64,000 nt of DNA from Maribacter halichondriae. Lineage in GTDB: Bacteria > Bacteroidota > Bacteroidia > Flavobacteriales > Flavobacteriaceae. A program made the position numbers and the translations under genes. The notes below the pieces were generated by a model. The model ran no database searches. It was not told the DNA's origin and saw only the letters and a list, made by a program, of their open reading frames with translations. The DNA is taken from NCBI RefSeq assembly GCF_027474825.1, contig NZ_CP107030.1, positions 3,972,001 to 4,036,000 of the forward strand, written 5' to 3'. This document shows, piece after piece, positions 1 to 64,000 of this stretch; the stretch's first letter is position 1, and every line of letters starts with the position of its first letter.

Positions 1-78
1 GCGCATATAACAAAACTTGAGATATTAGGATAAAAGAGACCTAAATATCCATTTAACTTAATAATGAATAACTGACCC

Positions 79-950
79 ATGAGCGTTTTAGTGAATAAGG
101 ATTCCAAAATTATAGTGCAAGGTTTTACAGGCAGTGAAGGAACCTTCCATGCCGAGCAAATGATAGAATACGGAACGAATGTTGTAGGCGGAGTGACGCC
201 AGGCAAAGGTGGACAAGAACATTTAGGGAGACCAGTTTTCAATACCGTCGAGGAGGCGGTTGAAAAAGTAGGTGCCGACACAACGATTATTTTCGTGCCA
301 CCTGCTTTTGCCGCAGATGCGATCATGGAGGCCGCTGATGCTGGAATTAAAGTGATCATAACAATAACGGAAGGAATTCCCGTTGCCGATATGGTCAAGG
401 CTTCGAATTATATCAAGGATAGAAATTGTAGATTGATAGGTCCAAACTGTCCGGGTGTAATTACTCCCGGAGAAGCCAAGGTTGGGATCATGCCAGGCTT
501 TGTGTTCAAAAAAGGAAATGTTGGTATTGTTTCAAAGTCAGGTACTTTGACCTATGAGGCAGCCGATCAGGTGGTACGACAGGGTTTAGGAATCACTACT
601 GCCATTGGTATCGGAGGAGACCCGATTATAGGGACTACCACCAAAGAAGCCGTTGAATTATTGATAAATGACCCTGAAACGGAATGTGTGGTTATGATCG
701 GCGAAATCGGCGGTCAGTTAGAAGCCGATGCCGCAAAGTGGTACAAAGCCAGCGGAAGCAAAAGCCGGTGGTCGGATTTATCGCCGGAGAAACTGCACCT
801 GCGGGAAGAACTATGGGACATGCCGGAGCGATCGTAGGCGGAAGTGATGATACCGCCCAAGCCAAAAAGAAAATTATGCGAGAACATGGTATTCATGTGG
901 TGGATTCACCAGCTGAAATAGGAAAAAAAGTAAAAGAAGTCATGGGATAA
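79..950 (+). CDS. sucD: Succinyl-CoA synthetase (ADP-forming) alpha subunit, frameshifted
   Basis: Alpha subunit of the TCA-cycle enzyme that interconverts succinyl-CoA and succinate with substrate-level phosphorylation. The N-terminal CoA-binding Rossmann region carries [13 protein letters not shown] at about residues 15-27. The ligase domain follows, with the phosphohistidine motif GHAGAIVGG near the C-terminus. The frame is open from ATG 79 to about 763 and then shifts; the conserved C-terminus is in another frame ending at 950. Adding one A to the A run at 760-763 restores a 290-residue protein, the usual family length. Both halves are strongly conserved, so I read this as one gene with a homopolymer deletion, probably a sequence error. 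A rho-independent terminator follows directly. The beta subunit gene is not adjacent on this side, as is common in Bacteroidota. Confidence 0.93.
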
Positions 951-970
951 TACCCTGTTAAAACAATTGT

Positions 971-998
971 AAAATCCCGTATTCAGCGGGATTTTTTT
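971..998 (+). terminator. Rho-independent terminator after sucD
   Basis: A 9-bp perfect stem (AAAATCCCG / CGGGATTTT) with a 7-nt loop is followed by a T run. It starts 20 nt after the sucD stop and separates sucD from fabG. Confidence 0.85.
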
Positions 999-1020
999 AG
1001 CCATTAATTGAAACAAAACT

Positions 1021-1028
1021 TATATTTG
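1021..1028 (+). promoter_or_regulatory. Probable -7 promoter element for fabG
   Basis: TATATTTG matches the Bacteroidota -7 consensus TAnnTTTG and lies 26 nt before the fabG ATG, downstream of the sucD terminator. No TTTG -33 box is visible at the expected 17-23 nt spacing, so only the -7 element is supported. Confidence 0.45.
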
Positions 1029-1054
1029 AGGTAAAACCGACTAAAGACGAATCG

Positions 1055-1801
1055 ATGAAACTTCTAGAAGGACAAAATGTTATCATTACAGGAGCAAGTA
1101 GGGGTATAGGAATGGGCATAGCTCAAGTATTTGCAAACCATGGCGCAAATGTGGCATTTACCTATAGTTCGAGCGAGGCACCGGCCTTGGCCTTGGAAAA
1201 AGAGCTCACTGAAAAGGGAGTGAAAGCAAAGGCATATAAGAGTAATGCAGCGAGTTTCACGGATGCCGAAAAATTGGTCGAGCAAGTTTTAGAGGATTTT
1301 GGCGGAATCGATGTCTTGATTAACAACGCAGGTATCACCAAGGACAATTTGTTGATGCGTATGGCCGAAGAAGATTTTGATTCCGTAATCGAGATCAATC
1401 TAAAGTCTGTTTTTAATATGACCAAGGCGGTTCAGCGAACCATGCTAAAACAACGAAAAGGATCTATTATCAATATGAGCAGCGTGGTGGGGGTCAAGGG
1501 TAATGCCGGACAGACCAATTACGCGGCCTCGAAGGCCGGTATGATTGGGTTCACGAAATCGGTCGCTTTGGAACTGGGTTCAAGAAACATTCGTTGCAAT
1601 GCCATAGCCCCTGGATTCATCGAAACGGAAATGACTGCTAAATTAGACGAAAAGACCGTTCAAAGCTGGCGTGACGGTATTCCTTTGAAAAGAGGAGGTT
1701 CGCCCGAAGATATTGCCAATGCCTGCTTATTCTTTGCTTCTGATCTATCCAGTTACGTGACTGGGCAAGTTTTGAATGTTGATGGAGGAATGCTTACCTA
1801 A
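1055..1801 (+). CDS. fabG: 3-oxoacyl-[ACP] reductase, SDR family
   Basis: Short-chain dehydrogenase of 248 residues, the classical FabG size. FabG reduces 3-oxoacyl-ACP with NADPH in fatty acid elongation. Visible motifs are the cofactor glycine motif TGASRGIG (about residues 13-20), NNAG (about 90), the catalytic Ser in the NMSSVVG segment, and YAASKAG with the catalytic Tyr and Lys. The C-terminus ends VDGGM as in FabG. Because no acyl carrier protein or other fab gene is nearby, another SDR substrate cannot be excluded, but overall similarity is to FabG proper. It has its own -7 element and probably starts a new transcript that may continue into the vWA-type gene 71 nt downstream. Confidence 0.85.
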   Translation: MKLLEGQNVIITGASRGIGMGIAQVFANHGANVAFTYSSSEAPALALEKELTEKGVKAKAYKSNAASFTDAEKLVEQVLEDFGGIDVLINNAGITKDNLLMRMAEEDFDSVIEINLKSVFNMTKAVQRTMLKQRKGSIINMSSVVGVKGNAGQTNYAASKAGMIGFTKSVALELGSRNIRCNAIAPGFIETEMTAKLDEKTVQSWRDGIPLKRGGSPEDIANACLFFASDLSSYVTGQVLNVDGGMLT

Positions 1802-1872
1802 TACCGAGTTGTTCGCTAGTGGCATACAGATTAAAACATTACTCGGTCTACACTTAAATTGACAATACCTTT

Positions 1873-3900
1873 ATGGAAACCCGTACAATCCTACTTATCA
1901 TCGCTGCGGTAATCGTGGCCTTGGGGATTGTAATTTTTCAGTACTTTTACCGTACCAAAAAAAGAGGTAATCTCTCTGTCATACTTTCTTTTCTTAGGTT
2001 TATCGCGCTGTTCGGTCTGTTTTTACTCTTGATCAATCCGAAGTTTACGAGACAAACATATACCCTCGAAAAACCAAATCTGATTTTACTTTCCGATAAC
2101 TCCTCGTCCGTTGCAAAGGAGAAGGATGTTCTGTCGGACGTTACGAATTCATTAATGGCAAACAAAAGTATATCCGATCAGTTTGAGGTGGAGACCTATA
2201 GCTTTTCCAACATTCTCAAAAATTCGGATAGCTTGAGTTTTTCAGGGAGGAATACCAATATCACCGGAGCCCTTTCATCATTATATGATATTTATGCGAA
2301 TTCCAATACAGCGATAGTTCTGCTATCGGATGGAAATCAGACACTTGGCCAAGATTATGCATTTTACGAAAGAGATAATAAGATGCCGGTTTTCCCCGTG
2401 GTATTGGGCGATACCACTCAATATGAAGATGTGCGTATAGACCAGGTCAATGCGAACCGTTATGCTTTTTTGAAAAATAAGTTTCCAATTGAGATCTACG
2501 TTGCCTATAATGGGGAGCGCAATATCACGTCAAACGTATCTATTTCCATCGACGGAAAACAGGTTCATCAAGAGCGGGTTAACCTTTCGAACCAAAACAA
2601 TTCCAAAATTCTGAATACGTTGTTAGAGGCCAGTTCTGTAGGACCAAAATCGATTCAAGTAGTAGTTTCACAGGTGGATAATGAGCGAAATACGTTAAAC
2701 AATAAGAAAAATATCGCCGTTGAAGTCATCGATGAGAAAACCAATGTAGCCATTATTTCCGATATGTTGCATCCCGATATCGGTGCCCTCACAAAGGCCA
2801 TTGAAAGTAATGAGCAGCGATCGGTTTCGGTTTTGAACCCGAAAGTATCCGCAAAAGAATTGGATGATGTTGACCTTTTTATTTTATATCAACCCAATGC
2901 TTCTTTCAACGGGGTATACGATTACATTAAAAAAAGAAATGCCAATTCGTTCACAGTATGTGGCACACATACAGATTGGAATTTCTTGAGCAGGGTTCAA
3001 ACAAAATATGATTTCGAGGACAACGGAATCGTTCAAGAAGTTTCACCACAATTGAATTCAGGTTTTACGAAGTATGACATTTCAGAAATCTCTTTTCAGG
3101 CATACCCACCCCTCAATAGTGATGGTGGACTTGTTGGTAGTTATGGTGGATTGGATGTTTTGATGAATATGAAGATACGGGGAGCCGAAATGAGAAGCCC
3201 ACTAATGTTCGTGGCCCAGAATAATATCCAAAAAGAGGCTTTCGTTTTTGGTGAAAACCTTTGGAAATGGAGAATGCAAAGTTATCGCGAGCATCAGGAC
3301 TTCAAAAATTTTGATGATTTTGTTGGAAAGTTGGTACTGTATCTGTCCGACAACAAATCAAAGGAACGACTGCAACTTGATTACGAATCAATTTATGAAG
3401 GAAGTAACAGTGCCAAAATTTCAGCTAGCTATTTCGATGAAGCTTTTGTATTTGATTCCAATGCTAATCTTTCCATAAAACTAAAGGGAACCGATGATGA
3501 GGTTTCAAAAGAAATTCCCATGCTGTTAAAAGGAACTTATTACGAAGTAAATCTAGCTGGTCTTGAAGCGGGCAAGTACAATTTTACGGTAACTGAAAAA
3601 AGCGAGAACCGTTCGAAATCAGGAAGTTTTACCATTCTCGATTTTGACATTGAACAACAGTTTGCATCAAGTGAATACAAAAAATTGGGATTATTGGCGA
3701 ACAACACGGGGGGGACATTATTTTTCCCATCCCAGATAGACTCCCTGATTCAATTTGTAAAAAATGATGAGCGCTTTAGACCAATACAGCGAGGCGCTGA
3801 AAATGTCGTATCTTTAATCGATTTCCGATGGCTGTTGGGTATAATTACAGCTGCACTTGCCCTTGAATGGTTTATCAGAAAATATAACGGACTAATCTAA
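1873..3900 (+). CDS. Membrane-anchored vWA-like protein
   Basis: A 675-residue protein with two N-terminal transmembrane segments (about residues 5-25 and 36-56), a large soluble region, and a last transmembrane segment near the C-terminus (WLLGIITAALALEWFI). Residues 70-80 contain LSDNSSSV, a DxSxS-like start of a von Willebrand A metal-ion site, followed by a typical vWA strand ending in LLSDGNQT. The middle (about 190-290) looks like an Ig/CARDB-like region. This layout is known from Bacteroidota proteins related to BatA/BatB and N-terminally anchored vWA proteins; the specific function is unknown. The SPFH protein gene starts 13 nt downstream, so the two are probably cotranscribed and may act together at the inner membrane. 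Confidence 0.65.
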   Translation: METRTILLIIAAVIVALGIVIFQYFYRTKKRGNLSVILSFLRFIALFGLFLLLINPKFTRQTYTLEKPNLILLSDNSSSVAKEKDVLSDVTNSLMANKSISDQFEVETYSFSNILKNSDSLSFSGRNTNITGALSSLYDIYANSNTAIVLLSDGNQTLGQDYAFYERDNKMPVFPVVLGDTTQYEDVRIDQVNANRYAFLKNKFPIEIYVAYNGERNITSNVSISIDGKQVHQERVNLSNQNNSKILNTLLEASSVGPKSIQVVVSQVDNERNTLNNKKNIAVEVIDEKTNVAIISDMLHPDIGALTKAIESNEQRSVSVLNPKVSAKELDDVDLFILYQPNASFNGVYDYIKKRNANSFTVCGTHTDWNFLSRVQTKYDFEDNGIVQEVSPQLNSGFTKYDISEISFQAYPPLNSDGGLVGSYGGLDVLMNMKIRGAEMRSPLMFVAQNNIQKEAFVFGENLWKWRMQSYREHQDFKNFDDFVGKLVLYLSDNKSKERLQLDYESIYEGSNSAKISASYFDEAFVFDSNANLSIKLKGTDDEVSKEIPMLLKGTYYEVNLAGLEAGKYNFTVTEKSENRSKSGSFTILDFDIEQQFASSEYKKLGLLANNTGGTLFFPSQIDSLIQFVKNDERFRPIQRGAENVVSLIDFRWLLGIITAALALEWFIRKYNGLI

Positions 3901-3913
3901 AACACTATACAAA

Positions 3914-4729
3914 ATGGACAAATTACCAAAAATTGCATTACCAGTGATATTCGTATTGATCGCGCTGGTTATTTTAATATCTAAATCCGCTGTCACCATT
4001 GGATCGGGTGAAGCGGGCGTACTTTATAAGACCTTTGGAGGCGGTGTCGTGACCGACGAACCACCTATGGGAGAAGGCTTTCATATTGTGGCACCATGGA
4101 ACAAGGTTTTTATTTACGAAGTACGTCAGCAAGAAGTATTTGAGAAAATGCAAGTATTGTCATCCAACGGCTTGGAGATTAAATTAGACGCTTCCGCATG
4201 GTTCGAACCAAAACGGGAATTTCTGGGAAAATTGCATCAAGAGAAGGGCACTGAATATATTCAACGAGTGTTGCTACCCACAATTCGTTCCGCTGCTCGA
4301 AGCGTTGTTGGCCGGTATACCCCAGAACAATTATATTCAAGTAAGAGAGATGCGATTCAAGCTGAGATTTTCGAGGAAACCAAAAAAATTGTGGATGGCC
4401 AATATATTCAACTGAACGAAGTATTGGTGCGAGATGTTACCTTGCCCGCAACCATTAAGGAGGCTATAGAACGTAAGTTGAAACAGGAACAGGAATCATT
4501 GGAATACGAATTTCGCCTTGTCACCGCACAAAAGGAAGCTGAAAAAGTTACTATCGAGGCACAAGGTAAGGCCGACGCGAATAGAATTTTAAGCGCGTCC
4601 TTGACCGATAAAATTCTTCAAGACAAAGGCATCGACGCCACCTTGGAGCTATCGAAATCTCCTAATGCTAAAGTCGTTATCGTAGGAGGTGGAGAAGCTG
4701 GTCTACCTCTTATTTTGGGCAATAACTAA
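3914..4729 (+). CDS. Prohibitin-family SPFH/Band 7 protein
   Basis: A 271-residue protein with an N-terminal membrane anchor (about residues 8-25), an SPFH domain (about 28-190), and a Glu/Lys/Gln-rich coiled coil (about 170-225) that includes a KQEQESLEYEFRL segment. The domain start GSGEAGVLYKTFGGG is typical of the prohibitin branch rather than HflK/HflC or flotillin. Prohibitin-like proteins form large ring assemblies at the inner membrane and affect protease activity and membrane organisation in better-studied systems. No protease gene is adjacent here. It follows the vWA-like membrane protein by 13 nt and is followed by the his leader region, so it is the last gene of its operon. Confidence 0.85.
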   Translation: MDKLPKIALPVIFVLIALVILISKSAVTIGSGEAGVLYKTFGGGVVTDEPPMGEGFHIVAPWNKVFIYEVRQQEVFEKMQVLSSNGLEIKLDASAWFEPKREFLGKLHQEKGTEYIQRVLLPTIRSAARSVVGRYTPEQLYSSKRDAIQAEIFEETKKIVDGQYIQLNEVLVRDVTLPATIKEAIERKLKQEQESLEYEFRLVTAQKEAEKVTIEAQGKADANRILSASLTDKILQDKGIDATLELSKSPNAKVVIVGGGEAGLPLILGNN

Positions 4730-4783
4730 TCCCTATCAGGTCGAGCATAGTTCAGACCTATCTATAAAAAGAGATATTTAGCT

Positions 4784-4813
4784 TTTGAGAATTGAAAATA
4801 AGTTTTACATTTA
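4784..4813 (+). promoter_or_regulatory. Probable promoter of the histidine operon
   Basis: TTTG at 4784-4787 and TACATTTA at 4806-4813 are separated by 18 nt, close to the Bacteroidota pattern TTTG-N19-TAnnTTTG (last base A instead of G). A start site about 5-7 nt after the -7 box would fall within a few bases of the leader peptide ATG at 4821, making the leader nearly leaderless. The start site is inferred. Confidence 0.5.
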
Positions 4814-4820
4814 CACCATA

Positions 4821-4874
4821 ATGAGAAAGAACAATACACATCATCATTTTTACCACTGCGCTCAAGCGAGGTAA
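4821..4874 (+). CDS. hisL: Histidine operon leader peptide (attenuator)
   Basis: A 17-codon ORF, ATG to TAA, encoding MRKNNTHHHFYHCAQAR. It has three consecutive CAT codons and a CAC within six codons, i.e. four His codons in 17. It lies about 160 nt before hisG and is followed by alternative RNA hairpins, as in classical transcription attenuation. When charged His-tRNA is scarce, a ribosome would stall on the His codons and change folding of the downstream RNA. This reading rests on the codon run, the hairpins and the position before hisG; no experimental evidence is available here. Confidence 0.85.
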   Translation: MRKNNTHHHFYHCAQAR

Positions 4875-4917
4875 AAATGTATTGTAGTATTACAACATAA
4901 TTTACGACCCGTTTGAG
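4861..4917 (+). promoter_or_regulatory. Predicted antiterminator of the his attenuator
   Basis: CTCAAGCG (4861-4868), inside the last codons of hisL, can pair over 8 bp (one G-U) with CGTTTGAG (4910-4917). The latter contains most of the 5' arm of the terminator, so the two structures exclude each other. A small hairpin (TTGTA / TACAA, 4882-4895) lies between the arms and would bring them together. A ribosome stalled on the His codons leaves 4861-4868 free; one that reaches the stop codon covers it and lets the terminator form. Confidence 0.7.
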
Positions 4918-4936
4918 AAATCAAGCGGGTTTTTTA
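4907..4936 (+). terminator. Attenuator terminator of the his operon
   Basis: A 10-bp stem, ACCCGTTTGA (4907-4916) with TCAAGCGGGT (4921-4930), has one G-T pair, a GAAA tetraloop and a T run. It lies between hisL and hisG. The 3' arm TCAAGCG repeats the sequence at 4862-4868 of the leader, as expected for competing arms. Confidence 0.85.
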
Positions 4937-4950
4937 ATTAGTATGTTTAC

Positions 4951-5018
4951 TGTCATTCCCACGAAGGTGGGAATCTGTTGAAAATTATTATGAGATTTCC
5001 CTCTTCAGGGAAATGACA
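4951..5018 (+). repeat. Palindromic intergenic repeat with a dRS3-like core
   Basis: The outer ends TGTCATTCCC and GGGAAATGACA are imperfect inverted repeats. Inside are a 20-bp ATTCCC-N8-GGGAAT palindrome (4955-4974), the form of the neisserial dRS3 repeat, and a second hairpin (TTTCCC..GGGAAA, 4996-5013). The element sits between the attenuator terminator and hisG. It resembles a small non-coding mobile repeat. Confidence 0.7.
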
Positions 5019-5032
5019 ATAAAATTAGTTTT

Positions 5033-5887
5033 ATGAAAATAAGAATAGCCATACAGAAGTCCGGGAGGCTCAATGAAGATTCGCTCAAAATCTTAAAAGA
5101 TTGCGGCATCTCCATCGACAATGGAAAAGATCAGTTGAAAGCCAATTCCAGAAACTTTCCACTGGAAGTCTTTTACCTCCGTAACGGCGATATTCCACAA
5201 TACCTGAGAGATGGCGTAGTTGATATTGCCATTATTGGCGAAAATGTTTTGATAGAGAAAGGAGAAGATATCGAAGTTGCGGAAAAGTTAGGCTTTTCAA
5301 AATGTAAAGTTTCGTTAGCCGTGCCGAAGTCAGTAAAATATGATTCGGTCAAAGATTTTGAAGGAAAACGTATTGCAACAAGTTATCCGAATACGGTGCG
5401 GAACTATTTGGAGAAAAAAGGAGTTAAGGCAGATTTGCACATCATTAGCGGTTCAGTAGAGATTGCTCCTAATATTGGTCTGGCCGATGCCATTTGTGAT
5501 ATCGTTTCCAGCGGAAGTACCCTTTTTAAAAATAACCTGAAGGAAGTCGAGGTCATGTTGAAGAGTGAGGCGGTCTTGGCCGTTTCCCCAAAAATATCCG
5601 AAGAAAGAAGGGCAGTACTAAAGAAAATACAGTTTAGGATAAAGTCCGTGTTACAGGCGCGACAATCAAAATATGTGTTGATGAACGCCCCAAATGACAA
5701 ATTGGACGCGATTCTTGAATTGTTGCCGGGAATGCGCAGTCCCACAGTGTTGCCACTGGCCGAAGAAGGTTGGAGTTCGGTACACACTGTAATCAATCAG
5801 GACAAATTTTGGGAGGTCATAGACGAGTTAAAACAAGCAGGGGCTGAAGGTATTTTAGTATGCCCAATTGAGAAAATGGTACTCTAA
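5033..5887 (+). CDS. hisG: ATP phosphoribosyltransferase, long form
   Basis: First, committed step of histidine synthesis: ATP + PRPP to N1-phosphoribosyl-ATP. At 284 residues it is the long, HisZ-independent form with a C-terminal regulatory ACT-like domain (about residues 205-284) that normally mediates histidine feedback inhibition. The N-terminus MKIRIAIQKSGRLNEDS and the PRPP-binding segment around ISGSVEIAPNIGLADAICD (about 138-156) are typical. ATG 5033 follows the palindromic repeat by 14 nt. It is the first structural gene behind the attenuator. hisD follows after 52 nt, a gap that contains another dRS3-like palindrome. Confidence 0.96.
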   Translation: MKIRIAIQKSGRLNEDSLKILKDCGISIDNGKDQLKANSRNFPLEVFYLRNGDIPQYLRDGVVDIAIIGENVLIEKGEDIEVAEKLGFSKCKVSLAVPKSVKYDSVKDFEGKRIATSYPNTVRNYLEKKGVKADLHIISGSVEIAPNIGLADAICDIVSSGSTLFKNNLKEVEVMLKSEAVLAVSPKISEERRAVLKKIQFRIKSVLQARQSKYVLMNAPNDKLDAILELLPGMRSPTVLPLAEEGWSSVHTVINQDKFWEVIDELKQAGAEGILVCPIEKMVL

Positions 5888-5900
5888 CTAATTTCTTGTC

Positions 5901-5920
5901 ATTCCCGCGTAGGCGGGAAT
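5901..5920 (+). repeat. dRS3-like palindrome between hisG and hisD
   Basis: A 20-bp ATTCCC-N8-GGGAAT palindrome with the same outer arms as 4955-4974 but a different centre. It is preceded by the same TGTC flank as the copy before hisG. Confidence 0.7.
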
Positions 5921-5939
5921 CTATATTAAAGTACTGATA

Positions 5940-7223
5940 ATGAACAAAATATACAATCCTAAACGTGAAGACTGGCAGTCCGTTTTAAAACGGTCCACCC
6001 GAACCGTAGCCGATATTGAAGTGATAGTGGATGGCATTTTCGACGAGGTAATGAAAGGTGGCGATAGTGTCTTGAAAAAGTATACCGAAAAGTTCGATGG
6101 TATTTTGTTAGATGACTTGTTGGTTTCAAAATCTGAAGTTGAAGATGCCAAAAAAGGGGTTTCAAATGAATTGAAGAAAGCCATTCAATTGGCAAAAAGT
6201 AATATTGAAAAATTCCATATCGCCCAAAAAACAGATATTGTTGAAGTTGAGACTGTAAACGGGGTTCGATGTTGGCAAGAAAAACGACCGATTCAAAAAG
6301 TAGGGCTTTATATTCCCGGTGGAACGGCACCTTTATTTTCGACAATTTTAATGTTGGCGATTCCTGCAAAGATTGCCGGCTGCGATGAAATCATTATCTG
6401 CACGCCGCCGTACGATGAGGGGAAAATACATCCCGCTATATTATATACCGCATACCTATGCGGGGTGACCAAAATATTCAAGGTCGGTGGCATACAGGCC
6501 ATTGGAGCGATGACTTTCGGCACTGAGAGCATTCCTCAGGTATATAAAATATTCGGTCCGGGCAACCAGTATGTTACGGTTGCAAAACAGATAGCGACAA
6601 AGCATGGAGTGGCCATTGATATGCCCGCTGGCCCCAGCGAATTATTGGTCGTGGCGGATGATAGCGCAAATGCCAGTTTTGTGGCCTCTGATTTGTTGAG
6701 CCAAGCCGAACACGGCACTGATAGTCAGGTAATTTTAGTCTCGACATCCAAGGAAATGATAGATGCTGTAGAAACTCAGGTAGAAAATCAACTTAAAGAA
6801 TTGCCGCGCAAAGAAATCGCGGAAAAGGCCATAGCCAATAGTAAATTAATCTATGTAGACGATGATGAGACAGCAATTGATCTAATCAACGAATACGGTC
6901 CGGAACACTATATCATCTGTGTCGAAAATGAGGATTTTTTTATAAATAATACCATGAACGCAGGTTCCGTATTTATAGGCAATTACACTCCTGAAAGCGC
7001 TGGTGATTATGCTTCGGGCACGAATCATACACTTCCGACCAATGGATATGCAAAACAGTACAGTGGCGTAAACCTTGATAGTTTTTTGAAAAGTATGACG
7101 TTTCAGAAAATTACCGAACAAGGCATTCAAGAAATTGGCCCTGCCATTGAATTAATGGCCGAGGCAGAAGGTTTGCAAGCCCATAAAAATGCAGTGACAC
7201 TTAGATTGAATAGTATAAAATAA
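5940..7223 (+). CDS. hisD: Histidinol dehydrogenase
   Basis: Zn-dependent enzyme that makes the last two oxidations, L-histidinol to L-histidine, with 2 NAD+. It is 427 residues, the normal size. Visible family signatures are GPGNQYVTVAK, MPAGPSELLVVADD, LLSQAEHGTDSQ (with the Gln and His zinc ligands), the GPEHY segment with a catalytic Glu-His, GDYASGTNHTLPT (zinc-ligand Asp), and a late His in GLQAHKNAVTLR. It lies second in the operon. It is intact, unlike hisB and hisH. Confidence 0.96.
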   Translation: MNKIYNPKREDWQSVLKRSTRTVADIEVIVDGIFDEVMKGGDSVLKKYTEKFDGILLDDLLVSKSEVEDAKKGVSNELKKAIQLAKSNIEKFHIAQKTDIVEVETVNGVRCWQEKRPIQKVGLYIPGGTAPLFSTILMLAIPAKIAGCDEIIICTPPYDEGKIHPAILYTAYLCGVTKIFKVGGIQAIGAMTFGTESIPQVYKIFGPGNQYVTVAKQIATKHGVAIDMPAGPSELLVVADDSANASFVASDLLSQAEHGTDSQVILVSTSKEMIDAVETQVENQLKELPRKEIAEKAIANSKLIYVDDDETAIDLINEYGPEHYIICVENEDFFINNTMNAGSVFIGNYTPESAGDYASGTNHTLPTNGYAKQYSGVNLDSFLKSMTFQKITEQGIQEIGPAIELMAEAEGLQAHKNAVTLRLNSIK

Positions 7224-7236
7224 AAACAAATTTGTT

Positions 7237-7266
7237 CCCTCTCCTTCGGAGAGGGCTAGGGAGAGG
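7237..7266 (+). repeat. CCCTCTCC/GGAGAGGG hairpin repeat between hisD and hisC
   Basis: A perfect 8-bp stem (7237-7244 with 7248-7255, loop TTC) is followed by CTAGGGAGAGG. This kind of CCCTCTCC..GGAGAGGG intergenic palindrome is common in many bacterial genomes. Its 3' end GGAGAGG lies 3 nt before the hisC ATG. Confidence 0.65.
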
Positions 7267-7269
7267 ACA

Positions 7270-8322
7270 ATGAGCAAAAATTTCAATATACAAAACCTGG
7301 TTCGAGAGAACGTAAAAGGTCTGAAACCCTATTCATCCGCGAGAGATGAATACGTCTCAGATGGGTCGGAGATGGTTTTTCTTGATGCCAATGAGAATCC
7401 GTTCGACAATGGAGTCAATCGTTATCCGGATCCTCAGCAGCGCCGTTTGAAGTCCGTTTTGGCCGAACAAAAGAAAATAGATACAAGAAATATTCTTTTG
7501 GGAAATGGAAGCGATGAAGTTTTGGATTTGTTGTTCAGAGCCTTTTGCGAACCAAAAGTTGACAATATAATTACGTTACCACCGACCTATGGAATGTACA
7601 AAGTATTAGCGGGCATTAATGACATTGAAAACTGCGAAGTACTACTAACGAACGACTTCCAACCAAATGTGGATGTAATATTGAGCAAAGTGGATAAAAA
7701 CACGAAAATGATTTTTATCTGCTCTCCGAACAATCCCACGGGAAATAGTTTTAACGAAATTGCTATTGTGGAATTACTGAAAGGTTTTATGGGCTTGGTA
7801 ATCATTGACGAAGCTTATATTGATTTCTTAGGAAAACAAAGCTGGATTTCAAAATTATCCGATTTTCCGAACCTAGTGGTTACCCAGACCCTTTCAAAAG
7901 CTTATGGTATGGCGGGGATTCGATTGGGTATCTGTATTGCTTCTGAAGAAATTATATCCATCTTGAATAAGATAAAACCTCCGTACAATGTCAATGAATT
8001 GACTCAGACACGGGCTCTGCGAAGGGTTTCCAATATATTACGGATAAAATCGGAGGTGTCGGAAATACTGGAACAAAAGAAACTTTTGATTAAAGTACTG
8101 CCAAAGATTGGTTTTGTGAAAGAAGTCTATCCTTCCGACTCAAATTTTCTATTGGTGAAGGTGGATGATGCCGATAAACGCTATGATCAATTATTGAAAG
8201 TGGGGGTAGTCGTTAGAAATAGAAGTACCCAGCCATTATGTGAAAATACTTTACGTTTTACGATAGGCACACCAGATGAGAACATAAAATTAGTAAATGC
8301 ACTTCAAAACCTTGGGTCTTGA
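7270..8322 (+). CDS. hisC: Histidinol-phosphate aminotransferase
   Basis: PLP-dependent class I/II aminotransferase converting imidazole-acetol phosphate and glutamate to histidinol phosphate. It has 350 residues. Motifs: FLDANENPFDNG near the N-terminus, SPNNPTGN (about 153-160), VIIDEAYIDF with the PLP-ring Asp and Tyr, and the Schiff-base Lys in TLSKAYGMAGIRLG. The GGGAGAGG end of the upstream repeat lies just before the ATG and may act as a Shine-Dalgarno sequence. hisB starts 31 nt downstream. Confidence 0.95.
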   Translation: MSKNFNIQNLVRENVKGLKPYSSARDEYVSDGSEMVFLDANENPFDNGVNRYPDPQQRRLKSVLAEQKKIDTRNILLGNGSDEVLDLLFRAFCEPKVDNIITLPPTYGMYKVLAGINDIENCEVLLTNDFQPNVDVILSKVDKNTKMIFICSPNNPTGNSFNEIAIVELLKGFMGLVIIDEAYIDFLGKQSWISKLSDFPNLVVTQTLSKAYGMAGIRLGICIASEEIISILNKIKPPYNVNELTQTRALRRVSNILRIKSEVSEILEQKKLLIKVLPKIGFVKEVYPSDSNFLLVKVDDADKRYDQLLKVGVVVRNRSTQPLCENTLRFTIGTPDENIKLVNALQNLGS

Positions 8323-8353
8323 ACTTGATTAAGGAATCATGATTAAAATTAAG

Positions 8354-9488
8354 ATGAAAAAAGTACTATTTATAGACCGCGACGGTACTATTATCAAAGA
8401 AACGGTCGATGAGCAAATCGATGCCTTTGAAAAAGATGATATTTTACCCTAAGGCTTTTTCCTTCTTGGGTAAGATTGCAAAAGAGCTTGATTATGAATT
8501 GGTCATGATTACCAATCAAGACGGATTGGGCACCGATGTATTTCCAGAAGAAACCTTTTGGCCTGTTCATAATTTCATCTTGAAATCCTTCGAGAATGAA
8601 GGCGTTGTCTTTGATAAAGTTTTTTTAGATAGAACCTTTCCTTCGGAAAATGCCGATACCAGAAAGCCAGGGACCGGATTGTTGACCGAATACTTTTCCG
8701 AGGATTATGATTTGAAGAATTCTTTCGTAATCGGTGACCGCTTAACTGATATGGAATTAGCCAAAAATTTGGGTTCTAAAGGAATTTTCATCAATGATGA
8801 AACGAATTTGGGCAATGGGGAAATAACCGTAAAACGAGATGAACTTGACAATCACATCGCTTTGGAAAGCAATGATTGGGAAAAAATCTACGAGTTTTTA
8901 AAGTTGGAGAATCGAGTTTCGGAAATTCGAAGGAAAACCAATGAGACCGACATTCAAATCAAATTGAATTTAGATGGCACCGGAAAAAGTGATATCAAAA
9001 CCGGATTGGCATTTTTCGACCACATGCTAGATCAACTTGCCCGCCACGGTCAAATGGATTTGGAAATCAATGTTGACGGTGATTTGGAAGTCGATGAACA
9101 CCACACTATCGAAGATACCGCGATTGCTCTGGGAGAAGTATTTAGCAAAGCCCTTGGCAATAAATTGGGTATCGAGCGCTATGGTTTCTGTTTGCCAATG
9201 GATGATTGCCTGGCCCAAGTGGCGATAGATTTCGGAGGCCGGAACTGGCTCGTTTGGGAAGCCGATTTCAAACGTGAAAAGGTGGGCGATATGCCTACGG
9301 AGATGTTCCACCACTTTTTTAAATCCTTTACCGATGGGGCAAAAGCGAATTTGAACATTAAGGCCGAAGGCAAAAACGAACACCATAAAATAGAGGCGAT
9401 TTTTAAGGCGTTCGCGAAATCCATTAAAATGGCTGTGAAACAGGATGTTGAAAAGATGGTTCTTCCATCTACAAAAGGCATGTTATAA
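8354..9488 (+). CDS. hisB: Bifunctional histidinol-phosphatase / imidazoleglycerol-phosphate dehydratase, frameshifted
   Basis: Two-domain HisB. The N-terminal HAD phosphatase starts [13 protein letters not shown] at ATG 8354, with the catalytic DxD in DRDGT, then TNQDGLGT and [14 protein letters not shown]. The dehydratase domain (about residues 185-377) has the metal-binding [21 protein letters not shown] and [12 protein letters not shown]. The first 27 codons are in a different frame from the rest. Removing one A from the A run at 8430-8434 joins them as ..[11 protein letters not shown].. and gives a 377-residue protein of normal length. A later in-frame start at 8409 would lose the catalytic DRDGT motif. 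Probably an insertion error in a homopolymer; if real, the phosphatase activity would be lost. The stop overlaps the hisH ATG (TAATG). Confidence 0.93.
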
Positions 9489-10068
9489 TGAACTTGGTCA
9501 TCATAGATTACGGGGCTGGCAACATCCAAAGCCTAAAATTCGCAATACAACGATTGGGCTACGAAGCTATTTTGAGCCATGACGCTGCGGAAATCCGTTC
9601 AGCGGATAAGGTTATATTTCCGGGGGTCGGAGAGGCCAGTTCGGCGATGAAAAAGCTTCGAGAAACAGGCTTGCAAAATCTTATCCCTACTTTGAAACAA
9701 CCGGTATTGGGCATTTGCCTCGGCATGCAATTGATGTGCAACCGTTCTGAGGAAGGAAATACTGAAGGACTTGGAATATTCGATGTGGACGTGGTTCGCT
9801 TTTCAAACGATGTCAAAGTTCCCCATATGGGATGGAATGTCGTTTCGAATCTGAAATCCAAACTTTTTTGGATGTAGCCGAAAATGAACACGTATACATG
9901 GTACACAGTTATTTTGCGGGTTTGTGCGATGAGACTATCTCTGAAACTGATTATCACGTTAAATACAGTTCCGCATTGGGAAAAGATAATTTTTACGGAA
10001 CGCAATTCCATCCTGAAAAGAGCGGTACTACCGGAGAACATATTTTAAGGAATTTTTTGAATATGTGA
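9488..10068 (+). CDS. hisH: Imidazole glycerol phosphate synthase, glutaminase subunit, frameshifted
   Basis: Class I glutamine amidotransferase subunit that supplies ammonia to HisF. The N-terminal part (9488 to about 9870) carries IDYGAGNIQSL, FPGVGEA and the nucleophile motif GICLGMQLM. The C-terminal part (to 10068) carries MVHSYF and the catalytic His-Glu in FHPEKSG. They are in different frames. Adding one T to the T run at 9864-9869 joins them as ..KLFLDVAENEH.. and gives 193 residues, the family size. Without it the protein ends at codon 129 and lacks two of the three triad residues. Likely a homopolymer deletion error. It overlaps hisB by 1 nt and the next gene by 1 nt. Confidence 0.92.
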
Positions 10069-10484
10069 TGATAGACGGTATCTACATAACATCTGATAAA
10101 TCCAAGTTAGATATTGCTTTCATTCATGACTATCTATCAAACCAGGCTTATTGGGCAAAGGGTAGGAGTATGGAATTGGTAAAGAAGTCCATCGAGAATT
10201 CATTGTGTTTTGGAGTATTTACATCGGATGAAAAACAAATAGGTTTTGCCCGGATCGCAACGGACTTCGTTGTTTTTGCTTGGCTCATGGATGCATTTAT
10301 TGATGAGGAATATAGAGGAAAGGGTATAGGCAAGTATTTAATTGAAACGATTGTAAACCATCATGAATTGATAAATGTAAACGGAATAGGGTTACGAACG
10401 AATGACGTTCATGAATTGTATAAACAGTTTGGTTTTGAGGAAATTCCCAATCCCGAAACCTGGATGCTAAGGAAAAAGAAATGA
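10068..10484 (+). CDS. GNAT family N-acetyltransferase embedded in the his operon
   Basis: A 138-residue single-domain GNAT protein. The acetyl-CoA-binding motif A is visible as [19 protein letters not shown] (R/QxxGxG/A loop at about residues 78-90) with a conserved Asn-rich C-terminal part ([17 protein letters not shown]). The substrate is unknown. The ATG overlaps the hisH stop (TGATG) and its own stop overlaps the hisA ATG by 4 nt, so it is translationally coupled inside the histidine operon. A GTG at 10065 is an alternative start one codon upstream. Nothing in the sequence shows a histidine-pathway role. Confidence 0.85.
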
Positions 10485-11206
10485 GAATTATTCCCGCAAT
10501 AGATATCATCGACGGTAAATGTGTGCGTCTCTCCAAGGGAGATTATGGCACGAAAAAGATTTACAACGAAAATCCTTTGGAGGTAGCAAAGGAATTCGAG
10601 GCGCACGGAATCCAGTATTTGCATCTAGTGGATTTAGACGGGGCAAAGTCCAAACATATTGTCAACCATAAGGTATTGGAACAAATCGCCGCCCAAACTA
10701 ATTTACAAATCGATTTTGGTGGTGGGTTAAAAACGGATGATGATTTGCGTATCGCTTTTGAAAGTGGCGCCAAACAGATTACAGGTGGTAGTATTGCCGT
10801 AAAGGATAAAGAAACCTTTATCCGTTGGATCGAATCGTACGGTACGGAGAAAATCATCTTAGGCGCTGATGCCATGGATGAAAAAGTGGCCGTTTCAGGT
10901 TGGCAAGAAGAATCGCAAGAAGAGCTGATTCCTTTTATTCTTGGTTATCAGGAAAAAGGAATTGAATATGTAATCTGTACAGACATCAGTAAAGATGGGA
11001 TGTTGGAAGGCCCCTCCTTTGATTTATATAGACGAATTTTGGAGAAATGCCACGAAATTAAGCTAATAGCCAGTGGCGGAATATCCACTTTTGACGAACT
11101 TCCAAAACTGGCAAAAATGGGTTGTGAAGGTACTATCATCGGAAAAGCGATTTATGAAAACCGAATCAGTTTAAAACAACTGGAAAACTATATACTAGCG
11201 AAATGA
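10481..11206 (+). CDS. hisA: ProFAR isomerase
   Basis: (Beta/alpha)8-barrel isomerase that opens the ribose ring of ProFAR to PRFAR. It is 241 residues. The N-terminus [19 protein letters not shown] holds the first catalytic Asp. The second half has [13 protein letters not shown] with the second catalytic Asp, and phosphate-binding glycines are seen in DFGGGLK and ASGGIST. It overlaps the GNAT stop (ATGA) and the downstream DinB-like start by 4 nt, so translation is coupled across all three genes. Confidence 0.95.
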
Positions 11207-11721
11207 GCAAAGAAGATCTTTTAAGGGAAGAATTGGTAAAAAACGCCTTGTACCGTTTAGATGAAAGCACCCGTATGATAAGTATAAGTTTGACCGAAAT
11301 TTCAGAAGAAGAACTTTGGCAAAAACCCAATGCATCCCTGAACAGTATCGCAAATCTAATTTTGCATTTATGTGGTAATATTACACAATATGTCATTTCC
11401 TCCTTGGGAGAAACAAAAGATATTCGAAATCGTGATCTGGAATTCTCCATAAAAGAAGGTGAAAGCAAATCGGAACTCCTTAAGAAGCTAGAGAAAACGG
11501 TCGATACGGCCAAACGGGTCATTTTCGATGCTTCCCAAGAACAATTGCTAAAAGGCAAGTCCGTACAGGGATTTTCTTTTTCAGGAATCGGAATCATTAT
11601 GCACGTAGTGGAGCACTATTCATACCACACGGGCCAAATCGCGTTTTGGGTCAAAGTGTTGAAAAACAAGGATTTGGGGTTTTATGATGGCCTGGATCTT
11701 AATGCCAAAAATAAAAGTTAG
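11203..11721 (+). CDS. DinB-like (DUF1572-type) putative metal-dependent protein
   Basis: A 172-residue protein predicted to form the DinB/YfiT four-helix bundle. Candidate metal-binding His residues occur in the early helix ([10 protein letters not shown], about residues 45-54) and in the late pair [13 protein letters not shown] (about 134-146), the usual DinB layout. Bacterial members are often thiol transferases with unknown substrates. It overlaps hisA by 4 nt and is followed by a degenerate-repeat spacer, so it ends the tightly coupled hisH-GNAT-hisA-DinB block. Confidence 0.8.
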
Positions 11722-11764
11722 GTACGAGGTACGAAATTGGAGGTACGAGGTATTAAATACGAAT
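11720..11764. repeat. Degenerate GGTACGAGGTACGAAAT repeat
   Basis: Imperfect tandem copies of a GGTACGAGGTA/GGTACGAAAT unit follow the DinB-like gene. The same unit recurs in many intergenic gaps of this window in both orientations. It is non-coding. Confidence 0.6.
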
Positions 11765-11822
11765 TACCATAAAAGCAAATTGGGGCTTAGAAGTATGAAT
11801 TACCAAATTTGAATATATTGTT

Positions 11823-12173
11823 GTGCAAGATTTAAAAGCCAGAACTAAAAGATTTGCTATTGATTGTTGGAGACCTTGTACTAAGATTCCGAAATCCCGT
11901 GAATATGATGCTTGGGTTCGACAGTTGATTAAAAGTTCAAGCTCAGTTGGAGCTAATTATCGTGCATCGCAAAGGGCTAAATCTTCTGCTGATTTTATAA
12001 ATAAACTCAAGATTGTTGAAGAAGAAGCTGACGAAAGTACATATTGGCTGGAACTTTTTTTGGAAGTGATGGATTCAAATCACCAAGAAATCAATAGATT
12101 GATAAAAGAGGGCAATGAGCTTTTGGCGATCACGGTGGCATCTATCAAAACGGTAAGAAAGAATAATAAATGA
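11823..12173 (+). CDS. Four-helix-bundle protein (S23/intervening-sequence family)
   Basis: A 116-residue protein of the family found in 23S rRNA intervening sequences and widely as free-standing small genes in Bacteroidota. Recognisable features are the RxKRFAI start, QLIKSSSSVGANYRASQRAKS (about residues 39-59), and ADESTYWLELFLEV (about 72-85). Start chosen at GTG 11823. Its function is unknown; family members are predicted to be oligomeric helical bundles. It lies between degenerate repeats inside the his operon and often behaves as a mobile or passenger gene, so its presence may reflect insertion. Confidence 0.8.
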   Translation: MQDLKARTKRFAIDCWRPCTKIPKSREYDAWVRQLIKSSSSVGANYRASQRAKSSADFINKLKIVEEEADESTYWLELFLEVMDSNHQEINRLIKEGNELLAITVASIKTVRKNNK

Positions 12174-12221
12174 AAAGGCATTGGGTCAAGAAGTTCGAAA
12201 AGTCAATCTTATTATGATATT

Positions 12222-12257
12222 CTATACTTCCGACCTCGGACCTCTAACCTAGTACTT
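12222..12257. repeat. Degenerate ACTTCCGACCTCGGACCTCT repeat
   Basis: Reverse-orientation member of the degenerate GGTACGAGGT family (CTTCCGACCTCGGACCTCTAA) just before hisF. Confidence 0.5.
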
Positions 12258-12263
12258 TAAAAT

Positions 12264-13019
12264 ATGCTCAAGAAAAGAATTATTCCTTGTCTAGATATCA
12301 AAGATGGCCGCACCGTAAAAGGCATCAACTTTCTTGACCTCAGAGACGCCGGCGACCCTGTAGAACTTGCTGAAATCTATAGCAAGGAAGGGGCCGACGA
12401 ACTGGTGTTTCTCGATATTTCGGCAACCGAACAAAAACGAAAGACCTTGGCCGAACTGGTCTATCACGTTGCAGAAAAGGTCAATATTCCTTTTACCGTT
12501 GGTGGTGGAATTTCCTCTGTGGAAGATGTCGATATTTTATTGAAGAACGGAGCCGATAAGGTTTCCATTAATTCGTCGGCTGTCAAGAATCCGCAATTGA
12601 TCAATGATTTGGTGGCCAAGTTTGGATCGCAATGCATAGTGGTTGCCATCGATGCCAAACAAATCGATGGGGAGTGGATCGTACATTTGGTAGGAGGGAA
12701 GGTGCCCACAAAACGTAGGTTGTTTGAATGGGCCAAGGAAGTCGAGGAGCGCGGTGCTGGAGAAATTCTGTTTACCTCTATGGATCATGACGGCACCAAA
12801 AACGGATTTGCCAATGAGGCATTGGCGCGTTTGTCCAAGGATGTGAACATTCCGATAATCGCTTCCGGGGGAGCGGGAGATATGCAGCATTTTGCCGATA
12901 CTTTTATCGATGGAAAAGCCGACGCGGCCCTAGCAGCCAGTGTTTTCCATTTTAAGGAAATAGAAATAAACGATTTGAAAAGAAACTTACGGGATAACGG
13001 AATTCCAGTTAGAATCTAA
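12264..13019 (+). CDS. hisF: Imidazole glycerol phosphate synthase, cyclase subunit
   Basis: (Beta/alpha)8-barrel partner of HisH, converting PRFAR and ammonia to IGP and AICAR. It is 251 residues. The N-terminus [20 protein letters not shown] carries the first catalytic Asp. Further motifs are [19 protein letters not shown] and SINSSAV, the second catalytic Asp in [12 protein letters not shown], and ASGGAG near the end. The frame is intact. The gap to hisIE holds an inverted repeat. Confidence 0.96.
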
Positions 13020-13044
13020 AAATAGTTGATAGTTTTTCGTTGAA

Positions 13045-13090
13045 GGTTGTTCGAGAATAACCATCAACCATTAACCATCAACGAACAACC
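13045..13090. repeat. Inverted repeat between hisF and hisIE
   Basis: GGTTGTTCG (13045-13053) and CGAACAACC (13082-13090) form a perfect 9-bp inverted repeat. Short ACCATCAACCATTAACCATCAA-like direct repeats lie between the arms. It is non-coding and adds to the set of different repeats that fill the his operon gaps. Confidence 0.55.
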
Positions 13091-13095
13091 ATAGT

Positions 13096-13695
13096 ATGAA
13101 AATAGACTTCAATAAAAATGCAGATGGGTTAGTCCCTGCAATCGTACAAGACGCGACAACCAAAAACGTTTTGATGCTTGGCTACATGAACGAAGAGGCT
13201 CTGGCAAAAACCCAAGAAACCAAGAAAGTAACTTTTTACAGTAGAAGTAAACAACGGTTATGGACAAAAGGGGAGGAGAGCGGCAATTTTCTAAATCTCG
13301 TCGATATCAAAAACGATTGTGATAATGATACGCTTCTGATTTCCGTAAACCCTGTTGGGCCGACCTGTCACACCGGTAGCGATACCTGTTGGAATGAAGA
13401 AAACACTTCTAACTTCGGATTCCTATCACAATTGGAAAAAGTAATAGAACAAAGACGCACCGCCGGTTCAGGCGATACGTCGTATGTGGCATCCCTTTTT
13501 GAAAAGGGAATTAATAAAATCGCACAAAAGGTAGGCGAGGAGGCGGTCGAGACCGTTATCGAAGCAAAAGACAACAATGACGAACTTTTTCTTTACGAAA
13601 GTGCCGATCTTTTATTTCATTACCTGATTTTACTTCAAGCAAAAGGATTTACCCTAAAAGACATCGAGGCCGAGCTTCAGAAGCGACATAGATAG
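13096..13695 (+). CDS. hisIE: Bifunctional phosphoribosyl-AMP cyclohydrolase / phosphoribosyl-ATP pyrophosphatase
   Basis: Second and third steps of histidine synthesis in one 199-residue chain. The HisI domain (about 1-105) shows TFYSRSKQRLWTKGEESGN and the zinc cysteines in GPTCHTGSDTCW. The HisE domain (about 115-199) shows KVGEEAVETVIEAK and the acidic NDELFLYESADLLFHY segment of MazG-like pyrophosphatases. It is the last gene of the operon, convergent with the GIN-domain gene, with only 6 nt between the stops. Confidence 0.95.
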   Translation: MKIDFNKNADGLVPAIVQDATTKNVLMLGYMNEEALAKTQETKKVTFYSRSKQRLWTKGEESGNFLNLVDIKNDCDNDTLLISVNPVGPTCHTGSDTCWNEENTSNFGFLSQLEKVIEQRRTAGSGDTSYVASLFEKGINKIAQKVGEEAVETVIEAKDNNDELFLYESADLLFHYLILLQAKGFTLKDIEAELQKRHR

Positions 13696-13701
13696 CCTAA
13701 G

Positions 13702-14427
13702 CTAGTTCTGGTTCTTAACTTCTGACGAACCTGAAAGTTTTTTGTTATTGATGGTAGCATTTCCTTTGTAATTTAAAACACTGGCTCCTGAAGCGCTGAC
13801 ATCTATGGTTCGGTTAACCGATAGAAATGCGTCACTAGCACCTGAAAGTTCAATTTTTAGGTCTTCGACCTCTAAATCGTAATCTCGAACATTACTGCTG
13901 CCTGATAACTTCGCATTTAGGAAAGTTGCCTTTCCGAAAAGGTCTAGACTTGAAGCCCCTGCCATATCCAAATATAAACGCTCAGCGACTACCTCGCCCG
14001 TAAAATCGGAGGCTCCCGAAAGGTCTATTCTGGCGTCCGATTCGACCCATTCATTTTCCAAGGTCAAACGTGATGCTCCGGAAATATCAAATGTGGAAAT
14101 GTTTTTGGTGACAATGTAAGCGTTCAGAGTGGCATTGCCGCGAACGCTAGTGAACTTCTTTAAGCGGATGACCAAGGCATTACCTTCTTGATTGACGATA
14201 ATCTTATCATGAAGATTGTCGTTGGCCTCGATACGGATACTTTCCTCCGTATCCGAGAACGTAACATAAGCATTAAAAGCGTTGGAAATCTTCAACTCCG
14301 AATAATCAGGAATGGAGTATTCCAAAGAGGTCACTTCGCCCGACGCCCGAATGGTGTCGTGGTCGCAAGAGGTAAATAATCCTATACTTAGGATGATGAG
14401 TCCGATAAAAATTTTTGATTGTTTCAT
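13702..14427 (-). CDS. Head GIN domain (DUF2807) lipoprotein
   Basis: A 241-residue lipoprotein. The signal MKQSKIFIGLIILSIGLFTSC ends in a Bacteroidota lipobox with the Cys at about residue 20, followed by acidic residues. The rest is the auto-transporter-adhesin-like DUF2807 beta-helix, with repeated short motifs of the LSGASxLxL type (SGASRLTLE, SGASDFTGE, AGASSLDLFG, SGASDAFLS, SGASVLNYKG). Surface or periplasmic location is expected; function unknown. It is at the distal end of the gene cluster led by the ECF sigma factor, where the DUF4097 protein has a similar beta-helical fold, so both may belong to one envelope regulon. Confidence 0.85.
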   Translation of the reverse strand: MKQSKIFIGLIILSIGLFTSCDHDTIRASGEVTSLEYSIPDYSELKISNAFNAYVTFSDTEESIRIEANDNLHDKIIVNQEGNALVIRLKKFTSVRGNATLNAYIVTKNISTFDISGASRLTLENEWVESDARIDLSGASDFTGEVVAERLYLDMAGASSLDLFGKATFLNAKLSGSSNVRDYDLEVEDLKIELSGASDAFLSVNRTIDVSASGASVLNYKGNATINNKKLSGSSEVKNQN

Positions 14428-14479
14428 TTTGATTGATTTTAGAACCCGTTCTTCAACGGGTGTGTTGATGGAATATGAT

Positions 14480-14674
14480 TTATTTTAATTTATCTGCTAT
14501 ACTGACGACCGGGATCCATTGGAAATTAATGGGATACCATATTTCTTCTTGCTTTTCTATGACATTCGAATTTTCGCAGTCCTCTTTGAGAAAGACCTGC
14601 TCTTCTTTGACAAATACATATTTCGTTCGAATCGTATTTTCAGGTGTTGCGAACCAAACAACTTTATTTTTCAT
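14480..14674 (-). CDS. Small hypothetical protein
   Basis: A 64-residue ORF from an ATG at 14674, 13 nt after the stop of the beta-barrel gene and on the same strand. The sequence starts MKNKVVWFATPENTIRTKYV and has no recognised motif or signal peptide. Its position between two genes of the same cluster and its non-repetitive composition support a real gene, but this is uncertain. An upstream in-frame start overlapping the neighbour is also possible. Confidence 0.45.
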   Translation of the reverse strand: MKNKVVWFATPENTIRTKYVFVKEEQVFLKEDCENSNVIEKQEEIWYPINFQWIPVVSIADKLK

Positions 14675-14687
14675 GATTTGTACCTTT

Positions 14688-15365
14688 TTAGATTTTCTTC
14701 TTATATCGGTTTCTTCCCATATTAAAGACACCGACTTTGATTCCGACTCCTGCTGAAAAGCCGTTGATTCTTGAAACAGGACTCTCGAAAAGGTCGATTT
14801 TATTGGAAAATCTATATTTGACTCCAGCCTCCAATTGCAAATAACGGTTGATATTGAAAAGGGCGCTTACACCAGGTTCTAAAACAAAGAGAACAGCACC
14901 GTTGCTTTCATCGATGGTTACTTCCTCATTTCTGTCAATAACGGTCCGGTCCACATAGCCCACAGCTCCCGCTCCGATCAATAAAGGAAAAGAAAGGTTT
15001 ACGGCGGACTTACTGAAAAGAATAGGTTCTAAATGCAGCCCACCATACGCCCCGATAAGGTCTTGGTTGGGCTCCGTCGCAGATTTAAAAATACCTTGTT
15101 CCGAATAAAGAAACTTTCCCGAAAAACCAACTTCAAACTGCTGGTTGGCAACATAGGCAATCTTTAGTCCGCCCATAAAGGTGTCCTTCTTATCTATTTC
15201 CCCGTACGCAAAATTGAGGCCTAGATATACCCCATGAACAACATTATTGCGATCATTGAATTCTACATAATCCCCTACTTCTTCATCTGATTGCTCTTCT
15301 TGCGCATTGACGAAGAACAAGGCCCCGAAAACCAATATTAAATAAGTGAGTGTTGTTTTTTTCAT
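14688..15365 (-). CDS. Outer membrane beta-barrel protein
   Basis: A 225-residue exported protein. Its signal peptide is MKKTTLTYLILVFGALFFVNAQ, cut after about residue 21. The mature part has an acidic start, then alternating amphipathic strands such as GVYLGLNFAYGE, QFEVGFSGKFLY, YLQLEAGVKYRF and FSAGVGIKVGVF, as in small OmpW/OmpA-like barrels. I chose the ATG at 15365 because the signal peptide starts there; the longer frame adds 11 polar residues. It lies downstream of the sigma/anti-sigma/DUF4097 genes on the same strand after a gap of 134 nt. Its ligand is unknown. Confidence 0.75.
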   Translation of the reverse strand: MKKTTLTYLILVFGALFFVNAQEEQSDEEVGDYVEFNDRNNVVHGVYLGLNFAYGEIDKKDTFMGGLKIAYVANQQFEVGFSGKFLYSEQGIFKSATEPNQDLIGAYGGLHLEPILFSKSAVNLSFPLLIGAGAVGYVDRTVIDRNEEVTIDESNGAVLFVLEPGVSALFNINRYLQLEAGVKYRFSNKIDLFESPVSRINGFSAGVGIKVGVFNMGRNRYKKKI

Positions 15366-15499
15366 TTTATTTGATTTTGATTGATATTTTAAAGACAAAC
15401 AGTTTGTAAAAAAGTTGCACCCATATCAAAAAAATTATTAAAGTTTATGTGATGGTATTGTTTCTAGTGGCTTTTTTCATTGATTTAAGTCAAGAAGGA

Positions 15500-16597
15500 T
15501 TAAAATTCTATGAGTAGTACCACCCCTTTCTTTCCAATTACGGAAATATTTCCTGCTTTGCTTTTTCCATAGGTAGCCTTGATTTCGCGTAGTTTTTTAC
15601 TCTTGTCAAGCATTTTAGAATCGATGTTCTCAAATGATTTCGGCAGGCGCACAAGTCCTTCTTCCAAAGTGGCCTCGAAACGGTGGGAAAACCCGGTCAC
15701 GTTCAGATTGACCTCTGATGATTCTTGCTCGATGGCGATATCCGCATTTGGGTCCAAGATTTCCGAAACCCTGAAATCGGCTACCCTCATGTTCATATCG
15801 ACACTGGTTTTGAGGCGGTTCAACTCCAAAGTCGTGAATTTCAAGGTTCCGTAAATCGTACCGACTTCTGAGATAGAAACTTCATCTTTATTGGAATAGA
15901 ATTCAAGCGAAGTAACTTTATTGATTGACATTTCAGTACCGCTACTATTGATCCGTAGGCTTTTGGAATCCTCCATATCAAGGTCGCCGTTTTTTAAAGT
16001 CAGATTTCCGTAGTTGATGGACTTTGCCCTGAGCTTCCCGTATTCCACTTCGATATCTGCCTTGTTCAAGGTTTCGTTGATCCAAAGATCTCCGTGCTGC
16101 ACCTTCGCTTTTAGTTTTCCTATCCAACTTTCGATAATGACATCCCCAAAGGTGTTGGTCACTTCCAATTCTGCCTTCGTGGGCATATAAACGGTATAGT
16201 CGATTTGAATATTACTGTGGTTAAAATCAAACGGATTCGCCTTATCGAACAGGTTGGCGAAAAAACCGCTGCTCTTTTCTTTTATTTCATAGCTTATGGA
16301 AATAAAATTATCGCTTTCTTGAATCATGGGGCTGATCCTTTTTAACAGATCTTCGGCATTCTCCTTTTTTCGATGGTTGACCGTGATATTGATGACCACG
16401 GAAGCTTCATCTTTATCCCATCCATAGAGATCGATATTCCCATATTTATTTTCCAGATGCAGTTCGCCCGTATCGGTCATTTTGTAGGACTTCTCTATCT
16501 TCTTAGATACTTGTTCTTGTGCGCTAAGACCTTGCCCTAGTGCAAGTGTCAACGCCGCCAACAGTAGTTTTTTACAAAGTGTATCCATAATCTTCAT
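15500..16597 (-). CDS. DUF4097-family exported beta-strand-repeat protein
   Basis: A 365-residue protein with a signal peptide (CKKLLLAALTLALGQGLSAQ) and a repetitive beta-strand body. Strands such as LHLENKYGNIDLYGW, LEVTNTFGDVIIESW and ADIEVEYGKLRAKSI follow the N-x-x-G-D-I/V pattern of DUF4097/adhesin-like proteins. The function of the family is not established. The start overlaps the anti-sigma gene stop by 17-26 nt depending on whether ATG 16588 or 16597 is used, so it is cotranslated with the regulator genes. It is a likely target or sensor in the ECF pathway. Confidence 0.75.
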   Translation of the reverse strand: MKIMDTLCKKLLLAALTLALGQGLSAQEQVSKKIEKSYKMTDTGELHLENKYGNIDLYGWDKDEASVVINITVNHRKKENAEDLLKRISPMIQESDNFISISYEIKEKSSGFFANLFDKANPFDFNHSNIQIDYTVYMPTKAELEVTNTFGDVIIESWIGKLKAKVQHGDLWINETLNKADIEVEYGKLRAKSINYGNLTLKNGDLDMEDSKSLRINSSGTEMSINKVTSLEFYSNKDEVSISEVGTIYGTLKFTTLELNRLKTSVDMNMRVADFRVSEILDPNADIAIEQESSEVNLNVTGFSHRFEATLEEGLVRLPKSFENIDSKMLDKSKKLREIKATYGKSKAGNISVIGKKGVVLLIEF

Positions 16598-17111
16598 CTT
16601 GTATTTTCGAATCGTTTATCTGCTTCAACAGCTTTTCGATGAGTTCGATCCGCTGTTTATAGTTGGAAACAATCGCTTCCAACACCTGTTCGTTATCAAG
16701 GTTTTTTTGCATCTCTAAGCGCAACTCCTCATATTCGGCATCGAGCTCGTCCATAAAGGATAAAAACTCGGCTTTATCTTCTTCCGTCAGGTTCGGATTA
16801 TCCTTTACCAACTGTACTTGATAAGAGACTAAATTTTTATAGTGCATGTCGATGTCCAATAATTCTTTAGACGCATATTGGCTTTCATCATTGGTCGCCC
16901 CAAATACTTGCACCGCAACAAAACTTGCGATGCCTAACAGTATAAGTAGGGTAGCGGCCACTCTCAACATCGGCGACCTCCAAATAGGAATCACTTTAGG
17001 GGCCTCGGTCTTCAGTTCTCCCGCGATGTTCGCCCACATTTTTTCTTTGTCGGCCTTGTGCTTGTCGAACTTCGCTGCGTTTTCCCGTATGTATTTTTCG
17101 AAATTGTCCAT
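16572..17111 (-). CDS. Putative membrane anti-sigma factor
   Basis: A 179-residue protein with one transmembrane helix (about residues 49-70, MLRVAATLLILLGIASFVAV), a short cytoplasmic N-terminal part and an acidic, helical outside part (about 80-175) rich in Glu, Leu and Lys. No zinc-binding HxxxCxxC anti-sigma motif is present. The assignment rests on topology and on its position: the stop/start overlap (16572-17111 against 17111-17650) places it directly after the ECF sigma gene. Family members in Bacteroidota are usually just called hypothetical or anti-sigma factors. Confidence 0.6.
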   Translation of the reverse strand: MDNFEKYIRENAAKFDKHKADKEKMWANIAGELKTEAPKVIPIWRSPMLRVAATLLILLGIASFVAVQVFGATNDESQYASKELLDIDMHYKNLVSYQVQLVKDNPNLTEEDKAEFLSFMDELDAEYEELRLEMQKNLDNEQVLEAIVSNYKQRIELIEKLLKQINDSKIQDEDYGYTL

Positions 17112-17650
17112 TACAATTCGTTTATGATTTCAAGTAATTTTTTCTTTGCCCTGTGGTATTGTGATTTGGATGTAGATGTCGAAATCCCTAATACTTCCCC
17201 GATTTCATTATGGTCGTAACCTTCGATCAGGTACAGGTTCAAAATTTGTTTATAGCCAGTCGGAAGTTTTTCGATGCCGATCTTCACTTTTTTGATATCG
17301 ACGGCTTCCGTTTGTTCAGGAGGCTCCTCGTGCAAGTGGAATTCATGATCTTCCATCGGTACGACCGGAACCCGTTTTACTTTTAAATAATTGATACTCT
17401 TGTTGATGACGATCCGCTTTAACCAGGCCCCGAACGTACTTTCGTAATTGAAACCGCCTAAATTTTTAAAGGCCGATACAAAACTCTCCTGTACGATATC
17501 CTCTGCATCCTCCTTATTTCCCAACATCCGCATACCAATATTGTACATGGCATCGACATAGAGCGAATACAACTGGTATTGCGAGCTGCTATGGCCGGTC
17601 TTGCATTTTTCTACAAGTGCCTGATGCGTAAAACGGATGTTGGTTTCCAA
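17111..17650 (-). CDS. RNA polymerase ECF sigma factor
   Basis: A 179-residue sigma-70 family regulator. Region 2 is visible at about residues 25-90 (YNIGMRMLGNKEDAEDIVQESFVSAFKNL). Region 4 is at about 125-175 (LPTGYKQILNLYLIEGYDHNEIGEVLGIS, helix-turn-helix). There is no region 3, as in the ECF group. It is the first gene of a same-strand set running through anti-sigma, DUF4097, beta-barrel, small ORF and GIN lipoprotein, so it probably controls an envelope function. The stop overlaps the anti-sigma ATG by 1 nt. Confidence 0.92.
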   Translation of the reverse strand: METNIRFTHQALVEKCKTGHSSSQYQLYSLYVDAMYNIGMRMLGNKEDAEDIVQESFVSAFKNLGGFNYESTFGAWLKRIVINKSINYLKVKRVPVVPMEDHEFHLHEEPPEQTEAVDIKKVKIGIEKLPTGYKQILNLYLIEGYDHNEIGEVLGISTSTSKSQYHRAKKKLLEIINEL

Positions 17651-17730
17651 TGAGATTATCTCGTATTTAGCGGTCGTTTAAAGTAAAAGACAATACGAAG
17701 TTAGGAAGGTTGCATTAAAGGCGAAAAAAA

Positions 17731-17830
17731 GTGCGAAGTAAGAGATAAAAGGTAAGAGGTTAGAAGTAAGAGGTACGAAATATAGGCTACGACGTATTTG
17801 ACAATACGGTATGAATTAATACCTTACAAT
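17731..17830. repeat. Degenerate GTAAGAGGTAnnAAGTA repeat
   Basis: About 100 nt of imperfect GGTAAGAGGT, GAAGTAAGAGGTACGAAATA and TACGACGTATT units between the ECF gene and the bestrophin gene, which are on the same strand. It is a member of the dispersed family in this window. Confidence 0.6.
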
Positions 17831-17836
17831 ATGACA

Positions 17837-18893
17837 TTAAAACTGCACCTTGTACTTCGATGAAAACTGAGCGGGGATTTCATTTTTATCCTCTCCTAGG
17901 TTTTGTCGCAGATCGATCTCGATGCCTCGGGCAATGGTAGCGATAGGAACATCGTTCGAAGTGCCCTCAAATGGGTTTTCCCCGGTTCTGCCAATGCGTT
18001 CCATGGTATGGAACATCCAGGCGACCGCTACATAAATGGGAATCGTAAACCATATAAAATTTTTACCCAAAACAGGATGAATAAGAGCAATTTCCTTTCC
18101 AATATCCATGAATTGGGGAATCAGGGCCATGGGCAGGAGCAACAGTAGAAGCCACATAAAATAGTGGTTGAGCGAAGCATATTGTCTGGGGTAGGGGAAA
18201 TTCTTGATGCGCTCGGTCTGTCCTTGTAAGGTAAAGAGTTCTTTGATAATTCCTTCGAGTTCCAAAAATGAAAATTCCCAAATAATACCTGATTCCTTTA
18301 ATCTTCGAAGATGATGCGATTGTAAATAGAGTAGCGCCGTTTGGTGGTTGCCTTTGCCCATCGCATATTCCACATCGCTTTCTGATAGATATTCCTTCAA
18401 TTCATCTTCCAAAGGGGAATCATGTTCAGGCGGCCGAATTCCCCATTCTGTATTCGTTCTGTGGTTACTGGTGGTTTCCCATTCCCTTTTTGAACGCATG
18501 GCATAACGCAAGGCGGTCATCCACGCGATATGGCGGTATGTCAATGCCTTTATTTCTTGTTGTAGCATAGCCGCAGATACATTTTCCTCGGTATATTCAT
18601 TGGTAAGCATGTCTTGCACAAAGACCCCAAACGTGCGTGAGGTGTTCACGATTCCTCCCCATATTTTTTCGCGCCTCCCAAATACGGTCGTACACCGCAT
18701 TGTTTTGAAAACCGATAACGAAGGCCACCGCTGTACCGATCAAGGCCATGGGTGTCCATGGAATGCGAAACCAAGCCATATCCAAAAAATAATAGATAGC
18801 GACCCATATACTTATAATCAGGATGAACATAATCGTTTCGAAGCGCGTCCATTTTGCCATTGCCCATGGGCGATATACTTTACCTGTGTACAT
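17837..18893 (-). CDS. Bestrophin-family membrane protein, frameshifted
   Basis: Bestrophin/UPF0187 family, probable anion channel of the inner membrane. The first part (18893 to about 18670) has MYTGKVYRPWAMAKWTRFE, two transmembrane helices and FQNNAVYDRIWEAR. The second part has IWGGIVNTSRTFGVFVQD, then the cytosolic helical region and further transmembrane helices (about YFMWLLLLLLPMALIP and FIWFTIPIYVAVAWM), ending in the acidic NPFEGTSNDVPI belt region. They are in different frames. Removing one base from the T run at 18664-18669 joins them as WEARKIWGGIVN, the family motif, giving 351 residues. Likely an insertion error in a homopolymer. Confidence 0.88.
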
Positions 18894-19141
18894 ATTCTTT
18901 TTGGTTTAGCGGATTGTGGCGTACCAAGCGTATTTAAACTAGGTACATGTAAATATAATGAAATTGGTCAACGCTTTCCGAGGGCATGTAAAGGAGACCA
19001 TTTATTGCTCTTTAAGCTAAAAGGATGGAAGGAATACGAGAAACAGCGTAATTCAGATATTAAGTATAAAATTTAATATAAGAGGTATCAGGTTCTCAAA
19101 TAGTTATTGCACCCAATATCATTATTTAATACCTTTTACAT

Positions 19142-19729
19142 TTAATACCTTTTACTGATATTTCGTAGTTTTCTTCTCAACTTTAAAGACACCGCGGTGG
19201 GAAGTAAGGCAATGAGTAGACCGATAAAGAGGCCCTTAATCATAAACTTTAGCGTTCGCGGAGTTTCAATATCATGTCGATGGTTCCAAAACTCGACTAT
19301 TCTTCCATTCTTGATGCGAAACACGTTGATTATGCTGATGGGTTCTTTGGTTTCCAAAGCGATGCGGCCGAATAGTGTAGTGGCCTTAAAAGATCCTGTC
19401 CATCGTGTGGCAACGAAATCTCCTTCAGCAATTTGATAGTCGATTTTAGAGTCGAAGTCCCCATTTTCCCAAAAGAAATCGGCTATTTTCTTTTGCTCGA
19501 TAGCCTGTTCCTTTACTCCTTTTCTGTCTCCTATGTCATGTACGATATATTCATCCGCAACATATTTTGTGTAGTTGTCCGTATTGTTAGTGAACCACAG
19601 ATCGCGATAGAAGTTTCGCGCGATTTCTTTATTGATTTCGGTTTGATTCTCTTCTATTAGACGTTGCTCTTGTGAAAATGAACAAATCGAAAATTGAACG
19701 ACGAGGATTAAGACAGAGATATCTTTCAT
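19142..19729 (-). CDS. SnoaL/NTF2-like exported protein with C-terminal membrane helix
   Basis: About 195 residues from ATG 19729. The signal-like N-terminus (MKDISVLILVVQFSICSFSQ) is followed by a SnoaL-like ester-cyclase fold (about residues 25-150), with FYRDLWFTNN, VADEYIVHDIGDRKG, ARWTGSFKAT-like strands and VEFWNHRHD. Then comes a hydrophobic segment (FMIKGLFIGLLIALLPTAVS) and a basic tail. Family members bind small molecules in a cone-shaped pocket; the substrate here is unknown. The longer frame starting at 19750 adds seven residues and seems less likely. Confidence 0.65.
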   Translation of the reverse strand: MKDISVLILVVQFSICSFSQEQRLIEENQTEINKEIARNFYRDLWFTNNTDNYTKYVADEYIVHDIGDRKGVKEQAIEQKKIADFFWENGDFDSKIDYQIAEGDFVATRWTGSFKATTLFGRIALETKEPISIINVFRIKNGRIVEFWNHRHDIETPRTLKFMIKGLFIGLLIALLPTAVSLKLRRKLRNISKRY

Positions 19730-19822
19730 TTTAAACGGATTTAATTTCAATCAAGATAATACCTCGAGTTACTTCTGGTATAATGCCAAAAGTCGCTTTG
19801 TTAGTGCTGGAAGACGAAAATA

Positions 19823-20763
19823 TCAGGGCTGTGAAGAAGGTAGCTCTCCGAAGTATTTTTAGTAGGCGGCTGTAAAATTTGAGGGGTGTGCATACCCCAA
19901 ATCGTAACTTATTTCGGTCGGGGTTTTAGTCTTTGCAATGATCAATTAACGGGCAAATTCCATTCTGATTTTATTACGGTATTGAAAGGGCGCACTACCG
20001 AAGAGTTGTTTGAACGAAGTTTTGAACTTGGTAACGCCCATATTCGCTATTATAGCGAGTTCTTGAATAGTAGGGGTATTGGTTGCCAAGGGATTTCTAA
20101 GATGTACCGATGTCTTGAACAAATTTTTCACATCCTCGGAATGTAGGTGTTCATGTTGTTTTATTCGGGAATGTGAACTTATTTTTTCAAAAAAAAGATA
20201 CATAAAATGCAGCACGTTGGCATGGCATTCTATTTTATTTCGGATGGTTGATAAGGCTTTATACAAAGCATATTCCAATTGGTAGTCCAAGTCTTCATAG
20301 ACCAGATTTTTATTGATATCGATACTGTTTTGCCAATCTTTAAAATAGGTGTTCAAAAAGGAACGATGAAAATGAACGGATACCAATTCCATTTCTGCAT
20401 TTACGGGTAACTTGGTGTCTATTTCGAGCGAAGTTCCATAGAGCAAAAGGCCGATAGGCAAATGTTTTTGAAATTCGATAGATCGATCTCCAACTTTTTT
20501 TGCTGTGGGGCTTTTGAGAGATTGATATGGATTAAAAACCATTCTGAATCGACCGGATTAATCGATTTCATGTGAATGGGAATTTTGAAATATGATTTTC
20601 TGAAGTGGTAAAACTCCATTTGCCCTGGAAAGTCCACAAAGACCATGGGCTGACCTCCGGCAATAGAGGGGTGTAGAAAATATTCCCCCTCAACTTCCTG
20701 CAGCTTAAAATACTGCTGAAATTGGTCTTTTAAATTCTTGTTGATATTTAGTTCAATATTCAA
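19823..20763 (-). pseudogene. AraC-family transcriptional regulator, degraded
   Basis: An AraC-type regulator of about 313 residues if repaired. The N-terminal ligand domain starts MNIELNINKNLKDQFQQYF. One base is missing in the T run at 20495-20501, after ..APQQKK... The C-terminal HTH begins with PTIQELAIIANMGVTKFKTSF and FGSAPFQYRNKIRMEFAR. There the frame meets TAA (19946-19948) where family members usually have a Lys, Gln or Glu. Reading through gives LIIAKTKTPTEISYDLGYAHP, clearly the second HTH, then a second in-frame TAA (19859-19861) after NFTAAY, then KYFGELPS and TGA at 19823. Either TAA is one C-to-T change from CAA. Three lesions and a lost second helix-turn-helix make this a likely true pseudogene. 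Confidence 0.8.
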
Positions 20764-20909
20764 GCGGTAAGGACTTTTAAGCGCAGCTAGGGTCTTTATA
20801 ACCGCGCTTACCCCAGCATAAATATAGTCAAAACATTGGATTTGGAAAGATATCCTTTATTGGCCCGAAGCCAATGATAGCCTGAGTTCCCCCCGGCGTA
20901 ACTTAATTG

Positions 20910-21754
20910 CTACTCCACAATAACCGAATCAATCCATTCGTTGGCCCTAGATACCCTAACCAAAGCCATGACCGCCCCGTATTTGATTTCTCGGTTCAAT
21001 GCCCCGGACACGATTCCCACAAATACCATTTGTCCATCAACTTCCATAAATACGCCCCCACCGCTATCTCCTTTCGAGCCCCCGATTTCAAGTTCAAGGG
21101 GAATGGGAGAACCAAAATGGTTGAACTCCGGAGTGTCGGGGCTATCGAAATCACAGACCATAACATTGGTACTGAATTCCCTATTTTCAAATGTGCCGCC
21201 GATGGCATCTACGACATTTTGCCCGCCTAGTTTTTCTTGTTTTCTTGGGTCGTCCATGCCAGTTTTGCCGTTTCCGATAAACCCATATCCGATTTTAGTG
21301 ATTGTCTGCCCCAATTCTTTATTGCCATAATAACGTTTGGCAGGTACCATGTCCTGAACAGGTTCATCAAGTTCTATCAGGGCCATATCCCAGCCGTTCC
21401 ATTGGGTTTCTTCGGCATCGGGTTTAATCTCGGGATGTTTGATGATTCGTTTGGTTTTGTAAAAGGTATCTCCGAATTTCCAAAAGAAGTGTCTTGCACA
21501 AAGTGTTGTGCGGTCAACACCCAATTCGGCGCTATTAAGACCCCGACTGCGTAATCGGTACTTTCTACGGATTCAGAATAGGGGCCAACACAATTGAATT
21601 CGGGTCGATTGCCAAGCTCCCTATATTTTGCCAATTCGGTATCGTGGCGAATGATTCCATTTGGATTGTAATCGATTATCGGCAACGAAGCTGCGGTCGA
21701 GAAAATCAGTAAGGTACAGAATGTTATAGATTTGAATAAAGTCGTTTTGGTCAT
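20910..21754 (-). CDS. Trypsin-like (S1) serine protease, frameshifted
   Basis: An exported chymotrypsin-fold protease. The signal peptide is MTKTTLFKSITFCTLLIFSTAAS. The catalytic triad is visible: His in WVLTAQHFV, Asp in GWDMALIEL, and Ser in KGDSGGGVF. The N-terminal part (21754 to about 21485) and the rest are in different frames. Adding one A to the A run at 21482-21485 (+ strand) joins them as HFVQDTSFWKFGDTF, giving 281 residues. TAQHF instead of the common TAAHC means no His-loop disulfide. Probably a homopolymer error. It acts in the periplasm or outside; the substrate is unknown. Confidence 0.87.
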
Positions 21755-21905
21755 TGAAGTGATTTTTAGGTGCTGGAATAGTATACCACTTGTATGACGA
21801 GGTATTTTGGGCTTTGGTTACCTAATTACCGAAAATTAGCAATTTGGGGCGAGAAGAGTTTTCTATGACTTCTCGGCTTTTCACAGAGACCCTAGTTTGG
21901 CTAAG

Positions 21906-22536
21906 TTAATCACGAAAGGTCTTGAACTGTTCATATCCTCTATACGTCCGAAGAGCAACTAGGCAGATCCATATGAAAATTGAAAGTAGAAGCAGTCGCT
22001 GCCAGAGCCCTGTTAAGTTCTTCGACTCGAATGAACTGATCATTAGGATCAAGAGTACCGCGGAAATGATTCCCGAAACAATCGAATACCACGCTAGGGC
22101 TTGATACTGATTTATTTTTCGAAATGAAAAACCCAATAAAATAATGCCGACAATGGCTGAAACAAAAGTGATCGCCGAAACCCTGTCATGAATGATGGAC
22201 TCCGTAGAGCCGTTCGGCGGACAACCTGCATCACATGAAAAAAGACCGGCGACGGCCATGCCAAGTCCGAAAACCGTAATCAAGAGCGCGCCAATTTTTG
22301 GCATTGCTTTTTTGGAAGAAGCAAAAATAACGAGAGGCCGAACAGATCGATTAGCAATCCCGAAGGTACAAATCCAAAAAAATTCATTAGGGATTCATTT
22401 GCTGTTTCAGTTGCGCCAAGTTCGCTGATGAAATTGTGCAGATGGTCATAGTCCGTTCGCAAACTTGCGCTTACGATTACCGCGATGGTAAAAGAATCGG
22501 CCCCGCAATACCACCTAAGACAGCTAATTTCTTCAT
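21906..22536 (-). CDS. DUF998 membrane protein, frameshifted twice
   Basis: A multi-span membrane protein of about 210 residues when two gaps are repaired. Start ATG 22536 (MKKLAVLGGIAGPIL). One base is missing in the A run at 22490-22493; after it comes LRTDYDHLHNFISELGATET, the DUF998 signature. A second base is missing in the T run at 22308-22313, between LFLLLPKK and MPKIGALLITVFGLGMAVAG. The third piece carries FSCDAGCPPN and four more membrane helices, ending at 21906. DUF998 proteins have six or so helices and no established function. Two deletions in one short gene fit the homopolymer error pattern of the window, but true decay is possible. Confidence 0.82.
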
Positions 22537-22668
22537 TGTTTCAAATGTTAGAAGCAACAATTAGTGGGGGAGTGGTTTAAATTACGAAAAATACAACTGA
22601 AATTTAGGCAATACCTTTTCAGTGCTTCGGTTTCCCTCTTCCAAAGACTAAAGAAATTAAAGTTCTTA

Positions 22669-23618
22669 TTACTCTTTCCAAACCATGGCTACTTTTCCTT
22701 TCGTGTGCATGGCCTCGATATAACCTATGGCTTCCGGAATTTTCTCGTACGGATAAGTCTTTTCAATATACACTTTGATTTTGCCCTTTTGTATCAAGGA
22801 TGCCAATGTTTCCAAATCCGCCGTATTGGCTTGGGCCGTGAATTGGGTCAGATTGAATTTACCAAATGCTTTTTTGAGGAGGACTGAAAACATATGCCCC
22901 ATGGTCGTAAAGCCGACCATCACGCCTCGTTGCCCAAAACGCTTGTAGTCATCATACGAAAGATTGCCGTGGGTATCCACGACTAAATCGTAGGCTCCCT
23001 GATGTTGATGTATGTCATGTTGGTCATAGGCCAATACCTTATCGGCACCCACTGCTTTTACGAAGTCAACACTTTTGCTGGAACAAATTGCCGTGACCTT
23101 GGCACCATGCGCTTTTGCAATCTGAACCGCAAAATGCCCGACACCGCCAGAAGATCCATTGATAAAGACCGACTCCCCTGTTTTGAGTTTTCCATGCGTC
23201 GTAAGGGCCTGTAGAGCGGTCAATCCCGCTATGGGAACACAAGCCATTTCTGTAAAATTAGCTTCTTCGGGCATAATGGCGCAGGCATGGGCAGGAGCAC
23301 AAATATATTCTGCAAAAGCACCGCCTTGAAGGGACTCCCCAAAGACTCGGTCACCGACCTTGAAATCGGTCACGTTATTGCCTACCGCTTCGACAATACC
23401 CGAAAAATCGGCCCCTAGAATTTTATCCTTGGGTTTAAACAGGCCAAACGAGAATCGTGCAAAAAAGGTTTTCCCCTTAGGATATGCCAATCGGCAGGGT
23501 TGGCCGAATTCGCCTTGACCTCGACCAAAATGTGATCCGATTTGATAATGGCTTTTGCGACTTCTTCCAGTTGCAGTACTTCTGGTCCGCCGTATTTTGA
23601 TTTGGTAAAGGCTTTCAT
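22669..23618 (-). CDS. NAD(P)-dependent quinone oxidoreductase-like (MDR superfamily), frameshifted
   Basis: Zinc-independent medium-chain reductase of 316 residues after repair. The N-terminal GroES-like domain begins MKAFTKSKYGGPEVLQLEEV at ATG 23618 and reaches DWHILRGKPF. One base is missing in the A run at 23461-23466. The other frame continues FARFSFGLFKPKDKILGADFSGIVEAVG, then the Rossmann motif NGSSGGVGHFAVQIAKAHGA. No zinc-ligand Cys/His set is seen. Related proteins reduce quinones or enals with NADPH. An SDR gene lies upstream on the same strand, with a REP-like repeat in the 97-nt gap. Confidence 0.87.
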
Positions 23619-23632
23619 AATGCTTTGTTTTA

Positions 23633-23712
23633 TTCTCACTCGGTACGCCACTAGTCACACCTACCCGCCAAAACCTCATTTAGTGGTGCAGGAGGAGACT
23701 AGCGGTAGCGGG
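23633..23712. repeat. REP-like palindrome, interrupted copy
   Basis: TTCTCACTCGGTACGCCACTAG starts the element and AGACTAGCGGTAGCGGG ends it; CACTAGTC and GACTAGCG are the inverted arms. The same arms lie next to each other at 28081-28126 and 29238-29283. Here about 34 nt, containing GTGGTGCAGGAGG, lie between them. It sits between the oxidoreductase and SDR genes. Confidence 0.65.
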
Positions 23713-23715
23713 AAA

Positions 23716-24486
23716 TTACATATTATAAACGCCCCCATTGATGTCGAGCGTGGCACCGGTTATAAAACCGTCGTATTCAGACGCCAGATATAAAACCGCT
23801 CGCGCTACGTCATCTGCATTACCTGCTCGTTGGATCGGAATGCCGGCCGTTGTTGCGGCCGCCGATTCTTTTGTGGTATGCGTGTTGTGAAATGAAGTTC
23901 CAAGGATAAGGCCTGGAGCAACGGCGTTGACCCTTGTGCCATGAGGCCCCAATTCGGCAGATAGGGCTCGGGTGAATGTTAGAATAGCTCCTTTACTGGT
24001 AGAATAAACTAGAGACCCTGGATGACCACCTTTACGCCCAGCAAGCGATGCCAAATTAACTATACTGCTGTGGTCATTTTCTGCTAGGTAAGGAGCTGCG
24101 GCACGCGTCACGAACATCATGGATGTGAGGTTAATGTCCATTACCTTGTGCCAGAACTCGGCTTCCATTTCACTCAGCATTTTACGCGCAACGAGGGAGC
24201 CTGCGTTGTTAATCAGTATGTCAAAACCACCTAGCGCTTCAACCGTTTTTTCAACCAGTGAATTCGCATCGGCTTCTTTTGTTAGGTCACCAGCTATGGC
24301 AACCGCTTTTTGACCTTTGCTGGTTGCGTATTCCGTCAATTCGTTCGCGGTATCGGTACTGGAAAAATAGTGGATCGCAACGTTGGCTCCGCTATCGATA
24401 AAGTGTCTCGTGATCGATTCGCCGATTCCCTGAGCGCCAGCCGTGATGAGCACGTTTTTTCCTATTAACTTGTTATTTTTTTTCAT
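23716..24486 (-). CDS. SDR family oxidoreductase
   Basis: A classical short-chain dehydrogenase of 256 residues. Motifs: TAGAQGIGESI (cofactor, about residues 16-26), NNAGSL (about 93-98), catalytic Ser in NLASLAGRKGG, YSTSKGAI with Tyr and Lys, and the C-terminal ITGATLDINGGVY. Substrate unknown; close relatives are glucose 1-dehydrogenase-like or FabG-like. It is upstream of the quinone oxidoreductase gene on the same strand and may be cotranscribed. A stretch of about 200 nt upstream has no visible gene. Confidence 0.88.
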   Translation of the reverse strand: MKKNNKLIGKNVLITAGAQGIGESITRHFIDSGANVAIHYFSSTDTANELTEYATSKGQKAVAIAGDLTKEADANSLVEKTVEALGGFDILINNAGSLVARKMLSEMEAEFWHKVMDINLTSMMFVTRAAAPYLAENDHSSIVNLASLAGRKGGHPGSLVYSTSKGAILTFTRALSAELGPHGTRVNAVAPGLILGTSFHNTHTTKESAAATTAGIPIQRAGNADDVARAVLYLASEYDGFITGATLDINGGVYNM

Positions 24487-24691
24487 GGTATTCCTATAGT
24501 ATTAGTGTTGATAGACGTAGTGGCATCAATACGTGTCTTGATGGACGACATCCTTTTATTTTGAAGTCATTTACAAATATAATATAACAAGACACGTATT
24601 TTCATATTGTTCCCAACGCCTTGCAATGTACGCCACCCAAGGGGTTGTATTTGTATTCAATATAAAAAAATAAGGATTAGAATTTTGTCCT

Positions 24692-25651
24692 TCAATTTAT
24701 GGTTATTGTTTCCAAATGTTTGGCAATAATGACCTTTGTTTCTGGCGAAAGGGTTTCTATATCTTTTTGAAATGGAATTAGCTTATTTTCAATACCGGTT
24801 TGTTGTGAAAATCCGTAGGGCAGTCTAAAATTGTCCCAATGCGTAGGAATGATCACCTTAGGGTAATTTGTAATTGCAAGAAGACGTTCGTTATATTTAT
24901 AGAGACCAAGTTGTGAACGATTAACACCGGCCAAAAGGATATCAGGTGTAAGACCTTGTAGTTCCCGTTCAACGAAGTTCATCGAACCCATAGTTAATAT
25001 TTGATGGTTCGAAAATCGGGCAAGAAACATAAGTGATCCACCTTCTATAAATTCAGAAACTTTAAGCGGAACTTCAGGTATTTCGCTATAAACCCTATTA
25101 TCGATGTAATGTTTTTCATCTAATGCGGAATGAATGGAAGGAATAACTTTTACGGAAAAATTATTGAATTGATAATCTTCTCCTCCTTTTACGGGATATA
25201 ATTGCTCCTTTGGAATTCCATATCCGCGCAAAATATTGCAGGTTGTTTCGGTGCCAATAACTTTTGCCCCGGTTTTTTTAGCAATATAGGGTACATCGGC
25301 AAGATGGTCAAAGTGGGAATGATGAACCAAAATAAAGTCAGCTTTGGTAATTAGACTATCAATAGAGGTGGTGTCCGAAACTGCAATATCCGATCGTTCA
25401 ACAGTTGCTCGTTTATCATCAGGACTTATGCCGGGACCGGAACCGAGTTTGAAACGCGAGATATATGGATCGATCAATACGGTAATATCACCATCTGTTA
25501 TTTCCCAACCTGCGGTTCCAAGATATTTTAATTTTATAGGATCTGTTTGGGCATTTGTAATCAGGGATATTAGTAAAACAAAAGAACAAACTAGTTTAAC
25601 TAGTTGGCTTTTGCTGAAGGAGATACGTTCAATAAAGGAAAAGATGCACAT
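24692..25651 (-). CDS. Exported MBL-fold metallo-hydrolase
   Basis: A metallo-beta-lactamase fold protein of about 319 residues from ATG 25651. An N-terminal hydrophobic signal (LVKLVCSFVLLISLITNAQ) indicates export. The metal site is HHSHFDHL (HxHxDH), with further His residues in IPSIHSA and PTHWDN. The LKYLGTAGWEI start is typical of the UlaG/L-ascorbate-lactonase-like Lactamase_B_2 subgroup. The FG-GAP gene stop is 16 nt upstream on the same strand, suggesting one operon. A longer frame to 25726 would overlap that gene and is less likely. Substrate unknown. Confidence 0.8.
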   Translation of the reverse strand: MCIFSFIERISFSKSQLVKLVCSFVLLISLITNAQTDPIKLKYLGTAGWEITDGDITVLIDPYISRFKLGSGPGISPDDKRATVERSDIAVSDTTSIDSLITKADFILVHHSHFDHLADVPYIAKKTGAKVIGTETTCNILRGYGIPKEQLYPVKGGEDYQFNNFSVKVIPSIHSALDEKHYIDNRVYSEIPEVPLKVSEFIEGGSLMFLARFSNHQILTMGSMNFVERELQGLTPDILLAGVNRSQLGLYKYNERLLAITNYPKVIIPTHWDNFRLPYGFSQQTGIENKLIPFQKDIETLSPETKVIIAKHLETITIN

Positions 25652-25667
25652 GTTGGTTGGTTTTATA

Positions 25668-26822
25668 TTATTTCTTTTTTTGATTAAAATAGTAACGATT
25701 AATAGCATCTGAGTTGGCTTCAACAATATCGATCAAGCCATCATTATTTAAATCAGCGGTAATTATATCATACGTTTGAAATTCTTCATTGGACAATATG
25801 GAACTTGTCCAATTTTGGCCATTCCCTAAATTCCAAAAGACGGTATTGGGGCTATCGGAATTTCCTATGATGATATCCAAGTCATTATCCAAATCGAGAT
25901 CGGCGACAGCAACAGCATAACTTTCCGATGTAGAGGAATCAAAGATGACGGAAGTTTCATAGGGCGCTGTGTTGTTTCCAAAGTAAATTACGTTCGGTTC
26001 CTCAATGTTGGCAACAACAATATCGGGTAAGCCGTCATTATTCAAATCGGAAACACTTACAGAGCGCGTATTATCGCTACCCGTTCCGAAAGAGATCTTT
26101 TTAGAAAAATCAAGCATACTGTTGTTCAAATAAATATAATTTGATTGTGAATCACGATTTGCCAAAATCAAATCAAGATGGCCATCGTTGTTCATATCTG
26201 CAATGGCTACATCTATGGTTGAATCCTTTTCATTTCCAAAAGGCATGTTGGTCGAAAAAATTCCTTCCCCATTGTTCAAACAAATTTCATTGGCACGACC
26301 TCTATTTGTTATAAGTATGTCGATATCGCCATCTTGATCGAGATCGGCCAATGTTAAGTTTCTCGTAGGGGCATATGCTATCCCGAAGGATGAACTCATT
26401 GAAAAATTGCCTCTACCATCATTTTTATAAATATAATTGGGAGCCATGTCGTTTCCTACTGCTATGTCAAGATCACCATCGTTATCAAGATCTGCCAATT
26501 CAGCGGCGTAGGTTGTTGCCCTTTGATTACCTAGATTCATTTCCACAGTGAAAATCCCTCTGCCATCATTGATGAAAATTCGATTCTGACCCGGCCAATG
26601 TCTTCCATTGGCTACAATAATATCCATATCGCCATCGTCATCAATATCCCCGGCAGCAACCGATGCCGTGCGTTCTTCATAGGTGCCCAAAATAAGACGC
26701 CCATTGGATAGCATTTCATGTTCTTGTGTAAAACCATAGTGAAAAGCATAGACAAAAACGAAGGCTGCGACACTAGTTTTAGTTCCCATATAGCATGTAA
26801 TCATTATTAAATAGTTGGTCAA
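25668..26822 (-). CDS. FG-GAP/VCBS repeat protein
   Basis: A 384-residue exported protein consisting of about seven FG-GAP repeats with calcium-binding D-x-D-x-D-G-x-x-D loops, for example DIDDDGDMDI, DLDNDGDLDI, DLDQDGDIDI, DMNNDGHLDL and DLNNDGLPDI. It therefore has the beta-propeller layout of integrin-alpha-like domains. The N-terminus MGTKTSVAAFVFVYAFHYGF (from ATG 26789) is a probable signal peptide. No C-terminal type IX sorting domain is seen. Its function is unknown; adhesion or extracellular protein interaction is a reasonable guess from the fold. The MBL-fold gene follows after 16 nt. Confidence 0.83.
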   Translation of the reverse strand: MTNYLIMITCYMGTKTSVAAFVFVYAFHYGFTQEHEMLSNGRLILGTYEERTASVAAGDIDDDGDMDIIVANGRHWPGQNRIFINDGRGIFTVEMNLGNQRATTYAAELADLDNDGDLDIAVGNDMAPNYIYKNDGRGNFSMSSSFGIAYAPTRNLTLADLDQDGDIDILITNRGRANEICLNNGEGIFSTNMPFGNEKDSTIDVAIADMNNDGHLDLILANRDSQSNYIYLNNSMLDFSKKISFGTGSDNTRSVSVSDLNNDGLPDIVVANIEEPNVIYFGNNTAPYETSVIFDSSTSESYAVAVADLDLDNDLDIIIGNSDSPNTVFWNLGNGQNWTSSILSNEEFQTYDIITADLNNDGLIDIVEANSDAINRYYFNQKKK

Positions 26823-26881
26823 AATGTTCGTTAAGGCACATAGCGTCAGCCAGTTGGCGGATTGGTTTTTCCTACCGGTTT

Positions 26882-26907
26882 ACCTGCTGTAGGCATGGCA
26901 GGCAGGT
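26882..26907. repeat. Short ACCTGC...GCAGGT palindrome
   Basis: ACCTGC (26882-26887) and GCAGGT (26902-26907) are inverted, with GGCATGGCAGG between them. It is one of several palindromes in the gene-poor stretch upstream of the FG-GAP gene. Confidence 0.4.
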
Positions 26908-27012
26908 TTGTATTTCCTGCTCATGGATTCTAAAAATACAAAAACAACCACATTGCTATCATGGTTCTTTCCCAATTTTTATTACTGGCCGTAATTGGCT
27001 TACTCTTGACGG

Positions 27013-27047
27013 CACGAGCATAAAGATGCTCGCGCTAGCGGGGGGAG
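27013..27047. repeat. REP-like hairpin CGAGCAT/ATGCTCG
   Basis: CGAGCAT (27015-27021) and ATGCTCG (27026-27032) form a perfect 7-bp stem with an AAAG loop. The 3' flank CGCTAGCGGGGGGA resembles the GACTAGCGGGAGCGGGGGA end of the REP copies around the transposase gene. Confidence 0.55.
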
Positions 27048-27051
27048 GATA

Positions 27052-27906
27052 TTAGTTGTAGTTTTTATTCAATTCGAATTCCATTTCTAATTGTTCAAGA
27101 TTATTTTCGAGTCCTATTTTATTGAAAAAATCGTTTACAACGTTCGACCTTTTATCTACATTAATTATTGAAAGCGTATTTCCATATTTTTCTGTCAATT
27201 CTAGAATTAGAGTGGAAGCTATTCTCTTTTTTCTAAAATATTTACTTACGGCAATTTGTTGTATTCGTTTGTTTGTTGGATTGTAAATAACATAACCGAC
27301 CAACTGATTTTCAATATAAGCACCTAGTGAAGTATTGTTATATTTTAGCTCATTGACAACGCTTTTTGAGTTTTGCCAAGTAGGATAAATATCCCAAAAT
27401 GATTCCATCAGTTCCCAGTTGTAGTTCTGTAACTCCTTAATTTCTATATTGTTATTTGGGTTAGACACCTCAACTTCTCCCTTATAACACAATAGTTCCC
27501 TTTTAACTTTAAAGCCAAATTTATCATAAGATTTTATAGCTTGAATATTCTCGGAAATGACTTCAAGCATTAGTTTGTTTATTCCTTTTTTTGCTAAAAG
27601 CGGCAGAATGAAAAGATACATTTGCTTTGTTAACCCCAAACCTCTTTTCTCAGGAATAACTCCTGTTCCTCCGTTGTATATCACATTTTGGTTATTAATC
27701 GTATCAAATCCGTGCAAAATGAATGCAATCAATTTTCCGTTTTCAAAAACACCGATAGATAAGCTAAGGTCAGTTTTATCAACCAACATTTTTGAGGTTA
27801 GTTGTTCCTCCGTTAGTTTAAAAGGAACAAAATAGTCAGAAAAAGAGTCATTAAAAATTTTCAAAATCTCTTTTAAATCTATTCCTTCTAAAGTTTTTAT
27901 TTCCAT
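27052..27906 (-). CDS. GNAT family acetyltransferase, probably two GNAT domains
   Basis: About 284 residues from ATG 27906 (MEIKTLEGIDLKEILKIFND). The N-terminal half (about 1-140) has a GNAT motif A (GGTGVIPEKRGLGLTKQMY, RxxGLG) and the C-terminal half has a second (AVSKYFRKKRIASTLILEL). The N-terminal FNDSFSDYFVPFKLT is characteristic of one GNAT subfamily found in Bacteroidota. Substrate unknown. It stands alone on the minus strand, flanked on both sides by REP-like repeats, so it may be part of a transferred segment. Confidence 0.82.
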   Translation of the reverse strand: MEIKTLEGIDLKEILKIFNDSFSDYFVPFKLTEEQLTSKMLVDKTDLSLSIGVFENGKLIAFILHGFDTINNQNVIYNGGTGVIPEKRGLGLTKQMYLFILPLLAKKGINKLMLEVISENIQAIKSYDKFGFKVKRELLCYKGEVEVSNPNNNIEIKELQNYNWELMESFWDIYPTWQNSKSVVNELKYNNTSLGAYIENQLVGYVIYNPTNKRIQQIAVSKYFRKKRIASTLILELTEKYGNTLSIINVDKRSNVVNDFFNKIGLENNLEQLEMEFELNKNYN

Positions 27907-27958
27907 TTCAGATTTTCTCAATTAAACATAATTAACACGGCTTATTTGTAGCCTTCTT

Positions 27959-28019
27959 CGCTACTGCTACCACCAGTTTCCTCCAAAGGCGGACAGGTGC
28001 AACTGGTGGCCGTTAGAGG
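27959..28019. repeat. REP-like element, second type (CGCTAC..ACCAG / CTGGTGGC)
   Basis: CTACTGCTACCACCAGTTTC at the left and GTGCAACTGGTGGCCG at the right are inverted (CCACCAGT / ACTGGTGG). About 20 nt with CTCCAAAGGCGGA separates them. The compact form is at 29149-29184. Confidence 0.6.
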
Positions 28020-28080
28020 CTGAAAGCGTTAAATTTAAAATCCTACCGTTGCTTCTATACCGCTGCGGTCTTCACTTTGT

Positions 28081-28126
28081 TCTTACTCGGTACGCCACTA
28101 GTCACAGACTAGCGGGAGCGGGGGAG
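28081..28126. repeat. REP-like element, first type, compact copy
   Basis: Runs from TTCTTACTCGGTACGCC to AGCGGGAGCGGGGGA with the central palindrome CTAGTCACAGACTAG. It is nearly identical to 29238-29283 and shares both ends with the interrupted copy at 23633-23712. Confidence 0.7.
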
Positions 28127-28154
28127 TGTAAATAATTCTTACTAGTAATTTGAT

Positions 28155-28379
28155 TTATTCTATAATTTCGTAATCAATGCTTAGTTTTCGCAAGGCTCGT
28201 AAGGCAGAACCATAATTTTTATCATCCACTTGAATGTCAACAGCATCTCCTTCTAAAAGTATAGCGGTAAGTTCATTTGACAAAGATGCATTACCATGAA
28301 TTGAAAGCTCTGTAATACAGTTGGCTATCGCTCGTCGGTCTGGCCGTAGGGCATCGCATGACAATAAGTTTAATTTCAT
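28155..28379 (-). CDS. Small hypothetical protein
   Basis: A 74-residue protein without signal peptide, starting MKLNLLSCDALRPDRRAIAN and ending RALRKLSIDYEIIE. The alternating helix/strand pattern is compatible with a small alpha/beta domain; I do not recognise the family. It lies between a REP-like repeat and the RAYT transposase gene. The composition is like that of ordinary coding sequence, so it is likely real. No function can be given. Confidence 0.6.
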   Translation of the reverse strand: MKLNLLSCDALRPDRRAIANCITELSIHGNASLSNELTAILLEGDAVDIQVDDKNYGSALRALRKLSIDYEIIE

Positions 28380-28488
28380 ACTACAAATTTATTTATGCAA
28401 GATACCAAAGTTGTGATGAGATATCTCTGGAATATTCGTACTTCATTCTTCTTTCTGTTGAATACTCGTTTGGGTTACTCGTTACAGG

Positions 28489-28500
28489 CTGGTGGTAGCG
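28489..28500. repeat. Half REP element downstream of the transposase gene
   Basis: CTGGTGGTAGCG is the inverted counterpart (one mismatch) of CGCTACCGCCAG at 29151-29162. The two flank the RAYT gene, 16 nt after its stop and 76 nt before its start. Confidence 0.6.
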
Positions 28501-28516
28501 ATGCGTAATGTGTGAT

Positions 28517-29074
28517 TTAACCTAAAAACCCAATATCATCTATTTCCAAAACCATATGGTCATCGGCAAAGTTTCGGGCACTACTGTATTTCCATTCCGT
28601 GGGTGTGGTTACGAAACCAGGTATGACAGGATTGTTATGGATGTAATCAATTTTCTGTTTAATGACCTTTGTGCTCCACAATTCAATAGGTTGGTTATGA
28701 TGCTGCCAGAACTGCCTTTTTGAGACGTTGCTTTTCTTTTTGGCTGCTTTTTCAAACGCTCGTAATAGCCATTCTTTTCTGCTTTCTTGAGGATTTTCTT
28801 CAATAGCCTTCAATAGTTGTTTGGCAGTATATTTTTTGAAATCACGCAGTAACCCAGCTGGGTCCTCATTGGCAGAACGAATGATTAAATGAACATGGCT
28901 GGGCATAAAGCAATAAGCATAGACCTCCATAGCTTTTTCGGCTCTGCAGTAGGTAATGCTATCGGCCAATATTTTGAAATAGTCTTGTCGTGTAAAAACA
29001 TCTATCCAATAAACCGTGGCAAACGATACAAAGTAAGCGCCAACCTTGTTATGGAACTTGTAATTTCTGCTCAT
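28517..29074 (-). CDS. REP-associated tyrosine transposase (RAYT, Y1/IS200-like)
   Basis: A 185-residue single-strand HUH nuclease of the IS200/IS605 Y1 superfamily. The HUH-type motif is in CFMPSHVHLIIRS (His-Val-His). The likely nucleophile Tyr is in DFKKYTAKQLL. WSTKVIKQKIDYIHNNPV and EWKYSSARNF are signatures of RAYT-type proteins. RAYTs process REP palindromes and are usually single-copy domesticated genes. Here REP-like palindromes lie on both sides. No accessory tnpB and no long terminal repeats are seen, which argues against a normal IS605-type element. The ORF is intact. Confidence 0.9.
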   Translation of the reverse strand: MSRNYKFHNKVGAYFVSFATVYWIDVFTRQDYFKILADSITYCRAEKAMEVYAYCFMPSHVHLIIRSANEDPAGLLRDFKKYTAKQLLKAIEENPQESRKEWLLRAFEKAAKKKSNVSKRQFWQHHNQPIELWSTKVIKQKIDYIHNNPVIPGFVTTPTEWKYSSARNFADDHMVLEIDDIGFLG

Positions 29075-29148
29075 CGCCTAAAGATAAGAAGCTAGGCAGT
29101 AATGATTATTTCGTGTTCTTGTTTTTGAAGTAATTTTACTTCCTAATG

Positions 29149-29184
29149 GTCGCTACCGCCAGTTTGCAACTGGTGGCCGTACGA
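29149..29184. repeat. REP-like element, second type, compact copy
   Basis: GTCGCTACCGCCAGTTTGCA followed by ACTGGTGGCCGTACGAG. The centre CCAGTTTGCAACTGG is a 6-bp-arm palindrome. It lies 75 nt before the RAYT start. Confidence 0.7.
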
Positions 29185-29237
29185 GTGATTGCGGACAAGG
29201 TAAATTTAAAACCGTATTGTTTCTAAGATCACTTTCT

Positions 29238-29283
29238 TTCTTACTCGGTATGCCACTAGTCAGAGACTAGCGGGAGCAGGGGA
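29238..29283. repeat. REP-like element, first type, compact copy
   Basis: Runs from TTCTTACTCGGTATGCC to AGCGGGAGCAGGGGA with the palindromic centre CTAGTCAGAGACTAG. It differs from 28081-28126 at only a few positions. Confidence 0.7.
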
Positions 29284-29297
29284 CCCGTACGCTTAGT

Positions 29298-29335
29298 GGG
29301 TGAGAGCCGTAGTGGCGGCTTTTAGGTCGTCACCC
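29298..29335. repeat. Nested hairpin GGGTGA..TCACCC with inner AGCCG/CGGCT
   Basis: Outer arms GGGTGA (29298-29303) and TCACCC (29330-29335); inner arms AGCCG (29305-29309) and CGGCT (29316-29320). It lies next to a REP copy and upstream of nothing on its own strand, so it may be a third palindrome type or a structured non-coding sequence. Confidence 0.4.
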
Positions 29336-29364
29336 GTCTACTCGATTATGGGCTGAACTTCAAA

Positions 29365-30321
29365 TTATTCTTGCTTATGCCTTTTAGTCTCTTCCTCTGA
29401 TAATTCAAGAAATCTGGCAGCATTATTATAGAAAATATCAGCTTTTTGGTCAACTGATAAAAAGTCTGCTGAATTTAGGGCTTCGATACCATCTGAAATA
29501 GTCTCCACCCACATCATTTGATCTGTTCCAAACATAATACGTTTACCAAATCCAGCATCAACTAATCCCTTTACGTAGGACTGAAACTCTTTTTTAGGTA
29601 AAGCCCAACAAATTGCACCGAGTCCAACATATATTTGCGGATGTGCATACATTAAAGCTTTCAAATCTTCAAGATATGGCCAGGCAGCGTGCATAATATA
29701 TATTTTTAGATTTGGTCGATCAAATAGTATCTCTTCAAACTGTAGCGGTTTACCTTGAAAAGCCCTGGTTCTAGGATAAGCAAAATAAGCACCTCCGGGT
29801 GGGCCTCCTGGAAACATGTGATATCCAATTGGGATATCTAATTCTACAGCTAAATCAAAATACTGGGTTAGACTTTCATCTGTTGGTAATATTCCCTGGT
29901 AATTAGGAGCTACTTCACCAATCACTTTAAGTTTTCCAATTTTAAATCGCTCCCTAAGTTCTTCGACGGAATAGCGATGGCTGTTCCCAATTATAATTTT
30001 TTCTGGAGCATGATCAAACCAAAGCTCGCCTTGACTTACCATGGCTTTTACAACATTGTGTTCTTTATACTTTGCTAATGTTTCAATTCTCAACGAATCT
30101 ATAGTAGAAGAAGCTTTATAGGTCTTACCTGTTAAAGGATTTGTATAGTCTTGACCTCCAAAAAACATTTGATCAAATGCATGACAATGCATATCTATTA
30201 TAGGTCCAGAATAGGATGTGGAGCCTTCTGCAGCCAGATTTTTCTCTGTTTTTCTGTTTTGGCTTGTACACGAGACTAATAATATTAATTGAAATAATAG
30301 TATGTTTTTTATTGCTTTCAT
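29365..30321 (-). CDS. Amidohydrolase-family lipoprotein
   Basis: A 318-residue TIM-barrel amidohydrolase-2-type protein. The lipobox is LLVSC (Cys at about residue 18), so it is exported and lipid-anchored. Metal-ligand signatures are IIDMHCHAF (HxH), GYHMFPGG, IMHAAWPYLED and MFGTDQMMW. Related proteins are decarboxylases or lactone/amide hydrolases; the substrate is unknown. It lies 172 nt downstream of the sulfatase on the same strand. It may take part in breakdown of a polysaccharide component, but this is only by context. Confidence 0.8.
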   Translation of the reverse strand: MKAIKNILLFQLILLVSCTSQNRKTEKNLAAEGSTSYSGPIIDMHCHAFDQMFFGGQDYTNPLTGKTYKASSTIDSLRIETLAKYKEHNVVKAMVSQGELWFDHAPEKIIIGNSHRYSVEELRERFKIGKLKVIGEVAPNYQGILPTDESLTQYFDLAVELDIPIGYHMFPGGPPGGAYFAYPRTRAFQGKPLQFEEILFDRPNLKIYIMHAAWPYLEDLKALMYAHPQIYVGLGAICWALPKKEFQSYVKGLVDAGFGKRIMFGTDQMMWVETISDGIEALNSADFLSVDQKADIFYNNAARFLELSEEETKRHKQE

Positions 30322-30493
30322 AATCTTCTTGTTTTGCCCATAACAAATGGATATAGTTATTAACTATATCTCTATTATAAAATCCCTACAAATTTAACAT
30401 TTTGTAATCAGCTGAAAAAACCCTACGTAACATCAATTATCCATAGTTTTTTAACAACAGTTTTCGCAATAAAAGTTTAAGGAGCATCATCCT

Positions 30494-32206
30494 TTAATTT
30501 GGCCGTGGCACAATACCGGTTCGTTTGCCCCAGCGCAACCACATGTCGGCCATTTTTGTAACCAGATCTTGATGGTTGGCGGCTATGTCGTTCATTTCAG
30601 TACGGTCTTTTTCCATATCAAAAAGCTCCCAATTGGAGCGTTCCAGTTCATCAACTTTATCCCACAGAAAAGATTGTTTTTTACTGGCATTCGAGACCAA
30701 CTTCCATTTGCCCATGCGCACGGCACGGTTGCCCTCATGTTCCCAAAAAATAGCCTCCCGTTCCAAATCTTTTTGGTCAAAGGCAGCCACGAGACTCTTG
30801 CCCTCCATGGGTTGTATTTGATTACCGTCAAAGTTCTTTGGGTAACTACCACCCCCGACTTCGACAGCGGTGGCCATGATATCTATCAGATGGGCGGGCT
30901 CGGTACGAAATTCCCCTCCAGCGACTTCGGGGTCGATTTTAGCAGGCCAATGCACGATCAAAGGCGAGGCTATTCCCCCTTCATGCACCCAATGTTTGTA
31001 CTCACGAAAGGGGGTGTTACTCGCGTTGGCCCAATTCAGCCCGTAAGCGGTATAGCCTTCCGGTGGGCCGGGCCATGCTTCGCGCATTAACTTTACAGGT
31101 TTACCATCCCTGGTAATCGTAGGCACCATTTCTGTTTGTATGGCACCCGGAGCCATCGGGGTAAGGTCCTTTTCGTCAGGGCGGTCGGTGACCCAGTCCA
31201 GTTCTTCGGCACAAGCGCCGTTATCTTGAAGGTAAATGATCAAGGTATTTTCCAATTGTCCCTTGGCTTTTAACGCATCAACGACACGACCGATACCTTC
31301 GTCCATGAGCGTGGTCATGGCGGCATAGGTTTCCATATTGGCGAGTTCCCATTCCCGGTCGGCAATATCATTTGACCAAGGCGCTACAAAAGAATCTCGA
31401 GGCGTCAATTGCCATTCATCTTTTGCTAGGCCAAGTTCTTTCATGCGTTCGAATCTATTTTTTCGAACTTCGTCCCACCCTTGATCATAATGCCCTTTGT
31501 ATTTGTCGATGGCTTCTTTGGGTGCGTGCATGGGCCAATGAGCGGCGGTATACGACAAATAAAGAAAAAAGGGATTGTCGGTTGCATGTTCATTGATACG
31601 TTCCACGGCATAATCGGTGAAATCGGTCGTGCAATAAAAATCGTCACGCGGCGCAACATATTCATTGTCCAAAGTCAAGGAACGGGGATCGTACAAGCTG
31701 CCTGCACCCGAAATCATTCCGAAGAATTGATCAAAACCTCTTTGTCTGGGCCAATTGTGCTTGTCAGGATTTTCAATGACATAAGGGGTTACATGCCACT
31801 TGCCTGACATGTAGGTTGAATAGCCAGCGCCTTTTAAAGCTTCGGCAATGGTGACCGCATTCTTGCTCAAATCACCACGAAAGGCAGGTGTTCCCCTGTC
31901 GTCGACCATATGACCGACCCCTGCCTGTTGCGGATACAAGCCCGTAAGCAAAGAGGCGCGTGTCGGGCAGCAACGTGCGGTATTGTAGAATTGTGTAAAT
32001 CGCAGTCCGTTTGAAGCAAGTTCATCCAATCGCGGTGTGCGTATCTCGCCGCCATAACTGCCAATATCTGAATAACCCATATCGTCTCCCATAATGAGTA
32101 CGATGTTCGGAGGGACTACTATTTCTTTTTCAGGTTCTTTGGATGTGCCACAATTCAGAAACACTATTAGAATAGGAATCAGTAAAAAAGGATAGAATCT
32201 TTTCAT
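30494..32206 (-). CDS. Arylsulfatase-like sulfatase, lipoprotein
   Basis: A 570-residue type I sulfatase. The signal ends in a lipobox (LIVFLNCGTS, Cys at about residue 19). The catalytic core starts NIVLIMGDDMGYSDIGSYGG (Asp-Asp metal ligands). The formylglycine motif is in TARCCPTRASLLTG (C-x-P-T-R), so activity would need a Cys-type FGly maturation enzyme, not seen in this window. GKWHV holds further catalytic residues. Marine Flavobacteriaceae use such enzymes on sulfated algal polysaccharides. The GH127 gene ends 4 nt upstream on the same strand, so the two are one operon. Confidence 0.9.
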   Translation of the reverse strand: MKRFYPFLLIPILIVFLNCGTSKEPEKEIVVPPNIVLIMGDDMGYSDIGSYGGEIRTPRLDELASNGLRFTQFYNTARCCPTRASLLTGLYPQQAGVGHMVDDRGTPAFRGDLSKNAVTIAEALKGAGYSTYMSGKWHVTPYVIENPDKHNWPRQRGFDQFFGMISGAGSLYDPRSLTLDNEYVAPRDDFYCTTDFTDYAVERINEHATDNPFFLYLSYTAAHWPMHAPKEAIDKYKGHYDQGWDEVRKNRFERMKELGLAKDEWQLTPRDSFVAPWSNDIADREWELANMETYAAMTTLMDEGIGRVVDALKAKGQLENTLIIYLQDNGACAEELDWVTDRPDEKDLTPMAPGAIQTEMVPTITRDGKPVKLMREAWPGPPEGYTAYGLNWANASNTPFREYKHWVHEGGIASPLIVHWPAKIDPEVAGGEFRTEPAHLIDIMATAVEVGGGSYPKNFDGNQIQPMEGKSLVAAFDQKDLEREAIFWEHEGNRAVRMGKWKLVSNASKKQSFLWDKVDELERSNWELFDMEKDRTEMNDIAANHQDLVTKMADMWLRWGKRTGIVPRPN

Positions 32207-32210
32207 GCAT

Positions 32211-34179
32211 TTAATTTAACCAAACCGCCATTTCGCCCATTTCCCTGTGTGCCCAAGCGTAGTAGGGGATGGCTTTAAGCGTTTTGCTTTCGATTTTACC
32301 CAAACCGCCCAAGAGATTTGAATCAAAGGAATATTGGAATTGTTCGTCTTTGGGCACTTTGATAGCTAACACACCTTTGGGGTTGTCGATTTCTTCAGCA
32401 CAGTAGACCAAGGGCCTCTTTCCAAAGCCATTTTACCTATGTTGGCGGCAACCAGTTCATGGCTAATTACTTTTCGAATAGGCATCTCGAATGCAATAAC
32501 AATCTTGTCGTTTTGTTTCCAACTTTGATTTTGCAAAGTGATGTAGCCATCTTCGACGGAAACGTTTTTACTTTCCCCGTTTACAGAAAGTTGAATAGCA
32601 GGATTTTCTTTGTCCATATAACGATACAGATCCCCATCCATAACTTCATTTCTGGCCCATCCTGGTACTCTTAATTTGATTGTCGCGTCGATAGGTTCAT
32701 TATTTAATACGTCAATTTCCACCTTTCCATCCCAAGGGTAATCGGTCTTTTGGGAAAGTTGCAGCGTTTTATTTTTCAAAAGTATTTCGGTGGTATTGCT
32801 GATATACAGATTTACATAGACTTCGTTACCCTTGGTGGCATACATATAGCCCGGAAGCGAAGGTAAAATTCGTACAACGTTCACTGGGCAGCATGAACAA
32901 TCGAACCAAGCAGAGCGACCACAAACCCCTTGATTGAATTTCCCGACCCCATCCGTTTCTAGTGGATTCGGATAAAAGAAAGTATTGCCTTCAAAAGAAA
33001 CCCCGGAAAGAAAACCGTTGTACAAAGTGCGTTCGAAAACATCCATATATTTTACGTTGCCACTTTTTAAGAACATCCGGTGGTTCCATAGCATCAGGGC
33101 TATGGCGGCACAGGTTTCGGTATAGGCCGTAGCATTCGGAAGCTCGTAATCAGGGCCGAAACCTTCATGCTTTGGTTCGGCACCAATACCACCGGTAAGG
33201 TAGATTTTTTGATGTATGATATCTTCCCATATCTTGTCTAGCGCCTCATCATAAGCAGTTTCACCTGTTAATGCAGCCACATCGGTAGCACCAGAATAAA
33301 AATAACCTGCGCGTACCGAGTGCCCGACTGCTTCATCTTGTTGGGCCAGGGGCAAGTGGTCTTGTTGGTATTTTCCGGCGTATTCGCCATCGACCAAATT
33401 ATGACCCTCTCCATTACCTCTTTGATCTACAAAGAATTTGGCAAGATCCAAATATTTTATTTCTCCAGTGGTGCGGTACAATTTCACCAGTCCTATTTCG
33501 ATTTCTTGATGCCCTGGCACCCCCATATTTTTACCGGGACCGAATACTTGATCAATGAGGTCGGCATTTTTGAGCGCGACATCTAATAATGAACGTTCGC
33601 CTGTCGCTTGAAAATGTGCTACTGCAGCCTCATACAAATGCCCCACATTATATAATTCATGAAAGGTTTTGAGATTGGTCCATCTTTTTCCCCACCGCCA
33701 TCGGCGGCTTTTGAAGGGTCGATCGTTCGGTTGGTATACAGATAGCCATCATCTTCTTGGGCAGCTGCAATTTTGGCGATCAAGTCATCTAAAAATAATT
33801 TGAGTTTGGGGTCTTCATGTACCTGTAGCGAATAACTAGCGCCTTCAATGACCTTAAAAACATCGGAATCGTTAAAATAGATACCCTCAAATTCACCTTC
33901 TTCCAAACCTCCGGCTATGGCAAAATTGGATAGCCTTCCGGTTTCCTCACATTTTTGAAAGTTATAGGGAATAGTCACTTTACGGTTGGTCTCTATTCGC
34001 GGAGACCAAAAATTATCCTGGATGGATACCGAGGTAAAGGGAACGGGTTGAATAGGGTAGTCGAGATTTGTTTTTGAAATCGCTGCCGTTTCAGGAGCGA
34101 CTTCCTTTTCCTTTTCCTTGCACGAAATCATAATGACGAAGCATGCTATTAGTAGCGATTTTACAACTGAAGTGTTCAT
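32211..34179 (-). CDS. GH127 (DUF1680) beta-L-arabinofuranosidase-like lipoprotein, frameshifted twice
   Basis: Three frames form one 656-residue glycoside hydrolase 127-type protein. It starts at 34179 with a lipobox (CFVIMISC). Adding a T to the run at 33685-33689 joins GGGEK to RWTNLKTFHELYNVGHLYEA. Adding an A at 32410-32411 joins MALERGP to LVYCAEEIDNPKG. The core has YTETCAAIALMLWNHRMF (acid/base Glu region) and WFDCSCCPVNVVR, the Cys cluster that binds Zn and includes the nucleophile in the family. Both lesions are in short A/T runs, matching the window-wide pattern. Known members release L-arabinofuranose; specificity here is unknown. It is the first gene of the GH127-sulfatase operon. 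Confidence 0.88.
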
Positions 34180-34462
34180 AGCTAAATCTATTTAATTAAA
34201 ATCAATTTCCAATTTGAGAGGTGTAAAAAAAATTAGTGCACTTCACGACTATAAAAAATCTCAACTTTCTAAAAGTAAAGAACTTTGGTTCAAAACTCAA
34301 ACTCAATCTCGCTAGCTGTCTGGACAAATTCTAACGGCGGTTGCAACGATCGACAATCATAGTTGTCGTTGAATGATAAACTTTTCACAAATAAAAGAGT
34401 CGGTTGGTGCAACCTTTTACTTTTGCCGCTGTCTCTACCTGTGGCAACAAATCGATCAAAAA

Positions 34463-34593
34463 ATGCAAATTAAAAATACGAGGGCTATTCCAATTCGTTT
34501 TACAATAGGGCTTACGTGGGCCTTATTTTTATTTGTGCCTGGGGCATGGCTCAAAACAACTATACGGTAAGCGGCGCGAGGTTAGAAATATGA
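34463..34593 (+). pseudogene. Remnant of a SusC/TonB-receptor gene start
   Basis: ATG 34463 opens MQIKNTRAIPIRFTIGLTWA, a long basic-hydrophobic signal. With one extra base near the CC at 34521-34522 it continues LIFICAWGMAQNNYTVSG, which is typical of a SusC signal peptide cut before AQ, followed by the N-terminal extension domain start. After TVSG the sequence changes into the degenerate GGTACGAGG-type repeat and stops at 34593. No other SusC or SusD sequence follows. It lies divergent from the GH127 gene. It is probably the 5' stub of a deleted polysaccharide-uptake receptor. Confidence 0.6.
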
Positions 34594-34650
34594 GGTAATA
34601 AGTACAAGGTTTAAAAGGAGATTTCGCGGTTCTTAGCTCGTACTTAGATG
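34577..34650. repeat. Degenerate GAGGTTAGAAATATGAGGTA repeat
   Basis: Units of the dispersed degenerate family, forward at 34577-34615 and in reverse orientation at 34632-34645 (TTCTTAGCTCGTACTT). It begins where the SusC remnant breaks off. Confidence 0.55.
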
Positions 34651-34666
34651 TTTTGAATTGTACATT

Positions 34667-35131
34667 TTATTTATTCTTGGGTGGACTTTGCCAAATGATA
34701 TTCATGATTTTCCATTGATCATCTACTTTGGCCAGATGAAACAGGTCAATGCCCCATTCGGCGGTAAGTTTTCCTGTTGCGGTTTTATCGTTGACCTCGT
34801 ACAGGGTTATTTCTTGTGGAGAATCGGCCGTGACCCGGTCCCCGTCTTTGTTCCATGAACCGGCGAGGTCGTACAATTGTTGGTAGGTCATCGAAAGGTT
34901 ATCATTATATGCTTTTGAATCTGGGTCGTACCAATAGCCAATCTTTCGCAGGGTAGGGTCGACGCTTCGTTCGATTTTAGCGGGTTCGACCTTGTACAGC
35001 GCATCCACATAATCTTGAATGGCCCCATGAACTGATTTTTCATCCGAAGTCATCGATGCATCCTGACCCAAGGCAGGCGGTGACAAAAATAAAAAAGCGG
35101 CCACTGCGCATAGCTTTAGAAATACTTTCAT
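34667..35131 (-). CDS. Exported NTF2-like / lumazine-binding-like protein
   Basis: A 154-residue protein with a signal peptide (MKVFLKLCAVAAFLFLSPPALG) and one NTF2-like domain of the putative lumazine-binding family. HGAIQDYVDALYKVEPAKIE starts the first helices and LFHLAKVDDQWKIMNIIWQ ends the last strands. Known only as a family; no catalytic role established. It stands alone, with degenerate repeats beyond its 3' end and the DUF418 gene 131 nt upstream on the same strand. Confidence 0.75.
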   Translation of the reverse strand: MKVFLKLCAVAAFLFLSPPALGQDASMTSDEKSVHGAIQDYVDALYKVEPAKIERSVDPTLRKIGYWYDPDSKAYNDNLSMTYQQLYDLAGSWNKDGDRVTADSPQEITLYEVNDKTATGKLTAEWGIDLFHLAKVDDQWKIMNIIWQSPPKNK

Positions 35132-35261
35132 TTTCCTTTGTATTGGTTCTTTCTAAAATTACGATATCGGTCCGAGTAATCAAAAAAAGTTAGGGTTACC
35201 CTTGTTGAACAACTTATTGGGTAGACTTCGTACCGCTAAGCTCGTGCTTCTGCCTTTTTCT

Positions 35262-36461
35262 TCATTGGAAAAACCTTGAAAAAGTAAGGCTGCGCCAGAG
35301 CCATTCCAACGGGCCGTAGTAAAAGTAGTGGAGCCAGAGTTTACTGGTCCAAACTTGCAGCAGGATCACGACGATGGCAATTAAAAAGGTGTATCGATTG
35401 GGTATTTCCCCGAGGTAGCCCAATCCCCAGCCAAAGAGCAAAGCCGTACCGACAATGCTCTGCATCACATAGTTCGTCAAGGCCATTCTGCCATAGGGGG
35501 CTAATTTGGCCAGCCATTTTTCAGGTTTTGTTTTTCGGTACAGCATGACAAAAAGGGCGATATAGATCAAGGTCATCGCTGTATTGACCAAGTCCATTCC
35601 CGTAAGTCCGACCATAGCTACCCAATTGTCCATTTTGACTTCTGGGCCTAAACTGATAAACGCCCCGGCGGTAATGCCTATAGAAACGACCAACAAGATA
35701 CTGGACCACAGCAATATCTTTTGGGTCAGCTTTTTATCTTCCTTAAAACGTTTGAAAAAGCCGGAACGGCCAAGGTACAGGCCCACTAAAAAGAACGCGA
35801 AGGTAAAATAGCCACGTCCGAAAATGCCGTATTGATAATTCATTTTATCAAGATGGCCGTCCCACGCATTCGTGGCAAAAACCTCCCAAAGAGACCCATT
35901 TTTAAGGGTGTTGTAATATTCGAGCACACGGGGTGCCTCTTGGTCCGTGGGGTCGACATCCAAAAAGAGATGGTCGTCACCGGTCAAGTAAAATATAACA
36001 TACCGCCCAAGGCCTAGGAACAACAAGGCCGAAAACCCCAAAACCCATTTGTTCTCCATTTTATAAAAGGGAATGAGAAAAATGCCCAACATGGCATAGA
36101 TGGTCAGAATATCCCCTCGGTAAAAAAGGCTATGCACATACCCTATGAGCAAGAGTAACAACAAGCGCCAAAGGAACCGGCCACCAAAAGCGACCCCTTT
36201 TTGGGCACCCCGGTCCATTTGAATAAAAAAACTAAGTCCGAACAGAAAGGAGAACAGGGCGATGAATTTCCCCCTTAGAAAGATTCCGATAAAGGCATTC
36301 ACCACTTGATCGGCAATGCCCGAACTAGTCGCTTCATAAAAGCTGGGAGGGGCCAAGGCACCGATATACTGCTCGACCATATGGCAAATTAAGATTCCGG
36401 CGAGGGCAAACCCACGAAGGGCATCGATGATTTCGATTCGTTCAGTTGCTGTTTTTGACAT
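35262..36461 (-). CDS. DUF418 integral membrane protein
   Basis: About 399 residues from ATG 36461, with roughly ten transmembrane helices. The N-terminal IEIIDALRGFALAGILICHM and the C-terminal half (KWLAKLAPYGRMALTNYVMQS, about residues 310-330, then GPLEWLWRSLTF at the end) are the DUF418 signatures. Family members are putative transporters or acyltransferase-3-like membrane proteins with no proven substrate. A longer frame to 36506 adds 15 polar residues and is less likely. Degenerate repeats lie just upstream. Confidence 0.85.
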   Translation of the reverse strand: MSKTATERIEIIDALRGFALAGILICHMVEQYIGALAPPSFYEATSSGIADQVVNAFIGIFLRGKFIALFSFLFGLSFFIQMDRGAQKGVAFGGRFLWRLLLLLLIGYVHSLFYRGDILTIYAMLGIFLIPFYKMENKWVLGFSALLFLGLGRYVIFYLTGDDHLFLDVDPTDQEAPRVLEYYNTLKNGSLWEVFATNAWDGHLDKMNYQYGIFGRGYFTFAFFLVGLYLGRSGFFKRFKEDKKLTQKILLWSSILLVVSIGITAGAFISLGPEVKMDNWVAMVGLTGMDLVNTAMTLIYIALFVMLYRKTKPEKWLAKLAPYGRMALTNYVMQSIVGTALLFGWGLGYLGEIPNRYTFLIAIVVILLQVWTSKLWLHYFYYGPLEWLWRSLTFSRFFQ

Positions 36462-36518
36462 GTTCGTTGATTGAAGTTGATGGTTAATAGACGTTCGCTG
36501 ATACACCGATGTTACAGT

Positions 36519-36560
36519 TAAAGGTACGAAGTACAGAATACGGGGTGCGAAGTTGTCAAA
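36519..36560. repeat. Degenerate AAGGTACGAAGTACAGAATA repeat
   Basis: Three imperfect copies of the GGTACGAAGTA unit (AAAGGTACGAAGTACAG, then GGGGTGCGAAGTTG) between the DUF418 and DUF1853 genes. Confidence 0.55.
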
Positions 36561-36596
36561 AAATAAAACGACGAACCTATAACCCTATGCCTCGTT

Positions 36597-37403
36597 CTAC
36601 CAGAATACGACAAAGAATTTCTCAAATTCGGTTTCCGATTTTTTCATCCAGACCATGGGGGCATTTTCCATGTGCATGCTGAGATTGACTTCCAACAGGG
36701 TTTCATGATGCGAAGACCAATGGACTGCTGCGTGTGGTGCCATGACCCATTCCGATTTATAGGGAATATAAAATTGGTGGGATTTAAATTCATTGCTATT
36801 AAATTCATCAAATCGCAACCAGTGGCCACAGATACAATTTTTATTCAGTGGTCTGATATTCGCTAAAGTACTTCCATACGGAATGAACAACTGTGCTTTG
36901 TAGCAAGCTTCGTGTTCGATTTCGGAATGTTCTATTTCTTTGTCATAAAGGGCTTTAGCCCCTTCTTCCGAATGTAAGAGTTCAAACTGTTCGTTCTTTA
37001 TTTTTTCTATCTTGGTAAAGAACATATCGCGTTTGTTCGGCCCCATTAAGCGATGGATGGGCTCAGAAATCTCTGGATCGATGATATAGAATTTATAGGT
37101 CAATTCTACATGGATGCGTTTCTCGGTCAGCACCTCCCGCAAGATAAAATCGATTTCCCCGATGGTTCTGTTGTCCTTTTTGATCGGAAGGTTATGTAAC
37201 AAAACTTCATACTTCCCCGAATGTGCTATCAATTGCTTGAATACGTATTCCATTTGGTGTCCTAAGCGAATTTTCATTGGAATCGGTTCCGCTTTAAAAC
37301 CCGTCAAATCCATTTCAGGAAAATCGAACTGTTGTATGCCGAATTGGGTATTGGTCCATAAGGGAGGAGTAGTTAGAAATGCGCTATGTTGTTTTAATGC
37401 CAT
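36597..37403 (-). CDS. DUF1853 family protein
   Basis: About 268 residues from ATG 37403 (MALKQHSAFLTTPPLWTN). Family-typical segments are RLGHQMEYVFKQLI, NRTIGEIDFILRE (Glu-x-Asp, nuclease-like), HVELTYKFYI and LNKNCICGHW. The E-x-D and Glu-x-Thr-Tyr-Lys pattern is reminiscent of a PD-(D/E)xK nuclease core, but no activity is proven for the family and I do not assert one. The frame extends to 37439, but those residues overlap the degenerate repeat. It is divergent from the vWA gene. Confidence 0.75.
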   Translation of the reverse strand: MALKQHSAFLTTPPLWTNTQFGIQQFDFPEMDLTGFKAEPIPMKIRLGHQMEYVFKQLIAHSGKYEVLLHNLPIKKDNRTIGEIDFILREVLTEKRIHVELTYKFYIIDPEISEPIHRLMGPNKRDMFFTKIEKIKNEQFELLHSEEGAKALYDKEIEHSEIEHEACYKAQLFIPYGSTLANIRPLNKNCICGHWLRFDEFNSNEFKSHQFYIPYKSEWVMAPHAAVHWSSHHETLLEVNLSMHMENAPMVWMKKSETEFEKFFVVFW

Positions 37404-37423
37404 TAAAAAGTTTCGAATGCGAA

Positions 37424-37511
37424 AAGGTACGAGGTACAAAGTACAAAGTCAAAGGCTTAAACGAAGTAAAAACCTCGTACTTCTAATCGCGTGCCTCGTA
37501 TTTAGTGTACG
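37424..37511. repeat. Degenerate repeat pair, opposite orientations
   Basis: AAGGTACGAGGTACAAAGTA (from 37424) faces AACCTCGTACTTCT and GCCTCGTATTTAG (37471-37505). The inverted halves could fold into a long imperfect hairpin. It fills the space between the divergent DUF1853 and vWA genes. Confidence 0.6.
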
Positions 37512-37566
37512 TTAAGTTTTACCTAAAACCAAAGTCCCTTTTTGCCAAAAGGCGTATTTTTACGGT

Positions 37567-38733
37567 ATGGCTATGATGACAAGAAAAGGGTTTCGGTTTA
37601 CCCCGTACGAGGCGCCGGACCTAACTCCCTTTGACAAACTTTTCGATATTTTTCAAGAACTGATTACGCATACCTCCGGGGACTTCGATGAGGCCATCGA
37701 TTGGTTGCGCGAATTGGACAGGGAATACGAACTTACAGACGAGAATTATACCATCGATGATTTTATCGAGGATTTAAAGGCCAAAGGCTATATTCAAGAG
37801 GAATTCGAGGATGGTGGCGGAGAAATGGGAGAAGAAGGTGAAGCGGGCGAGGAAAGCGACGGTAAGGGAGGGAAAATTTCCATTACCGCCAAGATGGAAC
37901 GTCTAATCCGACAACGGGCGTTGGACCAGATTTTTGGAAAATTAAAGAAAAGCGGTAACGGAAACCACCGTAGCAAATCCGCCGGGCGTGGCGATGAGCA
38001 TACCGGCGATTTTAGGGAATACCGTTTCGGGGATTCGTTGGAGCAGATTTCCATGACCGAGAGTTTGAAAAATGCGCAGGTCAATCATGGGCTCGGCACG
38101 TTTTCATTGAACGAAGACGACCTTGTCGTCGAAGAAACCCACCACAAGGCCCAAATGAGTACGGTGCTGATGATCGATATCAGCCATAGTATGATCTTGT
38201 ATGGCGAAGATCGCATCACGCCCGCAAAAAAAGTAGCTATGGCCTTGGCGGAACTGATTACTACCCGCTACCCAAAGGACACGTTGGATATTCTGGTATT
38301 CGGTAACGATGCTTGGCCCATTCCCATAAAGGATTTGCCCTATTTAAAAGTCGGTCCGTACCACACCAATACCGTGGCCGGATTGCAACTGGCGATGGAC
38401 ATGCTTCGCAGAAAGCGAAATACCAACAAGCAGATTTTTATGATCACCGACGGAAAGCCAAGCTGCCTTAGGCTTCCCGATGGTACGTATTATAAGAACA
38501 GCGTAGGATTGGACGATTATATCGTCGAGAAGTGTTACAACATGGCCCGTCAGGCGCGAAAGTTGCACATTCCCATAACGACCTTTATGATCGCGCAAGA
38601 TCCGTATTTGATGCAGTTCATCCGGCACTTTACCGAAGCCAACAAGGGCAAGGCGTTTTTTACAGGTCTAAAAGGATTGGGCGAAATGATTTTTGAAGAT
38701 TATGAGAACAATCGAAGGAAAAGGTTGAAATAA
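37567..38733 (+). CDS. vWA-domain protein, CoxE/BchD-like
   Basis: A 388-residue cytosolic protein. An N-terminal helical region (about 15-90) with an acidic Glu/Gly-rich linker ([20 protein letters not shown]) is followed by the vWA domain (about 195-370). The MIDAS motif [10 protein letters not shown] (DxSxS) is intact, as are the conserved Thr/Asp in MITDGKPS. It is paired with the AAA+ ATPase gene 161 nt downstream, like the MoxR/vWA and Mg-chelatase D/I pairs, so the two probably form a chelatase-like or chaperone complex. No tetrapyrrole genes are nearby. Confidence 0.83.
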
Positions 38734-38780
38734 GGCATAAGGTTGGAAGTACGAGGTACGAAGTAGAAAGTAAAAAGCTT
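38732..38780. repeat. Degenerate AAGTACGAGGTACGAAGTA repeat
   Basis: Directly after the vWA stop: AGGTTGGAAGTACGAGGTACG, then AAGTAGAAAGTAAAAAG. Same dispersed family. Confidence 0.6.
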
Positions 38781-38894
38781 AAAAGTTGAATTAAGGTATT
38801 CCACCTTTGAAGGGGGCTTGGGGATGTTTTTCTCGGATTTGAAAGACATTCATACCACTAACAATATTTGCTAAGTAAAAAGAGAGAAAATTAT

Positions 38895-40367
38895 ATGAAA
38901 TTGAACCACAAAGAAATCTCCTATTTAGGGGAATTGAAAAAAGCGGGTTATCAGACCAAAAGCATCAAAGATGAATTGCGCAATAATTTGCGAGAGAAAA
39001 TCAAGAATGGCGAAGAAACCTTTGCTGGGGTCCATGGGTATGAGAATTCGGTAATCCCTGAATTGGAGCGGGCCATACTCTCGCGTCACAATATCAATTT
39101 ACTCGGACTACGCGGCCAAGCCAAGACTCGCTTGGCCCGATTGATGGTCAATCTGTTGGATGAGTGGATTCCCATTGTAGAAGGTTCCGAGATCAACGAT
39201 GATCCGTTGAAACCGATGTCAAGATATGCCATAGAATTGATTAAAGAAAAAGGAGATCATACACCCATTTCTTGGTTGCACCGTAGCGATCGGTTTTATG
39301 AAAAATTGGCCACTCCCGATGTGACCGTAGCCGATTTGATTGGGGATGTTGATCCCATAAAAGCAGCAAACCTAAAATTATCATATGCTGATGACCGCGT
39401 CATCCACTTTGGAATGATTCCCAGAGCGAACCGTTGTATTTTCGTAATCAACGAACTTCCCGACCTTCAAGCAAGAATTCAAGTGTCCTTATTTAACATC
39501 TTAGAAGAAGGCGATATACAAATCCGTGGGTTCAAGTTGCGACTTCCTTTGGATTTGCAATTCGTGTTTACCGCCAACCCGGAAGATTACACGAATCGGG
39601 GAAGTATTGTTACTCCGCTGAAAGATAGGATAGGTTCACAGATTTTAACCCATTATCCCGATGATATCGAAACAGCGCGAAAAATCACCGAGCAAGAATC
39701 GAATCTTGATAAGCGGCAGAGCGATGCGGTTTATGTGCCCGACATTGCCAAAGATTTATTGGAACAAATTAGTTTCGAAGCTAGGAACAGTGAATATGTA
39801 GATGCCAAGAGTGGCGTAAGTGCCCGGACAAGCATCACGGGTTTTGAAAATTTATTAAGTACAGCGGAACGTAGAGCTTTACTTGCCGGAGCGGATTCAA
39901 CGTCCGTTCGGTTGAGCGATTTCTTGGGCGTGATTCCTGCAATCACTGGAAAAATCGAACTGGTGTACGAGGGAGAACAGGAGGGAGCCGATGCCGTGGC
40001 AGAAATATTGATTGATGATGCGGTGAAATCTTTGTTTCCCGAATATTTTCCGAAAATAAATAAGTTGGAGAAAAAAGACGAGGAAACCCCTTATGATGAT
40101 TTGTTGTCATGGTTCTTCCAACAAAGTGAAGGTTTTGAATTGTTGGATGATTTCACGGATGATGAGTACAAAAGAACGCTCGACAGCATTCCCGAATTGA
40201 ATCGCATGGCAAAGGAATACCAGCCCGATTTCCCTAAAGAAGATGTTTATTTCTTGAAAGAATTATTGCTTTGGGGATTGGTGTCCCACAAAAAATTGAG
40301 TAAACATCGCTTCTCGGAAGGGTATCAGTTCAAAGATCTTTACGGAAGTTTTATTAGTGGGTTGTGA
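38895..40367 (+). CDS. AAA+ ATPase, MoxR/Mg-chelatase I-like
   Basis: About 490 residues from ATG 38895 (MKLNHKEISYLGEL). The P-loop is a variant, LGLRGQAKTRLARLM (about residues 75-89). Walker B is CIFVINELPDL, with Asn-Glu in place of Asp-Glu. Sensor-1 FTANPEDYTNRG and the arginine-finger region TPLKDRIGSQI are present. The insert VADLIGDVDPIKAA is typical of the Mg-chelatase I branch. It forms a functional pair with the vWA gene upstream. A convergent terminator follows. A longer frame begins at 38868 but adds only a basic tail. Confidence 0.85.
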   Translation: MKLNHKEISYLGELKKAGYQTKSIKDELRNNLREKIKNGEETFAGVHGYENSVIPELERAILSRHNINLLGLRGQAKTRLARLMVNLLDEWIPIVEGSEINDDPLKPMSRYAIELIKEKGDHTPISWLHRSDRFYEKLATPDVTVADLIGDVDPIKAANLKLSYADDRVIHFGMIPRANRCIFVINELPDLQARIQVSLFNILEEGDIQIRGFKLRLPLDLQFVFTANPEDYTNRGSIVTPLKDRIGSQILTHYPDDIETARKITEQESNLDKRQSDAVYVPDIAKDLLEQISFEARNSEYVDAKSGVSARTSITGFENLLSTAERRALLAGADSTSVRLSDFLGVIPAITGKIELVYEGEQEGADAVAEILIDDAVKSLFPEYFPKINKLEKKDEETPYDDLLSWFFQQSEGFELLDDFTDDEYKRTLDSIPELNRMAKEYQPDFPKEDVYFLKELLLWGLVSHKKLSKHRFSEGYQFKDLYGSFISGL

Positions 40368-40407
40368 GTTAAGTTGATAAACCTTAATACATAAAAATTA
40401 AAAACAA

Positions 40408-40434
40408 GAAACCCCGACATCATGTCGGGGTTTC
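40408..40434. terminator. Bidirectional rho-independent terminator
   Basis: GAAACCCCGACAT and ATGTCGGGGTTTC form a 13-bp stem with a one-base loop, with A/T-rich flanks on both sides. It lies between the convergent AAA+ ATPase and histidine kinase genes. Confidence 0.88.
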
Positions 40435-40457
40435 TCTTTCATAGCAATTATTCCCTC

Positions 40458-41951
40458 CTATACCTGATAAGCAGGTAAATTGAAAATAAAAGAACTTCCT
40501 TCTTTGGGTTTGCTCAATACGGTAATCGTCGTATCGTGCAATTCCATGATTTTTTTGACTATCGCAAGGCCCAATCCGTAGCCTTGTTTTTTAGTGCTTT
40601 TATTAACCTGTTTGTAGCGGTCGAAAATAAACGGTTGTTCGTTTACGGGTATGCCAGTACCTGTATCCGTAATATTGATTTCAACATTCTTATCCTTTCG
40701 TCGTATAGAAAGTGTAACCTTACCTTTTGGCTGGGTATATTTTATGGCGTTCTCGATTAGGTTCTGTAGCGCGCACTCCACTAGACTTACATCAGCGAAC
40801 ACCATACTGTTCTCTTTGGGGTTTTCCATTTGAAGCTCGATTTGCTTCTTGTCCGCCAAAACCTTGAATTTAGCAACGAGGTCATGAGAAAGTTCGGTTA
40901 TTGAAAAAGGTTCTTTTACCGGTGTGACTTGTTCGGCTTCCAATTTTGAATATTCGAAAAGTTGATCGATCAACTTGGATAGTTTATCGATGTTATCGTG
41001 CGTAATCTGCAGGTATTCCTCTTTTTCACTTTCCGAAAGCGTGTCCTTTTTCATTTGTAATGTTTCCACATATCCTTTCAGAATGGCCAGCGGCGTCCGT
41101 AGGTCATGTGAAACATTGGCGATCAATTCACGTCTGAGGGAATCAACAGATTTCATTTTATCCATATTCCCCACAATGGTATCGGCCATTTCGTTAAACG
41201 ATTGCGCAAAAACGCCGATATCCGATTTTTCCGGATTTTCGATACGTACATCAAGATCACCTTCCTGAAACTTACGTACCGTACCGGTAATCAATCTCAA
41301 GTTCTTGGTCAAGAACCAAATGGCCAACAATCCGATTAGGGCTGAAAAAAGTGTGGTAAGCAAGGTTGCCCCTAAACCGAGCTTAGCAAAATATTGACCC
41401 ATCAGGGTTTTACTGACTTCCTGAAATTTCTTTCCGGCGAGAATAATATAGACAAAACCATTATGCCCATCAACCGAATATGGAGCAGCGGAGAAAATTT
41501 TCTGTTCTTCGGGATTCCGTGGGTCATCACCAAGAACAAAAGTTTCCCCTTTATTTTCGATGAAGGCGTTGATGGGTTCCAAGGATACGCTTTTGGTCGC
41601 ATCCTTATCATTCGGGTCAAGCACGACAGAATATAAGATCGCTCCATTATTATCCAGTAAATAAACCTCGATACCCTGATTTACCGCCATCATGTCGTGC
41701 ATCAAATCACCGAACAGTTCTTTGTTGACACTTCCATCTTCCAAGAATGGCGATGCATTTTGGAATTTTTCCGCTATAACGTGATTGGCCACATCGGCAT
41801 CCAAACGTTGTGCGGTCTCCTGATGATGTTTGTTCGCGAAGTAACTGGTAATGAGCATATACGATGCTCCCATAAGAAAGACCAGTATGATAAAAGCCGC
41901 CCAGAGCTTCTTTACCAGTTTCGGAGTAAGTGTTTTTTCAGCTCGGCTCAT
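40458..41951 (-). CDS. Membrane sensor histidine kinase
   Basis: A 497-residue kinase. Transmembrane helices at about 16-38 and 192-213 enclose a periplasmic sensor region of about 150 residues. HAMP (about 214-266) follows, then HisKA with the phosphoacceptor His in NVSHDLRTPLA (about 290) and HATPase_c with NLIENAIKY, DTGTGIP and GYGLGLAIVKKI. The start overlaps the response regulator stop by 4 nt, so the two are cotranslated. The stimulus is unknown. The divergently transcribed double-spondin lipoprotein gene is a candidate target. Confidence 0.93.
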   Translation of the reverse strand: MSRAEKTLTPKLVKKLWAAFIILVFLMGASYMLITSYFANKHHQETAQRLDADVANHVIAEKFQNASPFLEDGSVNKELFGDLMHDMMAVNQGIEVYLLDNNGAILYSVVLDPNDKDATKSVSLEPINAFIENKGETFVLGDDPRNPEEQKIFSAAPYSVDGHNGFVYIILAGKKFQEVSKTLMGQYFAKLGLGATLLTTLFSALIGLLAIWFLTKNLRLITGTVRKFQEGDLDVRIENPEKSDIGVFAQSFNEMADTIVGNMDKMKSVDSLRRELIANVSHDLRTPLAILKGYVETLQMKKDTLSESEKEEYLQITHDNIDKLSKLIDQLFEYSKLEAEQVTPVKEPFSITELSHDLVAKFKVLADKKQIELQMENPKENSMVFADVSLVECALQNLIENAIKYTQPKGKVTLSIRRKDKNVEINITDTGTGIPVNEQPFIFDRYKQVNKSTKKQGYGLGLAIVKKIMELHDTTITVLSKPKEGSSFIFNLPAYQV

Positions 41952-42646
41952 ATGGCAATGTCTTCATTAAACTTATATCCCACGCCCCAAGTGGTCAAAA
42001 TGTAATTTGGGTTGGCCATATCGGATTCTATCTTTGCGCGTAATCTATTGATGTGGGAGTTGACCGTATGCTCATAACCCTCGAAATTATAGCCCCAGAT
42101 CATATTCAGCAATTCGGTGCGCGTATAGTTTCTACCTGGATTGGAAGCCATCAAAACCAAAAGCTCGAATTCTTTTGGGGATAGTTCTACCTTTTTTTCT
42201 TCCAGTAGCACCTTGCGCTTGTCGACATCGATATGCAAGCCTTCTGCGTTAATGGTCGAAGAATCTTTCTGTTCCGACGTTTTAATGCCTGTTCTCCGCA
42301 TTACGGCTTTGATCCTAGCAAGTAATTCGCGAATGCTGAACGGTTTGGTGATATAATCGTCGGCTCCTATTTCGAGCCCCAATACCCGATCTATTTCTTC
42401 GGATTTTGCCGTCAGCATTATGATGGGGGTATTTTTCTTGGCCCGCAGTTTTTTGCATACCTCCACACCATCCATTTCAGGTAGGGTAAGGTCTAAAAGA
42501 ATAAGGTCATAGTCATTCTTCAATGCCATTTCAAGACCAAGTTCTCCGTTCATGGCCTTGGCGGTTGTATATATGAGGTCGGTGAGATGAATTTCCAGCA
42601 ACTTGATGATTTCCGGGTCATCTTCGATGATGAGTATGTTCTTCAT
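41948..42646 (-). CDS. OmpR-family response regulator
   Basis: A 232-residue regulator. REC domain (about 1-118) with acidic EDD near the start, phosphoacceptor Asp in LILLDLTLPEMDG (about 52), Thr in MLTAKSEE, and Lys in TKPFSI. A winged-helix DNA-binding domain follows (about 135-228; LSPKEFELLVLMASNPGRNYTR..). It is first in the two-gene operon with the histidine kinase, and its promoter region is shared with the divergent spondin gene. Confidence 0.93.
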   Translation of the reverse strand: MKNILIIEDDPEIIKLLEIHLTDLIYTTAKAMNGELGLEMALKNDYDLILLDLTLPEMDGVEVCKKLRAKKNTPIIMLTAKSEEIDRVLGLEIGADDYITKPFSIRELLARIKAVMRRTGIKTSEQKDSSTINAEGLHIDVDKRKVLLEEKKVELSPKEFELLVLMASNPGRNYTRTELLNMIWGYNFEGYEHTVNSHINRLRAKIESDMANPNYILTTWGVGYKFNEDIAI

Positions 42647-42889
42647 AATTAGTTGGTACGAAAGAAGTTAAAAAGTATCACACAGTTATCACAAGCTACT
42701 GAAATGCCGACAAAATGTTCGATTCATCCGCCAATGGCCCCGTAACGGTGTTTTCTAAATGCATAACGGCTATGGTATAGCCGAAAAGTTCACAAAATCC
42801 TTACAGAAAGTCCCAAAATGTTTAAGGTTTCGTGACCCGCTTGTTATGTAGTAGGGCTTAGTTTGTTAAATAATCTAAAAACAAGTAAG

Positions 42890-44320
42890 ATGAAAAAAGT
42901 AAAAAACAAATTAGGATTTTTAACCCTAGCCCTATTGTTGGGCCTAACTTCCTGTGATGACGACCAACAAACTCTAGTTGCCGAATTGCCGCAAGAGGCG
43001 CAACAAGAGGAGTCGGTCGAACCAAATGAAGAAATGGAGAAAGTAAATACTACCTTCAACATTACCATCATGAATACGGTAAATTATCTAAACTCCATTG
43101 TATTCAATACGCACAGTGCGGCTACCGAACCAGGTCCGATTCCCGATGCTGGATGTTTCTACGAAATCAATTTTAAAGCGGTTCCCGGTACGAAGTTAAG
43201 CTTCGCTACAATGCAGGTAATATCCAATGACTGGTTCTATGCACCGGCAGATGGCGGACTTTCCCTGTTTGAAGAAGGTTCTCCCGCTACAGGAGATATT
43301 ACGGACAAAATCTATCTATGGGATTCGGGTACCGAGGAGGAAGACCCCGCTACTATAACCTCGGTTGCCGGAGGGGCAACGGCAGGAGCACCGGATGATG
43401 ACAACACGGTTCGTATTGTTGAAACCGATGTGACCGATGCCATCAAAGTATATTTGGGTTATGACGACACCACGCGATATTTTACCTTGAAGATAGAAAA
43501 CCTGAGAGGGGTAAATGCAGAAACAAACCCTGTAATGCTTTCACCTGGGTTAGTGGTCTTGCATGCTCAAGACAACGCGCTATTTACCAAAGATGAAGCT
43601 GACCGGGGATTGGGCCTTGCTAAAATAGCGGTTCAGGGTAACCCGTCCGATCTTCATGGTTGGTTCACTGAAACCGGTTCTGATGGCGCACCGCTTCGTC
43701 TTTCCTCATCATTCACAGTTTTCGCCCCAGGTGTGGTATATGCTTTTGATTCTGAAAGTGATCCAGTGTTCATGCAAGGAGAACCTATGGTGACAGGCAG
43801 TGGTATCGAGGAAATTGCGGAGGATGGAAATAATGGCGCGATGTTCGATTACATCACCAATGATCTAATGCTTCCTGCCGCTAAGAGCAATGAAGTGATG
43901 CCCATTGGCCCGGGCGGAAGCCTTACGTTTACGCTTGAGGTTCCCGAGGGTTATAAATTGGGTTATAACACCATGTTCGTTTTTAGCAATGATTGGTTCT
44001 TGGCGCATAATAATAGCGGATTTGATCTGTTTGCCGATGACGGAACGCCCGTAAGTGGTTATGGCGCTACCGAAAAGACCTACCTGTATGATGCAGGAAC
44101 CGAAATCGACCAACCTGTAGGTTTTGGTCCTGACCAGGCTCCTTTTCAGTCAGGTCCGAATACTGGCGCTGCCGATGACAACAATCTAATTCGTCGTGTT
44201 ATGGAAATCAATGATCTACAATTCGGAAAGGGATCGATCAATTCGGCTACTGGGGTTGCTGGGTATGCCGACCCAAGAGGTGGCTATAACATTGTGAGAG
44301 TTTCTGTCGAGCCAAATTAA
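42890..44320 (+). CDS. Lipoprotein with two spondin domains
   Basis: About 476 residues from ATG 42890. The signal ends in a lipobox, LLLGLTSCDDD (Cys at about 22, acidic +2/+3). Two Spond_N-type repeats follow, with parallel landmarks: FNITIMNTVN..FATMQVISNDWFYAP..DKIYLWDSGTEEE..DDDNTVRI and ..YNTMFVFSNDWFLAH..EKTYLYDAGTEID..ADDNNLIRR. The repeated SNDWF and DxGTE motifs mark each copy. Spondin domains occur in adhesion proteins and in many bacterial surface proteins of unknown role. It is divergent from the HK/RR pair, which may control it. A strong terminator follows. Confidence 0.85.
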   Translation: MKKVKNKLGFLTLALLLGLTSCDDDQQTLVAELPQEAQQEESVEPNEEMEKVNTTFNITIMNTVNYLNSIVFNTHSAATEPGPIPDAGCFYEINFKAVPGTKLSFATMQVISNDWFYAPADGGLSLFEEGSPATGDITDKIYLWDSGTEEEDPATITSVAGGATAGAPDDDNTVRIVETDVTDAIKVYLGYDDTTRYFTLKIENLRGVNAETNPVMLSPGLVVLHAQDNALFTKDEADRGLGLAKIAVQGNPSDLHGWFTETGSDGAPLRLSSSFTVFAPGVVYAFDSESDPVFMQGEPMVTGSGIEEIAEDGNNGAMFDYITNDLMLPAAKSNEVMPIGPGGSLTFTLEVPEGYKLGYNTMFVFSNDWFLAHNNSGFDLFADDGTPVSGYGATEKTYLYDAGTEIDQPVGFGPDQAPFQSGPNTGAADDNNLIRRVMEINDLQFGKGSINSATGVAGYADPRGGYNIVRVSVEPN

Positions 44321-44347
44321 GAAGTTAGTTTGTTGTTGGATTCAAAC

Positions 44348-44380
44348 AAAAAGACCTCGACAACGTGCCGAGGTCTTTTT
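44348..44380. terminator. Rho-independent terminator after the spondin gene
   Basis: AAAAAGACCTCG / CGAGGTCTTTTT form a 12-bp stem with a 9-nt loop and flanking A and T runs. It can work in both directions, since the next gene is convergent. Confidence 0.88.
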
Positions 44381-44400
44381 CATGTATAACGAATACTTTT

Positions 44401-44883
44401 TTATTCCCAAGAATCGATATGTTGGTTCATATCGTCAAAATCGTAACCTCCTACGAGGTCTTTGCGATATTTAAAGGCCAACAAAGTGAGGCCGAGAAGT
44501 AACAGATGTAGTACTAAAATTAAAATACCTAAGGGCATAAATGTACTGGGTATTACATGATTCTCATATTCGGAGTACGTGGTCAACACATAAATAGAAT
44601 CGAAAACCTGAAAAACGTAAACCAAAAAAATCACATAAAGCGCATATTCTAGATTTCGCATTTGTGGGTCTGCAATTTCTCCTTCCTTTATCTTGAACCA
44701 TAACACGTATAGAAATGCAAAATGTACAACGGTGAGAAAAGGAAATATGTAATTGTCAAATTTGAAGAAATAGAATTTATTGGTATAAAGCCCGTAAAAG
44801 CTAAATATAATCAACAAAACCAATACGCCTATGGACACCAGTAGGTTGCGTTTCCAAGGGAGTAATTGTGTAACAAAGTTCAT
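44401..44883 (-). CDS. Four-helix membrane protein, hypothetical
   Basis: A 160-residue protein with four predicted transmembrane helices (about 13-31, 43-62, 82-102, 115-137) and an acidic tail DFDDMNQHIDSWE. I do not recognise a family motif. It is convergent with the spondin gene across a terminator. Located in the inner membrane; function unknown. Confidence 0.7.
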   Translation of the reverse strand: MNFVTQLLPWKRNLLVSIGVLVLLIIFSFYGLYTNKFYFFKFDNYIFPFLTVVHFAFLYVLWFKIKEGEIADPQMRNLEYALYVIFLVYVFQVFDSIYVLTTYSEYENHVIPSTFMPLGILILVLHLLLLGLTLLAFKYRKDLVGGYDFDDMNQHIDSWE

Positions 44884-45081
44884 AGTAAGTAGGTTTCAGG
44901 GATTTGGGGAACCCTAGTTCAAAATTAGAACGCCCCGCTAATTGGTTTATTTTAAAAATATCGATGAAGCGCACCTAATGTTGGGTATCTGCTTGAAAAT
45001 GTTGTGAAACAAAGCCTTATGCCCATTTTAACGAATTCGAAAATAGTATTTATCCAAAGAAAATACCGTTAAAAACTACCT

Positions 45082-45519
45082 CTAAGTAAGCCATTGCTTA
45101 CTGGCGGCATGACGGGAAAAAAACACCAAAGCTATGGAAATGATAATTATGAATACTGCAAAAATCATTCCTCCAGAACCACTTACCTCCATCACGTTAC
45201 TCATAAAGAAGGAGTAAACGTTTTGGGCCAAAACACCCAATAGCGAAAGGACAAGAAGTGATGTCGCCCATTTTTTTCTAATAAGCAGGCCAATGCATCC
45301 CAAAGCACCGAACCACACCGCTATGGCATATGCAGCGGTTACCCAAGAGGGTCGTGTTTCATACAATTCGCGCTGGGCCTCGGGCATTGCGGCCATCATT
45401 TCATCTGACATAAAGGCTTCGAATAAATAGGCGCCGACGCCCATGAGGTTCCAAAGAAGTGCCAGGGCGGCAACAATCCAAAACCAGGTCGGTGGTTTTA
45501 AGGCTGATCTATCGTTCAT
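45082..45519 (-). CDS. Small membrane protein, hypothetical
   Basis: A 145-residue protein with four transmembrane helices. The N-terminal PPTWFWIVAALALLWNLMGVGAY is a conserved feature of small Bacteroidota membrane proteins, and between the first two helices is a region with MAAMPEAQRELYETRPSW. No catalytic motif. Function unknown. About 200 nt upstream of the neighbouring membrane gene nothing else is seen. Confidence 0.72.
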   Translation of the reverse strand: MNDRSALKPPTWFWIVAALALLWNLMGVGAYLFEAFMSDEMMAAMPEAQRELYETRPSWVTAAYAIAVWFGALGCIGLLIRKKWATSLLVLSLLGVLAQNVYSFFMSNVMEVSGSGGMIFAVFIIIISIALVFFSRHAASKQWLT

Positions 45520-45636
45520 AACGTATTGATTTAGTTGGTTATGACCGTAAATTACAAAAAATATTGATTGACAAAACCGAACGTTTCATTTTAATGAATC
45601 GAGTCTTGTGAACACATCACGTTTGACGATTTGTGG

Positions 45637-45644
45637 TATTTTTG
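45637..45644 (+). promoter_or_regulatory. Probable -7 promoter element for the truA-like gene
   Basis: TATTTTTG exactly matches TAnnTTTG and ends 15 nt before the ATG at 45660. The region upstream has TTTG at 45622 and TTG at 45606, but neither gives the ideal 17-23 nt spacing. Confidence 0.45.
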
Positions 45645-45659
45645 AACTAAAGTCGGAAA

Positions 45660-46445
45660 ATGAAGCAAGAACGGCATCACTATGTATTTCAAATACAATT
45701 TTTAGGATTCAGATATAGTGGATGGCAGCAGCAACCCGGTCAGAAGACCATTGAGGGTATGCTCGTCAAAACCCTTACATTTATTCTTCCCGGCCGTAAG
45801 TTCAAAATTTTAGGTGCGGGCCGAACCGATGCCAAAGTTTCAGCATTACAAGCGGCCTTTGAACTGTTCTTGGAGGGTCAACCCATAGAAGACGATGTGA
45901 GTTTTACGGCAATTTTCAATGCAAATTTGCCTCCAGACATTAAAGTAATTAAAATGTATCAGGTCGATGAAAGCTTTAATATCATTCACGATAGTAAAAG
46001 CAAGCAATATGTATATCTCTTTTCCTTCGGACAAAAGAATCATCCGTTCTGTGCACCGTTCTTGGCGAATATTTTGGATAATCTCGACATAGAACTTATG
46101 ACTGAGGCGGCAAAAATGTTTGTAGGAACCCATGATTTTTCATTGTATACGGCAAGCATTCAAGAGCATATAAAGGTTATCAGAACCATTCATTCATGCA
46201 AAATATGTAATAATGATTTTATTTCTGCCAGTTTTTTTCCTGAACTGACCTATGCTTTTGTAATAGAAGGTGAAGGCTTTATGCGCTATCAAGTTCGAAT
46301 GATGATGGGTGCGCTCATACAATTGGGCAAAGGAATACTTTCCATTGAAGATATACGGCGTTCTTTGATTCCCGATTTAAGTATGAAGTTGGAATATATA
46401 GCTCCGGCTTCGGGACTATTGTTACATCGACTGGACTTTAAATAA
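45660..46445 (+). CDS. tRNA pseudouridine synthase A-like, divergent paralogue
   Basis: A 261-residue TruA-family protein. TruA converts U38-40 in tRNA anticodon arms to pseudouridine. The start YVFQIQFLGFRYSGWQQQPG, the catalytic Asp segment GAGRTDAKVSALQAAF, and the C-terminal FMRYQVRMMMGALIQLGKG are all of this family. The usual catalytic motif is GRTDAGVHA; here Lys and Ser replace the Gly and His, so this looks like a paralogue rather than the housekeeping TruA. Target RNA unknown. corA follows 47 nt downstream. Confidence 0.78.
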   Translation: MKQERHHYVFQIQFLGFRYSGWQQQPGQKTIEGMLVKTLTFILPGRKFKILGAGRTDAKVSALQAAFELFLEGQPIEDDVSFTAIFNANLPPDIKVIKMYQVDESFNIIHDSKSKQYVYLFSFGQKNHPFCAPFLANILDNLDIELMTEAAKMFVGTHDFSLYTASIQEHIKVIRTIHSCKICNNDFISASFFPELTYAFVIEGEGFMRYQVRMMMGALIQLGKGILSIEDIRRSLIPDLSMKLEYIAPASGLLLHRLDFK

Positions 46446-46492
46446 CCCATATGCCTTATAACTTTGTAGTATATTTATAGAAAGAACCCAAC

Positions 46493-47584
46493 ATGGCCAA
46501 AAGAAAAGCAGGAACCAAAACTACGAACCGAAAGACTTCAAAAAGGCGCAACAAACTCGGAAAGGCCCCTGGCACCATCACCTACATGGGCCACAGGGAG
46601 AATCTTTCTAGCGAAGTGGCCATTCTGGAATTCAACAGTGAATTCAGCACACTTCATAAACCGGGCAACATAGAGCAAATCGTTGCGCATAAAGATTCGC
46701 CAACAACCTCTTGGGTGAATATCGTCGGTTTGAACGATGAAAATTTTATTGAAAAAGTAGGCCATTACTTTGGTTTGAACTCTTTGGTTCTTGAGGATAT
46801 CGTGAACACCCAACAGCGACCGAAAATCGATGAGTACGACGCTTATATTTTTGGTGTATTCAAAATGCTATATGTCAATGACGCCGATCAATTGGTCGGC
46901 GAACACGTAGCTATTGTTTTGCTCGACAACTGTGTTTTAATGTTTCAAGAGATCGAAGAAGATGTTTTTGATGGGGTCAGAGATCGTGTGGTAAACAAAT
47001 ATGGAAGAATTCGTAGTAAGGGACCCGACTATCTGTTTTTCGCCCTTTTAGATGCCATTATTGATAATTACTTTGTTGTGCTGGAGTACCTCAATCATAA
47101 GATTGAGCTTTTAGAGGAACAAGTTTATTCGAATCCCAATCCGGAGGTCGCACACGATATTCAGGACCTTAAAAAAGAAGTCTTAAAAGTCAGGCGTTGG
47201 ATTTTCCCCGTAAAGGAATTGATTGGAAGGTTAATCGATTCAGAAAATCAATTGATATCAAAAGACACCAAAATGTTTTTGCGGGATGCACAAGATCATT
47301 GTATCGAAATCAACGAAAGTCTTCAGATTTACCGCGAAATATCAATGAGCCTTATGGAAATGTACATGAGCAACATGAGCAATAAGATGAACGAGGTAAT
47401 GAAAGTACTGACCATAATGGCCTCAATCTTTATCCCCCTGACCTTCATTGCGGGAATTTATGGAATGAATTTTGACCATATGCCCGAACTGCATTGGGAA
47501 TATGGATATTTTATGGTGTGGGGTGTAATGATTGTACTTTTTATAGGAATGTTGATCTACTTCAAAAGAAAAAACTGGTTGTAG
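46493..47584 (+). CDS. corA: CorA-family magnesium/cobalt transporter
   Basis: A 363-residue CorA protein: a long cytosolic domain, then two C-terminal transmembrane helices with the ion-filter signature YGMN (in AGIYGMNFDHMPELHWEYGY). A long alpha helix before it (about residues 215-300) fits the stalk of the pentamer. The N-terminus is unusually basic (MAKRKAGTKTTNRKTSKRRN). Takes up Mg2+ passively along the membrane potential. Convergent with cysM. Confidence 0.93.
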   Translation: MAKRKAGTKTTNRKTSKRRNKLGKAPGTITYMGHRENLSSEVAILEFNSEFSTLHKPGNIEQIVAHKDSPTTSWVNIVGLNDENFIEKVGHYFGLNSLVLEDIVNTQQRPKIDEYDAYIFGVFKMLYVNDADQLVGEHVAIVLLDNCVLMFQEIEEDVFDGVRDRVVNKYGRIRSKGPDYLFFALLDAIIDNYFVVLEYLNHKIELLEEQVYSNPNPEVAHDIQDLKKEVLKVRRWIFPVKELIGRLIDSENQLISKDTKMFLRDAQDHCIEINESLQIYREISMSLMEMYMSNMSNKMNEVMKVLTIMASIFIPLTFIAGIYGMNFDHMPELHWEYGYFMVWGVMIVLFIGMLIYFKRKNWL

Positions 47585-47619
47585 AAGACAGGGGATATGC
47601 AACTATATCTTGATTTCGG

Positions 47620-48504
47620 CTAGCCGAATAAATCCGAAGATAGGTATCGGTCCCCACGATCACATATAATGCAGACAATAGTGCCACTTTCAAGAGTGTC
47701 GGCCAATCGCAATGCAGCGGTTACGGCCCCACCACTGCTCATTCCTGAAAATATGCCTTCTTCCATTGCCAATTTTCGGGCCATATCCGCAGCCTGTTCT
47801 TGGCTCACTTCTAAAATCGAGTCGACTTTATTTGGATTGAATATCTTGGGTAAATACGCTTCGGGCCATTTTCGAATACCGGGAATACTGGACCCATCCG
47901 TAGGCTGAACTCCTACGATTTGAACATCGGGGTTCTTTTCTTTCAAAAAGGTCGAGGTGCCCATAATCGTCCCTGTAGTTCCCATGGAAGATACGAAATG
48001 AGTAATCTCACCTTCGGTATCCTTCCAAATTTCTGGACCCGTTGTGTTGTAGTGCGCCTTCCAATTATCATCATTGGCAAATTGATTGATCATAATGAAT
48101 CCGTCGTTTTTGACTTTTGATTCGGCGTAGTCCCTTGCGCCTTCGATTCCTACGTCCGATGAGGTCAATGTTACCTTCGCTCCAAAAGCGCGCATGGTCT
48201 GTACCCGTTCTTTGGTCGCGTTTTCGGGCATGACCAATTCCATGGTAAGTCCATAAATACTGGCTATCATAGCCAAGGCAATTCCGGTATTGCCACTAGT
48301 GGCTTCGATAAGTTTGGAGTTTCGGTCCAAATCTCCTCGCTCCAGTCCACTTTTCAACATATTATAAGCTGCGCGGTCTTTTACACTTCCTCCAGGGTTA
48401 TGTCCTTCAAGTTTAAAAAACAGTTTTACGTTCTTGTTTTGGTTGAGCGTTCTTGATTCCACCAAGGGGGTGTTTCCGATAAGATCCAATATTGATTTAG
48501 GCAT
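47620..48504 (-). CDS. cysM: Cysteine synthase B
   Basis: A 294-residue PLP enzyme that makes cysteine from O-acetylserine and sulfide (or thiosulfate in CysM). PLP-Lys in GGSVKDRAAYNML, TSGNTGIALA (phosphate-binding loop), MGTTGTIMG and GIFSGMSSGG are visible. The size and YLPKIFNPNKVDSI segment favour CysM over CysK. It overlaps the serine acetyltransferase gene by 8 nt, so the pair is cotranslated and makes cysteine from serine. Confidence 0.9.
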   Translation of the reverse strand: MPKSILDLIGNTPLVESRTLNQNKNVKLFFKLEGHNPGGSVKDRAAYNMLKSGLERGDLDRNSKLIEATSGNTGIALAMIASIYGLTMELVMPENATKERVQTMRAFGAKVTLTSSDVGIEGARDYAESKVKNDGFIMINQFANDDNWKAHYNTTGPEIWKDTEGEITHFVSSMGTTGTIMGTSTFLKEKNPDVQIVGVQPTDGSSIPGIRKWPEAYLPKIFNPNKVDSILEVSQEQAADMARKLAMEEGIFSGMSSGGAVTAALRLADTLESGTIVCIICDRGDRYLSSDLFG

Positions 48505-49309
48505 TGGGCAAGGTCTTTATTTTGATTTCAGGCGTATGGAAAACCGTTGAATTTGCAGGAACGGAGGCAGTTAGCCACGCATTTCCTCCTATGACACTAT
48601 TCTCTCCGATAACTGTGTTTCCTCCTAAAATTGTGGCATTCGCATAGATGGTTACATTGTTTTCGATGGTGGGATGTCGCTTGGTCTTTTGCAAATTTTT
48701 GGCGACATAGAGGGCTCCGAGAGTAACGCCCTGATAGATTTTGACGTTATCTTTTATGACCGCGGTTTCGCCTATGACGACACCCGTTGCATGATCGATA
48801 AAGAACGATTTTCCTATTTGGGCCCCGGGATTGATATCCACTCCCGTCTGCCGGTGCGCATATTCGGTCATCAATCTTGGTACGAGCGGGAATCCCTTTT
48901 CATATAGCTCATGGGCCAAGCGATAAATGGCTATGGCGTAAAATCCTGGATAGGCCATGTAAACTTCCTCTATCGACAGCGACGCCGGGTCGCAGCTCAC
49001 GATGGCTTCCGCATCCAAATTCAGGCTTTCCAAGATGGACGGTAATTCGGCTACATAGGTTTCCCATAATTTTTCGCATGGACTTTCCACGTTCCAGCAC
49101 GCCATTTCAACAAGAATTTCGAATTCCTTTTCTAAGGCGGTAAGATTATCTTCGACCGGGGTATCGATATCGAACAAGGTATAGAAAAGCCTATCCGTAA
49201 ATGATTCTACCTTCTTTTTTAGGGCAAATCGCAAATTCGGTTGCTTCTTATGGGCCTTGATTTTTTCTACCAGGGATGTACGGTTCATTTTTTGGAATTT
49301 GATATTCAA
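48497..49309 (-). CDS. cysE: Serine O-acetyltransferase
   Basis: Supplies O-acetylserine to CysM. A 270-residue protein with the EpsC-type long N-terminal helical region (about 1-130) and a left-handed beta-helix of hexapeptide repeats (about 165-250). The active-site His residues are in DINPGAQIGKSFFIDHATGV. The repeats VVIGETAVI, NVTIYANATI and GGNTVIGENSVI are clear. It is the first gene of the cysEM pair. The tail VFHTPEIKIKTLPNA is the usual C-terminal extension region. Confidence 0.9.
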   Translation of the reverse strand: MNIKFQKMNRTSLVEKIKAHKKQPNLRFALKKKVESFTDRLFYTLFDIDTPVEDNLTALEKEFEILVEMACWNVESPCEKLWETYVAELPSILESLNLDAEAIVSCDPASLSIEEVYMAYPGFYAIAIYRLAHELYEKGFPLVPRLMTEYAHRQTGVDINPGAQIGKSFFIDHATGVVIGETAVIKDNVKIYQGVTLGALYVAKNLQKTKRHPTIENNVTIYANATILGGNTVIGENSVIGGNAWLTASVPANSTVFHTPEIKIKTLPNA

Positions 49310-49382
49310 AATTAACCATAAATCCGAGCGGAGTTTAGGTCAAATGGTTAACTTTAGCTTAAAATCACAAGATATAGGTCGC

Positions 49383-50063
49383 ATGTTACATCCTGTAATT
49401 ACCAAAGAAACATTCCAATTTTTAAAAAAATTGGAGAAGAACAATGCCCGAGAGTGGTTCGAAGAACATAAAAAAGAATTTAAGGGGCATGAAGCGGATG
49501 TGAAACGGTTTTTTATATCCGTAATGGAGGGTTTGAAAGCCAACGATGAGATTGAGAAAATGAAAATGTTCCGTATTTACAGGGATGTTCGCTTTTCGAA
49601 TGACAAGACCCCATACAAAACCCATCTTGCCGGCTCATTTTCAAGGGCCGGGGCTCGTTTGCGAGGCGGATACTATATGCATCTTAAACCCGGGGACAGC
49701 TTTATCGCTATGGGTTTTTGGGAACCCAATAAAGAAGATTTGCTCCGTATCAGAAAGGAGCTGGAACTCGATGCGACAGAATTTCGAAAAGTCATCAACG
49801 AAAAATCGTTCAAAAAAATATGGGGCGATTTGGTGGGTGATGAGGTAAAAACGGCGCCCAAAGGCTTCGATAAGGAGCATCAAAATATTGACCTGATCAA
49901 GAAAAAACAGTTCATTTTTGTGCGTAAGTTTAAAGATGAAGAGGTTCTTGACAAAGACTTTGGTAATACCATAGTCGAATCATTCAAAGCGGTAAGGCCT
50001 TATTTCGATTTGATGAGCGAGATACTTACCACCGATTTGAACGGAATCTCTTTGCTAAACTAG
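49383..50063 (+). CDS. DUF2461 family protein
   Basis: About 226 residues from ATG 49383 (MLHPVITKETFQFLKKLEKN). The family motif NNAREWFEEHKKEF is near the start and FRIYRDVRFSNDKTPYKTH follows at about 60-80, with a GGYYMHLKPGDSFIAMGFW strand. Function unknown; conserved in Bacteroidota and Proteobacteria. The longer frame upstream overlaps cysE on the other strand and is unlikely. Its 3' end overlaps the next, convergent gene by 9 nt. Confidence 0.85.
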   Translation: MLHPVITKETFQFLKKLEKNNAREWFEEHKKEFKGHEADVKRFFISVMEGLKANDEIEKMKMFRIYRDVRFSNDKTPYKTHLAGSFSRAGARLRGGYYMHLKPGDSFIAMGFWEPNKEDLLRIRKELELDATEFRKVINEKSFKKIWGDLVGDEVKTAPKGFDKEHQNIDLIKKKQFIFVRKFKDEEVLDKDFGNTIVESFKAVRPYFDLMSEILTTDLNGISLLN

Positions 50064-50462
50064 CACTGGCTCTTCGAAAAGCTGTATTTGGTCTTTGAAC
50101 CTCATAATGACCATATTCATCATTCGTTTGTTCAGTGACGAAGAATTCTGGATGTAAAGGCCATATTCTTCAACGGTAAACTGGCCTATAATCATCCCTT
50201 TCAGCGAATTGCGAAGTTTGATGTCCTTCTGTATCGAGTTTTCAATGTATTCCAATTGGTTTTCAAGGGATAGTTCGTGAAAACGGTTCTTGTGCTTTCG
50301 AATATAATTTTTGAAAACACCAATGAGCAAGTCGTTTTGGAGTTTAAGAACTGGCCGTAAGGTCAGATTTTGGAACTGCTCTTCGGAACCGGTGTATTCG
50401 GAAATGGAAGCTGTTTTAATCTGAGGACGGATCTTGAGAAGATTTTGGGATCTTTCTGGCAT
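50055..50462 (-). CDS. Conserved hypothetical protein (often labelled glyoxalase)
   Basis: A 135-residue cytosolic helical protein with EEQFQNLTLRPVLKLQNDLL (about 27-46) and LRNSLKGMIIGQFTVEEYGLYI (about 83-104), conserved in Flavobacteriaceae. Some databases name this family glyoxalase, but no metal-binding motif or glyoxalase fold signature is visible, so I do not use that label as a function. Convergent with the DUF2461 gene, overlapping it by 9 nt. Confidence 0.65.
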   Translation of the reverse strand: MPERSQNLLKIRPQIKTASISEYTGSEEQFQNLTLRPVLKLQNDLLIGVFKNYIRKHKNRFHELSLENQLEYIENSIQKDIKLRNSLKGMIIGQFTVEEYGLYIQNSSSLNKRMMNMVIMRFKDQIQLFEEPVLV

Positions 50463-50625
50463 GATTGGGAGTTTTTATAAAAGTACCCCATATTTCAAAC
50501 GACTATGGATTGTCTTTGCATAGTTTTTAACGAGGTTATAAACAACAGGTATCATCGTTACTTTTTCAACCAATCAAGTCCTTTCTATCCCGTTAATATG
50601 CGTATTTTTAAGCATAAAAAAAGAT

Positions 50626-51981
50626 ATGAAAACTTCGGTAAATCCATATAATGGAAAAGTATTGTTCAAGTTCAAAACGTTGAACAGAAAGGAATTGAAT
50701 GATATTATTGAAACTTCAAGTCAAATCTTTGATTCTTGGAGAAATACCACTTTTGAACATCGGTCCGAATTGCTATTGAATGCTGCCAAGGTATTGAGAG
50801 ACCATAAAAATCAATATGCCGAAACCATTACCAAGGAAATGGGAAAGCCTATCTCACAATCGATTGCAGAAATCGAAAAATGTGCTTGGGTCTGTGAGTA
50901 TTATGCTGAAAATGCAAAGAAACAGTTAGAAGATGAAGTCATCGAAACCGATGCGCATAAGAGTTATGTCCGCTATGAACCTTTAGGAGCGATATTGGCC
51001 GTAATGCCATGGAACTATCCGTTTTGGCAAGTATTCCGTTTTGCCGCCCCAAATTTAATGGCTGGGAATGTAGGACTCCTCAAACATGCCTCGAACGTGA
51101 TGAAATCCGCCCAATTAATAGAAGCGACTTTTATAGAAGCGGGATTTCCCAAAGGCTGTTTTCAGAACTTACTTGTAGGAAGCGATACCATAAAGTCCAT
51201 AATTGAAAATGATATAGTAAAGGCAGTTACCCTTACGGGCAGCAAACCGGCAGGATCATCGGTTGCCTCCATTGCCGGAAACGAGATAAAGAAAACCGTA
51301 TTGGAACTCGGTGGAAGCAATGCGCTGATTATATTCGACAATGCCGATTTGGATAAGGCCGTCGAGACCTGTGTACAGGCACGCTTTCAAAATACAGGTC
51401 AAAGTTGTATCGCAGGTAAACGACTTCTGATTCAACAAGATATAGCCATTGAATTCACTAAAAAATTCAAGGAAGCCGTCCAAGAATTAAAAAGCGGCGA
51501 CCCAATGGACAAAGAAACCTATATCGGAGTATTGGCCCGTGAAGATTTGGCCGAAGATTTGGAAAAACAGGTAGAGAAGTCCGTTGCAATGGGAGCGGAA
51601 ATCATTTTGGGCGGAAAACGAAAAGGAACTTATTTCGAACCGACCATCTTGGTCAATGTTTCAAAGGAAATGCCCATTTTCAACGAAGAAACCTTTGGCC
51701 CTGCTATCGGAATCACTATTTTTGAAAGTGAACCCGATGCCGTTGATTTGTGCAATGCCTCCGATTTTGGTTTGGGTGTTTCCATTTTCACTTCGGACCT
51801 CGAAAAAGCCGAAAGACTGGTTCCTGAATTTAACGAGGGCGCTGTATTTGTCAACGAACTTGTTAAAAGCGACCCACGGCTTCCTTTCGGGGGCGTAAAG
51901 ATTTCCGGATATGGCAGGGAACTCTCGGCGCACGGCATCAGGGAATTTGTAAATAAGAAAACCGTTTATATCAAAAAATGA
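50626..51981 (+). CDS. NAD(P)-dependent succinate-semialdehyde dehydrogenase-like aldehyde dehydrogenase
   Basis: A 451-residue aldehyde dehydrogenase. Motifs: MPWNYPFWQVFR, cofactor TLTGSKPAGSSVAS, catalytic Glu in LELGGSNALIIF, catalytic Cys in NTGQSCIAGKR, and the C-terminal SGYGRELSAHGIREFVN typical of GabD-type enzymes. It oxidises an aldehyde to its acid; succinate semialdehyde is the best guess from overall similarity. No GABA transaminase gene nearby. The start of the DUF72 gene overlaps its stop by 4 nt. Confidence 0.85.
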   Translation: MKTSVNPYNGKVLFKFKTLNRKELNDIIETSSQIFDSWRNTTFEHRSELLLNAAKVLRDHKNQYAETITKEMGKPISQSIAEIEKCAWVCEYYAENAKKQLEDEVIETDAHKSYVRYEPLGAILAVMPWNYPFWQVFRFAAPNLMAGNVGLLKHASNVMKSAQLIEATFIEAGFPKGCFQNLLVGSDTIKSIIENDIVKAVTLTGSKPAGSSVASIAGNEIKKTVLELGGSNALIIFDNADLDKAVETCVQARFQNTGQSCIAGKRLLIQQDIAIEFTKKFKEAVQELKSGDPMDKETYIGVLAREDLAEDLEKQVEKSVAMGAEIILGGKRKGTYFEPTILVNVSKEMPIFNEETFGPAIGITIFESEPDAVDLCNASDFGLGVSIFTSDLEKAERLVPEFNEGAVFVNELVKSDPRLPFGGVKISGYGRELSAHGIREFVNKKTVYIKK

Positions 51982-52874
51982 AATTTGGAAAAGTAGATAA
52001 TCCTGAATTGATTGATTTTTCGATTCCGAAAGACCATCCGGACACTCCTGTACTCTTGTCAAAATACAAAGGCGATAACCCTTTGAACGTCTATGTCGGT
52101 TGCGCGAAATGGAACCGGCAAGACCTTAAGAATTTCTACCCGCGCGGCACTAAGGACGAATTGGCCTATTATTCAACGCAATTCAACTGTATCGAATTGA
52201 ATGCTACTTTTTATCGCATATTTCCGGCGGAAACCTATGTGAACTGGAATGGCAAGACTCCTGAAAATTTCAAGTTTTTTCCAAAAATCGTTCAAAACGT
52301 CAGTCATTTACGCAGATTGAACGACCAAGCCTATCACATTTTGGAGGAATATTTGAACGTAACCTCAAATTTGGATACTAAATTAGGCACCATCTTTTTA
52401 CAGATGCACAATAACTTTAGTCCCAAAGATTGGGATAGGGTAGTGCGTTTTGTTGAAAATTGGCCTAAGGAGTTTTCTCTGGCCATGGAATTTCGGCACA
52501 CAGACTGGTTCAATGACGAAAAAATTTCCCAAGAACTGTATCATTTGTTAGAGGAGAACGATATCGCCAATATATTGGTCGACACCGCAGGTAGACGCGA
52601 TTTAATGCATATGCGCCTGACCAATAACGAGGCATTTATTCGCTACGTAGGTGCGAATCACGAAAGCGATTATTCACGTTTGGATGAATGGGTAGAAAAA
52701 TTGGCGGACTGGAAGCAAAAAGGACTGAAGAACATCCATTTTTTCGTGCATCAAAATATGGAGTTGGCATCTCCGCTACTTTCCGCATACTTTATTCCGA
52801 AATTGAACGAGAAATTGGGGTGTAATTTGCATATTCCTAAAACTTTGGGAGGTTCGGATTTAAAACTGTTCTAA
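51978..52874 (+). CDS. DUF72 TIM-barrel protein
   Basis: A 298-residue protein. N-terminal region VYVGCAKWNRQDLKNFYPRGT, then STQFNCIELNATFYRIFPAET, FKFFPKIVQNVSHLRRLN and AMEFRHTDWF are all DUF72 landmarks. The fold is TIM-barrel-like; structures exist but no accepted reaction. ATG overlaps the aldehyde dehydrogenase stop (ATGA), so cotranslated with it. Function unknown. Confidence 0.88.
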   Translation: MKFGKVDNPELIDFSIPKDHPDTPVLLSKYKGDNPLNVYVGCAKWNRQDLKNFYPRGTKDELAYYSTQFNCIELNATFYRIFPAETYVNWNGKTPENFKFFPKIVQNVSHLRRLNDQAYHILEEYLNVTSNLDTKLGTIFLQMHNNFSPKDWDRVVRFVENWPKEFSLAMEFRHTDWFNDEKISQELYHLLEENDIANILVDTAGRRDLMHMRLTNNEAFIRYVGANHESDYSRLDEWVEKLADWKQKGLKNIHFFVHQNMELASPLLSAYFIPKLNEKLGCNLHIPKTLGGSDLKLF

Positions 52875-52889
52875 CGACAGATTCTTCCC

Positions 52890-52897
52890 TAATTTTG
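52890..52897 (+). promoter_or_regulatory. Probable -7 promoter element for the thioesterase gene
   Basis: TAATTTTG exactly matches TAnnTTTG and lies 20 nt before ATG 52918. No good -33 box is visible, since the upstream bases are in the end of the DUF72 gene. Confidence 0.45.
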
Positions 52898-52917
52898 CCT
52901 TAATCAAAATATGTGTT

Positions 52918-53313
52918 ATGAGATTTCACACAAGAAAATGGGTAAAACCTGAAGATTTAAATGCCAACGAGACCCTTTTCGGTGGCCGAGTACTTGCATG
53001 GGTAGATGAGGAGGCCGCCTTGTACAGTATCATTCAATTGGAGAATAAAAGAGTGGTCACCAAATACATGTCGGAAATCAACTTTATGAGCACTGCAAAT
53101 CAAGGCGATGTTATTGAAATCGGAATCGAAGTCGTGAAATTCGGAAAATCATCGTTGACCTTGAATTGCGAAGTTCGAAATAAAATGACCCATGAAACCA
53201 TTGTGACGGTCGACAATATCATCATGGTCAATCTAGATGAGAACGGCAAGCCCTTACCGCATGGAAAGACCAAAGTGGAATTTGTTAAAGATCGCCTGGC
53301 CTCGAAAACCTAG
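52918..53313 (+). CDS. Acyl-CoA thioesterase, YciA-like hotdog fold
   Basis: A 131-residue single hotdog domain. ANETLFGGRVLAWVDEEAAL holds the conserved GG-x-x-L-x-W-x-D catalytic helix of acyl-CoA thioesterases, followed by the strands VTKYMSEINFMSTANQGDVIEIG and LNCEVRNKMTHETIVTVDNI. Hydrolyses acyl-CoA to free acid and CoA; chain length preference is unknown. It has its own -7 element. Convergent with the dipeptidase gene across a small hairpin. Confidence 0.87.
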   Translation: MRFHTRKWVKPEDLNANETLFGGRVLAWVDEEAALYSIIQLENKRVVTKYMSEINFMSTANQGDVIEIGIEVVKFGKSSLTLNCEVRNKMTHETIVTVDNIIMVNLDENGKPLPHGKTKVEFVKDRLASKT

Positions 53314-53335
53314 AGACTATTTCAAAACAGTCTCT
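53312..53335. terminator. Short hairpin between convergent genes
   Basis: AGAGACT (53312-53318) / AGTCTCT (53329-53335) form a 7-bp stem around an A/T-rich loop. It overlaps the stop codons of the thioesterase and dipeptidase genes. It lacks a long T run, so a terminator role is uncertain. Confidence 0.4.
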
Positions 53336-54624
53336 TAACCTTGCTGCATTTCAGAAGCCGCGGCTTGGACCTCGTCCAACACTCGCAACAAATTTTCGCC
53401 CCAAAGTTTCGCAATATCCTCTTCAGAATAACTCCGTTTCACTAACTCAAGGGTCACATTGAAAGTTTCAGAAGCGTCCGACCATCCTTCAATACCGCCT
53501 CCGCCATCAAAATCAGAACTAATGCCTACATGGTCAATACCAATCAAATCGACCATATAATCAATATGGTCTACAAAGTCGGACACGTCAACAGCTGGCG
53601 GGGCATCAGATTTCTTTAAGACGACTTGTTTTGCGATGGTGGTGACCTTGGGGTAATTCTCCATCAAATTCTCCTTCTGTGCATCTGTTAGTGTCGGAAA
53701 ATCTTTGAACTCGAACCATTCAACACCCAATGAGTCAGCGACTTCCTTGTTGATTTCTTTCATATATGCAGCTCTGGCATCATTCTTTTTGGTGTTAAGA
53801 TAGGCTCCAAAGGCAACGGTCTGTACCACACCACCGTTCTCTTTCATCAACTTCAACTGCTCATCATCGAGGTTTCGACTATGGTCACATAATGCCCTCG
53901 CCGATGAGTGAGAAGCGATAATCGGGGCTTTTGAAAGTTCGATCATCTGTAACATCGCTGCTTTGGAAGGATGCGACACATCAATCATAATACCCAATCT
54001 ATTCATCTCTACTACAGAATTTTTACCCAATTCACTTAAACCATTATGTAACCATATACTATCGGCTTCTCCCGTATTCGAATCCGAAAATTGACTGTGG
54101 CCGTTGTGAGCCAATGACACATATCGTGCGCCGAGTTTGTGATATTTTTCAAAATTGGCAAGATTTTCACCAATGGGATAGGCATTTTCAACACCGATCA
54201 TGACCACTTTCTTTCCAGCCTTATCTATTCTGCGTACATCTGCCGAGGTCAACGCCATTTCGATTTGGTCCGGTGCGATAGCTTCACAAAGTCGGTGAAT
54301 GGCCTCGAATTTGGAAATTGCATTGGCCTCGGCCTTTGCGTATCCTTCGTTTGTTAAGGTATCTTGACCGGTGTAGACAATGAACCAGGCGACATCTAAT
54401 CCGCCTTCTTTCATCTTTGGCAAGTTTACCTGCGTTTCAAGACGTTGGGTATAGTTAATACTATCCGTAAAATTCTTGATATTGATATCATCATGGGTGT
54501 CAATGGTAATCACTTTTTCGTGAATCCTCATGGCCTTTTCTTCAAGGCTTTCTTCAGTCTTCTTCTGTGTTTCTGAACAGGATACCATGACCAAAATAAA
54601 TGTAAAAATTAAAGAATGTCTCAT
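53335..54624 (-). CDS. Membrane dipeptidase (peptidase M19) lipoprotein
   Basis: A 429-residue renal-dipeptidase-like zinc peptidase, exported. A short signal ends FILVMVSCSE (Cys at about 16). Metal-site signatures are VITIDTHDDINI (HxD), IGVENAYPIG, VSLAHNGHSQF, MIDVSHPSKAAM, IASHSSARALCDHSRNL and IGISSDFDGGG. Hydrolyses dipeptides in the periplasm or on the outer membrane. The next gene upstream is divergent, about 200 nt away. Confidence 0.9.
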   Translation of the reverse strand: MRHSLIFTFILVMVSCSETQKKTEESLEEKAMRIHEKVITIDTHDDINIKNFTDSINYTQRLETQVNLPKMKEGGLDVAWFIVYTGQDTLTNEGYAKAEANAISKFEAIHRLCEAIAPDQIEMALTSADVRRIDKAGKKVVMIGVENAYPIGENLANFEKYHKLGARYVSLAHNGHSQFSDSNTGEADSIWLHNGLSELGKNSVVEMNRLGIMIDVSHPSKAAMLQMIELSKAPIIASHSSARALCDHSRNLDDEQLKLMKENGGVVQTVAFGAYLNTKKNDARAAYMKEINKEVADSLGVEWFEFKDFPTLTDAQKENLMENYPKVTTIAKQVVLKKSDAPPAVDVSDFVDHIDYMVDLIGIDHVGISSDFDGGGGIEGWSDASETFNVTLELVKRSYSEEDIAKLWGENLLRVLDEVQAAASEMQQG

Positions 54625-54822
54625 ACGTGTAGGAAATTAAACATACAAATAAAGCATTTTGACAACATAAATGGAAGCTTAGGTAACATTTAATTGTACA
54701 AACAACTTGAATTCCTGAGTTTTACAGGTATAACATGAAAAATGTTAAGAAAAAAAATACATTTTCTGAAGGCAAATTTGTAAGAATTTAAAAACCTTCT
54801 CTAACCCAAATCGTTTCCCCAA

Positions 54823-55821
54823 TTGAAATCGAAGGACCTACTTTCTAAACTATCCGTATTGGAGTCATTATTGACAGATTTTTCGTATGAAGAATTGAGA
54901 GTTGAAGATGCGGCTCTTCTTAAGAAGTCCTATCAAGTTTTCAAGGATGATCTAGAGACCATGATTTTTGGAAAGCCTACCTATTCCGCCCAAAACAAAT
55001 CAGTTGAATCAGAGGATATTGCCGAGAAGGGTAATTTGAATCTTTTGGAAGGCAAGTCCGTGTTAGTCTTTGAGGATGACCCTCTGAACCGACACCTGAT
55101 CCGTCAACAGTTTAAAATGTTCGATTGTGAAATACACATGATCGAAAATGCCCATCATGGCGTTGAAATTCTCGAAAAAAACAAAATTGATTTAGTTATA
55201 ATGGATTTACGGATGCCCGGTATGACAGGCTTTGAAGCTACGGATCTGATTAGAAAGCATAATCTTGAAGAGGTGCGAAATGTACCCATCATTGCCATAT
55301 CCGCTGATTTTAGCGAAAATGATGAGGCACTTTGTGTCAAGCATGGTATTAACGATTTCATTCTAAAGCCTTACAAAATCGACCAACTTCTAGAGAAAAT
55401 AGGTCACATATTCGGTTTTGCTCCATTTACTTCGAATGAATTCACAAACACTACTAATCAATATAAAAATTCAAAAGTAGATTTCAGACAATTGTTGGAT
55501 GATTGCATGGGCGATATAGAACTATTGAACGAGCTCATTAGACTATTCAAATTAAACGTATGGGAATTTATCGGAGCCACCAAAATATATCTACAAGACA
55601 AAAACTTTGAACAACTGAAATTTGAGGCCCACAAACTAAAAAACGGATTGGCCATGATCAATGCGCATAGCCTACAGAGCATAATTTTTGAGTTCTATGA
55701 GGTTTGTTTATCCGGCAAGGACCTCGAACGTCTTGCAGATTTAAAACAAAGGTTCATAGATGAATATCAGGTCGTTGAGAAAACTATTGACTCGGGTCTT
55801 TCAGAGTTATTGAATGATTAA
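54823..55821 (+). CDS. REC-HPt phosphorelay protein
   Basis: A 332-residue protein with an N-terminal region (about 1-80), a receiver domain (about 82-205) and a histidine phosphotransfer domain (about 225-325). REC landmarks: VFEDDPLNR, phosphoacceptor Asp in LVIMDLRMPGMTG, Ile-Ser in IIAISADFSEN, and Lys in ILKPYKI. HPt landmark: the phosphorylatable His in KFEAHKLKNGLAM. It has no kinase and no DNA-binding domain. TTG start chosen: an in-frame stop lies 19 nt upstream and no ATG fits. It is the first gene of the 55-64 kb cluster; the cognate kinase is not in view. Confidence 0.85.
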   Translation: MKSKDLLSKLSVLESLLTDFSYEELRVEDAALLKKSYQVFKDDLETMIFGKPTYSAQNKSVESEDIAEKGNLNLLEGKSVLVFEDDPLNRHLIRQQFKMFDCEIHMIENAHHGVEILEKNKIDLVIMDLRMPGMTGFEATDLIRKHNLEEVRNVPIIAISADFSENDEALCVKHGINDFILKPYKIDQLLEKIGHIFGFAPFTSNEFTNTTNQYKNSKVDFRQLLDDCMGDIELLNELIRLFKLNVWEFIGATKIYLQDKNFEQLKFEAHKLKNGLAMINAHSLQSIIFEFYEVCLSGKDLERLADLKQRFIDEYQVVEKTIDSGLSELLND

Positions 55822-55829
55822 AGAAAAGG

Positions 55830-56201
55830 ATGATGAAGAAAAAATTATTACTGGCGGAAGATGACGAACTGTTGTCCGCCTTATTGAATTACCGTCTTGA
55901 AAAGGAAGGGTACCAGGTCATTGTTTGTCGTGATGGCAAAGAGGTCAAGGAATATCTGGGTCAAGATTGCCCTGATATTATCGTTACCGATATCATGATG
56001 CCTTATTTTTCTGGTATGGAGCTTATAGATTTTGTAAGGAAAGAGATGAACTCCGAGGTTCCGATTATTATTATTTCTTCGGCAGGTAACGAAGAAAATG
56101 TTTTGAACGCCTTTGAACTGGGGGCCAATGATTTTATCGCCAAACCCGTGAGTCCCGCCGAGCTGATGGTTCGGGTCAATAGAGAACTTAGTAAAAAGTG
56201 A
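55830..56201 (+). CDS. Single-domain response regulator
   Basis: A 123-residue REC-only protein. LLAEDDELL gives the acidic pair, IIVTDIMMPYFSGME the phosphoacceptor Asp (about 55), IISSAGNEEN the Thr/Ser position, and FIAKPVSPAEL the Lys. There is no output domain, so it must act by protein interaction, possibly with the REC-HPt protein 8 nt upstream or with the HEAT-repeat protein just downstream. Confidence 0.88.
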   Translation: MMKKKLLLAEDDELLSALLNYRLEKEGYQVIVCRDGKEVKEYLGQDCPDIIVTDIMMPYFSGMELIDFVRKEMNSEVPIIIISSAGNEENVLNAFELGANDFIAKPVSPAELMVRVNRELSKK

Positions 56202-56202
56202 C

Positions 56203-59021
56203 TTGCAAATACGAATAGCCACATATCAAGCACAGGCCCTCATAGGTGCCCCAAAAATCCATACGGATCTTTTGTGGGACCTTACTTTTTTATTCGTCGG
56301 GCTGGCGGTACTTTATTTTACGGGAGTTTTCTTTTTTAGAAATAGAATTTCTTCACAAACCAAAAAGCTAAAACTTCGTAAAGATGAGTTTTCGCCAATG
56401 ATCAGCGAGTTTCTTTTTTATGACGATAATGCCTCCAAAGACGAGAAAACAAGATATATCGAGCTCAAATTGGAAATACGGCAACTATTGAAAGATGATT
56501 TTAATAGAAAATCACTAGCCGAGATATTGCTTGATTTGAGAAAAGATGTTTCTGGCGATACACAATTACGTCTTTTTAAGCTTTACAAAGACTTGGGACT
56601 ACATAAAGATGCCTATCAAAAGCTGAAAAGCTGGCGATGGGAGAGGGTCTCAAAAGGAATCATGGAGCTGACCCAAATGCAAGTGGTAGAATCGTATAAT
56701 CTAATTACCAAATTTATCAACGATAAGCGATCTACCATCCGTAAACAGGCGGAAATTGCAACGGTAACTTTAAAACCTGATGGTATCACTTACTTTTTGG
56801 ATACAACTCGCTACAAAATTTCGGAATGGCAGCAATTGAAAATATTGGATGTACTCCGCAATTTTGAAGACTTTCAACCTCCACGTTTTAAGGCATGGCT
56901 GACTTCTACGAACCGACACGTCGTTCTGTTCGCATTACGCTTAATCAAATATTACAATCAGAATGATGTGAATGCATCGCTCGTGGTGTTAGTAAAGCAT
57001 AAGAATGACCAAATAAAGACAGAGGCTCTGAAATGCATCAAAGAATTCAATGTTTTTGAAGCCATTGAAACCCTTGAAATTGTTTTTGGAAAAATTCTGT
57101 GGATTTAAAAATTTCCATTTTGGATGTCATCGCGACCATCGGTAACCAAGAACACCTCCAATTTTTAGAGCTTATCGAAAAGAAGGAGAAAAACTTTTCG
57201 GTCAAGAGCAAAGCATTAAGCGCCATAAATGCGATTTCACCGGAAAGTGTTCTGCCGACCGTAGGAATCATGGATATTTCCAAGTATCAGATTCCACCTG
57301 ACATCGTATCGGTGGAAACCCAAGAAATGGAAGAAGACCTAGAAGTATTTCCCGAAGCTTCCCAAGAAGTTCAGGAATTACATGAAGAAATAAAAACGGA
57401 AGAAAAAGTAACAGAGGAATCTCAAAAAAGCATACAGGATCTTTCGGAAGTTGCAGCAATAGAGCAGGAAAGCTACGATGAGATTAAAACAGATGAAATA
57501 GTAATATCTGTAAATAATATTGAGGTCACGGATTACCAAGTCGTATCCGCTGCCGAAGAAATACAACCGAGATTCGAAGAAATCAAACCTTCAGAAAATA
57601 TAGTGCAAATCGATGAAGATTTACAAGGTATAAACCTTGGTTTTTTGCCCATTGTGGTAAGCGCTGAGCTTAATGATAGTAAAATGGATTCGGAAGATAA
57701 ACAACAAACCGGTTCCGACCACTTAGAAGAGCCAATAGTTGAGAATATACCTGTGGTGTACGAGCTTTTGGCAAATGATAAAGTTTCTTTTGAAAAAAAG
57801 ACTGATTCCGTAGAGCCCGCACCAGTTGATGAAATCGATATTTCAGAGTTGAATTTCTTGCCCATCGTAGTGGAAGATGAACCCGAGCATGATGTGAACA
57901 CGGTAGCTTCGGAATATCGATATACGCCAAATCTTTCCAAGGAATTGAAAAAAGAACGTCTATTAGAAACAAAGGTCGTTTTTGAAGAGATAAAGTATGT
58001 CCCAGAATACATGGATATGGTAGTAGTTTGTGAAATAGTGGACATAGAAATAAATAAAAGCAATCACAAAAATATAGACCCTAGCTCCGTAAGTACTATT
58101 GATTACGACCAGATCCGTAATCTTGAAGTCCATTTTGAAGAAATGGCACAAAAGTCCGGCCAATTTCCTATTGAGGAATCTTTGCATGCTAGAAATGGCT
58201 GGGACTTTGATACACTTAGTGATGTAGAATCATTGAATGACGAAAATAATGTTGTTTCTCAATTGGGGAGCAACTATCCCGAAGATTATCAAGACGAAAA
58301 AGATGATATCAAAAACATGATTGGCAACATACAGAATTCAAGCCTATACGACGAAAATATCCGTAAAAGAATGGACCTTCTCGATGATATCGATGAGTTG
58401 GGCGATGAGAGAGAAATTCCATTGCTATTGGAATATTTACGGGAAGAGAAAATTGAGGTAATAAAAAGTAGAATCCGTGAAATCATAAGCAAATTTTCCC
58501 ACACGGAAATCGAACAATTGCAACAGGCCAAAGAAACTTCTGAAAAAGCATATGAAGGGCCTTCGACTATTGAAACCTTTTTTCAGGAATGTGACGAAGA
58601 GTCCCAATTGGTATTGCTTAACTGCTCTTGGGACCTCATGGACGAAAAAGATGTCGGCTTTCTTAAAAAATTGCTAGACAACGAGAACCCATTAATTCAA
58701 GAAAAGGCGGAAATGGTATTGGAGCACATTCAAGAAGATGTCTTGAATCCACCCGAGTCCATCGAGAGTTCCATGCCACTCAAAATGACAGCTTCCATTG
58801 ACTTAAAATCGTCAAGCGAGCGAAGGGAAATTTTGGAAACCGAAAAGGATAAACCGAGTGATCCAAAAGACATTTTTGATATTGGCTTTGAGATTGATCT
58901 TGAAGAAGAGGAAGAAGAAAACGAGAAAACATTGCTCGACGAAAGCCTGAAAAGCGAAAATGGCATCGTCGGCTGTTTGCTTTCCATCAAATCCCTAATC
59001 CTAGAAACACTCCATGGATAG
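56203..59021 (+). CDS. Membrane-anchored HEAT-repeat protein with long acidic linker, frameshifted
   Basis: Two frames (56203-57108 and 57099-59021) fit one 939-residue protein if one A is added to the run at 57090-57094. The join, ..LEIVFGKNSVDLKISILDVIATIG.., continues a HEAT repeat. Layout: TTG start; a transmembrane helix at about 22-42; HEAT repeats to about 350; a long Glu/Asp/Ile/Val-rich low-complexity linker (about 360-710) in which FLPIVV occurs twice (57640-57660 and 57853-57870); a second HEAT region (about 715-850) with YDENIRKRMDLLDDIDELGD; an acidic tail. No enzyme motif. It lies between two receiver genes and the glycosyltransferase, so it may be the scaffold coupling the phosphorelay to synthesis. 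The family is unknown to me. Confidence 0.75.
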
Positions 59022-60444
59022 TGAAGTATTTGGTATCATTTTAGAGTACATAAATGTCGTTTTCCTGACATTTACGGTAGTGCTTTTCACCATGTTCACG
59101 GTCATGGGGTACCTATCTACGCGCAATTCTATCCATTATCGAAATAAGAACAGTTTTGGGGATATGTCTAAAGTAATGGCATCACCTTTGGCTCCCAGCA
59201 TTACCATAATTGCACCGGCCTATAACGAGGGTATGACCATTGTCGAGAACATCCGATCTTTGATGTCTCTACGATACGTGAACTATGAAGTCATGGTGGT
59301 GAACGATGGCAGTAAAGATGATACATTGCAAAAGATGATCGATGCCTATGATCTCGAACTGATAGAACAAAAAATAGATCCCGAATGGCGTAATAAACCG
59401 ATACGGGGCATCTATAAATCTCCGCATAGGGCTTTCTCGAAACTAACCGTAATCGACAAAGAAAACGGAGGTAAGTCGGATGCCCTGAACACCGGCATGG
59501 CCCTGTCAAGCAACCAGTATGTGGGCTGTATCGATGTGGATTGCCTTCTTCTACCCGATGCGCTTTTACATGTGGTCAAATCATTTTTTCAGCGCTCTGA
59601 AAAGCGGGTAATTGCCGTGGGCGGGGTTATCCGGGTTGCCAATTCGTGTAAGATCAATGGAGGGGAACTGGAAGAAATCCGTTTGCCGACTAATTGGTTG
59701 GCACGCTTTCAGTTGCTCGAATACACACGCTCATTTATTTTGGGTCGAATGGCCTGGGGCCGTATCGACAGCCTTTTGATCATTTCAGGGGCCTTTGGTT
59801 TTTTTGATCGTGAAATCGCACTGGCCGTTGGCGGATATGATACAGGTACCGTGGGTGAGGACATGGAAATCGTCTTCAAGATGCGAAGATATATGCACGA
59901 TTGCAAAATGCCCTATACGGTGGAATATATTCCTGATTCTTTGTGCTGGACGGAAGTTCCCGAAGACCTGAAAATATTCGTGAATCAACGAGATCGTTGG
60001 GCAAGGGGGAATTTGGAGACCCTTTTCAAGCATAAGGATATGTTCTTCAATTCAAAGTACGGCAGATTGGGGCTCATCAGTTATCCGTATTGGTTTTTCT
60101 ATGAATGGATGGCTCCCTTGATGGAGTTTTTTGGGTTTTTTACTATTATAATTTTTACCTATTTGGGCATCCTAAATTGGGAATTTTTCATTGCTATTAC
60201 GGCCGCGGTCTATATGTTTTCGGTAATGTTTTCCTTTTACGCCATTCTTTGGGATGTGTACTCCTATAACGAATACAAAAAAACAAAGGATATTCTGATT
60301 CTCATGGGATGCGCCATTGTTGAGCCTCTGATATTCCATCCGATCGTAGTGTGGTCTGCGGTACGTGGAAACTATAAAAAATTGTTCAAGGTAAAATCAG
60401 GTTGGGGATCACAGGTCCGTAAAGGTTTTGCCAAAGCGACATGA
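59014..60444 (+). CDS. Processive family 2 glycosyltransferase, membrane
   Basis: A 476-residue glycosyltransferase like the synthases of poly-N-acetylglucosamine, hyaluronan or cellulose. One N-terminal transmembrane helix (about 12-32); then the GT-A core with APAYNEGMTIVENI, MVVNDGSKDDT, KENGGKSDALNTGM, the metal-binding DVDC, GAFGFFDREIALAVGGYD, the base GEDMEI and the processivity motif QRDRWARGN (QxxRW). Then three or four more transmembrane helices. Its start overlaps the HEAT gene stop by 8 nt. It is the polymerising enzyme of the cluster; sugar specificity cannot be read from sequence. Confidence 0.9.
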   Translation: MDSEVFGIILEYINVVFLTFTVVLFTMFTVMGYLSTRNSIHYRNKNSFGDMSKVMASPLAPSITIIAPAYNEGMTIVENIRSLMSLRYVNYEVMVVNDGSKDDTLQKMIDAYDLELIEQKIDPEWRNKPIRGIYKSPHRAFSKLTVIDKENGGKSDALNTGMALSSNQYVGCIDVDCLLLPDALLHVVKSFFQRSEKRVIAVGGVIRVANSCKINGGELEEIRLPTNWLARFQLLEYTRSFILGRMAWGRIDSLLIISGAFGFFDREIALAVGGYDTGTVGEDMEIVFKMRRYMHDCKMPYTVEYIPDSLCWTEVPEDLKIFVNQRDRWARGNLETLFKHKDMFFNSKYGRLGLISYPYWFFYEWMAPLMEFFGFFTIIIFTYLGILNWEFFIAITAAVYMFSVMFSFYAILWDVYSYNEYKKTKDILILMGCAIVEPLIFHPIVVWSAVRGNYKKLFKVKSGWGSQVRKGFAKAT

Positions 60445-60450
60445 GAAGAA

Positions 60451-60515
60451 GTGTGAGGTATGAAATACGAAGTACCAATTATGCGATATGAAATTGAGAT
60501 TATGAGTTGTAAAAT
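60451..60515. repeat. Degenerate GAAATACGAAGTACC repeat
   Basis: Imperfect GTGAGGTATGAAATACGAAG units, followed by looser copies. This is the only degenerate-repeat block inside the polysaccharide cluster, between the GT2 and LTA-synthase-like genes. Confidence 0.5.
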
Positions 60516-60577
60516 TAGTGTGAAGGTGGAGATTGAAGATTTTAAAATAAGCAGTAATCGATAATTAATAGTCAATT

Positions 60578-62944
60578 GTGAATACGAGCGAACTGGATAG
60601 ATATACGCTGAAGCAGTACACAAGATTGATAATTTCATTCTTTGGCTGCCTGTTTGTGCTTTCTATTTACCAATATACTACCTTATATTTCAAGGGTGTT
60701 GTAGATACTATTTTGAGCACTAGTTTTTTCATTGCCGTGGTGCACCAGATGGGGTTTGCATCTTTGGCCGGGGTTATACTTGCTTTTCCCTTTAATTTTT
60801 GGGAGAATTTTAGACCACGATACGGATTTAATCTGGTTTTCGTTCTGCTGACTTTTTTGTTGATCATAGAGGCTGTGCTTATAAGTTACTACTGCACGGC
60901 TCTCGTTCCGCTGGGTTCCGATTTGTTGGGTTATAGTTTTGCGGATATCAAGACAACGATTTCCAATTCTGGAGGTATGTCCTTTGGACTTATACTTGGC
61001 ATTTTGGTTATCACGGGCATGTTCTTCGGTCTTTATAAGGTTACTTCGAAATATTACCATTACATCAGTAAGATGTACCCGTTTACCATCATTCTTTTTA
61101 GCATGTTCATTATGACGCTGTTTATCGATGGAAAACCAATTAACCAAAACAAGACCCAATACTTGGCTCTAAACCTGTATGAGACCTCTACTGAAGGTAC
61201 TTCCTATAATTCGGATGTCGAATACCCATTGATAAAGACGGGTCAGGTTCAAAATGTACTTGGAGAATATTTTGAACTGAGGGAAGAAAAACCCAATATC
61301 GTCTTTATAATGGTCGAAGGCCTGGGAAGGGATTTTGTGGGTGAAGGTGCAGAATATCAAGGTTTTACACCTTTTTTGGATTCACTGACCACAAAATCGT
61401 TGTATTGGGAAAACTGCTTGAGCAATACCGGTAGGACCTTCGGGGTACTGCCTTCGCTGCTGGGCTCCTTGCCTTTTGGCAAGAGTGGTTTTATGGAACT
61501 GGAGAAATATCCCAATAAACTGACTTTGTTCAGTATTTTGAAAAACAATGGGTATCATACTTCATTTTATCAGGGTACCAATAGTTCTTTTGACAACGTG
61601 GATCGTTTTCTCACCAGTGAGAATGTCGATTTTGTTCTGGACAAATCCGGTTTTGGTAGCAAATATGAAATGCAAGCCGAAGATGCGGCGGGTTCTTCAT
61701 GGGGTTATCCCGATAGGGAACTCTTCAAAAAGAGCATGAGTCTTCCGAGGGAAACCGAGCAGCCAAGAATCGAGGTCTATATGACCATTAGTACGCACGA
61801 ACCTTTCATTCCGCCTAGACAGGAATTGTATGAGGATAAAGTCCAAAAGATTCTAGCAAAGGGCCAACATCAGGGAAAGATCAAAAATGTCATTGAAAAA
61901 AATGATAATGTTTTTGCTACACTTTTGTACACCGATGATGCATTAAACTATGTGTTCGAGGAGTACAAAAAGCAGCCAAATTATGATAATACCATATTTA
62001 TTGTAACGGGCGACCACAGACTTATCCCCATCCCGCAACGCAATAACCTTAGTCGTTTTCACGTGCCTTTGATCATGTACAGCCCTATGTTGAAAACGAC
62101 CAAAAAAATGAGCGCGGTTTCCTCACATTTTGATGTTACTCCTACGCTTTTGGCGCTTTTGGGTAATAAATATGAGCTCAAAATGCCAAAGAAAGTCGCG
62201 TGGATGGGGGATGCGCTCGATACGCAATCCGAATTCCGGTCTGTAAAAGATATTCCTTTGATGCGTAACAAGAACGAATTAAAAGAATATATCAGTGGAG
62301 ACAAACTCTATTCCGATGGGTCGATATATGGGATTGATGAAAATATGGACCTAAGTACTTCCTTTGGTGGTTCAAAGGCTGAGACAAAGCTTGAAAGCTT
62401 CAAATCTCTGAATGCCTACGTCACCAACAACGATAAGATAATTCCCGATAGTCTGGCCATTTTTTCAGTACAAAAGGAAAAATTCACGGATAGCGAGATA
62501 GTTTGGATCAATAGCGTCTACAACGGACAGAATTTCGACAAGGTATATATGATTGCTCGAGAATTGGCCTTCAAAAAGGAATATGAAAAGTCATTATTGC
62601 TTTGCAGATATATTCTTTCGGAATCGCCCAGTCATATAGACACGAAGGTATTGACGGGAAGAGTCAATGTATGGATGGGAAATTATGATAAATCCATAGA
62701 AATATTGAAGGCCTGTATTAAGATGAATCCGAATTATATCGATTCCTATTCGGCGCTGTTCGATGTGTATTTCTGGTCAGATCGAACCACAGAGGCATTG
62801 GACCTGATTGAAATTGTACAAGAGAATAGTTCGAATGCAAATGAGATTGCCGACAAAATTTCAAGGGCGAGGATGCAAGCTCGAAAGATGGGCATCTCAT
62901 TATCCCGGAAAAAGGAAACTGCTGATATATCTTTTGAAGACTAA
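60578..62944 (+). CDS. LTA-synthase-fold membrane protein with C-terminal TPRs
   Basis: A 788-residue protein, GTG start. Four or five N-terminal transmembrane helices (about 15-185) precede an alkaline-phosphatase/sulfatase-fold domain like LtaS (about 240-560). NIVFIMVEGLGRDFVGEG (metal Glu) starts the core, the probable catalytic Thr is in SNTGRTFGVLPSLLGS, and GDHRLIPIPQRNNLSRFHVP is near its end. A C-terminal TPR-like region is at about 660-770. LtaS enzymes transfer phosphoglycerol from phosphatidylglycerol; in Gram-negatives related proteins modify periplasmic or surface glycans. It probably modifies the polymer made by the GT2. It overlaps the YaiO gene start by 1 nt. Confidence 0.82.
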   Translation: MNTSELDRYTLKQYTRLIISFFGCLFVLSIYQYTTLYFKGVVDTILSTSFFIAVVHQMGFASLAGVILAFPFNFWENFRPRYGFNLVFVLLTFLLIIEAVLISYYCTALVPLGSDLLGYSFADIKTTISNSGGMSFGLILGILVITGMFFGLYKVTSKYYHYISKMYPFTIILFSMFIMTLFIDGKPINQNKTQYLALNLYETSTEGTSYNSDVEYPLIKTGQVQNVLGEYFELREEKPNIVFIMVEGLGRDFVGEGAEYQGFTPFLDSLTTKSLYWENCLSNTGRTFGVLPSLLGSLPFGKSGFMELEKYPNKLTLFSILKNNGYHTSFYQGTNSSFDNVDRFLTSENVDFVLDKSGFGSKYEMQAEDAAGSSWGYPDRELFKKSMSLPRETEQPRIEVYMTISTHEPFIPPRQELYEDKVQKILAKGQHQGKIKNVIEKNDNVFATLLYTDDALNYVFEEYKKQPNYDNTIFIVTGDHRLIPIPQRNNLSRFHVPLIMYSPMLKTTKKMSAVSSHFDVTPTLLALLGNKYELKMPKKVAWMGDALDTQSEFRSVKDIPLMRNKNELKEYISGDKLYSDGSIYGIDENMDLSTSFGGSKAETKLESFKSLNAYVTNNDKIIPDSLAIFSVQKEKFTDSEIVWINSVYNGQNFDKVYMIARELAFKKEYEKSLLLCRYILSESPSHIDTKVLTGRVNVWMGNYDKSIEILKACIKMNPNYIDSYSALFDVYFWSDRTTEALDLIEIVQENSSNANEIADKISRARMQARKMGISLSRKKETADISFED

Positions 62945-64000
62945 TGCTAAAAAAACGTACATATGGTCTTCTGTTCTTCGGACTGCTCTTTTTTTGGGTA
63001 GAGGCCAAGACTTGGCTTACAACGACGTAGGCGAAAGCACATATACAAAGGCTTACCGTCTTGCGTATGACGGTGACTATGAATCTGTCAAGACCCTGCT
63101 AGGCCAAGTACTGTCGGACAATCCCAATAGACTGAATGCCCGCTTCTTATTGGCCAGCTCCTATAGTTGGAATGGTCAGTACGCCAGCGCCAGAGCCGAA
63201 TTCAACAAAATCACATCCAAAGAAAAAAATAACAGTGATGCATGGATTTCAGCCATTAAGAATGAGCTTTATGCAAAGGAAAATGCGACCGCTTTAGGGT
63301 TGGCATACAAAGCGCTAATTTACCTAAAGAACGATTCTGAAGTCGAGCGGCTGAAAGAAATCGCCCAAGAACGTGTCTTGGGTACGGCGTATTCCGAATC
63401 GGGGTGGTTCAATCAAAAGTCAAATATTTCGATTGCCAAAGGTTCAAAACCTAGTCCCAAGCTGAATAATCCGGTTGAAGAAAAAATAGCTAAAAATGAT
63501 ACATTAGGAGCATCTACAGGTAAGATTATCTCTAAAACACCTGCCGATAAAGAGGTGCTGAAGAACAGGATAGCCGTAAACAATTCTTTTACCGTGTTCG
63601 ACCAACGTTACGACCCCATGGTATTTTCAAGCATTTCATTTCGGCGCCAAACACAGGCCGGAAGTATCATACCTCGTATCAATTATAGTAATCGTCTAGC
63701 GCAGCATGGAGTGCAATATGACCTGGATTTCTATCCGAAATTCTCCAAGCGGTTTTATGCCTATCTTAATTATGGGTATTCGAATGCGGCCATTTATCCC
63801 AATCACAAAGTGGGCGGTGATTTATATGTGAATTTGCCCGGTGCCTTTGAGTTTTCCGCTGGTGGCCGATTTATAAACTTCGACACCAAGAATGTTTCGG
63901 TAATTACTAATTCATTAGGACATTACCGGGGAAATTATTATTTCTCCCTTCGCTCTTACATCACTCCGTTACCTAATAAGTTGACCCGTGTTTCTGGTAA
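62944..64000 (+). CDS. YaiO-family outer membrane beta-barrel with N-terminal TPRs, partial, frameshifted
   Basis: Starts MLKKRTYGLLFFGLLFF at ATG 62944. The signal breaks at the T run 62989-62995: one extra T gives ..LFFLGRGQDLAYNDVGES.. and an open frame to the window end. The first part (about residues 25-140) is TPR-like (AYDGDYESVKTLLGQVLSDN, ASSYSWNGQYASARAEF). After a linker, the YaiO barrel starts NSFTVFDQRYDPMVF and continues with strands IIPRINYSNRL, GVQYDLDFYPKF and AYLNYGYSN. The TPR + barrel order is that of the PgaA export protein, so it is the likely exporter of the GT2 product. The 3' end is outside the window. Confidence 0.85.

Follow-up and report, generated by a model that had tools for sequence, protein, structure and literature searches.

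The his operon and its leader region

The window, a 64,000-nucleotide stretch of Maribacter halichondriae DNA, carries a his operon on the forward strand, with hisG (5033..5887; TIGR00070, 192.5 bits) as the first gene of the controlled operon, followed in order by hisD, hisC, hisB, hisH, hisA, hisF, and hisIE. Ahead of hisG we identified a short His-rich ORF on the same strand (4821..4874), running from an ATG at 4821 to a TAA at 4872–4874 and encoding in 17 codons the peptide MRKNNTHHHFYHCAQAR, with His codons at positions 7–9 and 12. Its 17 codons and HHHFYH run agree with the original prediction, and the genes lying behind it, hisG and the rest of the his operon, make the amino acid that such a leader would sense. 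The gene upstream of the leader is co-directional and has its stop at 4729, 178 nt ahead of the terminator described below.

Between the terminator and hisG lies a palindromic repeat (4951..5018, forward strand; TGTCATTCCC ... GGGAAATGACA), at the site where relatives carry a further RNA arm. A similar palindromic unit was found at 5897–5922 in the hisG–hisD spacer, the units of the two spacers having the repeat form TGTCATTCCC...GGGAATCT, and a unit resembling the window repeat is present in the hisG spacer of the related locus L002. Within the operon, hisB is seemingly split by a frameshift (8312–8420, with the N-terminus in another frame), as is hisH (9850–10065, cut after ~125 residues). 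An ilvD-like gene elsewhere in the same genome is split too, and the 3 cases together make assembly indels likely. The his cluster also contains a non-his ORF between hisH and hisA (within 10065–10484), acetyltransferase-like by eye, and 2 non-his ORFs between hisA and hisF (11203–12173).

A Bacteroidota promoter was predicted on the forward strand at 4784..4813, consisting of TTTG at 4784–4787, an 18-nt spacer, and a −7 box, TACATTTA, at 4806–4813, for which the flavobacterial consensus is TAnnTTTG (PMC9723704). The leader ATG follows the −7 box after 7 nt. The same boxes recur at a similar spacing in 4 related loci (L002, L003, L114, and L118), and of 106 loci whose promoter score exceeds the 95th percentile for shuffled sequence, 60 have a −7 box that ends at most 9 nt before the leader ATG. 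It is this promoter spacing, kept in a large group of relatives, that points to initiation on a very short 5′ UTR, which is plausible here and probably common to the relatives. A near-leaderless start, as originally proposed, is thus plausible for the window, with a predicted 5′ UTR of ~0–4 nt; leaderless mRNAs are in the minority among these bacteria, at 5.5 percent in Flavobacterium psychrophilum (PMC9723704).

The terminator and its competing helices

An intrinsic terminator sits between the leader and hisG at 4907–4935, with no other terminator-like site within 4700–5100. Its 5′ arm, ACCCGTTTGA (segment 3, 4907..4916), and 3′ arm, TCAAGCGGGT (4921–4930; segment 4, 4921..4935 with the T run), enclose a GAAA loop in a stem of 10 bp, folding at −16.7 kcal/mol (z −6.5; 0 of 200 shuffles as good). 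The stem had been described as exact; its 10-bp length and the T run hold, but a single G-U pair, T4912-G4925, makes it inexact.

The last leader codons contain a strand, CTCAAGCG (segment 2, 4861..4868), that can pair with CGTTTGAG at 4910–4917 over 8 bp, one of them G-U, to give an antiterminator helix that is mutually exclusive with the terminator. The fragment carrying this helix (4858–4919) folds at −17.4 kcal/mol (z −4.1). The alternative pairing put forward in the original prediction is therefore real, and the duplicated TCAAGCG, seen there as a sign of competition, was found at 4862 in the leader and at 4921 in the terminator 3′ arm. The entire leader folds far better than shuffled sequence (z −6.4). 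Segment 2 is itself enclosed by a 10-bp hairpin (the 1:2 hairpin, 4845..4879), in which 4845–4854 pairs with 4870–4879, and a longer-range extension joins the leader start (~4833–4840) to the region after the stop codon (~4883–4891). Neither this hairpin nor the fifth arm that relatives have near hisG had been noticed in the original prediction.

Conservation of the leader and antiterminator in relatives

HisG searches of related genomes returned 189 hisG loci, some of which represent the same genome twice (e.g., L002 and L110). A His-rich leader was present at the same position before hisG in ~180 of these 189 loci, a count in which a few matches from distant families may be due to chance; one locus, L027, has a weaker, HTH version. 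In 133 of 181 loci, the helix between segments 2 and 3 outperformed those of shuffled leaders (p<0.05); some distant loci failed the test. Between families and orders, the same pairing is formed by wholly different sequences (CTCAAGCG/CGTTTGAG, GGTAGGCC/GGCTTACC, and CACCACGGC/GCTGTGGTG), and further between-family pairs likewise differ in both strands (GCAGGTAG/CTACCTGT and GCGGTAGGCT/GGCTTACCGC). Inside Flavobacteriales, the covariation of segment 2 with its own versus swapped partners was modest (z 2.9) because segment 2 barely varies there, and the strong evidence is that between families. Between the leader start and the region after the stop, own partners outperformed swapped ones with a z of 11 (153 distinct sequences).

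In at least 4 loci (L018, L023, L122, and L181), a CAA codon in segment 2 is replaced by TAA or TAG, so that the peptide is shortened by the stop and the RNA arm is kept. The RNA, and not the peptide tail, therefore appears to be under selection, and these loci suggest a natural separation of peptide function from RNA function. Overall, relatives ranging from congeners to members of other orders in the class show conservation or covariation of the His codons, the leader position, the terminator, and the competing helix, and the His run and compensatory changes that the original prediction had proposed to look for in relatives were found over the same range. In 5 loci from distant families (L093 to L097), His-rich leaders precede hisG and no clear terminator was found; these leaders may possibly have another readout, such as translation.

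A fifth segment next to hisG in Flavobacteriaceae

Many Flavobacteriaceae carry, downstream of the terminator, a fifth segment with complementarity to the terminator loop and the upper part of the 5′ arm, as in L014 (GTTTGAGTAAA with TTTACTCAAAC), L053 (GTTTGAGCACA with TGTGCTCAAAC), and L012 (GTTTGAGACAA with TTGTTTCAAAC). Segment 5 mostly ends 13–20 nt before the hisG ATG, and in several Flavobacterium-type loci 24–26 nt or more before it. By shuffling, the segment was significant at p<0.05 in 86 of 181 loci and at p<0.01 in 58 of 181, and pairing of segments 3 and 5 with their own rather than swapped partners gave a z of 9.9 (41 distinct sequences), both of these procedures removing only part of the relatedness among the loci. 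When the stem alone was used to set the register, 218 of 309 loop cells were paired, against 154.7 (sd 6.6) in shuffled data, the maximum in 1000 shuffles being 175; on the HisG tree, the loop triplet underwent at least 38 changes. The 71 distinct 3:5 pairs comprise 565 Watson-Crick, 111 G-U, and 14 A-C pairs and 20 mismatches. Segment 3 is the richer in G and U, so the excess of G-U is partly compositional; even after composition is considered, the asymmetry between G-U and A-C favours a helix of the sense-strand RNA. Sign tests on independent pairs lean in the right direction, each being small and not significant one by one.

In a subset of loci, segment 5 is also complementary to the start of hisG, reaching p<0.05 in 35 of 160 with a swap z of 6.0; examples include TTTACTCA with TGAGTAAA and GTACTCA with TGAGTAC. 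In 24 of 144 loci, compared with 5.0 when swapped, a stretch of at least 7 nt from the hisG start recurs in the terminator 5′ arm and loop. Complementarity of segment 5 to the hisG start codon suggests a linked control of translation, as judged from these sequences.

No fifth arm was detectable in the window when tested (z −0.1), and none was present where the spacer between terminator and hisG is short among the loci compared; a G-U-rich version of the 3:5 pairing is kept in L003, a short-spacer locus of the same genus. With no fifth arm and a palindromic repeat filling the spacer, the window copy can be read as a plain transcriptional form.

Probable attenuation and alternative explanations

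We interpret the region at 4784–4936 as controlling the his operon by ribosome-mediated transcription attenuation, with a probability of roughly 0.92. The comparative data support the attenuator originally proposed, and the retention of the antiterminator pairing with completely different sequences elsewhere argues for classical ribosome-mediated His attenuation. From the anatomy and its conservation, we infer ribosome stalling, termination, and a response to histidine. When His-tRNA is ample, the ribosome would run to the leader stop (4872–4874) and cover 4861–4868, whereupon the terminator at 4907–4935 would form and transcription would stop. When His-tRNA is scarce, the ribosome would stall at codons 7–9 (4839–4847), masking the 5′ strand and breaking the 1:2 hairpin, and the freed 4861–4868 would pair with 4910–4917, allowing the polymerase to read through into hisG. 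If the leader is not translated, segment 2 would be held in the 1:2 hairpin, and termination would be favoured. The usual ribosome footprint extends ~15 nt ahead of the first base of the P-site codon. A ribosome awaiting His at codons 7–9 would reach ~4851–4857, so that 4861–4868 would stay free with the 5′ strand of the 1:2 hairpin masked, and one at the stop codon would cover ~4855–4884, the whole of segment 2. These predicted positions are the layout required by classical attenuation.

The co-directional gene ending 178 nt before the terminator raises a simpler account, in which the terminator merely ends that gene and the short ORF is there by chance. We rejected this account, which is very improbable, on conservation, since the leader, promoter boxes, and competing helix recur before hisG in ~180 loci. 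The terminated leader RNA could instead be a trans-acting small RNA that targets the hisG mRNA or other mRNAs, given that in relatives the terminator loop shows complementarity to the hisG 5′ region. The trp attenuator of Sinorhizobium meliloti reportedly has a trans-acting RNA among its products. Trans-acting products of that attenuator serve as the precedent (PMC7298713). However, the same covariation is explained by an interaction in cis, and segment 5 is absent from the window, which makes action in trans unlikely.

The remaining explanation adds to attenuation rather than replacing it: in the family, segment 3 would pair with segment 5 and thereby also set hisG translation, a layer that the window would have lost. 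Where the terminator forms, segment 5 could hide the hisG start of leaky transcripts (off), and under antitermination segment 3 would capture segment 5 and leave the hisG start free (on), a logic limited to lineages in which segment 5 complements the hisG start codon. The frequency of segment 5, its preference for its own partners, the composition of the pairs, the pairing and repeated change of the loop, and the matches to the hisG start all speak for this addition. Against it stand the absence of segment 5 from the window and at short spacers, the restriction of start-codon pairing to a subset, the relatedness left by swapping, the sign tests, and trp leaders in which no fifth segment was seen; the direction of its effect, too, is a prediction. 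Moreover, the 3:5 pairing is less stable than the terminator hairpin. We therefore rejected it as the lowest-energy state of the readthrough RNA, and it would require kinetic trapping or a pseudoknot that keeps the lower terminator stem. On balance, we place the chances of this second layer at about even. Equally balanced is the broader proposal that, in Flavobacteriaceae, his attenuators work as five-segment switches in which one ribosome-sensing event sets both transcription and translation, with the window as a stripped, transcriptional-only derivative; the leader, the terminator 3′ arm, and the strand beside the hisG start would then have the terminator 5′ arm and loop as a common partner.

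Comparison with known systems

An Rfam gathering scan of the window and a lax scan of 4750–5060 gave nothing above threshold; the best weak match, L10_leader, reached 26 of 44 bits and was rejected. The His_leader family (RF00514) was not matched at gathering or up to E 10, nor did the window his leader match Bacteroid-trp (RF01692) in the gathering or lax scan. Members of RF00514 have a His-rich leader peptide, alternative helices, and an intrinsic terminator before hisG. The window shares all of these with the enterobacterial his leader, whereas its arms are unrelated in sequence, its leader is compact (~120 nt), and a near-leaderless start is predicted.

RF01692 is matched in this genome by the trpE leader (L217), and the window attenuator shares with that family the phylum and the principle; RF01692 differs in having Trp codons, different arms, and, in trpE leaders inspected by eye, no visible fifth segment. 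The Trp attenuator of L217 lies at 1309–1422, upstream of trpE, with the leader MKRNKINTWWWNNLRTTS, and WWW leaders precede trpE in nearly all relatives examined. No consistent leader was recognised in ilvD upstream regions.

In the transcriptome of F. psychrophilum, signs of leader-peptide attenuation were seen ahead of amino-acid operons, and hisG is listed there among structured 5′ elements common to Flavobacteriaceae without Rfam hits (PMC9723704). That element resembles ours in being structured, located upstream of hisG, and without an Rfam hit, but the main-text passages on it give neither its anatomy nor segment 5 nor a phylum-wide comparison. Candidate His attenuators in some Firmicutes (PMC9413887) similarly have several His codons in a row, an antiterminator, and a terminator, but belong to a different phylum and are described as acquired or evolved separately in a few lineages. 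Given PMC9723704 and RF01692, the window attenuator is less new than the original prediction had implied. It is a genuine case of a well-known principle, and the fifth RNA segment next to hisG in many relatives, a family-level variant, seems undescribed.

Implications

The analysis compares in detail the anatomy of a His attenuator that is retained through much of the class Bacteroidia, in which initiation proceeds without Shine-Dalgarno sequences, such control has been little studied, and no his family in Rfam matches. Should the fifth arm function in the proposed way, termination and access to the start codon would be coupled in the same mRNA by a single RNA strand.
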